A stretch of DNA of 36,732 nt, taken from the IMG/VR virus record IMGVR_UViG_3300009034_000121, positions 1 through 36,732 of that record; one strand, 5' to 3'. The stretch's first letter is position 1, and each line of letters opens with the position of its first letter. The DNA comes from a virus. The translations under genes were made by a program, and so were the position numbers. Shown here piece after piece: positions 1 to 36,732 of the stretch. Under the pieces are notes generated by a model. It made no database searches, was not told the DNA's origin, and saw only the letters and a program-made list of their open reading frames with translations.

Positions 1-1
1 G

Positions 2-43
2 TATATCGAAACGCAGAAAGAACGCAGACACGAGAGGGCTTAA
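2..43 (+). CDS. C-terminal end of an upstream gene (partial)
   Basis: An open frame enters from the left edge and ends at the TAA at 41-43, giving only 13 residues (YIETQKERRHERA). The stop overlaps the next start in a TAATG junction, the same translationally coupled arrangement used throughout this window, which is why I accept it as a gene end. Too short to identify; by position it should be a virion gene. Confidence 0.5.
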   Translation, partial: YIETQKERRHERA

Positions 44-267
44 TGAGCGCTATAGATTTTACAAAACCACATCTTCGAGGGCAGCGGGTCATCCCAAGGC
101 GAGGGAACTCTCCTCCACATCTGGAGAAACTGACAAAAGTAGTCCCGATAAAAGACCCAAAAACTGGCGAGCCCCTGCCCTCTGATCAAGTTATAGTGGG
201 TGTGCCACATCGCACTGACCACAGAATGAAGATTAATGAGCAAGACAAAGACCCGACCGACATCTAA
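43..267 (+). CDS. small hypothetical protein in virion gene cluster
   Basis: A 74-residue basic, proline-rich protein starting at an ATG that overlaps the preceding TAA. A purine-rich GAGAGGG lies just upstream as a plausible ribosome site. No signal peptide, membrane segment or cysteine is visible, and I recognise no family. Its end overlaps the next gene by 32 nt. Its place immediately before a set of structural genes suggests a minor virion or assembly role, but this is inference from context only. Confidence 0.6.
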   Translation: MSAIDFTKPHLRGQRVIPRRGNSPPHLEKLTKVVPIKDPKTGEPLPSDQVIVGVPHRTDHRMKINEQDKDPTDI

Positions 268-1585
268 AGCTACTCCTAGTAGCGGTGTTAAGCCTTATCA
301 TGAAAGGCCTGGATCCTCGTTTCCCAATATGATGAGACGAGCGACGCAGACTCGTCGTGACTGGGAAGTTCAAGAGAAGCATTCGGAGAAGATAAAACCG
401 TACCTCTTAGATCCTGAAGTCAGTTATCCAGCGATGGATGATTGGTATCCATCACCATTTGATTTGGAAGGTCCTTATGGTCCTGAAGAATCGACTGATG
501 TTAATTTAGGCAGGGAAGAAAGTGCATGGAGATTCCAGTGCATCATTCATTGCCGTCATAAACGAAGCGCCAACAGAGCTGTTTGTAGAGAGCCTATTAA
601 ATGTTCTTACGGCGCGTGGACGCGACTGCTTGATGGTGGAGTCGGTAACTGGAAAGGATTCGTAGCTGATCGTGCTCAATCTACTAATGGTGACGAAATC
701 AGTTTCAGTAAAAAAATATGGCTTGAGAAGAAAGGTCTTACTGGAGAAGTCTGGTTCTATCCTCCTGGCAACACTTGGGGAAGCCTAATTGATTCTGGTA
801 CTAGCACCAAGATCAAAATGGTTTACGATGATAAAGGTAACGAGGAAGGAGAATACTATCATCCTATTCTAGACCGTTGGATCACTCTTGTAGCAGGTAA
901 ATCCCAATGTATAAGTACCGTCAAAGTCTTTTGCCTAGAATGTCCTGTGACTCCTGCGTTAGCCTTTGACGATGCTTCTACTTCAGATACGATTGCTCCC
1001 GGCGGAAATATCACCATGTATGTTACTGGTGGTCTGGGTCCATTTAATTGGTCAACAAGCAGCACAGGGTACACATTTGGCAGCGCCCAGACTTCTGCTC
1101 GTAACAATACTTTGACGAGTGCATCCGGGACTTGTGGCGTACACTATGATCCATATGCCGATATCACAGTGACCGATGCGTGCGGAACAAGCGTTTCTTT
1201 TGAGATCAGAAATACTGGCGGTACGTGGGGTGCGTATACAGATCCTGGGATCATCTTAACTGGGAATGCTGGTGCCACCTGTGTTCTTATTGGTGGAGGC
1301 CCTAATACAGGATGTACCAAAACAGTTGGTAAATACCAGCAATATCAAGAAACGACCACGGTTGGTGGTTCTGCGTGTACTAACTGCTGCGTGGATTTTG
1401 ATAACTCACCCACATGTGGTGACGCTGGTGGTACTTGGTGCGATAATAGTTTGGCTTTGGTGTACGGCAAGAACCAGGGAATATCAGACAAGACCATTTG
1501 TGACAATAGTGTATGTCCGCCTCCAAGTGGAAATGGTCCTTGTTTTTTTAATCACGTTTTAAAATACAGAACTTGGCAGTGTTAA
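236..1585 (+). CDS. cysteine-rich structural protein with Ig-like region
   Basis: A 449-residue protein. The N-terminal ~100 residues are basic and proline-rich. A cysteine cluster follows near residues 101-122 (CIIHC, then CREPIKC), and residues ~240-330 read as a beta-rich Ig-like domain (APGGNITMYVTGGLGPFNW, then ITVTDACGTSVSFEIRNTGG). The C-terminal ~100 residues carry many cysteines in CxNCC, CGDAGGTWC and CDNSVC patterns, suggesting disulfide or metal cross-links in a surface-exposed module. Ig-like domains of this kind are common in tail and decoration proteins of uncultured phages. The annotated start has a weak ribosome site and overlaps the upstream gene; an ATG at 329 is an alternative. 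I infer a surface-exposed virion protein; the exact role is unknown. Confidence 0.7.
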   Translation: MSKTKTRPTSKATPSSGVKPYHERPGSSFPNMMRRATQTRRDWEVQEKHSEKIKPYLLDPEVSYPAMDDWYPSPFDLEGPYGPEESTDVNLGREESAWRFQCIIHCRHKRSANRAVCREPIKCSYGAWTRLLDGGVGNWKGFVADRAQSTNGDEISFSKKIWLEKKGLTGEVWFYPPGNTWGSLIDSGTSTKIKMVYDDKGNEEGEYYHPILDRWITLVAGKSQCISTVKVFCLECPVTPALAFDDASTSDTIAPGGNITMYVTGGLGPFNWSTSSTGYTFGSAQTSARNNTLTSASGTCGVHYDPYADITVTDACGTSVSFEIRNTGGTWGAYTDPGIILTGNAGATCVLIGGGPNTGCTKTVGKYQQYQETTTVGGSACTNCCVDFDNSPTCGDAGGTWCDNSLALVYGKNQGISDKTICDNSVCPPPSGNGPCFFNHVLKYRTWQC

Positions 1586-1586
1586 A

Positions 1587-1985
1587 ATGGGATGTGAAGG
1601 CTGCGACGAACCTAAAGAAAAAACTACGATGGGCCAGATCCTAGAAGCATTCCGGCTCGCTGATATCCAGACGTGCGTGAACATCATAGAAACTTTACTT
1701 CAGCATGGCAAAGATATCGCAGATGTAAAAGAGTGGTTGGCATCTATAGAGGATCCGGGACCTCAACTTCCTGGTCCCCCACGTAGAATGTTACTTCGTA
1801 GATGCCCGGAGTGCAGATATTTCATGAGAATCCTGCCCGTCAATGATAATAAATGCACGAAGACAGGCAATGACGACGAAAAAAGTCAATGGATTTGTGA
1901 AAAATGCTGGTATGAGGAGTTCAGCACCAAGGAGCCAGTAGACGAAGCTGAACCTTATATCATGCACATGTTGTGGAAAGATTAA
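1587..1985 (+). CDS. zinc-ribbon-like small protein
   Basis: A 132-residue protein beginning one base after the previous stop. The N-terminus has CEGC; the middle is a helical stretch (residues ~15-50). The C-terminal half has CPECRYF, a further cysteine, and CEKCWYEEF, a classic four-cysteine zinc-ribbon arrangement (residues ~70-110). There is no strong ribosome site, so it is probably translationally coupled to the gene before it. The family is not recognised. It lies within the virion cluster, but zinc ribbons are usually nucleic-acid or protein-interaction modules, so a structural role is not certain. Confidence 0.65.
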   Translation: MGCEGCDEPKEKTTMGQILEAFRLADIQTCVNIIETLLQHGKDIADVKEWLASIEDPGPQLPGPPRRMLLRRCPECRYFMRILPVNDNKCTKTGNDDEKSQWICEKCWYEEFSTKEPVDEAEPYIMHMLWKD

Positions 1986-2003
1986 AGATAAGGAGAATTT
2001 AAA

Positions 2004-2795
2004 ATGGCTATCACACGATATGAGGAAGGTTATCCATCTGATCCGTTTGGTGGCGCAGGAGAATGGGTTGATAGGCCACAAGGAGGCCGCGAGTTTGTTA
2101 GACCACCTATATCAGCACCAAGAGTTGTTGGAGCATCTCTGTCCGCGACCACTCCTGGTGGTTATGCCGGATATCCTCAATACGGCGGAGCAGGAGCAGG
2201 AGCCGAGCCTACCAGAAGAATGGCTCAACCTTTTCCGTTTAGTGGAACCCCACGCATGACTGGTAGAGGAGCACCGGGAGCTGCTAGACAGCCTATAGGG
2301 CAAGTGACAACTCGTAGAACGACGTTCGAGGGTCAAATGCCAACTCTGCAATTACGGCGAGTAGATGAATCTCGCATTCGTGCTCTCACTCAGAAAATGC
2401 TCGCACCTAACATCAGGCTGCTTCGTACTGCCTTGAATCGTGCGCTCACTAGAGCACATGAGAATCCTGAGATGCGAAGAAGGTTTGTGAGATCTGCATT
2501 GCAGGAGTATGGAGCTGGTCTAGCTGGAGGGTATCGAGAAGCCTTTGGTGCTGGATTACAGATGGAAGCAGCTGAAAGAGAAGTTGAAAATAGGGAACGT
2601 ATGGCCCAGTATCAAGCCGCACTGGAACGATTCCGTACAAGCGGTCGTGAAATCTCGACTGTTACGCCCATCTTTACTGAGGAACAGGCCCGTCGAGCTA
2701 GAGCTGGTGAGGACATCGAGTTCGGAGGCGGAGGAGCTGGGATACAAATGAGGCGTGGTCCTCAACTGAGCACGATCAGGCCAAGAGTCGTATAG
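2004..2795 (+). CDS. glycine/arginine-rich virion-cluster protein
   Basis: A 263-residue protein with an AAGGAG ribosome site about 10 nt upstream. The first ~110 residues are low in complexity and rich in Gly, Pro, Arg and Ala (GGYAGYPQYGGAGAGAEP). Residues ~120-215 are highly charged and predicted helical (RIRALTQKMLAPNIRLLRTA; MEAAEREVENRERMAQYQAA). No membrane segment or catalytic motif is seen. It shares the operon with the next two genes (8 nt to the following start). Disordered head plus helical tail, next to a giant virion protein, fits an internal-virion or DNA-ejection accessory, by context only. Confidence 0.65.
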   Translation: MAITRYEEGYPSDPFGGAGEWVDRPQGGREFVRPPISAPRVVGASLSATTPGGYAGYPQYGGAGAGAEPTRRMAQPFPFSGTPRMTGRGAPGAARQPIGQVTTRRTTFEGQMPTLQLRRVDESRIRALTQKMLAPNIRLLRTALNRALTRAHENPEMRRRFVRSALQEYGAGLAGGYREAFGAGLQMEAAEREVENRERMAQYQAALERFRTSGREISTVTPIFTEEQARRARAGEDIEFGGGGAGIQMRRGPQLSTIRPRVV

Positions 2796-2803
2796 GAGGA
2801 GTT

Positions 2804-4162
2804 ATGGCTATCAATCTTGTAAACGAACTGAACGAACGGGAAACAGAACTCAGATCGGTTGATGATGAACTTACCTGGTTGACTTCTGTTACTCCAGCTG
2901 TCGCACAGGTCATGGGGGGACCCATAAGTAATATAAAATATGACGAGCGTCTATCCGAGTTGCAATCCAGGTCAGCCGAACTTCGTATCGAGATAGACGA
3001 CTTGAAACGTCGAGGCATGATGCCAGAGCCCGCGTTTAAAGGAGCGCGTGGTCCAAAAGGTCCACTTACCAAAAGAGAAGCTAGGGTCGCCCCTGCTGCT
3101 GCTGAAACTGCTGTTCCTGGCGCTCCGAAAGATGAAACGGAAGCCGCGATAGCGAAGATCACACGCGAACCTGGGCGTGTAAGAATGGAAGGCGGAGAAC
3201 CTATACCAAGTGGAGCCACTCCGGAAGCTGTGGCTAGGGCATTTCCTGGAGCATTTAAATTTGGTCCGGGCGGTGTTCCGGCGCGGACACCAGAAGAAGC
3301 CGTGGCAGGGATGAAACGCGCTATAGAAGCTCCACCTCCAGGTGAGAGGCCTCCTAAAGACTTTAAACGTGTCCAATGGGAAAACCGTGAAGGCTTCGAG
3401 CAAGAAGTGTTTAGTCAGGTTGGATTCAACCCATTGACTTTCAATCCTGTATCCTACATGGAACAATCAATGTCAGAGTTGCCTGCACTTTTTGGGCACG
3501 TCTTTGGTGGTCGTGTTGCTTGGGTAGACAGAGATAAGATGGACGACGACGAGAGAAAACATTGGCTCTCTGTCCTGAAGATGTTTCGTGCTGACAAACT
3601 TCGTGAAGGCGAGGAACTACAGGAAGTGGGCATTAGACAGTACAACTGGATGATGAATAAATTTGATGCGTCTGCTAAGACCTTTGCCGAGAGCAGAAAA
3701 GCTCCTGAAGCCCAGGAATTCTGGGATCCCAAGGCCAAGGCCATGAGAAGGTACGAATTTGATCCGGACACGAGACAATGGACTCCTACTCCACATATTA
3801 CTAAAGAACCTGCGGAAAAGAAGCCTGCTAAGGTTCCTCCTGAGGTAACTAACGCATGGAGAATGATCAATGATATCTTCAAACAGTTTGGTGTGCCAGG
3901 TGACCCTGAAGCCCCTGTCGATGCTGATAGCGCTGCTGGCAAACTGAGGATCCTGATGAATACCAAACCTGATATGCCTCCGGAGATAGATGCCATTTAC
4001 AGAAATCAACTCCAAAAGATTCTGGATAATTTCGGCATTGTTGCTGAGGGAGCTGGAGCAGAAACAATAACTGTACCTACTGATATCACAGGCAAGGGCA
4101 CGGTCAAAGTTTACAAGGGTAAAGGCGGTAAATCGTATAACGTAATCATTCGCAAGAAGTAA
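2804..4162 (+). CDS. coiled-coil virion-cluster protein
   Basis: A 452-residue protein with a strong AGGAGG ribosome site. The N-terminal ~70 residues form a likely coiled coil (LVNELNERETELRSVDDELT; RLSELQSRSAELRIEIDDLK). A Pro/Ala/Lys-rich linker spans roughly 75-190, and a mixed charged region with conserved-looking aromatic residues (MSELPALFGHVFGGRVAWVD, near residue 220) leads into a helical C-terminal half. The last ~50 residues look like a small beta-rich tail (ITVPTDITGKGTVKVYKGKG). It precedes the 1963-residue protein by 11 nt and is probably co-translated. Function is unknown; internal virion or scaffold-like protein is the best contextual guess. Confidence 0.65.
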   Translation: MAINLVNELNERETELRSVDDELTWLTSVTPAVAQVMGGPISNIKYDERLSELQSRSAELRIEIDDLKRRGMMPEPAFKGARGPKGPLTKREARVAPAAAETAVPGAPKDETEAAIAKITREPGRVRMEGGEPIPSGATPEAVARAFPGAFKFGPGGVPARTPEEAVAGMKRAIEAPPPGERPPKDFKRVQWENREGFEQEVFSQVGFNPLTFNPVSYMEQSMSELPALFGHVFGGRVAWVDRDKMDDDERKHWLSVLKMFRADKLREGEELQEVGIRQYNWMMNKFDASAKTFAESRKAPEAQEFWDPKAKAMRRYEFDPDTRQWTPTPHITKEPAEKKPAKVPPEVTNAWRMINDIFKQFGVPGDPEAPVDADSAAGKLRILMNTKPDMPPEIDAIYRNQLQKILDNFGIVAEGAGAETITVPTDITGKGTVKVYKGKGGKSYNVIIRKK

Positions 4163-4173
4163 CAGAGGAATAT

Positions 4174-7100
4174 ATGCCACTCGTAGAAATACAGGAACTG
4201 GGCGTCTCTCTTGAGTTTCCTGAAGGAACTCCGGATGAGGTAATCGATCAAGCTGTCCAAGAGCAGCTAGGCCAAGAAACTGGTGGAGCAGTACAATATG
4301 CCGGGACATTAGGCGTTGATGTTGGTAAAACCATCGTCAGTGGTTTTGCTCGCAGTCATCTGAATACTTTGCTCGGATTCGAGGAGCATCGCAATGTCCG
4401 TGCGGAAACAGAAACTCCAAGTTTCCATCGTACACCTAGTCCTCATACTCGCTTCCACATGAAAGAATGGTCCGAAGCTCAGCGGGAAATGGGTCGTCCC
4501 CTTGATGATCAGGCATGGAAAGAAGAATTGATCAGGTTCCAGGAACAACGTCAGAATGAATTCATTGGCAAACTTAAAAACACTATTGCCAAGGTTCCTG
4601 AGAGACCAAAACGCGAGGACTTCTTTGGACAGGCCGTCGCTGGTGCCGCCGAGTTTCTGCCTGAGATGGGCATCACTATGGTTAATCCTCTGGCTGGTGT
4701 TGTCGCTACATTCTCTCATCTATTCGGTTCGTCCTATGAAGAGTACATTGAGCAAGGAGTGGACAAAGACCGTGCCTTCGAGGCCGCCATGATTTCTGCT
4801 ACTACTCAGCTGCCCATCGAGTTTCTCGGTAACCTTACCCAGTTGGGATTCTTCACCAAACTGGTTGGCAAATTTTCTAAGTTCGGTATTAAGAAACAAG
4901 TTGTATCTCGCGCACAGGACTTCATCAAGAACCTCATCAAGTCTTCCGCCGTGGAAGCAGTAGAAGAGTCCATGCAAACTGTCCCTGAAGAGATCGCGCA
5001 CACGTATGCCGCTAACCCTCAGATGTCCACTGAAGAGATCCTAGACGACGTCTGGAAACACAAAAGAGACTTGGCAGCAAAGATGGTACGCGGAGGCGCT
5101 GCTGGATTCGTTGGCTCTGGCGTTTTGTTCGGTGCTGCTGGCACTATACAGGCTCCATTCAGCCAGATGGCTTATAGCCGCGACAAAAAGCGCATAGACG
5201 AAATGCTCAGTGCAGTAGAAACTGATACTCCGGGCGTTGTTGAGGACGGCATAAAGTCCGGATTCTTGGATCCTGGAGACGTTGAAGCTGTTAAGGAAGT
5301 CGTGGCTGATGTACTTCCTCCTGACAGAGCCACTCCTGTCATAGCAAAGATCGAGGAACATGAAAAACTGTTCGGGGTTGAGCCTGAGATGGAAGAGGTT
5401 GTGGAGGAGGCCCGTATTGAAGAAGTAGCTGAGCGTGTTCCACCTAAAGAAGTTCCTCCTGAAGCAGTCCCGGCAGTAACTCCGGAACGCAAGAAAGTCC
5501 TAGAGAAGATCTTGGAGAAACCAGAAGTTCCTCCTGTTGAGAAACCACCTGTTGCGCCGCCTGTTGAAAAGGTCCCTGTGGTTGAGAAGCCTCCTGTTCC
5601 TGAAGTACCCACCGAACCAGCTGTTACAAGAGAGCAGGTTGAGAAGACTCCCAGTCTCGCGGCCTATGTAATAAAGAGACCTGAGATCCATGCTCCAGAA
5701 GCAGTAGAGGCTGCAAAGAAAATCCATAAAGAACCTGTTCGCAAGGCAATTAAGAAAGAAGCCCAGCTGGAACTTGATTTCTATTCTCCCAAGACGCAGA
5801 AGTTGAGTATGAAGGCCTTGCCTAAACTGAAGCAGACTAAACCCACCAAAGGAACTACGAAGGGAACAGTTGGCAATAAATTCATCATCACTGCTGACGG
5901 CACACGGTATGAGACTAAAGGCAAACTGCATTCTGATATCCTGGATGCGTTTCCTGAAGTCGATCCTAATACCATCGTTAGCACTGGAATAGTCGGTCCT
6001 AAAAAGGAAGACACTGCTCTCAGTCTCAATGCCATTTACCATCTTAGTAATAATCAGATGGCTAACCTCCAGGCCACAGCCAAAGCTATTAAGTCTATTT
6101 GGGCAAAGCGCGGTGCCCCAAAAGAAGTCTTGGATGCTATTGACGTGCAGATCACTCCTTGGGTTGAGATCGATCCTGAACTGGCACGAGCAAGTTTAGA
6201 ACAATGGGAGAAGCGCGGGTATGATGTGAAAGACCCGACCATGATGGCTATACCCGGTGCGATCACTTTTCTCCAGGGTGGACGAGCTACAGTACAACTT
6301 TCTATGTACCATCCGACCTTTGAAGCTCTGACTCGTACTTCCTTCCACGAACTGTATGAATTCTATCGTGGTAGTGGTTATATTGCCAAGGGAGACCTAA
6401 AAGTCCTGGATCGTCACTTTACTACTGTTGAAGAAGAAGGTGACGCTTTCGCCGAACTGGCTGTGGACGAGCGGGCTCTGCCTAACCTGCCCGGTCCTGT
6501 AAAACGGATTCTGCTCCGCATGAAGAGATTCCTCCAGGCTTTAAAGAACTGGCTGAAAGGCAAAGGCTGGACCAGACCTGAGGATGTATTCGGTAAGCTA
6601 CTCTCTGGTGGAGTGCTCCCGACAACGATGCGACATGATCTCACTGCTAGGCAAGCCCTGGCATTGAGGGAAGGCGTATTAGAAGGAGGAGTTGAGAGGC
6701 ATATTTTCAAATCGCCGGAACGCGAGTCCCAATGGCGAGAAGCCGAAGACGTGGCCGATCCTGGTTTGTGGGAACGGTTCAAAGGAGGATGGAATACTGC
6801 CGTGGCCAAAGCTACTAGAGAGTTCGAGCATCTGCCACGTAAAGGGCCTGAAGCAACAGAATTCGCCGAACTGCGTGCTTCCCTGTTGAAGCTCGCCAAA
6901 CAGAAAGGTATCGTTACTCCCAAAGCACTTGGCACAATCCGTGATATCACTGCCGACCTGAACGAAGTTGATTACCATAATTTCCGCGACTGGGTTATAC
7001 TGCGAGACCTCAAGGAAGAAGCTGAATATCAAAAAGAGAAGGGTGATAGGGTCAGGTTGGCTGGTGGCATGACTGAAGAGGAAGTAGACTTAGAACTAGC

Positions 7101-10065
7101 CGAAGTGGAAAAGCTGGCAGCTCCTGTTGTCCAAGCAGCCATGAAGAAACGTGATGCTCAATGGAAAAAACTTAGAGGTCAGTATATCCAGGCCATGAAG
7201 AATATTGGCATCAACTTAGAGGAGCGACTCAAACGTCAGCATTACTTCAGGCACGTTGTCCTAGACTATGTGGACGATGCTGGCATCTATGGAACTGGTG
7301 AACGCCTCAAAACTCCTGTTGGCCGTCCCTTCCTCAAGACACGCACCGGATCTCAGGCCATGATCATGACCAACTATCTGAAAGTCGAGCATGAGGTCAT
7401 GTCTCAGTTGCTTTACGATATTGAGATAGCCAATACGATAGATTCTGTGAGACGAAACTATGATGAGCTGGATCTGTTTAGAGTAGAGGCAGCTTCCAGA
7501 AATTATCGTAACGTCATCTCCCTCCTGAATGCTTATGCTCAGGAGATGGATGTTCCTAAAGGTCAGAAACGTCCGACTGGGGAAGAGCTTTATAAAAAGT
7601 TAGGAACCAAAATGGCAATAGGCTTTGATCGCTTGGGTCAACTTGCCGCTGCCGAGCAGCTGCCTCTAGGCCCTAATCTTGAGTATGCTGGACTCGTAAC
7701 AGAACTGGGTAACAACTGGTTGATTAACACTGAGATCAAACAAGAGATGGGCAAAGACTGGACTTCTGATGACCGCGTTCCTCTGAAGGCGCCTTATGAT
7801 TCTCAATTATTGAAACTGTCTAACTACATTCTCAAAGAACGCACAGCTGGTGGTGCAGCCAAAGGAGCAGCCGCTACTATATTTAAAGGTGTATCCGAAC
7901 GAAAAGCCGCCGTCAAAGAAATCCTGGGGCCTGAGTTTGCTACCTGGGAGAAGCTGGTCAGGGCTCATCCTGATTATACTACGTTCCAGCCGGAGCGTGG
8001 CAACATGTTCTACCATGTATACAGCATTCCTGAGACGCTGGTCGAGGACATGATCGCCGAGGGCATGACAGATCTTAAAGTCAAGGAATCTCAAATTCGC
8101 GGTGTCCTTGCGCTCGGCGGTAAGAAACGCACACTGGTTGTTAAGAACGAAGTGGCGGATACATTGAACAGTCTCACCAGACCGAGGGCCAATGCCTGGA
8201 GATTCAATCGCAAAGCCCTGAAGGCCTGGAAGCAGTGGCAGTTGTTGATGCCTCGTCGTGCGATCAAGTATAACTTCCGTAACCTCACTGGTGATATGGA
8301 TGCTGTGTTTGCTGGTAACGTCCGTGGGATCAAAAAGGTCAAACAAGCCACCATTGAGTTGGCTCACGCTGCCATGTTGCAGAGTCCTAACTACGCTAAC
8401 CTCAGCGCAAAAAACAAAGCCCGATTCGAGAGCGTCTTTGGTAAGCCCACTATGACAGAAAACATGAACGACTGGATCGAACTTGGTGGCTACGGCACAT
8501 TGCTTCAAGCACAAGAGATGGATGAGTTTGACAGTTTCATGAGATTCAGCGAAGACATGATTAAATTTTCCGACGTGAAGAGCATGAAGGATGTTACTCT
8601 TAAAGGAGTCAAAAGCATCTACCGAACCATCAGGAAGTACACCGATCTCAGGGAAGCTATACTCAGATATGCCAATTATCTCGACTACTTAGAGCAGATG
8701 CGTGCGGATCCAAAAGGCAAACCTGCGAACTTTGGCGCTTCCAATCCGGAGGAAATCCTTGGCATCGCTGACACCAAGATGCGTGCCTTCTGGCTCTCTA
8801 ACGAGTTGCTCGGTGCTTACGACCGCGTTGGCATCACAGGACAAAACATCCGTGAGCACTGGTTTCCTTTCTGGTCTTGGAAAGAAGTTAACTTCCGTCG
8901 TTATTATCAACTGATGAGAAATGCTTACCAAGACAGGGGACTCATGGGTGGAGTCGCCAGCACAGCGTTAAAGACTGTGGCGATACGCAGTCCTTACATG
9001 GCGTTTCGTATAGGCTCCTTGATGCTCAACGTGTTCTTCCTCACAGCCATGATGAAACTTTGGAATACTACTTTTGATGGGGAAGATGACGAACTGCCTG
9101 AAGGATCCAGAGAGTTGCCTCACATTCTTTTGCCCAACCTCGCTAAACTGGCACAGGGCAAGTGGACTTCCAAAGACGATGATGGCGACATACAATACTT
9201 CAGCCGCTTAGGCGCCATGGGTGATTTGCTAGAATGGATCTCGCTAGACACGTTGGACTCCGATGTTGAAGACATCATTAAGGGACGTAAGACTTTACGT
9301 GAAAAGATGACCGAGATGGCACGAGCCCCGGTCAACATCATCGTGCAGGGTGGTACTCCATTCCTCAAGGTTGGCGCTGAGCTGTTAACTAGACAGGCAA
9401 TGTTCCCCGACGTGTTTAAGCGTCGTGTTATCCGCGACCGCATACGTCATGTCGCTGCTTCTGTTGGTTTGGAGAACGAGTACGATGCGTTGGTGGATGC
9501 TTTTATCCGGCCTATACCTAGCAAAGGTACGCCATTATGGAATTGGCTCAAGAGCACTAAGAAGGCTATGTGGTATGAGGCAGATCCGTTCGAGGCCGCT
9601 TACTTCGACTTCTTGAGTGCCAAGCGTCGGTTCCAAAAGGAGAAAAAAGTGTACGGCGAAGGCTGGTGGCTGACTCCTCGCGGCAAAGTGCTCTACAATG
9701 CGCGGGCTGCCATGCGTCTCAATGATGAGGAGGCCATGTTCTATTACATGGAGAAATACTTCGAGTTAGGTGGCACACAAAAAGGATTAAAGCAGTCTTT
9801 GGCTAATATGGATCCTATGTCAGGACTGCGAGAAGAACACAGGGAGGAGTTCCTCAAATCTCTGACACCTGAGGACCTTGATAAACTGGTCAAGGCTCTT
9901 GTATATTATCAACAGCTGCGAACAGGTGTCAAGGCGCAAGAGATCTGGAACATGTTAGACAGTAAACGGAAATCACCCTCTCCTAGGATACCAAAGTTCG
10001 AGAGCATTGGTAAGTTAGGCGAGATTGCAACTATAACCAAAAAACAAGTTAGAGGAGGTAAGTAA
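4174..10065 (+). CDS. giant multidomain virion-associated protein (large polyvalent-protein type)
   Basis: A 1963-residue protein, the largest in the window. It opens with a short segment typical of phage internal-virion proteins (LEFPEGTPDEVIDQAV, residues ~13-28). Hydrophobic patches lie near residues 165-195 and 305-325, and a Pro/Glu/Val linker spans about 424-488. A metalloprotease-like site (FHELYEFYRGSG) has H725-E726 but glutamate instead of the second histidine of HExxH. The following ~1100 residues are mainly helical, with RNLTGDMDAVFAGN near 1370 and a likely membrane-active helix (IGSLMLNVFFLTAMMKLW) near 1611-1628. Giant proteins built this way are known as large polyvalent proteins and as ejected internal virion proteins of podovirus-like phages. 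I infer it is packaged and delivered into the host with the DNA. Domain assignments need profile searches. Confidence 0.75.
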   Translation: MPLVEIQELGVSLEFPEGTPDEVIDQAVQEQLGQETGGAVQYAGTLGVDVGKTIVSGFARSHLNTLLGFEEHRNVRAETETPSFHRTPSPHTRFHMKEWSEAQREMGRPLDDQAWKEELIRFQEQRQNEFIGKLKNTIAKVPERPKREDFFGQAVAGAAEFLPEMGITMVNPLAGVVATFSHLFGSSYEEYIEQGVDKDRAFEAAMISATTQLPIEFLGNLTQLGFFTKLVGKFSKFGIKKQVVSRAQDFIKNLIKSSAVEAVEESMQTVPEEIAHTYAANPQMSTEEILDDVWKHKRDLAAKMVRGGAAGFVGSGVLFGAAGTIQAPFSQMAYSRDKKRIDEMLSAVETDTPGVVEDGIKSGFLDPGDVEAVKEVVADVLPPDRATPVIAKIEEHEKLFGVEPEMEEVVEEARIEEVAERVPPKEVPPEAVPAVTPERKKVLEKILEKPEVPPVEKPPVAPPVEKVPVVEKPPVPEVPTEPAVTREQVEKTPSLAAYVIKRPEIHAPEAVEAAKKIHKEPVRKAIKKEAQLELDFYSPKTQKLSMKALPKLKQTKPTKGTTKGTVGNKFIITADGTRYETKGKLHSDILDAFPEVDPNTIVSTGIVGPKKEDTALSLNAIYHLSNNQMANLQATAKAIKSIWAKRGAPKEVLDAIDVQITPWVEIDPELARASLEQWEKRGYDVKDPTMMAIPGAITFLQGGRATVQLSMYHPTFEALTRTSFHELYEFYRGSGYIAKGDLKVLDRHFTTVEEEGDAFAELAVDERALPNLPGPVKRILLRMKRFLQALKNWLKGKGWTRPEDVFGKLLSGGVLPTTMRHDLTARQALALREGVLEGGVERHIFKSPERESQWREAEDVADPGLWERFKGGWNTAVAKATREFEHLPRKGPEATEFAELRASLLKLAKQKGIVTPKALGTIRDITADLNEVDYHNFRDWVILRDLKEEAEYQKEKGDRVRLAGGMTEEEVDLELAEVEKLAAPVVQAAMKKRDAQWKKLRGQYIQAMKNIGINLEERLKRQHYFRHVVLDYVDDAGIYGTGERLKTPVGRPFLKTRTGSQAMIMTNYLKVEHEVMSQLLYDIEIANTIDSVRRNYDELDLFRVEAASRNYRNVISLLNAYAQEMDVPKGQKRPTGEELYKKLGTKMAIGFDRLGQLAAAEQLPLGPNLEYAGLVTELGNNWLINTEIKQEMGKDWTSDDRVPLKAPYDSQLLKLSNYILKERTAGGAAKGAAATIFKGVSERKAAVKEILGPEFATWEKLVRAHPDYTTFQPERGNMFYHVYSIPETLVEDMIAEGMTDLKVKESQIRGVLALGGKKRTLVVKNEVADTLNSLTRPRANAWRFNRKALKAWKQWQLLMPRRAIKYNFRNLTGDMDAVFAGNVRGIKKVKQATIELAHAAMLQSPNYANLSAKNKARFESVFGKPTMTENMNDWIELGGYGTLLQAQEMDEFDSFMRFSEDMIKFSDVKSMKDVTLKGVKSIYRTIRKYTDLREAILRYANYLDYLEQMRADPKGKPANFGASNPEEILGIADTKMRAFWLSNELLGAYDRVGITGQNIREHWFPFWSWKEVNFRRYYQLMRNAYQDRGLMGGVASTALKTVAIRSPYMAFRIGSLMLNVFFLTAMMKLWNTTFDGEDDELPEGSRELPHILLPNLAKLAQGKWTSKDDDGDIQYFSRLGAMGDLLEWISLDTLDSDVEDIIKGRKTLREKMTEMARAPVNIIVQGGTPFLKVGAELLTRQAMFPDVFKRRVIRDRIRHVAASVGLENEYDALVDAFIRPIPSKGTPLWNWLKSTKKAMWYEADPFEAAYFDFLSAKRRFQKEKKVYGEGWWLTPRGKVLYNARAAMRLNDEEAMFYYMEKYFELGGTQKGLKQSLANMDPMSGLREEHREEFLKSLTPEDLDKLVKALVYYQQLRTGVKAQEIWNMLDSKRKSPSPRIPKFESIGKLGEIATITKKQVRGGK

Positions 10066-10066
10066 C

Positions 10067-10672
10067 ATGGGTAACCTTGCGAAAGGAAGATTAGAATTTT
10101 ATTACTTCTCAGGTGACGAGGAGATGAATACCTTGCTGGACAATACAGCGATAGTGGATGTAACATCCACATATCCTGGGATAGGAGACGGTATCGTTGA
10201 TATCACTATGACGGACCACGGATTCAAGGCCCCAGCCCAGTTCGACCGTCCCACTCATATCTTTATTCAGGGAACCACGAACTACAATGGGCTGCGTAGA
10301 ATCCATTCCGCGCCGGATGCGAACAGTCTGTTCATTTTCGGAAAGTATGTAGCGGAGACTCCTGCTGGCACAGAGATAGCTCGTCCCGGATTGCAGTTCG
10401 ATGAGGATTGGCTCTTTATGGGTTTTAAGTTGCATCTCGATGCTGCCAGTGCTACCACAGAGAACTTTGTCATCAACATAGACTCTGACATGGGCGCCGC
10501 GTGGGATTACAACATCTATACCAGCGATATGAATGGCGTGCAAGATTTAGCTGATCTGTCGTTCATGGATGAACCAGTCCCTCTCAAGGCAAAGGATATT
10601 GTCTATTGTACTTGGGCCAACACGAATGACAAACTGTGGGGTCTGGAGATCCTGGCGCAGAGACTTGACTAA
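10067..10672 (+). CDS. virion structural protein, function unknown
   Basis: A 201-residue protein with a strong AGGAGG ribosome site, starting 1 nt after the giant gene. The sequence is rich in beta-prone and aromatic residues with many Asp and Thr, and ends compactly (DKLWGLEILAQRLD). There are no membrane segments and only one cysteine. It heads a run of structural genes leading to the tail-fibre-like gene, each with an AGGAGG site and short spacing. The composition fits a head-tail or tail decoration protein, but no family is recognised. Confidence 0.65.
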   Translation: MGNLAKGRLEFYYFSGDEEMNTLLDNTAIVDVTSTYPGIGDGIVDITMTDHGFKAPAQFDRPTHIFIQGTTNYNGLRRIHSAPDANSLFIFGKYVAETPAGTEIARPGLQFDEDWLFMGFKLHLDAASATTENFVINIDSDMGAAWDYNIYTSDMNGVQDLADLSFMDEPVPLKAKDIVYCTWANTNDKLWGLEILAQRLD

Positions 10673-10683
10673 GGAGGATTATT

Positions 10684-12789
10684 ATGGCAGAATTTATAAA
10701 CGGCGTAAGAGTTCGTCGTCTTGATACGACTGACTTTGACAACGCCCTAAGTTCCTCAGAGTATTCCATTCAACGCGCACTTGACGTTTTGGATGATGCC
10801 TTGACGGGAGCTGGCACTTCTCTAACTACCACGAACTTCGATGGTATTTTGAGTTCAACGGATAACACTGTCCAAAAAGCCATGGATACCATTGATGATC
10901 ATACCCATAAGCTGAATGATATTTCCAATCCTGACGGGAATAAAACCTTTCAAATGACTACTAGGGAAATAGCATTTCGATGGTCAAATCCTTCAGGCAA
11001 TCCATTAGATCTTGAAGCCAGTGGTGCTTATACTGGAGCAATTCTACACATTCATCAGAGCACTGGAAATCCAGGACACGCTCACTTATTGGAACTTGAA
11101 GCAGAGGATAATGATATCCATCTAACAAAATGGACCCACGCAGCGGCGGCCAATGTTGCTCTGCATTTGTTGGTTTCTGGCGATACAGATACAACCGGGA
11201 CTGGTCGATTGCAGATCCGGGCAGACGGTCGAATGGATTGGGGTCCTGGAGGTGCGAGTGCCGTTGACACAAACCTCTATCGCTCTGCTGCCAATTCCTT
11301 GAAAACCGACGATGACTTCTACGCGAATAATGCTCAGTTTTTAGGTGGTACAGTCATTTTTGGAGCAGACGGAGTCGTGGGTGGTGAGTTGCAGGTTCTG
11401 GGTGATGCAAGCGGCGCCCAAGGTGGTGCTGTTTGGGCATTCACTGGTGATGCTCATGATGATACGATTTCGTATTACGCATTTCAGGCAAACGAAGACG
11501 ATCTTATCATCGGACCGAGCACTGATACGGATGCTATGAAACTGGATGCCAATAAGGATCTTTATATTACTGATGGAGATCTTCGCGTTCAAAGTGCGGG
11601 CACCACTTATATTGAACTGGAACAAGACACTGGCACTGGCGGAAACATAAGAGTGGGTGTTGAAGATACACTTCGAGGTTCGTTGGCTCTTTGGGGTCAT
11701 GGTACTGGATCAGTTGTTGGTGGCTTTATCACTTTGTACGTTGCGGCTGATCATGACGCAAGTATTGATAACTGGGTTATTGCTGCCAATGAAGATGACT
11801 TTTTCATTGGTCCTAACACAGATACCGATGCTCTTAAATTGGATGCCCTTAAAGACTTTTACATTACGGCTGGTGATCTTCACGTCGAGGGCGGCAGTCT
11901 TTATCTGACAGAAATTGCTGATGCTCAAGCTGACATTGCAGGCAAAGGCCAGATTTGGGTCAATACCGCGACACCTAATGAATTGTGGTTTACTGACGAT
12001 GCTGGTACAGATTTTCAATTAGGTGTTACCCTCGCTCATACTCATGATGGTGATACCTTGCAAGCTGATGGCATCACTTCAGATGGTGGAGAGTGGGTAC
12101 TTCAGGCTTCTTCAACGGTCAGGATACGTGGTACTGGTAACAATGGTCTGGTCATAGAAAAGGATGGAGCCACTGCTAACTTCTTACAACTTACTTTTGA
12201 AGATCCTGGATATGGATCAGACGTAGGTTATATACGTGGTTATGCCAGTGGTCATGTGCCTCTTGCTCTTAGTCTCACTGCCAACACGTTCATAGGTGGT
12301 GGAGGTGGTGCGTGTACTATTGGTGGATGGACTGCCCCAACAGGCAAATTGGATGTCTATGGCGGAGATATCGTTATCGCTGATGGTAATGTCGAGTATT
12401 TAGATGCGCTTGATACTGATCATACGGCGGCTGGTGCTATCTCTTCCATGACAGTAGATGCAAACGCCACTGGTGTTGGTGCAGCCCTTTACATGGTCTC
12501 TGATGGTAATTTTGACGAAGCAGATGCCGATGCTGCGGCTACAATGCCTGTCATGGCTTTAGCTCTTGAAACCGGAACAGGCACCAAGAAAGTCCTACTG
12601 CGTGGATTTATCCGGGATGATACTTGGAACTGGACTGTTGGCGGTCTAATCTATGCCAGTACGACGACTGGTGGGCTCACGCAGACTGCTCCATCTGGCT
12701 CTGGAGACCAAGTACAAGTTGTTGGAATTGCTACTCATGCTGATCGCATGTATTTTAATCCAAGCTACGTTTTGGTTGAAATAGCTTAA
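10684..12789 (+). CDS. tail-fibre-like repeat protein
   Basis: A 701-residue protein preceded by AAGGAGG. The N-terminus holds two related ~24-residue units (FDNALSSSEYSIQRALDVLD, then FDGILSSTDNTVQKAMDTID), a motif common at the start of uncultured-phage tail fibres and tail-associated proteins. The middle is beta-rich and contains two 44-residue repeats (YAFQANEDDLIIGPSTDTDA and VIAANEDDFFIGPNTDTDAL), followed by glycine-rich beta stretches resembling fibre shafts. The C-terminal ~120 residues look like a compact globular head (GTGTKKVLLRGFIRDDTWNW). I infer a trimeric receptor-binding or baseplate-attached fibre. No enzymatic motif or chaperone-type self-cleavage domain is evident. Confidence 0.75.
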   Translation: MAEFINGVRVRRLDTTDFDNALSSSEYSIQRALDVLDDALTGAGTSLTTTNFDGILSSTDNTVQKAMDTIDDHTHKLNDISNPDGNKTFQMTTREIAFRWSNPSGNPLDLEASGAYTGAILHIHQSTGNPGHAHLLELEAEDNDIHLTKWTHAAAANVALHLLVSGDTDTTGTGRLQIRADGRMDWGPGGASAVDTNLYRSAANSLKTDDDFYANNAQFLGGTVIFGADGVVGGELQVLGDASGAQGGAVWAFTGDAHDDTISYYAFQANEDDLIIGPSTDTDAMKLDANKDLYITDGDLRVQSAGTTYIELEQDTGTGGNIRVGVEDTLRGSLALWGHGTGSVVGGFITLYVAADHDASIDNWVIAANEDDFFIGPNTDTDALKLDALKDFYITAGDLHVEGGSLYLTEIADAQADIAGKGQIWVNTATPNELWFTDDAGTDFQLGVTLAHTHDGDTLQADGITSDGGEWVLQASSTVRIRGTGNNGLVIEKDGATANFLQLTFEDPGYGSDVGYIRGYASGHVPLALSLTANTFIGGGGGACTIGGWTAPTGKLDVYGGDIVIADGNVEYLDALDTDHTAAGAISSMTVDANATGVGAALYMVSDGNFDEADADAAATMPVMALALETGTGTKKVLLRGFIRDDTWNWTVGGLIYASTTTGGLTQTAPSGSGDQVQVVGIATHADRMYFNPSYVLVEIA
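11458..11589 (+). repeat. intragenic repeat unit 1 of tail-fibre-like gene
   Basis: A 132-nt unit encoding 44 residues with the core NEDDLIIGPSTDTDAMKLDA. It matches the unit at 11755-11886 in length and in most residues but is diverged in DNA sequence, so the duplication is old and has been maintained by selection on the protein fold. Confidence 0.75.
11755..11886 (+). repeat. intragenic repeat unit 2 of tail-fibre-like gene
   Basis: Second 132-nt copy, with the core NEDDFFIGPNTDTDALKLDA. Start-to-start distance to unit 1 is 297 nt (99 codons), so each unit is embedded in a longer region. It probably forms one structural rung or subdomain of the fibre. Confidence 0.75.
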
Positions 12790-12808
12790 TACATCATAGG
12801 AGGCAAAA

Positions 12809-13090
12809 ATGGCTTTAGTAATCACAGTAAGCAAAGTTTCGGTTCGGGAAGAACTGGACAAATTGTGGAGTATTACCATTAATCTCACTTGTACCGATGG
12901 CGGACAGGAAGTTATCAATAAAGATTTTTCTGTTCGTTATAGGCCCGGACAGAATATCTCGCAAAAGGTTCAAATCTTGCTGGAGAAAATGCAAGAAGCG
13001 ATTGACGATTATAAAAGTGAACAGCAAATATTCAATGCTTCTCAACTGGATACTGCTGTAACTTATCTCCAAAATAATTTAGTAGGATAA
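12809..13090 (+). CDS. small structural-cluster protein
   Basis: A 93-residue protein with an AGGAGG ribosome site. The first half is beta-prone with an alternating pattern (ALVITVSKVSVREELDKLWS, then ITINLTCTDGGQEVINKDFS). The second half is a helix with coiled-coil character (VQILLEKMQEAIDDYKSEQQ). A beta sheet plus one helix is a common layout for tail-completion or fibre-associated small proteins, but no family is recognised. It is flanked by tail-type genes with similar ribosome sites and 12-20 nt gaps. Confidence 0.65.
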   Translation: MALVITVSKVSVREELDKLWSITINLTCTDGGQEVINKDFSVRYRPGQNISQKVQILLEKMQEAIDDYKSEQQIFNASQLDTAVTYLQNNLVG

Positions 13091-13102
13091 GGAGGATAAA
13101 CA

Positions 13103-13729
13103 ATGGCTTTAACAAAGAGTGTAGCAGCCGTTGATGAGTGGGCAGAAGTAGCTCAGAATGCAACAAGAGAAGGAGCGGAGGTCGATATATCTGATTGCTA
13201 CAGTGCGATGCTTCATATTGATGTAGCTCTTTCCAGTGCCACAGCACATACTGGTTCGGAAATAATTGTCCAGATTTCTAGTAACACAACTGGAGATGAA
13301 CATTGGAATACGCTGACTAGATTTATCAGTGTAACGGGAACGCCTATTAGCGTGAATTTGGCAAATCAAGAAGCTGCTGGTCAGACAGTGCTAGGTGTGA
13401 CTAACCCTGTTACAAATAACATGGACAATGATGGCAAATTCAAATTCATAGAACATGGTACAGTTGCTAATAGCGAAATCGTATTCCAAACAGCAAACGG
13501 CGGTGATGCGGGAGATACGATCACGGTTCAAGACGGCCTTACCAATCAGCAAGAAACTACAAGTGTCCTTTTTGATATTGACCATGCTACGAATGAAGTT
13601 GTTGGACAATACGCCGTAGAGATACCATTTGGCGCCAATAGATGCAGGGTTCTTTACAACAATACTTATGACCCTGATGGTGCAACTATCCATACCCACT
13701 GTAGGATAAGCAAAGTAACGGGTGTCTAA
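13103..13729 (+). CDS. tail-region structural protein
   Basis: A 208-residue protein with an AAGGAGG site 5-6 nt before the ATG. It is largely beta-prone, with segments such as CYSAMLHIDVALSSATAHTG and SEIIVQISSNTTGDEHWNTL that resemble jelly-roll or Ig-like decoration proteins. It ends with CRVLYNNTYDPDGATIHTHC (residues ~184-203), where two cysteines could bond. No catalytic motif is seen. Its stop at 13727-13729 lies one base from the next gene's ATG. I infer a virion surface or tail-tip protein. Confidence 0.65.
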   Translation: MALTKSVAAVDEWAEVAQNATREGAEVDISDCYSAMLHIDVALSSATAHTGSEIIVQISSNTTGDEHWNTLTRFISVTGTPISVNLANQEAAGQTVLGVTNPVTNNMDNDGKFKFIEHGTVANSEIVFQTANGGDAGDTITVQDGLTNQQETTSVLFDIDHATNEVVGQYAVEIPFGANRCRVLYNNTYDPDGATIHTHCRISKVTGV

Positions 13730-13730
13730 A

Positions 13731-14576
13731 ATGAGGTATACTCATAAACCTCCTCTTGGCAGACAAGTTAATCCTGGCCACCCTCTTGCTGATAAATTGC
13801 TCGGATGTTGGATTATGAATGAAGGTTCAGGAGATCAGATCTGGGATCACAGCAATCATGGGAATATAGATCATCAAAGTATACTGTATGGCCCTCGATG
13901 GATTCCTGGTCCAAGTGGGCCAGCTTTACTCTTTACTACAGATGATTATATGGAGGAAACAGATGTGCGTTTCCGAGTAGGGGGAGAAGGGACAATCTCC
14001 GCACGTGCATATACCACGACTACTGATAGAGCCACCTTGGTAATGAAAGATAAAGCAGGCTACGTTGATGATGTAAAGTTGCAGATAGATGCTGATGCTA
14101 AAGCGCCCGGAAAAATGGTCTTCGATTTCAACAGAGACAGCGATAATACCATTCAGTGGATTGCCGATCCTGTTACTATCCCATTAAACACCTGGCTTCA
14201 TTATGTCGGTACGTGGGGACCTAATGGTATGAGGTTATATAGGGATGGTGTATTGATAGCTTCTAATAGTGCTGTAGTTACTCTTCTTTCAGCCGTGGAT
14301 TCTCCGTTAAGAATAGGACTTGAAACTACTGGTGCCGTCAATCCCTGGGAAGGTGGTATTGATGATGTTCGGATTTGGCGGAGAACATTGAGTGACAGTG
14401 AAGTCGCGCAGCTCTATTATGAGCCTTATGCTATGTGGGAACCGTCTTATCCTCAATTTGGGTTTGTTTCAGCCGCCGCACAGTATGGTAATAAAGTTAT
14501 GGGCGTAGCTCCTACCAATATAGGTAAAGTCATGGAAGTCGCTTCCTCTGACATTAATACTGTCATGGGTGCATAG
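13731..14576 (+). CDS. LamG/concanavalin-like tail protein with KVMGVA repeats
   Basis: About 281 residues from the ATG at 13731; a GTG at 13722 overlapping the previous gene would add three. The N-terminus (HPLADKLLGCWIMNEGSGDQ) and the segments WLHYVGTWGPNGMRLYRDG and GGIDDVRIWRRTLSDSEVAQ, then LYY, are the hallmark strands of the LamG-like jelly-roll (concanavalin A-like lectin/glucanase) fold. This is known in phage tail proteins and implies glycan binding on the host surface. The last ~30 residues hold a short repeat (NKVMGVAPTNIGKVMEVA, then INTVMGA), a motif often found at the ends of uncultured-phage structural proteins. I expect a receptor-binding or adhesion protein. Confidence 0.75.
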   Translation: MRYTHKPPLGRQVNPGHPLADKLLGCWIMNEGSGDQIWDHSNHGNIDHQSILYGPRWIPGPSGPALLFTTDDYMEETDVRFRVGGEGTISARAYTTTTDRATLVMKDKAGYVDDVKLQIDADAKAPGKMVFDFNRDSDNTIQWIADPVTIPLNTWLHYVGTWGPNGMRLYRDGVLIASNSAVVTLLSAVDSPLRIGLETTGAVNPWEGGIDDVRIWRRTLSDSEVAQLYYEPYAMWEPSYPQFGFVSAAAQYGNKVMGVAPTNIGKVMEVASSDINTVMGA

Positions 14577-14648
14577 AGAATAGAATTGGCAGAGAAATGC
14601 CCGTCAGCTCTCGATTTAACCCCTTCATGAATGGATTAGGAACTATTT

Positions 14649-14891
14649 ATGGACAAAGAATCGTACATTGTACCTCCTGAGGTCTTCGAGACTTATGGAC
14701 AGGACCAGAAACTGAACACGATGTTCCATTATATTCGGGCCATGCACACCAATATCGAGGTCCAAAATGGTGAAATCGTCAAGCTAAAACGCCGTAAACT
14801 CATCGATAAGGGCGTCGCGGTGGGGAGTGGAACTGCTGGAGGCGCTGCTGCTATGGTCATAAAGTGGTTTGCAACCAAGCTCTTTTCGTAA
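14649..14891 (+). CDS. small protein with C-terminal hydrophobic segment
   Basis: An 80-residue protein. Residues 1-50 are soluble and mixed-charge; residues ~53-78 (GVAVGSGTAGGAAAMVIKWF, then ATKLFS) form a glycine/alanine-rich hydrophobic helix preceded by KLKRRKLIDK, so the protein is probably tail-anchored. The ribosome site (GGAAC) is weak. It is the last gene before the first promoter. A class II/III holin-like or membrane accessory protein is possible, but a better holin candidate lies at 17128. It may alternatively be a virion-associated membrane protein. Confidence 0.55.
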   Translation: MDKESYIVPPEVFETYGQDQKLNTMFHYIRAMHTNIEVQNGEIVKLKRRKLIDKGVAVGSGTAGGAAAMVIKWFATKLFS

Positions 14892-14894
14892 TGT

Positions 14895-14930
14895 AGCGTC
14901 CAAAACCGCTATATAACGTCCAAAACCGCT
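14895..14930 (+). repeat. 16-nt direct repeat upstream of promoter P1
   Basis: Two copies of A(G/A)CGTCCAAAACCGCT, at 14895-14910 and 14915-14930, differing at one base and spaced 20 bp start to start (about two helical turns). The second copy ends on the first base of the -35 box. Two in-phase copies abutting a -35 element suggest a binding site for a dimeric activator or repressor. No comparable pair precedes the matching promoter at 21366. Confidence 0.75.
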
Positions 14931-14958
14931 TGACACCACCACAGTTACCGAGTATAAT
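14930..14958 (+). promoter_or_regulatory. sigma70-type promoter P1
   Basis: Consensus -35 TTGACA (14930-14935), a 17-bp spacer and consensus -10 TATAAT (14953-14958). The spacer begins CCACCACAG, identical to the promoter at 21366-21394, and both -10 boxes are followed by GG(G)AGTCA. Transcription should start near 14965 and run into the gene at 14994, giving a leader of about 30 nt. Confidence 0.9.
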
Positions 14959-14993
14959 GGAGTCATTGATTTTATTTCAGGAGGTCTGAGTAG

Positions 14994-15335
14994 ATGAAAA
15001 GAATCCGAATTGGTAAGAAAATCACCAACTTAGAAGGAAAACCTATCACAGACAACTTCAAAGAGGGCGATGACAAAGAAGTTTATGTCAAGGATCTGAT
15101 GAAACAGTATGTAGGACAGCTGTTTCAGGCCGAGAATAAGGAGCGATCTCTCCTGGCATATCTGACTGCCGAAAAACTTCACAAAGCCAAGGACACCGTA
15201 GAGTTAGAAAATGCGGAGTTTAAGATCCTGGCGGATTCGTTAGAGAAACCCAAACATAATCCCGTTATCATGGCTCCTCTCTATCAAGCTATGGACGAGG
15301 CAGAGGACCTGGATAAGGCCGTAACGAAAGGATAA
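14994..15335 (+). CDS. first gene of P1 transcript, hypothetical
   Basis: A 113-residue, highly charged soluble protein with an AGGAGG site about 9 nt upstream. It contains LEGKPITDNFKEGDDKEVYV and a long helical region (residues ~33-100), and has no cysteines or membrane segments. Some phage proteins with an N-terminal IGKKITNLEGKPI-like segment are small tail or assembly factors, but I cannot assign a family. Its position as the first gene after a very strong promoter suggests high expression. Confidence 0.65.
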   Translation: MKRIRIGKKITNLEGKPITDNFKEGDDKEVYVKDLMKQYVGQLFQAENKERSLLAYLTAEKLHKAKDTVELENAEFKILADSLEKPKHNPVIMAPLYQAMDEAEDLDKAVTKG

Positions 15336-15338
15336 GCC

Positions 15339-15572
15339 ATGTCTGAGGGCATCGTCGTAAGTTTCGAGGAGGCTAAGGCTGGCTTAGAAATACCCAAGTC
15401 TCCTCAATACAGAGCGTATAGCAGGGTCAAACAAGTTCTAGCCGAAGAAGACTGCGATTTGATAATCGTGGCAGGGTTAGAACAAATTGCACCTGATGTA
15501 TATAAGTTGTTCGCAAGACCAAAATTCGTATACAAAGGTGAGAAAAGTGAACAAAAGGAGAGAGGACTTTAA
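15339..15572 (+). CDS. small hypothetical protein
   Basis: A 77-residue soluble protein, 3 nt after the previous stop, with AAGGATAAG as ribosome site. It shows a mixed alpha/beta pattern with a hydrophobic strand (CDLIIVAGLEQIAP, residues ~39-52). Its last 26 nt overlap the next gene. No family is recognised; co-transcription from P1 is the only functional hint. Confidence 0.6.
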   Translation: MSEGIVVSFEEAKAGLEIPKSPQYRAYSRVKQVLAEEDCDLIIVAGLEQIAPDVYKLFARPKFVYKGEKSEQKERGL

Positions 15573-15807
15573 TCACGAAGTTAGGCATGGACTCACTACC
15601 ATCTATTATGAACGGAAGAGACTGCTTAACGAGATGCTCAATGTGGCTCAGTGGATGGAGTCCGAGCTTCCTAACGTGGTAAAGTTACTTAGGATCACTT
15701 GGTCTATGCGAAAGCAACTAAACTCAATAAGACAAATAGATTCCGCTTTATTGAGAGTGACAGCTGCTTTAACTAAGTATAAAGGAGAAAAGCATGAAGA
15801 AACTTAG
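15547..15807 (+). CDS. helical small protein (GTG start)
   Basis: I choose the GTG at 15547 because AAAGGTGAG lies 6-12 nt before it; an upstream in-frame ATG at 15487 has no ribosome site and would overlap the previous gene by 86 nt. The product is about 86 residues (VNKRREDFNHEVRHGLTTIY at the start), basic and almost wholly helical, with leucine spacing suggesting a coiled coil (LLRITWSMRKQLNSIRQID). It overlaps the next gene by 14 nt. Unknown function. A helical basic protein just before a lysis group could be a regulator, but nothing proves it. Confidence 0.6.
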   Translation: MNKRREDFNHEVRHGLTTIYYERKRLLNEMLNVAQWMESELPNVVKLLRITWSMRKQLNSIRQIDSALLRVTAALTKYKGEKHEET

Positions 15808-16309
15808 GGGACTATTATTGGTGCTGTTGGCGGCTGCTCTTTTGTTCGGCGGCGGCTGGCAAGGCAAAGGTGGCGGCACACACGGCATCGCACTAGCAGA
15901 CATGAAAGGCGCCCAGAAGCTCGTGGATGAGGATCCAGCGATCCAGGCCTATCAGGTCTTCACTGTGTATATCTTTGACAGAATGGCTAATAAGAATGTC
16001 CCTTATAACTATCTGCTACCTCTAGACATTCCTAAGCCCGATCCTGTTACGTGGAGAAGCACTGGTAGACGATTCGGCGAGAAACTCGCGGGGATGCAAT
16101 GGCAGAGTCCTGACCGTGAACTTCTCACGTTTCTGATGCAAGTGCCTGGATATAAGGCTATTTGTTTAACCTACAGTGAACTGGATGAAAGCCTGAAGGT
16201 AAAGAAACTTCGTCATTGGCTGTACGATAAGGAAGGCAAGCCGCATCCTATTTCTAAGGCTGACTTGAAAGCGTATCTTCAGAAGCTGACCAAGGAATTG
16301 CAAACCTGA
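15794..16309 (+). CDS. secreted/periplasmic protein with signal peptide
   Basis: A 171-residue protein whose N-terminus is a textbook Sec signal: MKK, then the hydrophobic core LLLVLLAAALLFGG, and an ALA-type cleavage site near residue 35 (GIALAD). No lipobox cysteine is present. The mature part is soluble, with YQVFTVYIFDRMANKNVPYN and a basic helical C-terminus (LKAYLQKLTKELQT). The AAGGAGAAAAGC ribosome site lies inside the end of the preceding gene. It sits immediately before an M15 peptidase and near a holin, so a periplasmic lysis or envelope accessory role is reasonable, but the family is unknown. Confidence 0.7.
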   Translation: MKKLRGLLLVLLAAALLFGGGWQGKGGGTHGIALADMKGAQKLVDEDPAIQAYQVFTVYIFDRMANKNVPYNYLLPLDIPKPDPVTWRSTGRRFGEKLAGMQWQSPDRELLTFLMQVPGYKAICLTYSELDESLKVKKLRHWLYDKEGKPHPISKADLKAYLQKLTKELQT

Positions 16310-16310
16310 A

Positions 16311-16727
16311 ATGTATTACCGACCGAGCTACTTTAAGTTATACGAACTGGTGCCCAGGACCGAATACAACACCATGGATCATCATCATCTCTGGTGGCTC
16401 CTAGACTCTCGGATGCTCTGGACTGCTGATCAGCTCCGGGATAAGTATGGCAAGATGGCAGCCAACGATTGGTACTGGGGCGGCAATAACCAATATCGTG
16501 GATGGAGGCCTCCCTATGCCCAAATAGGCGCTGCGTTCAGTCAGCACAAGTTCGGTCGTGCTCTGGACTGCAAGTTCCTGGAAGAGGATACAGAGAAGGT
16601 CCGGAAAGACATCAAAGAGAATCGATACCCATCTCTGTTCAAATTTATTCATTGCGTCGAGGATGATGTCAGCTGGCTGCATTTCGACGTTCGTAACTAT
16701 TCGACATTACTTGTGATTCGACCATAA
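16311..16727 (+). CDS. M15-family peptidase endolysin
   Basis: A 138-residue protein carrying the zinc site of the peptidase M15 (VanY/D-Ala-D-Ala carboxypeptidase-like) fold. FSQHKFGRALDCKF supplies H79 and D86 in the SxHxxGxAxD pattern, and DDVSWLHFDVRN supplies the WxHxD motif (H124, D126), with acidic E117/D118 just before it. Known phage enzymes of this fold cut peptidoglycan stem peptides. There is no signal peptide, so export would depend on a holin, consistent with the candidate at 17128. It starts one base after the previous gene with no clear ribosome site, suggesting coupling. I am fairly sure of the fold and of the lysis role. Confidence 0.8.
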   Translation: MYYRPSYFKLYELVPRTEYNTMDHHHLWWLLDSRMLWTADQLRDKYGKMAANDWYWGGNNQYRGWRPPYAQIGAAFSQHKFGRALDCKFLEEDTEKVRKDIKENRYPSLFKFIHCVEDDVSWLHFDVRNYSTLLVIRP

Positions 16728-16740
16728 GAGGAGGAACAAC

Positions 16741-16950
16741 ATGAATACACCAGTATCAATAAAAAAGCATCAAGAAGATTACAAACCAAAGGCATGGGAG
16801 AACTACACTTTGGCGGAGCTGGGTAACTGGGTGCATTTACTGGCGATGAGAGCTACTCACCGGGCCAATGAGAAGAAACGTGAAAAAGATTTGTATGATG
16901 CCCAGAATTATCTGGATATGATGCAAGAAAAATTGAACTCTTTGAAGTAA
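16741..16950 (+). CDS. small helical protein in lysis cluster
   Basis: A 69-residue soluble protein with an AGGAGG ribosome site. After a short polar N-terminus (MNTPVSIKKHQEDYKPKAWE) the rest is a continuous charged helix (RANEKKREKDLYDAQNYLDM). There are no cysteines or membrane segments. It lies between the M15 peptidase and the structured intergenic stretch preceding the holin. Unknown family; it could be a lysis accessory or regulator by location only. Confidence 0.6.
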   Translation: MNTPVSIKKHQEDYKPKAWENYTLAELGNWVHLLAMRATHRANEKKREKDLYDAQNYLDMMQEKLNSLK

Positions 16951-17108
16951 TCCGCAAACAGGAAGCCGTGTGCGCTCTGCGGAGACCGGGAGTGGGAACC
17001 GGATCAGAGTGCAAGCCTGTTGACGCCTTATTCTAGAAGGTGAGGTCTCCCCTCAGCTTCCTGTACTAAAGTGCCCCCTGTCTGGCTAAACCCGGTTGGC
17101 CAGGGGGC
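16951..17108 (+). ncRNA. structured intergenic RNA with three hairpins
   Basis: No gene spans 16951-17127, but three strong stems can be drawn. (A) AACAGG 16957-16962 with CCTGTT 17016-17021, closing a 9-bp stem TGCGCTCTG 16971-16979 with CAGAGTGCA 17005-17013 (one G-U). (B) GAAG/TGAGG 17036-17045 with CCTCA/CTTC 17051-17060, one mismatch. (C) perfect GCCCCCTG 17073-17080 with CAGGGGGC 17101-17108. An alternative TCCGCA/TGCGGA stem (16951-16956 with 16978-16983) would compete with A. There is no anticodon or T-loop, so it is not a tRNA. It may be a regulatory leader for the holin, an RNA processing site or a small RNA; identity unknown. Confidence 0.45.
17073..17108 (+). terminator. GC-rich hairpin just before holin, weak terminator candidate
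   Basis: The perfect 8-bp stem is GC-rich with a 20-nt loop and ends 19 nt before the holin ATG. What follows is CATATTATAAGG, not a T-tract, so efficient intrinsic termination is unlikely; it may act as an mRNA stability or processing hairpin instead. Confidence 0.3.
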
Positions 17109-17127
17109 CATATTATAAGGAGAAATC

Positions 17128-17637
17128 ATGATTGGAACCATTCTAGGATTCGTTTCAGGTCCTGTCAAGCAGCTGATCAAACAGCTCGTCCCAGACAAGA
17201 ACCGCCAAAAAGAACTAGAAGCCAACTTCAATATGGCTGTGCTGGAGAAAGCTGCTAATGAAGGCGAGTCCTTTTCCAAGCGCTTAATAGCCGAGATCAA
17301 AAACCCCAGCATTCTTAGAGACGCCGTCCGCCCGATTATAACCTACGCCGCGTTTGGCCTCTATTCATCCATCAAAGGCATGGTAGTCTATGTCTCCACC
17401 AAGATCTATTTGCCTTTGATCCTTTCCCTCTTGGAAGGCACACCCAAAGAAGTCTATTCACGCCTGGACCAAATCAAGGGGCTCCTGAAGGAATATCAGG
17501 AAGCAGTATTCACGGAGTTCGACTTCTACTTACTGCTCACCATCCTGTCGTTCTGGTTCGGCGGCAAGCTGTTGGAGCGCTTTACTGAAAAAGTCACTGG
17601 CGCGGGTGGTATACGCGCTTTGGTTTTCGGCAAATAA
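17128..17637 (+). CDS. holin, three-TM (GTA-holin-like)
   Basis: A 169-residue membrane protein with an AAGGAG ribosome site. An amphipathic charged N-terminal half (residues 1-60) is followed by hydrophobic segments at ~68-90 (AVRPIITYAAFGLYSSIKGM), ~92-102 (IYLPLILSLL) and ~132-148 (FYLLLTILSFWFGGKLL). The sequence NPSILRDAVRPIITYAAFGL just before and within the first segment resembles the three-TM holin family described for gene-transfer-agent release. A holin moves endolysin across the inner membrane and times lysis; the M15 peptidase 0.4 kb upstream would be its partner. A tape-measure or other membrane protein is unlikely given the size. Confidence 0.7.
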   Translation: MIGTILGFVSGPVKQLIKQLVPDKNRQKELEANFNMAVLEKAANEGESFSKRLIAEIKNPSILRDAVRPIITYAAFGLYSSIKGMVVYVSTKIYLPLILSLLEGTPKEVYSRLDQIKGLLKEYQEAVFTEFDFYLLLTILSFWFGGKLLERFTEKVTGAGGIRALVFGK

Positions 17638-17659
17638 TTGATAATACTCGATTTCTTTA

Positions 17660-17707
17660 ACGCACTAGCGCACCAGCGCACATACGCACTAGCGCACTAA
17701 CGCACAC
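17660..17707 (+). repeat. six tandem octamers (A/G)CGCACNN
   Basis: Six contiguous 8-nt units from 17660: ACGCACTA, GCGCACCA, GCGCACAT, ACGCACTA, GCGCACTA and ACGCACAC. CGCAC is invariant in all six and the phase is perfect. The period is not a multiple of three and the region lies between genes, so it is not coding. Possible roles are iterons for a replication initiator, an array of operator sites, or a slippage-prone simple repeat. Confidence 0.85.
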
Positions 17708-17735
17708 GAGGCTCGCGTATACAACTAGGCGCCTT

Positions 17736-18068
17736 ATGATAAGGTATAAAGACAGATCCCAGAAAATCCGTAACCCCCGTTCCATATTCCAAAAAGAAAT
17801 GCGTCTGAGAGAGCTGGAAGACAAGCAAGAAAACGACGAGCTAGACAGATCTAAGCGTTCCGAATTGTTCAAGCTCCGTCGTCAAATCCATAATCCAACC
17901 ATTCGTCAAAGACTATTCGGATTCAAACCTGGTCGTCTGAGACAGGAAGATGAGGAATTTTTAGAGGTCATGAGCGTCTCGGCTAAGATCCAGAAGCTGA
18001 TGAAGGACTTTATGACCGAGGTCGATATGAAAGGCCTCAGGGAGGAAACAGAGTGGGAGCATACATAG
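17736..18068 (+). CDS. charged helical hypothetical protein
   Basis: A 110-residue, highly charged protein with many Arg, Lys and Glu (KEMRLRELEDKQENDELDRS), predicted coiled coil over most of its length; no cysteine or membrane segment. The ATG at 17736 sits in a small inverted repeat (CCTTAT-G-ATAAGG, 17731-17743) and has a poor ribosome site; an in-frame ATG at 17799 is an alternative. Its end overlaps the next gene by 16 nt. Adjacent to the octamer array, it might bind it, but there is no motif evidence. Family unknown. Confidence 0.55.
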   Translation: MIRYKDRSQKIRNPRSIFQKEMRLRELEDKQENDELDRSKRSELFKLRRQIHNPTIRQRLFGFKPGRLRQEDEEFLEVMSVSAKIQKLMKDFMTEVDMKGLREETEWEHT

Positions 18069-18283
18069 GATCCAAAATTATCCAGGCCATGCCTTGTACA
18101 GAGGAAGAGTTCAGAAAAATATATCCTGATGCGGAAGAGTTCAGACCAGGATATAAAGTGTTTTACCCAGATGGCTATGTCAGCTGGTCCCCCAAGCATG
18201 TATTCGAGGAAGCCTACCGCCTAGTGAGCGACGGCGAAAAAGAACTGGTTCGGTCTACTGAAGACCCTACAGAAGGAGAATAA
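18053..18283 (+). CDS. phage gp49/66-family small protein
   Basis: A 76-residue protein starting at the GTG at 18053, with GGGAGG about 8 nt upstream. The N-terminal MGAYIGSKIIQAMP and the C-terminal GYKVFYPDGYVSWSPKHVFE, then EAYR, are signatures of the phage N4 gp49/Sf6 gene 66 family, short proteins widespread in tailed phages. The biochemical role of the family is not established; it is usually found among early or accessory genes. Length fits the family. Overlap with the previous gene and a one-base gap to the next indicate co-translation. Confidence 0.75.
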   Translation: MGAYIGSKIIQAMPCTEEEFRKIYPDAEEFRPGYKVFYPDGYVSWSPKHVFEEAYRLVSDGEKELVRSTEDPTEGE

Positions 18284-18284
18284 T

Positions 18285-18827
18285 ATGTCAGAGGAAGAAG
18301 ACAAAAAAGAAAAGTCCAAACCCACCGTATTATACGATCCCGCCGAATTCCGGGTAGCTGCCAGTGACACCAAGGGACACTCCGAGCGCTGTCAGTTCCG
18401 TGCCCAGCCCGGACACGTCAACCAGGTCACTGCAATCCTCGCCAGTAGGCTTTTCCCCTTTCGTACCAAGGGTGACCTTTACCGTTTTGCTTTAAAGCGT
18501 GCCCTGCGCTATTTGGGGGACTTGGAGCCCATTCCTAGCGTCACAAAGGAAGTGGACGCTATTCTAGAGATCATGCGCACAGAAGAGTTCCGGAAAGATC
18601 TCGCCAACGTGATCGAACGGCTGGCAACTAATGTTAGTGATCTCATAGGAAGAAATGCAGAACCTGAAGCCCGGCGCCTGATACTGAAGATCAAGAGACA
18701 CATCAGCATGATGCCTGATGGCTTCTGGCGTGACAGATACGTCACAGAGATCAACGACCGTTTCGGATACCTTTTAGATAAGGTGGAGCGTGCGTCACTG
18801 CTAAGGCTCGCTGCCGATGACGAATAG
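18285..18827 (+). CDS. hypothetical protein, possibly DNA-binding
   Basis: A 180-residue soluble protein with AAGGAG upstream. A charged tail (residues 1-20) precedes a segment (RCQFRAQPGHVNQVTAILAS, then FPFRTKGDLYRFALKRALRY) that reads like a strand followed by two helices, loosely recalling ribbon-helix-helix proteins. The rest is helical (TKEVDAILEIMRTEEFRKDL onward). No catalytic motif or cysteine pair. It is immediately upstream of a zinc-ribbon protein and the helicase, so a transcription or replication accessory role is possible. The DNA-binding reading is tentative. Confidence 0.6.
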   Translation: MSEEEDKKEKSKPTVLYDPAEFRVAASDTKGHSERCQFRAQPGHVNQVTAILASRLFPFRTKGDLYRFALKRALRYLGDLEPIPSVTKEVDAILEIMRTEEFRKDLANVIERLATNVSDLIGRNAEPEARRLILKIKRHISMMPDGFWRDRYVTEINDRFGYLLDKVERASLLRLAADDE

Positions 18828-18835
18828 GAGGAGTG

Positions 18836-19150
18836 ATGGCTAAAGGACAGAATCTTTTCGTGGGATCTCACAAATGCAGCAATCCTGATTTCCGAGATAA
18901 CTACGACAGAACCTTTGGCAAGAAGGAGCCGGAACGCCAGGTCACCAACTATTGCACAGTCAAAGAACATATGGAATTGGTTGAACAAGGAATAAAGAAA
19001 TGCTCTCGCTGTGGAGAAGGTCTACAGTTGATAGCCAGCCGTTGCCCTAATTGTCACAATTACTTCACAGAAAAATGGGCCGGAGAAGTAACAGCCTGTA
19101 AAACCTGCGGACACGTTTTTGACGAAGACGGTAAACGTCTTACCAGATAA
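18836..19150 (+). CDS. double zinc-ribbon protein
   Basis: A 104-residue protein. I prefer the ATG at 18836 over the adjacent GTG at 18833 because AGGAGG (18826-18831) is too close to the GTG. Two zinc-ribbon units are visible: CSRCGEG with CPNCHNY (residues ~57-76) and a further CKTCGHVFDEDG near the C-terminus, plus N-terminal cysteines (KCSNPD, NYCTV). Zinc-ribbon proteins usually bind nucleic acid or scaffold polymerases. It directly precedes the iron-sulfur helicase gene by 15 nt, consistent with a replication or transcription partner. Confidence 0.7.
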   Translation: MAKGQNLFVGSHKCSNPDFRDNYDRTFGKKEPERQVTNYCTVKEHMELVEQGIKKCSRCGEGLQLIASRCPNCHNYFTEKWAGEVTACKTCGHVFDEDGKRLTR

Positions 19151-19165
19151 CGTACAGGAGCAGAG

Positions 19166-20743
19166 TTGACACTCCCAGCGCCGAATAAACTCGGCCTACC
19201 AGAAAAATATACTAAATGGCGTGCTCACCAGTCTTCCGCTGTTGAGAAGATGATACAGACTGACAAGTCTTTCGTCACTCAGATAGCGCCGACTGGTTTT
19301 GGCAAGTCACTGGTGTATGTTGCGGCAGCCCACTTAAACTCCAACCGTGCCATATTCCTCACGTCCACTAAGGGCTTGATGCGTCAGCTTGAGGATGACT
19401 TCGAGGAGCTTGGCATCGTAGCGGTCAAGGGCAAAAACTCCTACATGTGTGCTGCTGAGACCGATGGTAGCCACTGTGACGAGGGTCCTTGCAATGCTGG
19501 GGGTTTCAAGTGTGCATTCAAGGAAGCGGGTGGTTGTCCTTATTACGATGCCATCCGAGCCTCCCAGAGCGCTTCCCTCGTTGTCACTAACTACGCCTTC
19601 TGGATGACCTATAATAAGTTCGCCCAGGGACTGGTCAAACCCGACCTTCTTGTTTGCGATGAGGCCCATGACCTTCCACAGACCGTTAGCGATTTCCTCA
19701 CTTGCAAGATCAACCGACGTAAACCCTTGTTCTGGTCCATTATAGATCCTCCTTCCAATCCAGATACAATTAGTCTTGAGCGTTGGGCCGAATGGGCAGT
19801 AGCCCAGAAGCCTACGATCTCCAAGGAGATAAGCAGGCTGAATAAGATCGTTAAGCAGGGCGCATCCAAAGGTGTACGCCGCGAGCTTAAATCATTTCTT
19901 GCGCTCCGGAAGAGTCTCATCATGATGTCTGAGATGGATAGTCAAACTTGGATCAGCGACATCAGCCGTGACTATTTCGAGTTCGCTCCCATATGGCCCA
20001 AGGCCTACACCAATGATGTCTTGTTCCTGGACGTTGACAAGATCATGCTCACTTCTGCTACGGTGTGTGAGAAGACCACCCAGATGCTCGGCGTGGATCC
20101 TTATCTAAATGATCTTATGGAGTTCCCTCATTCCTTTCCTCTGAAGAACAGAATGCTTTATCATATCCCTACTGTTAGGTTGAATATTCGAGCCACGGAA
20201 CTGGATATTCGAGAATGGACCAGACGCATTGATCAGATTCTTCGGCATCGCTTAGACCGAAAAGGTGTAATACATACAGTAAGTTACGAGCGGCGCAACC
20301 ATGTCCTGACTCAGTCTCAGTACCGCGACTTGATGGTTACCCATGACACAGCGACTGCTATCAAGACAGTGAATCGATTCAAAAATGCTGAGGCTCCCTG
20401 CTTCTTGATCAGTCCTAGTATGACCACTGGGTATGACTTCCCGGATGATACGTGCCGCTTGCAGATCCTTGGCAAGGTCGCGTACCCTGACACCCGCAAC
20501 AAAATAGTCAAGGCACGCTGCCAGGAAGACAAAAACTATGGCGCCTACATCGCTGCTCAGCAACTCGTACAGGCTGTCGGACGCGGCGTTAGATCTAAAC
20601 AGGATTGGTGCGAGAACTTTATCATCGATGATAACATCAAATGGTTCATGCCCAAGTACAGAGAGTTCATGCCTCAGTGGTTCCGTGAGGCTTATAAATC
20701 GGTGAAGACGATACCTTCACCCAAACCAATAGAAAGGAGGTAA
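19166..20743 (+). CDS. XPD/DinG-like iron-sulfur superfamily 2 helicase
   Basis: A 525-residue helicase starting at TTG 19166 (GGAG 6-10 nt upstream; no better ATG near the conserved N-terminus). Walker A is APTGFGKS (41-48), the DEAH box is CDEAHDL (164-170), LTSAT (295-299) is motif III, and QAVGRGVRS (469-477) is motif VI. Between motifs Ia and II are five cysteines (C95, C104, C109, C116, C124), the position of the 4Fe-4S domain in XPD, Rad3, DinG and FancJ. Such enzymes unwind DNA 5'-to-3' and act in repair and recombination. It is shorter than XPD and DinG (about 700) and probably lacks part of the arch region. I expect a phage replication or repair helicase. Confidence 0.85.
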   Translation: MTLPAPNKLGLPEKYTKWRAHQSSAVEKMIQTDKSFVTQIAPTGFGKSLVYVAAAHLNSNRAIFLTSTKGLMRQLEDDFEELGIVAVKGKNSYMCAAETDGSHCDEGPCNAGGFKCAFKEAGGCPYYDAIRASQSASLVVTNYAFWMTYNKFAQGLVKPDLLVCDEAHDLPQTVSDFLTCKINRRKPLFWSIIDPPSNPDTISLERWAEWAVAQKPTISKEISRLNKIVKQGASKGVRRELKSFLALRKSLIMMSEMDSQTWISDISRDYFEFAPIWPKAYTNDVLFLDVDKIMLTSATVCEKTTQMLGVDPYLNDLMEFPHSFPLKNRMLYHIPTVRLNIRATELDIREWTRRIDQILRHRLDRKGVIHTVSYERRNHVLTQSQYRDLMVTHDTATAIKTVNRFKNAEAPCFLISPSMTTGYDFPDDTCRLQILGKVAYPDTRNKIVKARCQEDKNYGAYIAAQQLVQAVGRGVRSKQDWCENFIIDDNIKWFMPKYREFMPQWFREAYKSVKTIPSPKPIERR

Positions 20744-20748
20744 ATGCT

Positions 20749-21081
20749 ATGCAACATGAGACATCTGGTGGTCAACCGTATGAAGACGTGCCGCCTATCG
20801 TGCTGGACGAGGAGCCTGAGGAGACATATCTTGGTTCACTCCAGCCTGGTAAATGTTGTGTTCCTAATCAATGTGCTGAGGACAACTGGAAGCATCGAGC
20901 CGCCAACATGCGATGTCGGACTTGTATGATGTTCGTCAAGAAACTTCCCTTGACTCCACTACGGATTGAGCAAGCCTGTCCTGGAAGATGCCGCCGCCAT
21001 GCTCCTACTATGCTGGGCTGGCCAGTGGTATTTGAGACTGACTGGTGTGGCGATCACAAGCTCGACGAGAACAAAATCTAA
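20749..21081 (+). CDS. cysteine-rich small protein
   Basis: A 110-residue protein. The ATG at 20749 is 8 nt after GGAGG; the nearer ATG at 20744 is in another frame and too close. Cysteines occur as CCVPNQC, MRCRTCMMFV and CPGRCRRHAP, ending in ETDWCGDHKLDE. The pattern CRRHAPTMLGWPVVFETDWC is shared, in my recollection, with small phage proteins of unknown function, and probably binds one or two zinc ions. It follows the helicase with a 5-nt gap, so the two are translated together. Role unknown. Confidence 0.65.
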   Translation: MQHETSGGQPYEDVPPIVLDEEPEETYLGSLQPGKCCVPNQCAEDNWKHRAANMRCRTCMMFVKKLPLTPLRIEQACPGRCRRHAPTMLGWPVVFETDWCGDHKLDENKI

Positions 21082-21097
21082 GAAAGGAGAAAATCAC

Positions 21098-21352
21098 ATG
21101 AAGAAAGTTTTGACAGTAATGGTTTTAGCGGTTATGGCCCTATCCCTGGTTGGCTGTCCTTACCTGCGCTCACAGGGAGATTTCCATCGTGTCACGTTCG
21201 AGGAATGCTTGAAAGTGAACTGCGATGACAATCCGACACACGAATGCTGCTTAGGCGACGGTGGAGACGGTGGCGGCCCTGGTGGCCCTGGTGCTGGGTC
21301 CGGTGGTGGACCTGGCGGTGGCGATGGTGACGGCGGCAGTTGCGGAAGATAA
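21098..21352 (+). CDS. glycine-rich lipoprotein
   Basis: An 84-residue protein. I place the start at the ATG 21098, after AAGGAG, rather than at an upstream in-frame GTG at 20966 with no site, because a clear lipoprotein signal begins there: MKK, hydrophobic core, then the lipobox LVGC with cysteine at residue 20. The mature part has a few cysteines and then a glycine/aspartate-rich tail (GDGGDGGGPGGPGAGSGGG). It would be anchored in the cell envelope after cleavage by signal peptidase II. Size and lipidation resemble an outer-membrane spanin subunit or a superinfection-exclusion lipoprotein, but neither is proven. It is the last gene before promoter P2. Confidence 0.7.
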   Translation: MKKVLTVMVLAVMALSLVGCPYLRSQGDFHRVTFEECLKVNCDDNPTHECCLGDGGDGGGPGGPGAGSGGGPGGGDGDGGSCGR

Positions 21353-21365
21353 TTTCATTTTTTTC

Positions 21366-21394
21366 TTGACACCACCACAGCTGCTGCGTATAAT
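21366..21394 (+). promoter_or_regulatory. sigma70-type promoter P2
   Basis: TTGACA (21366-21371), 17-bp spacer and TATAAT (21389-21394), preceded by a T-rich UP-like stretch. The first nine spacer bases CCACCACAG match P1 at 14936-14944 exactly and both are followed by GG(G)AGTCA. A leader of about 70 nt precedes the SSB-like gene and can form a small hairpin (CTCGA 21411-21415 with TCGAG 21428-21432). Confidence 0.9.
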
Positions 21395-21471
21395 GGGAGT
21401 CAATTAAAATCTCGACACCCAAGAGGTTCGAGGAACTATAAACCTAAATCCAACCCAATAGGAGGTTATAG

Positions 21472-22224
21472 ATGGCAAAGAAAGCAAAAGCAAGTTTTAA
21501 TCCTGAGAAGATGGCCAGTGGTGGCGGCTTCTGGGATGACGCCAGTGTCAAATTCACCAAATCCAAATTCGTGATGTTTGACTACGGCGGACAGCAACCC
21601 GAAGCCCCATTCTTCGAGGCCACTTTGGAAGATCTGGACGGCGCCATTGAAACAAGTGCGCAAAGATGGAAAGTCGGTGGCACACCGGAAGACTGGGAGA
21701 TCGGAGAGGATGGCGATACCCTCGTACCTATCAGCAAGAAGGCAAAGAAGGGAATCAATCTCAACTCCAACTTCGGTCAGTTTTGTACGTCCCTGGTCAA
21801 TGCCGGATTCGACACTGAAGTCCTGGACGAAAGCCTTGCCAGTAACTTTGATGGCATGGAAGCTCGCTTGATCCGTGTGGAGAGCAAAGTGGATGTGAAG
21901 GACGAGGAGACAGGCAAGAAAAAGAAACTGGACGTCCTTATCGTTGATGAGCTTCTTGGCGACGAAGGAAAGGCAGCGGCCAAGAAAAAAGGCGGCGACG
22001 ACAGCGACGATGCAGATGCCGACGCTGAAGCCATTAAGTTCTTGTTAAAGGTCCTCAAGGACAAAGAAGGCGAAGTCACCAAGAAATCCCTACCTCGGAT
22101 TGCTATGAACGAGATCAAAGACGACGATACCCGTAACGACGTGTTAGAGCTGGTCTTTGACGACGAGTGGTTGAAGTCACGAGATGAGTTCAGCTACAAA
22201 GGTGGCGTCATAACGGCGAAGTAG
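21472..22224 (+). CDS. putative single-stranded DNA-binding protein
   Basis: A 250-residue acidic, lysine-rich protein directly downstream of P2, with AGGAGG 7-8 nt before the ATG. The core (residues ~15-150) looks beta-rich with a strand pattern like an OB-fold, and contains INLNSNFGQFCTSLVNAGFD, a segment I associate with phage SSB-like proteins that accompany RecA-fold ATPases. An acidic low-complexity tract (GGDDSDDADADAEA, ~176-190) and a helical C-terminus follow. A strong private promoter and terminator fit a protein needed in large amounts. It is not a canonical bacterial Ssb, and the assignment rests on context, composition and a weak resemblance. Confidence 0.6.
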   Translation: MAKKAKASFNPEKMASGGGFWDDASVKFTKSKFVMFDYGGQQPEAPFFEATLEDLDGAIETSAQRWKVGGTPEDWEIGEDGDTLVPISKKAKKGINLNSNFGQFCTSLVNAGFDTEVLDESLASNFDGMEARLIRVESKVDVKDEETGKKKKLDVLIVDELLGDEGKAAAKKKGGDDSDDADADAEAIKFLLKVLKDKEGEVTKKSLPRIAMNEIKDDDTRNDVLELVFDDEWLKSRDEFSYKGGVITAK

Positions 22225-22260
22225 TTCTTCGATCCCAAGGGCACTGCGCCTCCTGCCCCA

Positions 22261-22302
22261 GGGTGGCTGGGTTTCTCCTCTCTTTTCCTAGCCACCCTTT
22301 TT
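22261..22302 (+). terminator. intrinsic terminator after SSB-like gene
   Basis: An 11-bp stem, GGGTGGCTGGG (22261-22271) with CCTAGCCACCC (22287-22297), contains one G-U pair and a 15-nt loop and is followed by TTTTT (22298-22302). This is a strong rho-independent terminator. It ends only 5 nt before the tmRNA-like RNA, so that RNA depends on readthrough or processing unless an unseen promoter exists. Confidence 0.9.
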
Positions 22303-22307
22303 CTGAC

Positions 22308-22390
22308 GGGGGTGGATGGGTTCGACGGATTGGTAAACCTATCATGGCCCATTTCCGGACCCGGAGTTCGACTCTCCGGCACCTCCACCA
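22308..22390 (+). ncRNA. tmRNA-like RNA lacking mRNA domain (83 nt)
   Basis: A 7-bp acceptor stem pairs GGGGGTG (22308-22314) with CACCTCC (22380-22386), including a G-U at the third pair, which is the alanine identity position. A discriminator A (22387) and encoded CCA (22388-22390) follow. The T arm is CCGGAG/CTCCGG (22361-22366 with 22374-22379) around the loop TTCGACT. The 5' part (GGGTTCGACGGATTGG, 22318-22333) and the 3' part (ATTTCCGGAC before the T arm) match the conserved ends of one-piece tmRNA. No 5-bp/7-nt anticodon arm can be drawn, so it is not a normal tRNA. Between the ends there is only a short hairpin (22328-22343, loop TAAA) inside ATGGG/CCCAT (22316-22320 with 22348-22352); no tag reading frame exists. 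It may be a tag-less tmRNA mimic or a remnant. Confidence 0.7.
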
Positions 22391-22403
22391 GAGGAGAAAG
22401 GCA

Positions 22404-22568
22404 ATGCGATTAGAAATCAAACATCTTAGCACGCAACATATGTGGGAATGGGTAAATTCCCCTAACCCGCGTGTTAAGAACAATATCGAGATGTCTCTTT
22501 CTAATGCTCTCGACTGTAAGATAGTGCCTGATGACGACGGCGTATATCTGCTTATCTTGCACAAATAA
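22404..22568 (+). CDS. small protein after tmRNA-like RNA
   Basis: A 54-residue protein whose ATG at 22404 follows the encoded CCA of the RNA by 13 nt, with GAGGAGAAAGG as ribosome site. A longer frame opening at 22263 is rejected because it would run through the terminator and the RNA. The product is compact alpha/beta (MRLEIKHLSTQHMWEWVNSP) with one cysteine. It ends 2 nt before the next gene. Family not recognised. Its tight link to the RNA makes it a candidate partner or a simply co-transcribed gene. Confidence 0.6.
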   Translation: MRLEIKHLSTQHMWEWVNSPNPRVKNNIEMSLSNALDCKIVPDDDGVYLLILHK

Positions 22569-22570
22569 AG

Positions 22571-22831
22571 ATGACTAACCAAGAACTAATTACATTTTTG
22601 CGTGGCAAGTTTAAAGAGCAAGACGAAACTATCTCCAATTTGAGGAAAGCGATAAGCAGTCTGACTTTTACCACATTGATTCTACATGAAATGATCAAAG
22701 ACAAATGTTCTAAGGAAGAAAAAGACAAAGCTATAGAGGCTGCAACAATACAAATGGGGAAGTTGAAGGCTCTGATCGATTCCAAAAGAACAGATTTAAA
22801 TAAGATCTGGGAATCACATTTTAAATTATGA
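22571..22831 (+). CDS. coiled-coil hypothetical protein
   Basis: An 86-residue protein that is nearly all helix, with a heptad-like pattern (FKEQDETISNLRKAISSLTF; AIEAATIQMGKLKALIDSKR). No cysteine pairs or membrane segment. It begins 2 nt after the previous stop and its TGA overlaps the next ATG. The ribosome site is weak, so coupling is likely. No family is recognised; it may be a small scaffold or anti-repressor-like protein, but nothing shows this. Confidence 0.6.
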   Translation: MTNQELITFLRGKFKEQDETISNLRKAISSLTFTTLILHEMIKDKCSKEEKDKAIEAATIQMGKLKALIDSKRTDLNKIWESHFKL

Positions 22832-22989
22832 AACGCAAACCACAAAGCAACAAGCCATACCACAATAAGCCGTTCTCCATGAGACCTTGGGAGGACCGTA
22901 AGTTTATTTGTCCCTGCTGTAAACTCACCACTAACAAAGGACCAGAGTGCCCAGCTTGTGGGTGTGGTCTGAAGGAGAACAATGGATAG
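22828..22989 (+). CDS. small zinc-ribbon protein
   Basis: A 53-residue protein starting at ATG 22828 (TTATGA overlap with the previous stop). It is lysine-rich at the N-terminus (MKRKPQSNKPYHNKPFSMRP) and carries CPCCKLTTNKGPECPACGCG, a compact zinc ribbon. The C-terminus falls in the first copy of a 41-bp tandem duplication. The TAG stop at 22987-22989 once overlapped the next gene's ATG in an ATGGATAG junction. Probable nucleic-acid-binding micro-protein; family not assigned. Confidence 0.6.
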   Translation: MKRKPQSNKPYHNKPFSMRPWEDRKFICPCCKLTTNKGPECPACGCGLKENNG

Positions 22990-23031
22990 ACCCAGCTTGT
23001 GGGTGTGGTCTGAAGGAGAACAATGGATAGA
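22950..23031 (+). repeat. perfect 41-bp tandem duplication
   Basis: Two identical 41-bp copies, 22950-22990 and 22991-23031, back to back at the junction of two genes. Each contains the C-terminal codons of the zinc-ribbon gene, a ribosome site (AAGGAG), and the ATGGATAG stop/start junction. The lack of any mismatch shows a recent event or an assembly artefact. The unit is not a multiple of three. Confidence 0.95.
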
Positions 23032-23361
23032 TTAAAAGAAACACTTGGCGAGCGCATGGTAAAGTTCGTGGAGTATGATGAACTACAGCGCAGATGTCCA
23101 TGGGTAAAGTACTTCCATGAAGGAGACGCTCATTATGGTTGTTTCATACCTGATGCACCTTATGATGATAACTTCCGTGGGGAGAAAAAAGTTGGCAATT
23201 ATGGAACCATGTGTAAGATGTGCCGAGATTTCATAGATCTAAACCCTTCATCTACATGGTGTCCTTGCCATACCAAACGGACAAGAGCGATAGTACGAGC
23301 AAAAAACGCGGTCTTCCGATGGCTACACGGTAGACACAAATGGCAACTGGAGGAAGAATAA
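23023..23361 (+). CDS. hypothetical protein with Cys/His cluster
   Basis: A 112-residue protein using the ATG in the second copy of the 41-bp duplication (AAGGAG 5-6 nt upstream). The middle (residues ~55-90) has MCKMCRDFIDLNPSSTWCPC, then H, a probable zinc site. An arginine-rich helix follows (TKRTRAIVRAKNAVFRWLHG). Its TAA overlaps the next ATG. A nucleic-acid-binding role would fit the basic helix and metal site. No family recognised. Confidence 0.65.
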   Translation: MDRLKETLGERMVKFVEYDELQRRCPWVKYFHEGDAHYGCFIPDAPYDDNFRGEKKVGNYGTMCKMCRDFIDLNPSSTWCPCHTKRTRAIVRAKNAVFRWLHGRHKWQLEEE

Positions 23362-23558
23362 TGAGAGAGATAGTAGATACTCGATTTTTTTGGCTTGTTT
23401 TGAACTGGCGAGACTGGGGCTTAGGATGTAAACTAGGAGTTTTCGTGGATCACTACTGGGATGTGGGGATTGACTTATACATTGGACCATTTACCGCTTG
23501 GTTCGGTCTGCAACAATGGGACCCGGACGAAGAAGAAGAATATGTGGTGCCACACTAA
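23361..23558 (+). CDS. small aromatic-rich protein
   Basis: A 65-residue protein. I take the ATG at 23361 (TAATG junction, GGAGGAAG upstream) over an in-frame start at 23340. It is very rich in Trp and Phe (FFWLVLNWRDWGLGCKLGVF) with a hydrophobic stretch across residues ~8-50 and an acidic end (DPDEEEEYVVPH). It may be peripheral or integral in the membrane, with alternating residues suggesting beta structure. Overlaps the next gene by 17 nt. Family unknown. Confidence 0.6.
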   Translation: MREIVDTRFFWLVLNWRDWGLGCKLGVFVDHYWDVGIDLYIGPFTAWFGLQQWDPDEEEEYVVPH

Positions 23559-23775
23559 TTGCGACCGTCTAAACGACGATAACTTCCCTAAGTGCAGACA
23601 CAAGGATCCTAAGCACGCCTTGGGGTACATGCTCTTCATAGAGCGTCAAGGTTATTGCCCATTCGCAGACAAGTTCACTGGTACGGAGAAGCAGGAAGCC
23701 CACGAGAAACGCAAGCAGGATCCCAGAAAGAAGCATGTTGGTCAACAAAAACAAAAGAAAAGGAGGAAGATATAA
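23542..23775 (+). CDS. small Cys/His protein with basic tail
   Basis: A 77-residue protein starting at ATG 23542, after GAAGAAGAA in the end of the previous gene; an earlier in-frame ATG at 23461 would overlap further and lacks a site. CHTNC near the start, with CRHKDPKHALG and a fourth cysteine (GYCPF), suggest a metal site. The last 30 residues are extremely basic (KRKQDPRKKHVGQQKQKKRR). A nucleic-acid-binding role is likely. Its TAA overlaps the next ATG. Confidence 0.6.
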   Translation: MWCHTNCDRLNDDNFPKCRHKDPKHALGYMLFIERQGYCPFADKFTGTEKQEAHEKRKQDPRKKHVGQQKQKKRRKI

Positions 23776-24197
23776 TGTGTTTAGAACGATTAGCCAAATG
23801 GTATGAGAAGCCCCTGTTCTGGTTTCGCCGGACAGGATACAAAGTGTTTGTAACTCTGTTGGGCCAGAAAGGTCTCTATAGCGAGATGCAAGGTACTTAC
23901 GCATACCCAAGACCAGAAGGAGAATGGATAGATGAGTGGATGTTCAGGGATAAGCAGAGGAGAACTCCTGACGCAAAAATCAACTTGGGATATGGAGAAG
24001 GGAAATACAGACCTGGATGGCACATTTTCCTTACTAAAAAAGGTCTGGAAAATTGGTTAGGTCACAGCATTGACATGTGTGATTATGCTGGAGTTAGGAA
24101 AGTGAAGTTCGGCACAGTGACGGCAAAGGGGTTTCAAGGTAAGCATCGCTGCGTTGTGGCTTCAATGCTGTACATATTACCAAAGGAGGCAAAATGA
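23775..24197 (+). CDS. hypothetical protein
   Basis: A 140-residue protein from the ATG at 23775 (TAATG junction; AGGAGGAAG upstream). It appears alpha/beta and basic, with aromatic residues (KWYEKPLFWFRRTGYKVFVT) and a hydrophobic strand near the C-terminus (HRCVVASMLYILPKEAK). Segments such as KYRPGWHIFLTKKGLENWLG resemble a conserved core of small phage proteins of unknown role. No catalytic motif is clear. Overlaps the next gene by 4 nt. Confidence 0.65.
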   Translation: MCLERLAKWYEKPLFWFRRTGYKVFVTLLGQKGLYSEMQGTYAYPRPEGEWIDEWMFRDKQRRTPDAKINLGYGEGKYRPGWHIFLTKKGLENWLGHSIDMCDYAGVRKVKFGTVTAKGFQGKHRCVVASMLYILPKEAK

Positions 24198-24271
24198 AAA
24201 GAGTCACCAGGAGCGCGTGTTTTTGGTTAGGATTCTGGATCATCTTCACACTCGGTCTTTCGTGTCTGTAG
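24194..24271 (+). CDS. 25-residue membrane micropeptide
   Basis: Starts at ATG 24194, overlapping the previous stop (ATGA), with AAGGAGG 6-7 nt upstream, and ends at TAG 24269-24271, immediately before the next ATG. The sequence has a basic N-terminus (MKRVTRS) and one hydrophobic helix (ACFWLGFWIIFTLGLSCL), a single-pass membrane peptide with two cysteines. The precise fit between two genes and the strong ribosome site support translation. It could equally be a leader peptide. Function unknown. Confidence 0.55.
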   Translation: MKRVTRSACFWLGFWIIFTLGLSCL

Positions 24272-24865
24272 ATGGAACACTACATCCTAGACACCGACTA
24301 CGCCCCACTCGGTAGTGGGGAGCAACGATCTGAAGGTCTGCACCTTACCAGAGTCATCTACGATATCCAAAAGGAACTTGGGTGGGATTACAAAGGTGAA
24401 GGCTTCCAGGACCGCGACTTCACTATGGACTTAGGGTTCGTGTGGGAAGAGGTTCTGTCACACTCCTGGGCTCTGCGTCACAATGCTGTCCGACCCGGCG
24501 AGGTCACAAAGGACGGCATCATTGGTAGCCCTGATGGGATGGGTCCCCGCCACGACGTGGTCACCAAAACAGGCGAAGTAAAAGTCCCTGCCTCCAAGCG
24601 TATTATCCTCTACGAATATAAACTGACCTGGAAGTCTATTAATCATAGCGTCATTGATGACTGGTATTACATGACCCAGGGTAAATCCTATTGCCACATG
24701 CTCGGTCTGAAGGAGTGCATCTGGCATGTCGGCCACCTTATGGGAGATTACAAAGGGTCCGGGCCGCTGTATCGTCAGTGCTGGGTCAAGTTCACAGATC
24801 GAGAGCTGTGGAACAACTGGGAGATGATCGTTAACCACGCTCAGGAGAAAGGATGGTTAGAATGA
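24272..24865 (+). CDS. RecB/Cas4-like PD-(D/E)XK nuclease
   Basis: A 197-residue protein with the full set of PD-(D/E)XK exonuclease motifs: a glutamate in LGFVWEE (E59/E60), the first catalytic aspartate in GIIGSPDGM (D88), the ExK pair in LYEYKLTW (E115, K117) and QGKSY (Q136, Y140), the order seen in RecB, lambda-exonuclease-like and Cas4 families. Such enzymes resect double-stranded ends 5'-to-3', feeding an annealase or RecA-fold partner. No iron-sulfur cysteine set of the Cas4 type is present. It starts directly after the micropeptide stop. Role: recombination exonuclease alongside the ATPase at 25783. Confidence 0.75.
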   Translation: MEHYILDTDYAPLGSGEQRSEGLHLTRVIYDIQKELGWDYKGEGFQDRDFTMDLGFVWEEVLSHSWALRHNAVRPGEVTKDGIIGSPDGMGPRHDVVTKTGEVKVPASKRIILYEYKLTWKSINHSVIDDWYYMTQGKSYCHMLGLKECIWHVGHLMGDYKGSGPLYRQCWVKFTDRELWNNWEMIVNHAQEKGWLE

Positions 24866-24966
24866 AGTATGCGTTCTTTATAAGTCTTGCTATGTTCGTG
24901 ACATCTTATATCCTTGTTGCATGGAACTTAGACAAGCTCGATGAAATATTGGAGGAGATGAAATGA
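24862..24966 (+). CDS. 34-residue membrane micropeptide
   Basis: ATG 24862 overlaps the previous stop (AATGA) and the TGA at 24964-24966 overlaps the next ATG (ATGA). The N-terminal ~21 residues are hydrophobic (FFISLAMFVTSYILVAW), followed by an acidic helix (DKLDEILEEMK), a short single-pass protein. AAAGG is upstream. Tight coupling on both sides supports reality. Function unknown. Confidence 0.5.
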   Translation: MKYAFFISLAMFVTSYILVAWNLDKLDEILEEMK

Positions 24967-25142
24967 TTGACATAAAAGTAATTGCTAAACTATCTGCGGA
25001 AGATAGAAAGGATCTCAAAAAGAAACTTACCGATTTAACAAATGCGGAATTGCCATTCAAATATGATAGAGTTAATTTGATACTGGAGATCGTTGAGGGA
25101 CACATACAAACGGCATTCATGGAAGGGAGAAAGCACGGATGA
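24963..25142 (+). CDS. small helical protein
   Basis: A 59-residue protein with GGAGG just upstream of ATG 24963 and an ATGA junction at each end. Charged helices (IAKLSAEDRKDLKKKLTDLT) dominate, with no cysteine or membrane segment. No family is recognised. It belongs to a run of short, coupled genes (24.19-25.47 kb) between the nuclease and the ATPase and may modulate them, by position only. Confidence 0.5.
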   Translation: MIDIKVIAKLSAEDRKDLKKKLTDLTNAELPFKYDRVNLILEIVEGHIQTAFMEGRKHG

Positions 25143-25282
25143 AAACACGCCAACTGCTCGCAACCATACGTGAGGAATTCTTCGAGCGCCTGGAGCGCAA
25201 GACTGGCTGGGGCAAAGAAGAATTGAAACTGGAGTATGTCGCGGCGGAACGTGATGCCCTGCTGCGATACCAGGAGGATTGA
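25139..25282 (+). CDS. 47-residue hypothetical protein
   Basis: Starts at ATG 25139 by ATGA overlap with the previous gene (GGGAG upstream) and stops at TGA 25280-25282. The product is charged and helical (LLATIREEFFERLERKTGWG) and has no cysteines. The stop lies 1 nt before the next ATG at 25284, whose AGGAGG site lies inside this gene's end. Unknown family. Confidence 0.5.
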   Translation: MKTRQLLATIREEFFERLERKTGWGKEELKLEYVAAERDALLRYQED

Positions 25283-25283
25283 T

Positions 25284-25466
25284 ATGTCTGGCACAATAAT
25301 CACTGAAATTGGAGGAACATGTGGTAATTGTGGACAGACTGTTGATTGGAATCCTTGTTCCCCGTATTTGAAACAAGAAGATATGTTATTTAAGTGTCCG
25401 AATTGCGGACGTGAAATAGAAATAGTTCCCGTCGTCCACTATAAGGGCGAAGAAAAGGAAGAGTAA
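25284..25466 (+). CDS. small zinc-ribbon protein
   Basis: A 60-residue protein from ATG 25284 (AGGAGG at 25272-25277); the in-frame extension upstream to 25236 is rejected for lack of a site. CGNCGQTV and CPNCGREIE form a four-cysteine zinc ribbon, with an additional cysteine (NPCSPY) between. The C-terminal tail is acidic (YKGEEKEE). Typical of small nucleic-acid- or protein-binding ribbons; the family is not assigned. Confidence 0.65.
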   Translation: MSGTIITEIGGTCGNCGQTVDWNPCSPYLKQEDMLFKCPNCGREIEIVPVVHYKGEEKEE

Positions 25467-25467
25467 A

Positions 25468-25782
25468 ATGAAAAACGGATTCTGGACACGACTGGCCTTC
25501 ATCACAGGCCTCGTTACATCCATTGCAGCTGTCGGCACTCTCGGATATAAGCTCGACGCTCGTTACGCTAAGGCAGCCTCATTACATCTCACCGCGATGC
25601 GCTTGGACCAGAAGATACTCCAGGACAAGATCGACTGGATAGAGAACAAACTCCAGGCCCTTCATGATAAATATGGGCCAGAGTATAATATGCCTGAAGA
25701 TGTAAAGGCCTGGTACAGGAACCTCAAACGACAGCTGAGGAATGCACGAGATCAGCTGAAAAGGATTAATAAGGAGAGATAA
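25468..25782 (+). CDS. membrane-anchored coiled-coil protein
   Basis: A 104-residue protein, one base after the previous stop. Residues ~7-27 are a single hydrophobic segment (FWTRLAFITGLVTSIAAVGT, then LGY). The remainder is a charged coiled coil (LDQKILQDKIDWIENKLQAL; YRNLKRQLRNARDQLKRINK). LDARYAKAASLHL and MPEDVKAWYRNLK resemble a widespread phage protein of unknown role. The layout is like an inner-membrane spanin (i-spanin), which would pair with the lipoprotein at 21098. This is a layout argument only. No membrane catalytic site. Confidence 0.6.
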   Translation: MKNGFWTRLAFITGLVTSIAAVGTLGYKLDARYAKAASLHLTAMRLDQKILQDKIDWIENKLQALHDKYGPEYNMPEDVKAWYRNLKRQLRNARDQLKRINKER

Positions 25783-26577
25783 ATGTCACCGTCTAAAAAT
25801 AATAAAGAATTAGAATTCCGCAAGACCATGGCCGAGTTGGGGTTCGAGGAGGCCGACGACAAGATCTATCCTCGGATCATCTCCAGTATTCACGGCATGG
25901 AGTTCACAGGCAAGACTAACCTCAGCATGACTTTCCCTGATCCCGTCGCTGTGTTCTCCTCAGATATCGGTACTGAGGGTGTGGTCAATAAGTTTAAGCG
26001 GAATGGGAAAGACATCTGGGTACATGAGATCGAGATGCCAGAGAAGTACGAAGAGTCCAAGGTCATTTGGAAAGGGTTCAAGGATGCCTACAAAAAGATC
26101 CTCCGTGTGAAAGAGATCCGCACTGTCGTAATGGACACTGCGACTGAGATCTGGGAACTGATCCGGATATGCAAGTTCGGCAAACTTACCCAGGTCATGC
26201 CCTTTCAGTACGGCCCGGTCAACGCCGAGTTCCGCAAGCTGCTCAAGATGCCTTATGCCAGCCAGAAGAACCTGGTCATGCTCCAGAAGATGCGCCCGGT
26301 CTACATTGACGACAAGCGCACCAACGACTACGAGCCCGCAGGGTTTGGCGACACTCGTCATCTGGCCCAAGTCCGCTTGGAGACCTTCCGCACTACGCCC
26401 AAGAAGAGCTGCGATCATTGCAAAAAGAAAGATGGCAAGCACAGACACTGGGGAGTTAAGGTTATCAAATGCCGACAGAACGCAGAGCTGGTGGACAAGA
26501 TCTTCACGGATGGTATGTGTGACATGAGCATCATCGGACCCATGATCACTGGCGGCGAGTCGGAGGAATGGGAGTAA
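25783..26577 (+). CDS. RecA-fold ATPase (Sak4-like)
   Basis: A 264-residue ATPase. Walker A is GMEFTGKT (38-45; GxxxxGKT), preceded by a strand (RIISSIH), and Walker B is TVVMD (114-118), followed by TATEIWEL as in the RecA/RAD51 core. Size and layout match the Sak4-like single-domain RecA-fold ATPases of phages, which load on single-stranded DNA and promote annealing with SSB. A CxxC pair at CDHCKKKDGKHRHW may bind metal. Partners in the window are the SSB-like protein at 21472 and the nuclease at 24272. The Sak4 label is by length and context; other AAA families are possible. Confidence 0.7.
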   Translation: MSPSKNNKELEFRKTMAELGFEEADDKIYPRIISSIHGMEFTGKTNLSMTFPDPVAVFSSDIGTEGVVNKFKRNGKDIWVHEIEMPEKYEESKVIWKGFKDAYKKILRVKEIRTVVMDTATEIWELIRICKFGKLTQVMPFQYGPVNAEFRKLLKMPYASQKNLVMLQKMRPVYIDDKRTNDYEPAGFGDTRHLAQVRLETFRTTPKKSCDHCKKKDGKHRHWGVKVIKCRQNAELVDKIFTDGMCDMSIIGPMITGGESEEWE

Positions 26578-26849
26578 TGAAAGGTAAGTTGACAAAGCTA
26601 GAGTCCCTAGTAATAAAGTATGAATCCGAGCATGATGGTCTTCGGACGGGAGAAGTCGAAGGAGAATTCCTGGAACTACCAAGGTCAGGCCAGAGATTCC
26701 TTTTGTTTGCAAAGGCTCTCGATCCTAAGAAACTGATCCGTTATGTCAGCACGTCTCAAGTCCAAGAATGCCGCCGGGTGAATGATAAGCTGATTCAATT
26801 CCGAACCTTATACAGCAAATACAAACTGGAGATACAAGACGATGGGTGA
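26577..26849 (+). CDS. hypothetical protein
   Basis: A 90-residue protein from the ATG at 26577 (TAATG with the ATPase stop); an in-frame extension at 26568 lies inside the ATPase gene. Alpha/beta in appearance (GEFLELPRSGQRFLLFAKAL) with a basic helical end. It has no cysteine pair or membrane segment. Immediate coupling to the recombination ATPase suggests a recombination accessory, but no motif supports a mechanism. Confidence 0.6.
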   Translation: MKGKLTKLESLVIKYESEHDGLRTGEVEGEFLELPRSGQRFLLFAKALDPKKLIRYVSTSQVQECRRVNDKLIQFRTLYSKYKLEIQDDG

Positions 26850-27003
26850 TGGAGCTGATGATGCCAGGGCCACCGAGGAAATGTGGCAAGAACTACGAGA
26901 CGCGCACAACGCTGGGGTGTGTGGTGGTTATGATCCTGTTTATGGAAGTTGTCCGTATTGCAATCCTGAATTTGAACCTATGTTTGAACATGAGGAGTTA
27001 TGA
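26842..27003 (+). CDS. 53-residue Cys-containing protein
   Basis: Begins at ATG 26842 inside the previous gene's end and ends at TGA 27001-27003, overlapping the next ATG. The sequence is acidic (GDGADDARATEEMWQELRDA) with VCGGYDP and GSCPYCNPE, a possible half zinc ribbon. The ribosome site GGAGATAC is moderate. Family unknown. Confidence 0.5.
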   Translation: MGDGADDARATEEMWQELRDAHNAGVCGGYDPVYGSCPYCNPEFEPMFEHEEL

Positions 27004-27863
27004 TGGTTGATATAAGAAAAAAGCGTATAGGAAACTTTTTTATCACCAACATGATCATAGAACAGGCACCTGAAGTAGCAAAGCTGGTTATGAGTAAGTG
27101 CATCGTTTTAGGTGCTAGAAGAATGATGAATCATGATGCTGTACATTATACCGCAGAATGTGATCTATTCGATGAAGTGAACGAGGGTACTCTTATTCCC
27201 AATTACTACTTTCATGCAATATCAGGAGCTTTATATCAACATCTGTGTTTCAGAAAAGAAGGTGAAGCGAGTAGTAGACTTATAGAACTCATAGAAATAA
27301 AAAAGGAGGTAAAACAAATGTCACCAGACCCAGGATACCGAGAGAAAAAACAGATCAAGTATTTGCCAACCGAAAAGGAAATAACGAGGAAAGCAATCTA
27401 TAAAGCATTGCCTGAGGATTGTGAAGAAGTTGAGGATCAATGGGAAAAATTTGATCACCTATTCAGGGGGAACATGTGGAGCGAATATATTGATTGCAGT
27501 CCTGACAGTCTCTTTATGACAGATTACCTTCCTAACCATCCCAAAGCCGCTGACTGGCTGGTCGAGCACGGGTTCCTCAAGATGGAAGAGCATAGGGAAT
27601 ACAAGTCAGGAGATCTTTTCATAGCAATCAACTGGAATGGAAAGAGTGACTGTACTGCTTTACTCTTTAAAAATGAAGATGATAAGTATTTCATGATTGA
27701 TTTGGACTATGGTTCCATTTTTAATCGGAATTTGAAAAAGAAACCAGACAAAGATAGAGGGGAAAAAGTCAATATCGAATTCGTGAACTCTTTATCTGCA
27801 TCTTTTACATTTAAGTATTTGGGAAGAACAAAAAATGGCCTCCTCGAAAGATCCGATAGCTGA
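27000..27863 (+). CDS. two-part hypothetical protein (possible gene fusion)
   Basis: A 287-residue frame. The first ~106 residues form one alpha/beta unit (KRIGNFFITNMIIEQAPEVA ... YYFHAISGALYQHLCFRKEG). A basic link (LIELIEIKKEVKQ) follows, then the remainder (MSPDPGYREKKQIKYLPTEK onward), also alpha/beta, with aromatic repeats. At the junction an in-frame ATG at 27318 has a textbook AGGAGG (27304-27309) at ideal spacing. Either two adjacent genes lost the stop between them and fused, or a short form is made from the internal start. No catalytic motif is recognised in either part. Confidence 0.6.
   Translation: MMVDIRKKRIGNFFITNMIIEQAPEVAKLVMSKCIVLGARRMMNHDAVHYTAECDLFDEVNEGTLIPNYYFHAISGALYQHLCFRKEGEASSRLIELIEIKKEVKQMSPDPGYREKKQIKYLPTEKEITRKAIYKALPEDCEEVEDQWEKFDHLFRGNMWSEYIDCSPDSLFMTDYLPNHPKAADWLVEHGFLKMEEHREYKSGDLFIAINWNGKSDCTALLFKNEDDKYFMIDLDYGSIFNRNLKKKPDKDRGEKVNIEFVNSLSASFTFKYLGRTKNGLLERSDS
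27304..27320 (+). promoter_or_regulatory. internal ribosome site and start codon
   Basis: AGGAGGT at 27304-27310, then eight bases before ATG at 27318-27320, in frame with the surrounding 287-residue gene. It is stronger than the gene's own start site and should give a 181-residue product. Confidence 0.6.
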
Positions 27864-28317
27864 TCCGGCTACTGACCGTAGTCCTTGTCTCGACTGCAAC
27901 TTGCATATAGCGGGCAGAAGCAAGGATAACGAGACCTGCGAGAACTGCTCCAAGCGATTGGAGTTTGTCAAGCAGCACTGCGGCCCTGCTAACGTGGATG
28001 ATCTCATCGAGATGAGTGGTAAAGAGATCATTCCCGAACGCCCCACCAAGATCCCCAGGTTTTGCAAGATCTGTGGTGGCTTGCATTACGCCAAAGGGCT
28101 CTGTGTCAGCTGTTACTATAAACACTGGTGGAAGGAGCACGGCAAACCGCAGTTCCATGGAGCATCTCTCACTCTTAGGTTTGCTAAACTTCCTTCTGGA
28201 CCCATTATGCTCAACCTGCTGAAGATGATAGCGGAAAGGGAACAGCATACCCCGGCACAACAGGCCATAGCTTTTATCGCCAAGGGCGTATTGGATTGGT
28301 TGGAGGAGCACGATTGA
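27835..28317 (+). CDS. double zinc-finger protein
   Basis: A 160-residue protein overlapping the previous gene by 29 nt. The N-terminal CLDCNLHIAGRSKDNETCEN, then C, gives one CxxC...CxxC site and the middle CKICGGLHYAKGLCVSCYYK, then HW, another. The C-terminal ~55 residues are helical (LPSGPIMLNLLKMIAEREQH). The layout suggests a DNA- or RNA-binding protein, and it lies directly before the ERCC4-like nuclease (TTGA overlap). A transcription or repair accessory role is plausible; no defined family. Confidence 0.65.
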   Translation: MASSKDPIADPATDRSPCLDCNLHIAGRSKDNETCENCSKRLEFVKQHCGPANVDDLIEMSGKEIIPERPTKIPRFCKICGGLHYAKGLCVSCYYKHWWKEHGKPQFHGASLTLRFAKLPSGPIMLNLLKMIAEREQHTPAQQAIAFIAKGVLDWLEEHD

Positions 28318-29057
28318 TCTATATCGATGACAGAGTAGGGGCGAAGGAAATGACATCTCATGTCCAAAGCCCCCATACTCTACGCCGTTTGGAGTACGCG
28401 GACTTAATGTTCATGGGCAACGGCCCAGATGGCCCGGTCTCCATCGGCATCGAACGCAAGCGTTTCCGCGACCTGATGGACTCCATCTCCAGTGGTCGGC
28501 TCGGCGGACATCAGCTTCTCGGCCTGCTCAACTGCTACGATCACGTATACCTCTTAATAGAAGGGAGCTTCAAGATCGGCAAAGACGGTTTGCTCCGGAG
28601 ACCCAAGGGTAGAAGCTGGGTTGTCGTACAGCTGGGTAGCAGATCACTCCCAGGAAGCTACATGTACAATTATCTCAACGAATTGAGTATTGTGTGCAAT
28701 GTGCATCACACATTCACAGGCAGCGAGCGCCTTAGTGGCCTCTGGATTGACGGCGTTTATAATTGGTGGACCAAACCCTGGGAGAAACACACTGCCCTGG
28801 ACCAGTTCTATTCACCTCCGCCTCCCAAGCAAGCGTTCTTTAGGACGCCTAAGTTACTGGTACGGATGATCAAAGAGATCGAAGGAGTCGGCTGGGAAAA
28901 GGCGAAGGCAGTGGGAAGACGCTACCCGTCACTTAAATCCCTGATGCGAGCAGAAGTCAATGAGCTGTCTGAGATTAAAGTGGGCCGGAAGCAGATCCGT
29001 TTGGGAGACAAAGTGGCTGGTAAAATCCTTCATGCTTTGAAGGGAGGAGAGCAATGA
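28314..29057 (+). CDS. ERCC4/XPF-Mus81-like nuclease
   Basis: I take the TTG at 28314 as start because GGAGGAG (28302-28308) is well placed and the frame then overlaps the previous TGA. It gives 247 residues. MIYIDDRVG opens the ERCC4 fold, and GIERKRFRDLMDSISSGRLG (45-64) is the ERKxxxDxxxS signature with the catalytic E-R-K. The C-terminus has a helix-hairpin-helix-like region (IKEIEGVGWEKAKAVGRRYP), as in XPF and Mus81. Enzymes of this family cut branched or flapped DNA. It may resolve replication or recombination intermediates. Fold assignment is strong; the substrate is unknown. Confidence 0.8.
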   Translation: MIYIDDRVGAKEMTSHVQSPHTLRRLEYADLMFMGNGPDGPVSIGIERKRFRDLMDSISSGRLGGHQLLGLLNCYDHVYLLIEGSFKIGKDGLLRRPKGRSWVVVQLGSRSLPGSYMYNYLNELSIVCNVHHTFTGSERLSGLWIDGVYNWWTKPWEKHTALDQFYSPPPPKQAFFRTPKLLVRMIKEIEGVGWEKAKAVGRRYPSLKSLMRAEVNELSEIKVGRKQIRLGDKVAGKILHALKGGEQ

Positions 29058-29371
29058 GCCACGAAAAAGTAAGAGCGCTACAACGACAGATCAAAATCAT
29101 CGAAGTTGAGCTGAAAGAACATTCGCTACCTTACCTTGAAAGAATCGGCAGACTTTTTACAGAGATACAAGAGATTTGCCAACATCCTGATCTGAAATAT
29201 GAGCCTCCTTGGTCAACTGGCGGTTGTGGAGAATATGAATCACATGGTGGATGGTCGTCATGCCCTGATTGTAGAGGTTACTGGAACCACATACGGGGGG
29301 ATCACCCACACAACTGGCACGATAAAGACTCGCCTTATTACAAAAGGATACTCAAAAAGAGGTTCTTTTAA
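29054..29371 (+). CDS. hypothetical protein with metal-binding motif
   Basis: A 105-residue protein overlapping the nuclease stop by 4 nt with GGAGGGAGAGC upstream. The N-terminal ~45 residues are a coiled-coil helix (LQRQIKIIEVELKEHSLPYL). The C-terminal half has ICQH, GGCGEYESH, CPDCRGYWNH and HPHNWHD, enough Cys and His for one or two zinc sites. No family recognised; a nucleic-acid-binding or adaptor role is possible. Confidence 0.6.
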   Translation: MSHEKVRALQRQIKIIEVELKEHSLPYLERIGRLFTEIQEICQHPDLKYEPPWSTGGCGEYESHGGWSSCPDCRGYWNHIRGDHPHNWHDKDSPYYKRILKKRFF

Positions 29372-29592
29372 TGAAACTTAACATGAACAATATGTGCCAA
29401 GTCAAATTGAACGCCAAGTCTTGGTTACGTCTTATGGATGTCGATCCCATTGCTTACAAATATAATTATGATGGCGAGACACACATACTGCGAGTGCCCT
29501 TATGGAAGATCATGAACATCTTCGGTCCTATGTGTGAAATGGGAATGAGTGTTGCGTTCGACAAAAATGAGATAGAGATAGATGAAACGTAA
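29371..29592 (+). CDS. small hypothetical protein
   Basis: A 73-residue protein with a TAATG start junction and AAAGAGG upstream. Alpha/beta, with WLRLMDVDPIAYKYNYDGET and a beta strand (ILRVPLWKIMNIF); it ends acidic (DKNEIEIDET). No cysteine pair, no membrane segment. Overlaps the next gene by 11 nt. Family unknown. Confidence 0.55.
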   Translation: MKLNMNNMCQVKLNAKSWLRLMDVDPIAYKYNYDGETHILRVPLWKIMNIFGPMCEMGMSVAFDKNEIEIDET

Positions 29593-29740
29593 ACCCGACG
29601 AGTCCTTCGAGGACTACAAACTCAGGCGCACCCGCGACCAGAACTTAACACGAGACAAGCTCCGTGGCCGTCTGTTCTGGGACTCCAAGAGTTGGGGAAC
29701 TTATAGGAGGAAAGAGCATGAAAGTAAAAAGACAGCCTAG
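29582..29740 (+). CDS. 52-residue basic protein
   Basis: Starts at ATG 29582 inside the previous gene's end and stops at TAG 29738-29740. It is strongly basic, with MKRKPDESFEDYKLRRTRDQ and a GRLFWDSKSWGTYRRKEHE end, a pattern I associate with short phage proteins of unknown role. The next gene starts inside it with its own TAGGAGG site. Nucleic-acid binding is possible from charge alone. Confidence 0.55.
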   Translation: MKRKPDESFEDYKLRRTRDQNLTRDKLRGRLFWDSKSWGTYRRKEHESKKTA

Positions 29741-29951
29741 TTTACCTAAACCTGCGTTCGAGCCTGTTACTTTAGAGATCACTCTTGAAACTAAGGACGA
29801 GCTTCTCACACTCTGGCATCACCTTAACATCGATTTTAGCCATGTGAAAACTGCTACTGATACCACCAGTAAATCTTTGCCAGATAATCCAAGTGGTATA
29901 GATCTCTTGTGGCGCGAATTGGACGAGCTTTACCAAGAGAGGTATCTATGA
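29718..29951 (+). CDS. small hypothetical protein
   Basis: A 77-residue protein starting at ATG 29718, which has TAGGAGG 8-9 nt upstream; an in-frame upstream GTG or ATG at 29664 lacks a site. Features are EPVTLEITLETKDELLTLWH (beta strand then helix) and an acidic helical end (LLWRELDELYQERYL). The pattern VTLEITLETKDEL... recurs in phage proteins of unknown role. Overlaps the next gene by 4 nt. Confidence 0.6.
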   Translation: MKVKRQPSLPKPAFEPVTLEITLETKDELLTLWHHLNIDFSHVKTATDTTSKSLPDNPSGIDLLWRELDELYQERYL

Positions 29952-30247
29952 GCAAAACACTCTGCATAGGTGGCCCATTGGATGGTAAAAGAGTTGAACG
30001 ACGACAGGATAATCTCATGTTTATCCATAGAGAACTAGAACAGGAAATGGAGCACCATCCTTCTCTCGGTTTTCCAATGTTCTCCGTGAAAGAAGTGGAT
30101 TACATCTACCACAAAGAGATGATCCAAGGACAATACAAACGATTTTTCCTTTATGTGCTGGATTCCATCACCATCGACGACATGATCTCTCTTCTAATAG
30201 ATCGGTATGAATTAGATTCTATCTTGAAAGACACGAATGAAGCATAA
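29948..30247 (+). CDS. small protein with GGPLDG motif
   Basis: A 99-residue protein from ATG 29948 (CTATGA junction). TLCIGGPLDGKRVE at the N-terminus is a motif common in short phage proteins of unknown function, followed by a strand-rich middle (YIYHKEMIQGQYKRFFLYVL) and a helical acidic end. It overlaps the polymerase gene by 11 nt and is therefore probably translated with it. A replisome accessory role is possible but unsupported. Confidence 0.6.
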   Translation: MSKTLCIGGPLDGKRVERRQDNLMFIHRELEQEMEHHPSLGFPMFSVKEVDYIYHKEMIQGQYKRFFLYVLDSITIDDMISLLIDRYELDSILKDTNEA

Positions 30248-32840
30248 GCTCGCTCCAGATTGCATCAACTGTGACCTCCGCGAGACCTGCAAACAGGTAG
30301 TGTGGGGCAATGGACCTGAAGATCCTTCTGCTGCGGAGTGGATGCTCATAGCCGAGGCTCCTGGACACAACGAAGACTTTCAAGGCGTCCCTCTCGTAGG
30401 GCTCACTGGCGAGGAGACTACGTGGCTTCTGAATCGCATCGGTCTAAAGCGTGCTGAGGGTTACCTAACCAATGTGATCAAGTGCCGACCGCCAGGCAAC
30501 AAGGATCCTAAGCCGGAGCAGATAGCGGCCTGCTCTCCTTGGCTGGAGCAAGAGATCCGGATGGTTCAACCTGAGCTTATCATCCTTATGGGTAGGTTCG
30601 CTACTCACTGGTTCCTGCCCGAATGGAATATGGAGTTATGTCATGGCATACCTTTTCAAGACGAAGTGGGGAGGATCCTTATCCCAACGTATCATGTCGC
30701 GGCAGGCCTTCATCAACCGTCTACGATGCTTGCTATCCAATCCGACTTTAAGGCTATCAAAGACGTCCTTGCAGGAGTCAGACCACCGAGGCATATTGAG
30801 GACCCGTTCAACGGAAAAGAACAATATGAGTCCGTAGGCTCCGTAGGTGATTTAAGATACCTTTTACTTGATTACCATATGATAGGAGTGGACACAGAGG
30901 GCACACCGGAGAAGCCCTGGAGCGTACAATTCTCTCGCAAACCAGGCGAGGCTTTCATCATCAGAGCGCATCAAAAGAATATACTTTATGCCTTCAACGA
31001 CTGGTGCTCAAACCCAGAACATACCACACTCCTACATAATGCTCCCTGGGATATCCCTGTGCTGGAAGCGCTCGGAGTATTCCCGGCCACCGTGGCCGAT
31101 ACCATCAGCATGGCTTATCTACTCCAAGGAGAGCCTTTAGGTCTCAAGCCTCTGTCTTTCCGTCACGCTGGGATGGAGATGAAATCGTACAAGGAAGTTG
31201 TACGTGAGAGTACAAGACTTAAAGCCCTCAAATATCTCGCAGAAGCAGTGGAGTATGACTGGCCCGACCCAAAACCTGTTCTTGAATGGCCTAAAGGAAA
31301 ACCAAAGATTCGTCATCCACAAAACCCCTCGAAGAGGATATACAATATTCTCAGAGATTCAACGCTTAAAGATGCTGACCCGTATGATCGTTGGTATAAG
31401 ATCAAGCCGGAAGAAGGAAGAGATTATACTGAGCGGTGTATAGGCGTGATGGAGATGGGGACGCTGGATGACGTAGACCCGGCGACGGCCACCTTCTATG
31501 CGTGTCGTGACGCTGATGCTACTCTGAGGATTGAAGGGGAACTATTACCCCGTATAGTTCAGGACGGTCTACACGACACCTTTTTGATAGACATGGGTGT
31601 TATCCCCATGGCCGTCGATATGATGCGTAATGGAATCAAAGTGGACATACCCTATCTGGAGTCACTGTCCGACTATTTCGATAAGCGTTTGGAGTCGATT
31701 GATGCGCAGGTCACGCGCCTGACTGAGAAAACGATAAATATAAACGCTCACGATCAGGTCGCTGACTTGTTGTTTAATCACCTTCAGTTGACCCCGCTGA
31801 AGAAAACCAAAGGCAAGACTGGTTGGAGCACCGCTGAGGAAGTCCTATCTCGTATGGTGGATGAGCATGACGTTGTGCAGCTTATCCGGGATTACAGAGA
31901 GTTGGCCAAACTCAAGGGAACATATTCCGATCAGATCCCAAGGTATGCCAGGGAGGGTGACGGCAGGGTCAGAGGCAACATCCGTCTCACCCGCACTGCC
32001 ACCGGACGACTGTCCTGGGCGGACCCCAATCTGCAAAACATTCCTATCCGTTCGGAGGAAGGGCGAAAAATCAGAAAGGGCTTTCTCGCGGAGGATGGTT
32101 GCTCCCTGGTTTCTTCAGATTATTCCCAAATTGAGCTACGGATGATGGCACATGTCAGTAATGATCAGCTCATGATTGAAACATTTAACAACAATGAGGA
32201 CATTCATGCCAAGACCGCCAGCGAAATGTTCGGCATACCGGAGTCGCGGCTCAACAAAATGCAGCACCGCTATCCGGCTAAACGTACTAACTTTGGGATA
32301 CCTTACGACATCACTGCAAAAGGTTTGTACCGAGACTTTGTTATTGCGGGGTGTAAAGGGTGGACCGTTCCGAAGTGTCAGGAGTTTATCAATGAATGGT
32401 TTAGACTTTACAAAGGCGTGGCGAAGTGGAAAAAAGAAACTGTTCTTTTTGCTCGTCGTCATGGTTACGTTGTTGATATGTTTGGTCGAAGGCGTTACAC
32501 TCCTGCTGTCCGCTGTAAAACGAAATATCTCCAAGAAAAAGCTCTACGAGAAGCTGGAAATCATCCTATCCAAGCTGGAGCCCAAGGAGTGATCAAAACT
32601 GCGATGGGCAAACTGTGGCCTGTGATCCAGGACTGGCGCAAAGAAGACCGCATTGTCCGGCCACTCATTCAGATTCACGACGACCTGGTAGACGAGATAG
32701 CCAACAAAGACATGGCCGTTGTTCTACCCATAAAGAAAAAGATTATGGAGGATGCAGTCACGTTGAGGATACCAACCCCGGTGGACCAACAGTTCGGTAA
32801 CCGCTGGGAGCCTATGTACCCATGGAAAGAGGCAGCTTAA
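30237..32840 (+). CDS. UDG/exonuclease/DNA polymerase A fusion
   Basis: An 867-residue protein with three parts. Residues ~1-185 form a family-4-like uracil-DNA glycosylase: iron-sulfur cysteines C9, C12, C83 and C99, motif AEAPGHNED (39-47) and a late H153 (YHVAAGLH). Residues ~210-430 form a DnaQ-like 3'-5' exonuclease with DTE (219-221), HNAPWD (D272) and YACRD (Y421, D425). Residues ~450-867 form a family A polymerase: motif A SSDYSQIELR (D628), O-helix RYPAKRTNFG (F686) and motif C HDDLVDE (D815, D816). All key residues seem present, so it should synthesise DNA with proofreading and possibly excise uracil. SPO1-type phages carry a comparable glycosylase-polymerase fusion. It is the replicative polymerase of this phage. 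Confidence 0.9.
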   Translation: MKHKLAPDCINCDLRETCKQVVWGNGPEDPSAAEWMLIAEAPGHNEDFQGVPLVGLTGEETTWLLNRIGLKRAEGYLTNVIKCRPPGNKDPKPEQIAACSPWLEQEIRMVQPELIILMGRFATHWFLPEWNMELCHGIPFQDEVGRILIPTYHVAAGLHQPSTMLAIQSDFKAIKDVLAGVRPPRHIEDPFNGKEQYESVGSVGDLRYLLLDYHMIGVDTEGTPEKPWSVQFSRKPGEAFIIRAHQKNILYAFNDWCSNPEHTTLLHNAPWDIPVLEALGVFPATVADTISMAYLLQGEPLGLKPLSFRHAGMEMKSYKEVVRESTRLKALKYLAEAVEYDWPDPKPVLEWPKGKPKIRHPQNPSKRIYNILRDSTLKDADPYDRWYKIKPEEGRDYTERCIGVMEMGTLDDVDPATATFYACRDADATLRIEGELLPRIVQDGLHDTFLIDMGVIPMAVDMMRNGIKVDIPYLESLSDYFDKRLESIDAQVTRLTEKTININAHDQVADLLFNHLQLTPLKKTKGKTGWSTAEEVLSRMVDEHDVVQLIRDYRELAKLKGTYSDQIPRYAREGDGRVRGNIRLTRTATGRLSWADPNLQNIPIRSEEGRKIRKGFLAEDGCSLVSSDYSQIELRMMAHVSNDQLMIETFNNNEDIHAKTASEMFGIPESRLNKMQHRYPAKRTNFGIPYDITAKGLYRDFVIAGCKGWTVPKCQEFINEWFRLYKGVAKWKKETVLFARRHGYVVDMFGRRRYTPAVRCKTKYLQEKALREAGNHPIQAGAQGVIKTAMGKLWPVIQDWRKEDRIVRPLIQIHDDLVDEIANKDMAVVLPIKKKIMEDAVTLRIPTPVDQQFGNRWEPMYPWKEAA

Positions 32841-32884
32841 AATAGCTAATAGGACCTAAAAATTTTTTTGGAGAAATAGCTAAT
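32840..32884 (+). repeat. 11-nt direct repeat flanking AT-rich tract
   Basis: AAATAGCTAAT occurs at 32840-32850 and 32874-32884, 34 nt apart, flanking CCTAAAAATTTTTTTGG. It lies in the 76-nt gap between the polymerase and the metallophosphoesterase genes. Possible operator or weak terminator region; no sigma70 promoter is evident. Confidence 0.6.
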
Positions 32885-32916
32885 TCCTACCAATTCACCA
32901 GGATAAAGGGGACAGC

Positions 32917-34167
32917 ATGGATCGCAAACAACGATACAGAGAACGACACAAGAAATTAGGGCTATGTGTGAACTGCTCGCGTGAAGCCGAACCAGGAAAA
33001 ACTCGCTGTGCGGTTTGCAACAAAAAACATAACTCTTATAGGAAGAATAAATCCTCAGGGACACAGGAAGTGCATCAAGAATTTGCTGGGAATGATCTGG
33101 TCTTAACCACAGATTCAACTCGTATTCGGTCTCCTGAAGAGGCACTTGCTAAGGCCCAGGTTGATACAAACAAATGGGAAGTGGTGCGTCAAACTGTAAG
33201 CACCAAAGAAATGAAGAATCACACCAGGTTTAATATTACCGTATACCTTAAACCGCGAGTGCCAGATCCAATGGAGACTGTGATTCGTGGGTTGATCAAA
33301 CGAGTACCTGCTTGGGTCCCGCCGGAACTTGAGCCATCTGCTCCAGAAGATACTGATTTTGCTATGGAAATGGCCCTTTACGACGCTCACTTTGGCAAGT
33401 TGGCATGGGGCAAGGAAACAGAGCAAGGATCCTACGATATGGAGATCGCGGCTCACACCTTCATTACAGCTGCTCGCAAGAACCTAGACTTTTGCAGTCC
33501 GTGGAACATATCAAAGATCTTTTTCCCATTCGGTCAGGACTATCTACACATTGAGAACTACCAGGGCACTACACCTCTGGGGAAGCATATGCTTGATGTG
33601 GACACCCGGCTGCCTAAGATCCTGCTCACTGCTATTGAGGCCATGTTCGACGTGGTTAAGTTGTGCCGTGATGTGGCTCCTGTGGAAATCCTTTGGGTGC
33701 CAGGCAACCATGACATGCACTCCTCGTTTTATTTAAGCGAGATCATCAAACAACGCTTCCGGGAAGACGACCGCGTGATCGTGGATAATACTCCGCCATG
33801 GCGAAAGGCTCGACTCTGGGGCAATTTGCTTGTTGGCTTTACCCATGACGCTAATATTCGACAGACCAACGTCGTTAACATGTTGCCCCAATTCTTCCCG
33901 GAACTATGGGGCCAAAGCAAATACCGCGAATGGCACACGGGCCACAAGCATACCAAGAAGGAATGGAAGTACATGCCCACTACGTCAGCTGGTGGCACAG
34001 TTATCAGACAGATCCCAACTCTTTCCCCAATAGACGCCTGGCATTATCAAGAGGGATTCGTTGATGCGATCCCGGCGGGCGAGTCTTTTATATGGAGCAA
34101 ACACAATGGAGTTATCGCACATTTTACAGCTTATTGTGGCAGCCACACAAAAGGTGCAGTGGTCTAA
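32917..34167 (+). CDS. zinc-finger metallophosphoesterase
   Basis: A 416-residue protein. The N-terminal ~40 residues hold a zinc site (CVNC, C17/C20; CAVC, C31/C34) with basic flanks (MDRKQRYRERHKKLG), and residues ~150-416 a calcineurin-like phosphoesterase: DAHFG (D156, H158), GQDYLH (D208), GNHD (263-266), THD (H310) and GHKH (343-345). Such enzymes act as nucleases or phosphatases (SbcD, Mre11 and related phage proteins). The linker (45-150) is mixed. Proximity to the polymerase suggests a DNA-processing nuclease; the metal-site order is clear, the substrate is not. AAAGGGGAC is the ribosome site. It ends 62 nt inside the next gene. Confidence 0.8.
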   Translation: MDRKQRYRERHKKLGLCVNCSREAEPGKTRCAVCNKKHNSYRKNKSSGTQEVHQEFAGNDLVLTTDSTRIRSPEEALAKAQVDTNKWEVVRQTVSTKEMKNHTRFNITVYLKPRVPDPMETVIRGLIKRVPAWVPPELEPSAPEDTDFAMEMALYDAHFGKLAWGKETEQGSYDMEIAAHTFITAARKNLDFCSPWNISKIFFPFGQDYLHIENYQGTTPLGKHMLDVDTRLPKILLTAIEAMFDVVKLCRDVAPVEILWVPGNHDMHSSFYLSEIIKQRFREDDRVIVDNTPPWRKARLWGNLLVGFTHDANIRQTNVVNMLPQFFPELWGQSKYREWHTGHKHTKKEWKYMPTTSAGGTVIRQIPTLSPIDAWHYQEGFVDAIPAGESFIWSKHNGVIAHFTAYCGSHTKGAVV

Positions 34168-34468
34168 TCTGATCCTGTTGGCATGTGTATCCTTTGTGCA
34201 GAATATGGCTTTCACTCTCACGGGACGTTCCAGGGCCTCTGGAGATCCCAGCTTCCACCGATGGTGCTCATGGGGCTCCAATGGAATATGGTTCTTCTGT
34301 TATGCACTGCTCTTGAAAGCTATCTGGGAACCGATCAAAACAGGCCAATGGTGGTTTGTCATCCTTGCAGGTATTATTTACACAATTATGACAGCCGAAG
34401 GATCTGTTCTGATGATGAGGATCATGCTCAAAAAGGAAAAAGGTAAAAGGAGAGTTGGAGCGAGGTGA
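34106..34468 (+). CDS. multi-pass membrane protein
   Basis: A 120-residue protein from ATG 34106 (GGAG about 10 nt upstream; starting inside the previous gene). Hydrophobic segments fall at about 19-36 (WSNLILLACVSFVQNMAF), 56-70 (GIWFFCYALLLKAIW) and 76-96 (GQWWFVILAGIIYTIMTAEG). FVQNMAFTLTGRSRASGDPS, then FHRW...SNGIWF, resembles a conserved phage membrane protein of unknown role. The C-terminus is very basic. It could be a holin-like or exclusion protein, but it lies far from the lysis genes. Confidence 0.65.
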   Translation: MELSHILQLIVAATQKVQWSNLILLACVSFVQNMAFTLTGRSRASGDPSFHRWCSWGSNGIWFFCYALLLKAIWEPIKTGQWWFVILAGIIYTIMTAEGSVLMMRIMLKKEKGKRRVGAR

Positions 34469-34629
34469 AGACGTACTGGGTAATATTCATTCATTGTTGC
34501 CCTTTTTGCGGGAAGCCTTCTGCACACGACATACCTAGAAAAACTTTGAAACTCGCAAAGAAATTATTTGAAATGGCTGCTTGTATTGGATGTTTTAGCA
34601 AGGAATTGGAGAAAGAAAAAGATGCCTAA
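34465..34629 (+). CDS. small zinc-ribbon protein (GTG start)
   Basis: A 54-residue protein starting at GTG 34465, which overlaps the previous TGA (GTGA) and has GGAGAG upstream. HCCPFCGKPSAH and CIGCFSKE provide the four cysteines of a zinc ribbon. The C-terminal helix is charged (ELEKEKDA). Overlaps the next gene by 8 nt. Family unknown; another of the window's many ribbons. Confidence 0.55.
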   Translation: MKTYWVIFIHCCPFCGKPSAHDIPRKTLKLAKKLFEMAACIGCFSKELEKEKDA

Positions 34630-34825
34630 CTGTCATTACGACGATACTACATTGACCGAGGAAGAAGTTAGAAAACTATCTCGGTTAAAACGTAAAAACG
34701 CTGTCGTGGAATACGTTGAAGAATTATTAACTAAAGCGTATAATGAAGGAGTCGATGATGTAATAGAGGACCCGGCAGGATTCGGTGTGGAGTTTGAGTA
34801 CGAAGACCCTTATGGAGGAATTTAA
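34622..34825 (+). CDS. acidic small protein
   Basis: A 67-residue protein from ATG 34622 (start inside the previous gene, AAAGAAAAAG upstream). Helical N-terminal half (TLTEEEVRKLSRLKRKNAVV, then EYVEELL) and an acidic C-terminal tail (DPAGFGVEFEYEDPYGGI). No cysteine pair. An in-frame upstream start at 34568 overlaps more and is not favoured. Its stop precedes the next GTG directly. Unknown function. Confidence 0.55.
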   Translation: MPNCHYDDTTLTEEEVRKLSRLKRKNAVVEYVEELLTKAYNEGVDDVIEDPAGFGVEFEYEDPYGGI

Positions 34826-34942
34826 GTGAGTAAACTCCGCGCCATACTTTTCTGGGCAGCCATGGCTGTCACTTGGATTATGATTTGTTTTGGGGGAGTG
34901 TTCGCAATATCTCAGGTTTTTGGTGATGGGGTGCCTTTATGA
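34826..34942 (+). CDS. 38-residue membrane micropeptide (GTG start)
   Basis: GTG 34826 follows TAA directly, with GGAGGAA 8-9 nt upstream, and the TGA at 34940-34942 overlaps the next ATG. MSKLR is followed by a hydrophobic helix (AILFWAAMAVTWIMICFGGV, then FAI). This is a single-pass membrane peptide. Good spacing and coupling support translation. Role unknown. Confidence 0.5.
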   Translation: MSKLRAILFWAAMAVTWIMICFGGVFAISQVFGDGVPL

Positions 34943-35166
34943 AACCTTCCACACCAGCTCAACGCTGGGCTCAAGAGCGTAACTTAGGTCTGGGGCGTAT
35001 AGCCGGGATGGCCGCTCAGCTACATATGTTAGCTAAGGCTGACTTTCTCACCATCGTTGAGAAAGAACAATGTTTTAAATCATACCGCATTTTGATGGAT
35101 ATATTAAATAATAAGAAGTTTGAAGCCAAGTGGTCTAAAGCCGTTTATTTGGGGAAGCACTTATGA
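34939..35166 (+). CDS. small helical protein
   Basis: A 75-residue, basic helical protein with an ATGA start junction. LHMLAKADFLTIVEKEQCFK and ILMDILNNKKFEAKWSKAVY are typical of a four-helix soluble fold. One cysteine. The stop overlaps the next ATG by 4 nt. Family unknown. Confidence 0.55.
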   Translation: MKPSTPAQRWAQERNLGLGRIAGMAAQLHMLAKADFLTIVEKEQCFKSYRILMDILNNKKFEAKWSKAVYLGKHL

Positions 35167-35408
35167 TTCAGGATTATATCATCTCGGTGTGCTTGGGTTT
35201 TCTAGTAGGATCTCTTACGCCTTCTATCTTCAGTCCTAATAAACCCTCCAAGTATACCAGTGTTGTGCAGGCAAGCGCTTTAGTGGTCATCGGTATCTGC
35301 ATGTTCAGTCTGAAACTGTGGTTCTCGGCTGGAATGAATTGGTTAGGCACAATAGGATGGACTATACTGCTACTCCAAAAAATCAGACAGGAGAAACATG
35401 GGCGTTGA
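35163..35408 (+). CDS. membrane protein, 2-3 TM
   Basis: An 81-residue hydrophobic protein. Segments at ~5-20 (YIISVCLGFLVGSLTP), ~33-51 (SVVQASALVVIGICMFSLK) and ~56-70 (AGMNWLGTIGWTILLLQ) look membrane-embedded; the C-terminus is basic (KIRQEKHGR). It overlaps both neighbours by a few bases. A small multi-pass protein of unknown role; not close to known lysis genes. Confidence 0.6.
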   Translation: MIQDYIISVCLGFLVGSLTPSIFSPNKPSKYTSVVQASALVVIGICMFSLKLWFSAGMNWLGTIGWTILLLQKIRQEKHGR

Positions 35409-35640
35409 TTACGACATGATAATGCCTTTTGGCAAATTCGGTCCACACAAAGGAGATGTACGACCTGTTAAAGACTGTCCTAGCGATTACCTCCGTTATC
35501 TCTTAGAGGAAGAAGACGATACAGGTTGGGTATCAGGTAAGTATGGAAAAGATCTACTGGACACAATCGAAGCCACGTTGGTTGCCCGTGATCGCGGGTA
35601 TAGCCACTGGAACGAATCAGAAGAAGAAGGAGGATTTTGA
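35398..35640 (+). CDS. DUF3820-like small protein
   Basis: An 80-residue protein. Its first residues (MIMPFGKFGPHKGDVRPVKD, then CPSDYLRYLLEE) follow the pattern MPFGKxxxGxxxxDxPxxYLxxLL of the DUF3820 family, also seen at the end of exodeoxyribonuclease X-type proteins. The family is associated with nucleic-acid functions but lacks a proven role. GAGAAAC is upstream. Its TGA overlaps the T and G of the next gene's start region (TTGATG). Confidence 0.65.
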   Translation: MGVDYDMIMPFGKFGPHKGDVRPVKDCPSDYLRYLLEEEDDTGWVSGKYGKDLLDTIEATLVARDRGYSHWNESEEEGGF

Positions 35641-36086
35641 TGGAACATATGTTCATGATAAGCACTGAGGCAAAAGAAAAGATCGATATAATAAGTGCTG
35701 AAGCAAAAGAAAAGATCGAGGAGATTCTCGAAGAAGATCATGAAAAGGTCGAGGAACGAGGATGGAAAAGCACATCTGAAGAAGACACGGGTAAGAAGGA
35801 CGATGGTGCTAAGGAAGCAGATCCGGAGAAGCATCCGTCCCACAGACCCGAAGGCGATTCTGTTTTCCGCCCGGCTCATTACACCCAGTATAAAGCGATG
35901 GAGCCTTTTACATTCATGTTTTTAAATAATGTGCCGTTTGCTGAGGCTACTGCTTGCACCTACGTTCTGCGCTGGCGCAAGAAGAACGGCATCGAGGATC
36001 TCCGGAAAGCCATGCGGGTCATTGAGATGATGATCGAAATGGAGACCAACAAGGAAGACTACACTCCCAAGAAAGGATGTCTCTAA
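35640..36086 (+). CDS. DUF3310-domain protein
   Basis: A 148-residue protein from ATG 35640 (AGGAGG about 6-8 nt upstream; the listed TTG at 35637 is too close). A charged N-terminus holds two 11-residue repeats (ISTEAKEKIDI, ISAEAKEKIEE), then an acidic linker. The C-terminal ~75 residues (RPAHYTQYKAMEPFTFMFLN, then VPFAEATACTYVLRWRKKNG and IEDLRKAMRVIEMMIE) match the DUF3310 phage family, often described as SaV-like or nucleotide-kinase-like without clear proof. Role probably in early host takeover or nucleotide metabolism. Confidence 0.75.
   Translation: MEHMFMISTEAKEKIDIISAEAKEKIEEILEEDHEKVEERGWKSTSEEDTGKKDDGAKEADPEKHPSHRPEGDSVFRPAHYTQYKAMEPFTFMFLNNVPFAEATACTYVLRWRKKNGIEDLRKAMRVIEMMIEMETNKEDYTPKKGCL
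35658..35719 (+). repeat. 33-nt period tandem repeat in DUF3310 gene
   Basis: Two units, 35658-35686 and 35691-35719, share 26 of 29 bases and encode the matching peptides ISTEAKEKID and ISAEAKEKIE. An in-frame duplication that lengthens the charged N-terminal helix. Confidence 0.75.
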
Positions 36087-36370
36087 TGGGGAAGAGATCT
36101 TGCCGCTTCTGCTTCAACTGCAAAACGCGAATGAAGCTAGTTCCTCTGAGTAAGAAGAAGAATAACAAGCGCAAGTTTAAGAACAAATATCCGGTGATCG
36201 AGGACAAACTCAACAGCCGCTTCTTTTTCAGGGAAGTCTTTTGCTCAGAGGGTATGTGGACCACGCTGGAAGGAGAAACATTCAAGTACTCTTCCTACCG
36301 CAAAATGCAAAAGGACCCTTTCACTGGCCGACTCTCCATGGCCGAGAAGTGTTTGAAGTATAATCCATGA
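36086..36370 (+). CDS. basic Cys-containing hypothetical protein
   Basis: A 94-residue protein from ATG 36086 (TAATG junction; AAAGGA about 8 nt upstream); ATG 36077 is in frame but overlaps its own ribosome site. CRFCFNCKTRM and later VFCSEGMW and KCLKY give a set of cysteines, with a lysine-rich centre (KKKNNKRKFKNKYP). Likely nucleic-acid binding. Family unknown. Confidence 0.6.
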   Translation: MGKRSCRFCFNCKTRMKLVPLSKKKNNKRKFKNKYPVIEDKLNSRFFFREVFCSEGMWTTLEGETFKYSSYRKMQKDPFTGRLSMAEKCLKYNP

Positions 36371-36450
36371 GAGGATGTGGAACACTAGAAGTAGGCTCTA
36401 GGGATGCTGAGCTGAAAGAAATGCTGCCTATGCCAAAGGAGGATAGAATA

Positions 36451-36648
36451 ATGAGAGCACGATTCATGATGGAAGACCCTGATAACATAGATGCTACTCT
36501 AAAAATTACGATGCCTTTAAAAAACTGGGTATCGTTTAGAGACGAGCTTCCAACCAAAACTCACTTGCAAAGGTACTTTAGGTCTGTTATCACGGATCTA
36601 ATCGCTCAAGCCCGAAAGGTATTCTACAGTGAACACGAAGCTGAGTAG
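36451..36648 (+). CDS. hypothetical protein
   Basis: A 65-residue product from ATG 36451, chosen because AAGGAGG (36436-36442) is ideally spaced. An in-frame ATG at 36367, coupled to the previous stop (ATGA), would give 93 residues (MRGCGTLEVGSRDAELKEML first). The core is alpha/beta ([20 protein letters not shown]) with a helical end; related short phage proteins with the WVSFRD-like motif exist but have no known function. I cannot exclude the longer form. Confidence 0.6.
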
Positions 36649-36732
36649 AAACGCTCCCTGCCCCTGTGGTAGTGGTAAGAAATACAAGAAATGCTGTCTC
36701 GATAAGCCACCAGAGATGCCCAAGATCAAGCC
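36629..36732 (+). CDS. SEC-C motif protein, truncated by window end
   Basis: Starts at GTG 36629 inside the previous gene (AAAGG about 10 nt upstream) and runs off the right edge after about 34 residues. [16 protein letters not shown] is the SEC-C zinc motif named from SecA, where CxCxxxxxxxxCC/CH binds zinc; it also occurs in many small proteins of phage and bacteria. The rest of the protein is outside the window, so no function beyond zinc binding can be read. Confidence 0.75.

Follow-up and report, generated by a model that had tools for sequence, protein, structure and literature searches.

The locus at 22308-22390 of the viral DNA analyzed here (36,732 nucleotides, hereafter the window) raises the question of whether a tmRNA can be reduced to little more than its two ends and, if so, in what way such an RNA might act in infected cells. 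The preliminary description had proposed that this stretch is a tmRNA tRNA-like domain (TLD) lacking the mRNA domain, and had considered both an effect on host trans-translation and a decayed remnant. The carrier record (G000) is a virus of 36,733 bases, nearly all of which is the window, and contains DNA polymerase and endolysin genes.

A tmRNA gene reduced to its tRNA-like domain

The gene at this locus specifies a tmRNA stripped down to the tRNA-like domain (Table 1). Using cmscan, the tmRNA model RF00023 was placed exactly on 22308-22390 of the plus strand and scored 54.0 bits (cut-off 47, E = 1.1e-18). The alignment spanned model positions 1-374, with both ends aligned and 303 central positions deleted, which agreed with the proposed loss of the mRNA domain. 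This was the sole Rfam match in the whole window, and ARAGORN called 0 tRNAs and 0 tmRNAs in the window. A covariance model built from viral homologues with the window left out (R1, see below) also recovered the RNA (52.6 bits, E = 2.8e-13). The acceptor stem with G3-U70, the encoded CCA and the T loop TTCGACT described earlier could all be read in the sequence, and the features of alanine acceptance, namely G3-U70, discriminator A and CCA, are thus present. The distance between the two halves needed correction, as 30 nt rather than about 25 lie between the D segment and GGAC. In the RF00023 alignment, a tag reading frame with resume codon and stop was absent from the window RNA.

Two other identities were considered and rejected. 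An ordinary tRNA would be expected to have a 7-nt anticodon loop and no such loop was found, ARAGORN made no tRNA call, the best match within the clan was tmRNA, and the middle of the related RNAs is a hairpin-capped P2; the earlier statement that an anticodon arm is missing was therefore upheld. A permuted tmRNA has the opposite order of halves, whereas in the window RNA the 5' half precedes the 3' half, and no permuted model matched.

Table 1. Positions of the RNA gene, its parts and its flanking features in the window
Feature	Position	Strand	Basis
Mini-tmRNA (TLD-only tmRNA-like RNA), whole gene, 83 nt	22308..22390	+	RF00023 and R1
Acceptor stem, 5' strand GGGGGTG, includes G3	22308..22314	+	7/7 pairs with 22380-22386
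Stemless D segment GATGGGTTCGAC	22315..22326	+	Corresponds to tmRNA D loop in Rfam alignment
Shortened P2 region with small loop, replacing pseudoknots and tag frame	22327..22356	+	Covariation in relatives
GGAC between P2 and T arm, conserved	22357..22360	+	Rfam alignment
T arm, 6-bp stem CCGGAG/CTCCGG, loop TTCGACT	22361..22379	+	Sequence
Acceptor stem, 3' strand CACCTCC, includes U70	22380..22386	+	Sequence
Discriminator A and encoded CCA	22387..22390	+	Sequence
Likely terminator of gene 21472-22224, 12-bp hairpin followed by T run	22260..22298	+	Hairpin scan
54-codon ORF, RBS GAGGAGAAAGG directly 3' of CCA	22404..22568	+	Sequence

A conserved and covarying viral family

IMG/VR was searched with a pattern in which a short middle was flanked by the conserved letters of the D segment on one side and those of GGAC and the T loop on the other, the acceptor lying outside the pattern. 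This pattern gave at least 119 stretches, and a second pattern gave 56, of which 44 were new. R1, which was built from 11 members excluding the window, matched 76 IMG/VR loci in one set, with scores of 39-100 bits, and 36 in a second set, with scores of 47-79 bits; these counts include near-identical contigs. The same architecture, that is, a 7-bp acceptor stem, a stemless TTCGAC D segment, a short capped P2, GGAC and a T arm, recurs in at least 112 IMG/VR viral loci besides the window, in ten bacterial contigs and in six sequenced Streptomyces phages. Phage tmRNAs of the full or permuted form, which Rfam names as tmRNA, reached just about 17-30 bits under R1, and therefore this model separates TLD-only RNAs from both. 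Both arms and the short middle are thus conserved in homologues from more than 100 viral sequences and, because the same short middle recurs in all of these, the family as a whole is not a product of decay; that part of the earlier suggestion of a remnant could be set aside, and the part that concerns the window copy alone is weighed below.

Among 88 well-scoring sequences, all real members had a 7-bp acceptor stem in which G3-U70 was invariant. It should be noted that G3-U70 received a small bonus when the acceptor register was set; such a bonus is unable to produce 7/7 pairing. The ACCA tail was encoded in 21 of the 88 scored sequences.

The fold was analyzed in two gap-free alignments of members with equal segment lengths (A2, 11 sequences; A3, 12 sequences). 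Standard pairs occupied 97.5% of pair cells in A2 and 96.4% in A3, and 18 of 22 and 17 of 23 pairs, respectively, changed on both sides. None of 500 shuffles reached the observed values of pairing and compensation, and the paired fraction decreased to 38-51% in a control with slid partners. Covariation was observed in the acceptor stem (pairs 4-6 or 4-7), in P2 (7-8 bp), in a 3-bp inner hairpin (whose sequence is often CCGCACGCGG or close to it) and in the T stem, so that the acceptor and T stems have the covariance support that had been proposed as a check. The covarying P2 and inner hairpin indicate that a short capped P2 stands in place of the normal tmRNA middle; the family fold has no anticodon loop.

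Distribution and genomic context of TLD-only RNAs

Unannotated copies were found beside tRNA genes in the Streptomyces phages pSt2308 (L152, 88.7 bits) and BRock (L153, 85.3 bits). A further unannotated copy was present in Streptomyces phage Riptide (L289, 65.6 bits), and blastn revealed others in Streptomyces phages LuckySocke, GiJojo and Alone3. A stringent pattern applied to 84,980 bacterial and archaeal genomes gave 82 stretches, most of which look like tails of ordinary full tmRNAs. Ten were real members (L162, L172, L186, L187, L190, L196, L202, L212, L217 and L233), and several of these bacterial contigs may represent prophages. Most of the blastn matches checked in sequenced phages other than those of Streptomyces turned out to be ends of ordinary or permuted tmRNAs and were rejected.

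An SmpB gene was found in none of 47 carrier records, with bacterial control genomes positive in the same search; thus any SmpB used by these RNAs would be that of the host. ARAGORN tmRNA calls were absent in 57 of the 60 carrier loci scanned. Several members lie inside tRNA arrays (L046, L047, L071, L098, L270 and L273), and others are located after terminators or just upstream of a gene; such varied contexts fit an RNA acting in trans. Among the 74 members with enough flank, 15 had an RBS and ORF within 75 nt of the RNA. Hexamers resembling a -10 element occurred 6-11 nt upstream in 10 of 76 members, compared with 0-8 (about 4) at other spacings, which is a weak signal.

In one virus (G003, the L023 virus), a full-length tmRNA at 77588-77979 coexists with a TLD-only RNA at 46486-46567 (L295 and L296). 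In the searchable literature, which mostly excludes subscription journals, we found no description of such coexistence. The tag that ARAGORN assigned to this full-length tmRNA (SPEYRIRLLTNTKW) is unlike the usual tags. Two differing TLD-only RNAs were observed on each of two contigs (L254, 1566-1637 and 5112-5183; L108, 5-80 and 1317-1391). In one viral tRNA array that includes a TLD-only RNA (L271), ARAGORN called a tRNA-Sec at 1069-1165. A match to the Pistol ribozyme (L196, 1621-1716) lies about 2.2 kb from the TLD-only RNA of a Prochlorococcus single-cell contig that may be viral.

Divergence and neighbourhood of the window copy

The window copy differs from its relatives in several respects. 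Its T stem has 6 bp, compared with 5 bp in the 85 other scored members (86 true members in all), which results in an acceptor/T stack of 13 bp instead of the usual 12 and could disturb the fit to EF-Tu or SmpB. Its P2 is divergent and weak, GGA/UCC plus UGG/CCA being possible in the middle. A competing fold that pairs GAUGGGUU with AACCUAUC was calculated at -31.9 kcal/mol versus -24.9 kcal/mol for the TLD fold (nearest-neighbour energies, no tertiary contacts); such energies do not settle the matter, because the calculation also gives other folds for some strong members. The R1 score of 52.6 bits is low compared with up to 99.7 bits in the family. Thus, the activity of the window copy is possibly reduced. 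On the other hand, two other members (L009 and L065) share the 16-nt core GGTAAACCTATCATGG with the window RNA at the same place. A search with this core gave 33 stretches, of which the only ones within a TLD were those of L009, L065 and the window; the remaining stretches resemble coding sequence.

The terminator-like hairpin upstream ends nine nt before the RNA and was missed by a simple scanner, its loop being 15 nt long. A search for sigma-70-like promoters near 22308-22390 was negative, the 54-codon ORF downstream had no match in Pfam or PHROGs, and no tyrosine integrase was detected in the virus record. Neither the upstream 250-aa protein nor the DNA polymerase of the window had relatives in IMG/VR. 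The exonuclease at 32917-34167 had relatives, and a true TLD-only member was present in 1 of 50 of their records (G043). The presence of the RNA therefore appears patchy and accessory-gene-like, as two proteins have no relatives and those of the third mostly lack the RNA. A candidate in the record with the closest exonuclease (G053) was rejected because it is a tRNA-His. As further observations on this genome, an 867-aa protein (30237-32840) combines a fused uracil-DNA glycosylase domain with a 3'-5' exonuclease and a family A DNA polymerase, and a 1963-aa protein (4174-10065), possibly an internal virion protein, gave just a weak virion RNA polymerase match.

Possible function and alternative explanations

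It has been reported that AlaRS charges tmRNA via G3-U70 and discriminator A, that SmpB binds the elbow formed by the D and T loops, whose mutual contacts are needed, and that P2 (H2) projects away in the manner of a long variable arm (PMC3968760, PMC3985003). The elements for AlaRS, for the SmpB elbow and for P2 are all kept in the TLD-only family. Mycobacterium phage DS6A is described as carrying little more than the TLD of tmRNA (PMC4131195, PMC11915505, citing Mao et al., 2009), and the DS6A-like RNA as strongly inhibiting Escherichia coli tmRNA whether chargeable or not, perhaps through SmpB titration (PMC4131195, PMC11915505).

Our main interpretation, to which we assign a probability of roughly 0.6, is that the TLD-only RNA acts as a decoy towards SmpB and stalled ribosomes and, by way of host SmpB, blocks host trans-translation. 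The window RNA would be trimmed like a tRNA, host AlaRS would add alanine through G3-U70, and host SmpB and EF-Tu would bind the alanylated RNA. Trans-translation could then not be completed, because the pseudoknots and the tag reading frame are absent. For the window RNA we infer transcription, charging, SmpB binding, inhibition and a benefit to the phage, and inhibition of trans-translation would agree, by analogy, with what has been reported for the DS6A-like RNA. The strict G3-U70 gives a hint that charging matters in nature; this would favour an RNA that engages ribosomes, whether it blocks them as a dead end or carries out tag-free rescue. Several observations argue against the decoy: the window copy combines a weak P2, a 6-bp T stem and a more stable competing fold with the lack of a nearby sigma-70-like promoter, and a virus with both a full-length and a TLD-only RNA is not predicted by a simple model in which all trans-translation is blocked.

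Tag-free rescue, which appears rather unlikely, would have alanyl-TLD and host SmpB enter stalled ribosomes and take over the nascent chain, with another factor releasing it and no degradation tag added, so that phage proteins made from damaged mRNAs would be spared; the tag-less mitochondrial tmRNA may work in this manner. The parts needed for A-site entry and peptide acceptance are kept, G3-U70 is invariant and CCA is encoded in some members. For an RNA that merely sequestered SmpB, G3-U70 would be dispensable, yet it never varies in the family, and conservation of the CDS-less mitochondrial tmRNA goes along with that of SmpB (PMC11915505). However, such rescue would require a release route for peptidyl-TLD, and the DS6A-like RNA is reported to be inhibitory even if not chargeable (PMC4131195). 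It is improbable that the window copy is a decaying or inert descendant of a functional TLD-only RNA that is losing its function. Besides the weak P2, the more stable competing fold, the low R1 score and the failure to see a promoter, it is the sole member with a 6-bp T stem among 86 scored; nevertheless, its acceptor (7/7), G3-U70, discriminator A, CCA, T loop, D segment and GGAC are intact, the change in the T stem is an added pair with complementary sides, and its 16-nt core is exactly common to two other members.

Other roles seem still less plausible. Since the alanine identity is invariant, the RNA might serve outside ribosome rescue as an alanine donor or decoy, either in an Ala-tRNA-dependent reaction or against an SmpB-like defence domain of the kind predicted in CoCoNuT restriction systems, where SmpB-like domains occur in RNA-targeting defence (PMC11090510). 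This appears highly improbable, as the tmRNA D segment and GGAC, needless for plain alanine donation, are kept in the relatives, and no link to such an enzyme or defence gene was seen. There is very little to be expected from the reading of the locus as a leader for the next gene, or as a relic of integration, instead of a trans-acting RNA. The downstream RBS abuts CCA and about one-fifth of the members with enough flank have an RBS and ORF nearby, and tmRNA genes are common attachment sites (PMC10865867), but other members lie in tRNA arrays or varied contexts, and an attachment-site copy would retain the 3' part alone. The integration-site relic was rejected, because the two TLD halves have both been retained and show covariation and because no tyrosine integrase is present in the record.

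Returning to the decoy and to the family as a whole, we tentatively suggest, with clearly lower confidence than for the decoy itself, that TLD-only tmRNAs, with their conserved capped P2 and strict alanine identity, are widespread viral regulatory RNAs that act in charged form on ribosomes or SmpB, by block or by tag-free replacement, and that in one virus or more they make up a two-RNA system together with a full tmRNA. More than 100 viral loci, together with the 57 of 60 scanned carriers without an ARAGORN tmRNA, suggest that phages commonly interfere with ribosome rescue by means of an RNA mimic. The strict G3-U70 means that the need for charging can distinguish an SmpB sponge from active tag-free rescue, and the carriers among Streptomyces phages, which can be grown in laboratory strains, make this question practical to address. 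In addition, natural TLD RNAs of 80 nt would provide compact tools for the study of SmpB and AlaRS.

Relation to known tmRNAs

A phage TLD-only tmRNA is already known, from DS6A alone in the searchable literature (subscription journals lie mostly outside it), and what appears to be new is the breadth of the viral family and its conserved, covarying capped P2. As described, the DS6A RNA is likewise phage-encoded, barely more than a TLD and devoid of a tag frame; the window RNA is placed with this kind by description and not by sequence, and its host may differ from that of DS6A. With the one-piece tmRNA (ssrA, RF00023) it shares the acceptor with G3-U70, the stemless D segment, the position of P2, GGAC and the T arm, whereas one-piece tmRNAs, including those of phages PegLeg and Boopy, have about 350-400 nt and the 83-nt window RNA has neither pseudoknots nor tag frame. 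TLDs without a reading frame are also represented by the CDS-less mitochondrial tmRNA (RF02544) and the ∼65-bp plastid tmRNA of Mallomonadaceae (PMC11915505); the mitochondrial genes are usually permuted, in contrast with the window gene, which is viral and has the standard order. The permuted two-piece tmRNAs (RF04321, RF01849-RF01851), which are found in many phages, have the same tRNA-like domain but place the 3' half first and include a coding piece, whereas the window RNA runs from 5' to 3' half within 83 nt.

Permuted tmRNA genes (RF04321) that are unannotated in the stretches examined were also observed (L282, L284, L285, L286, L287, L288, L290, L291 and L293). They belong to Pseudomonas phage SM1, Stenotrophomonas phages IME-SM1 and DLP_6, Xanthomonas phage Rb1, Tunturiibacter phages Tunturi_3, Tunturi_4 and Tunturi_5, Acinetobacter phage BUCT628 and Synechococcus phage S-CRM01. 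In Tunturi_4 (L287, 218-565), a release-factor-like gene with an RF-1 domain adjoins the permuted tmRNA, possibly placing two ribosome-rescue functions side by side.
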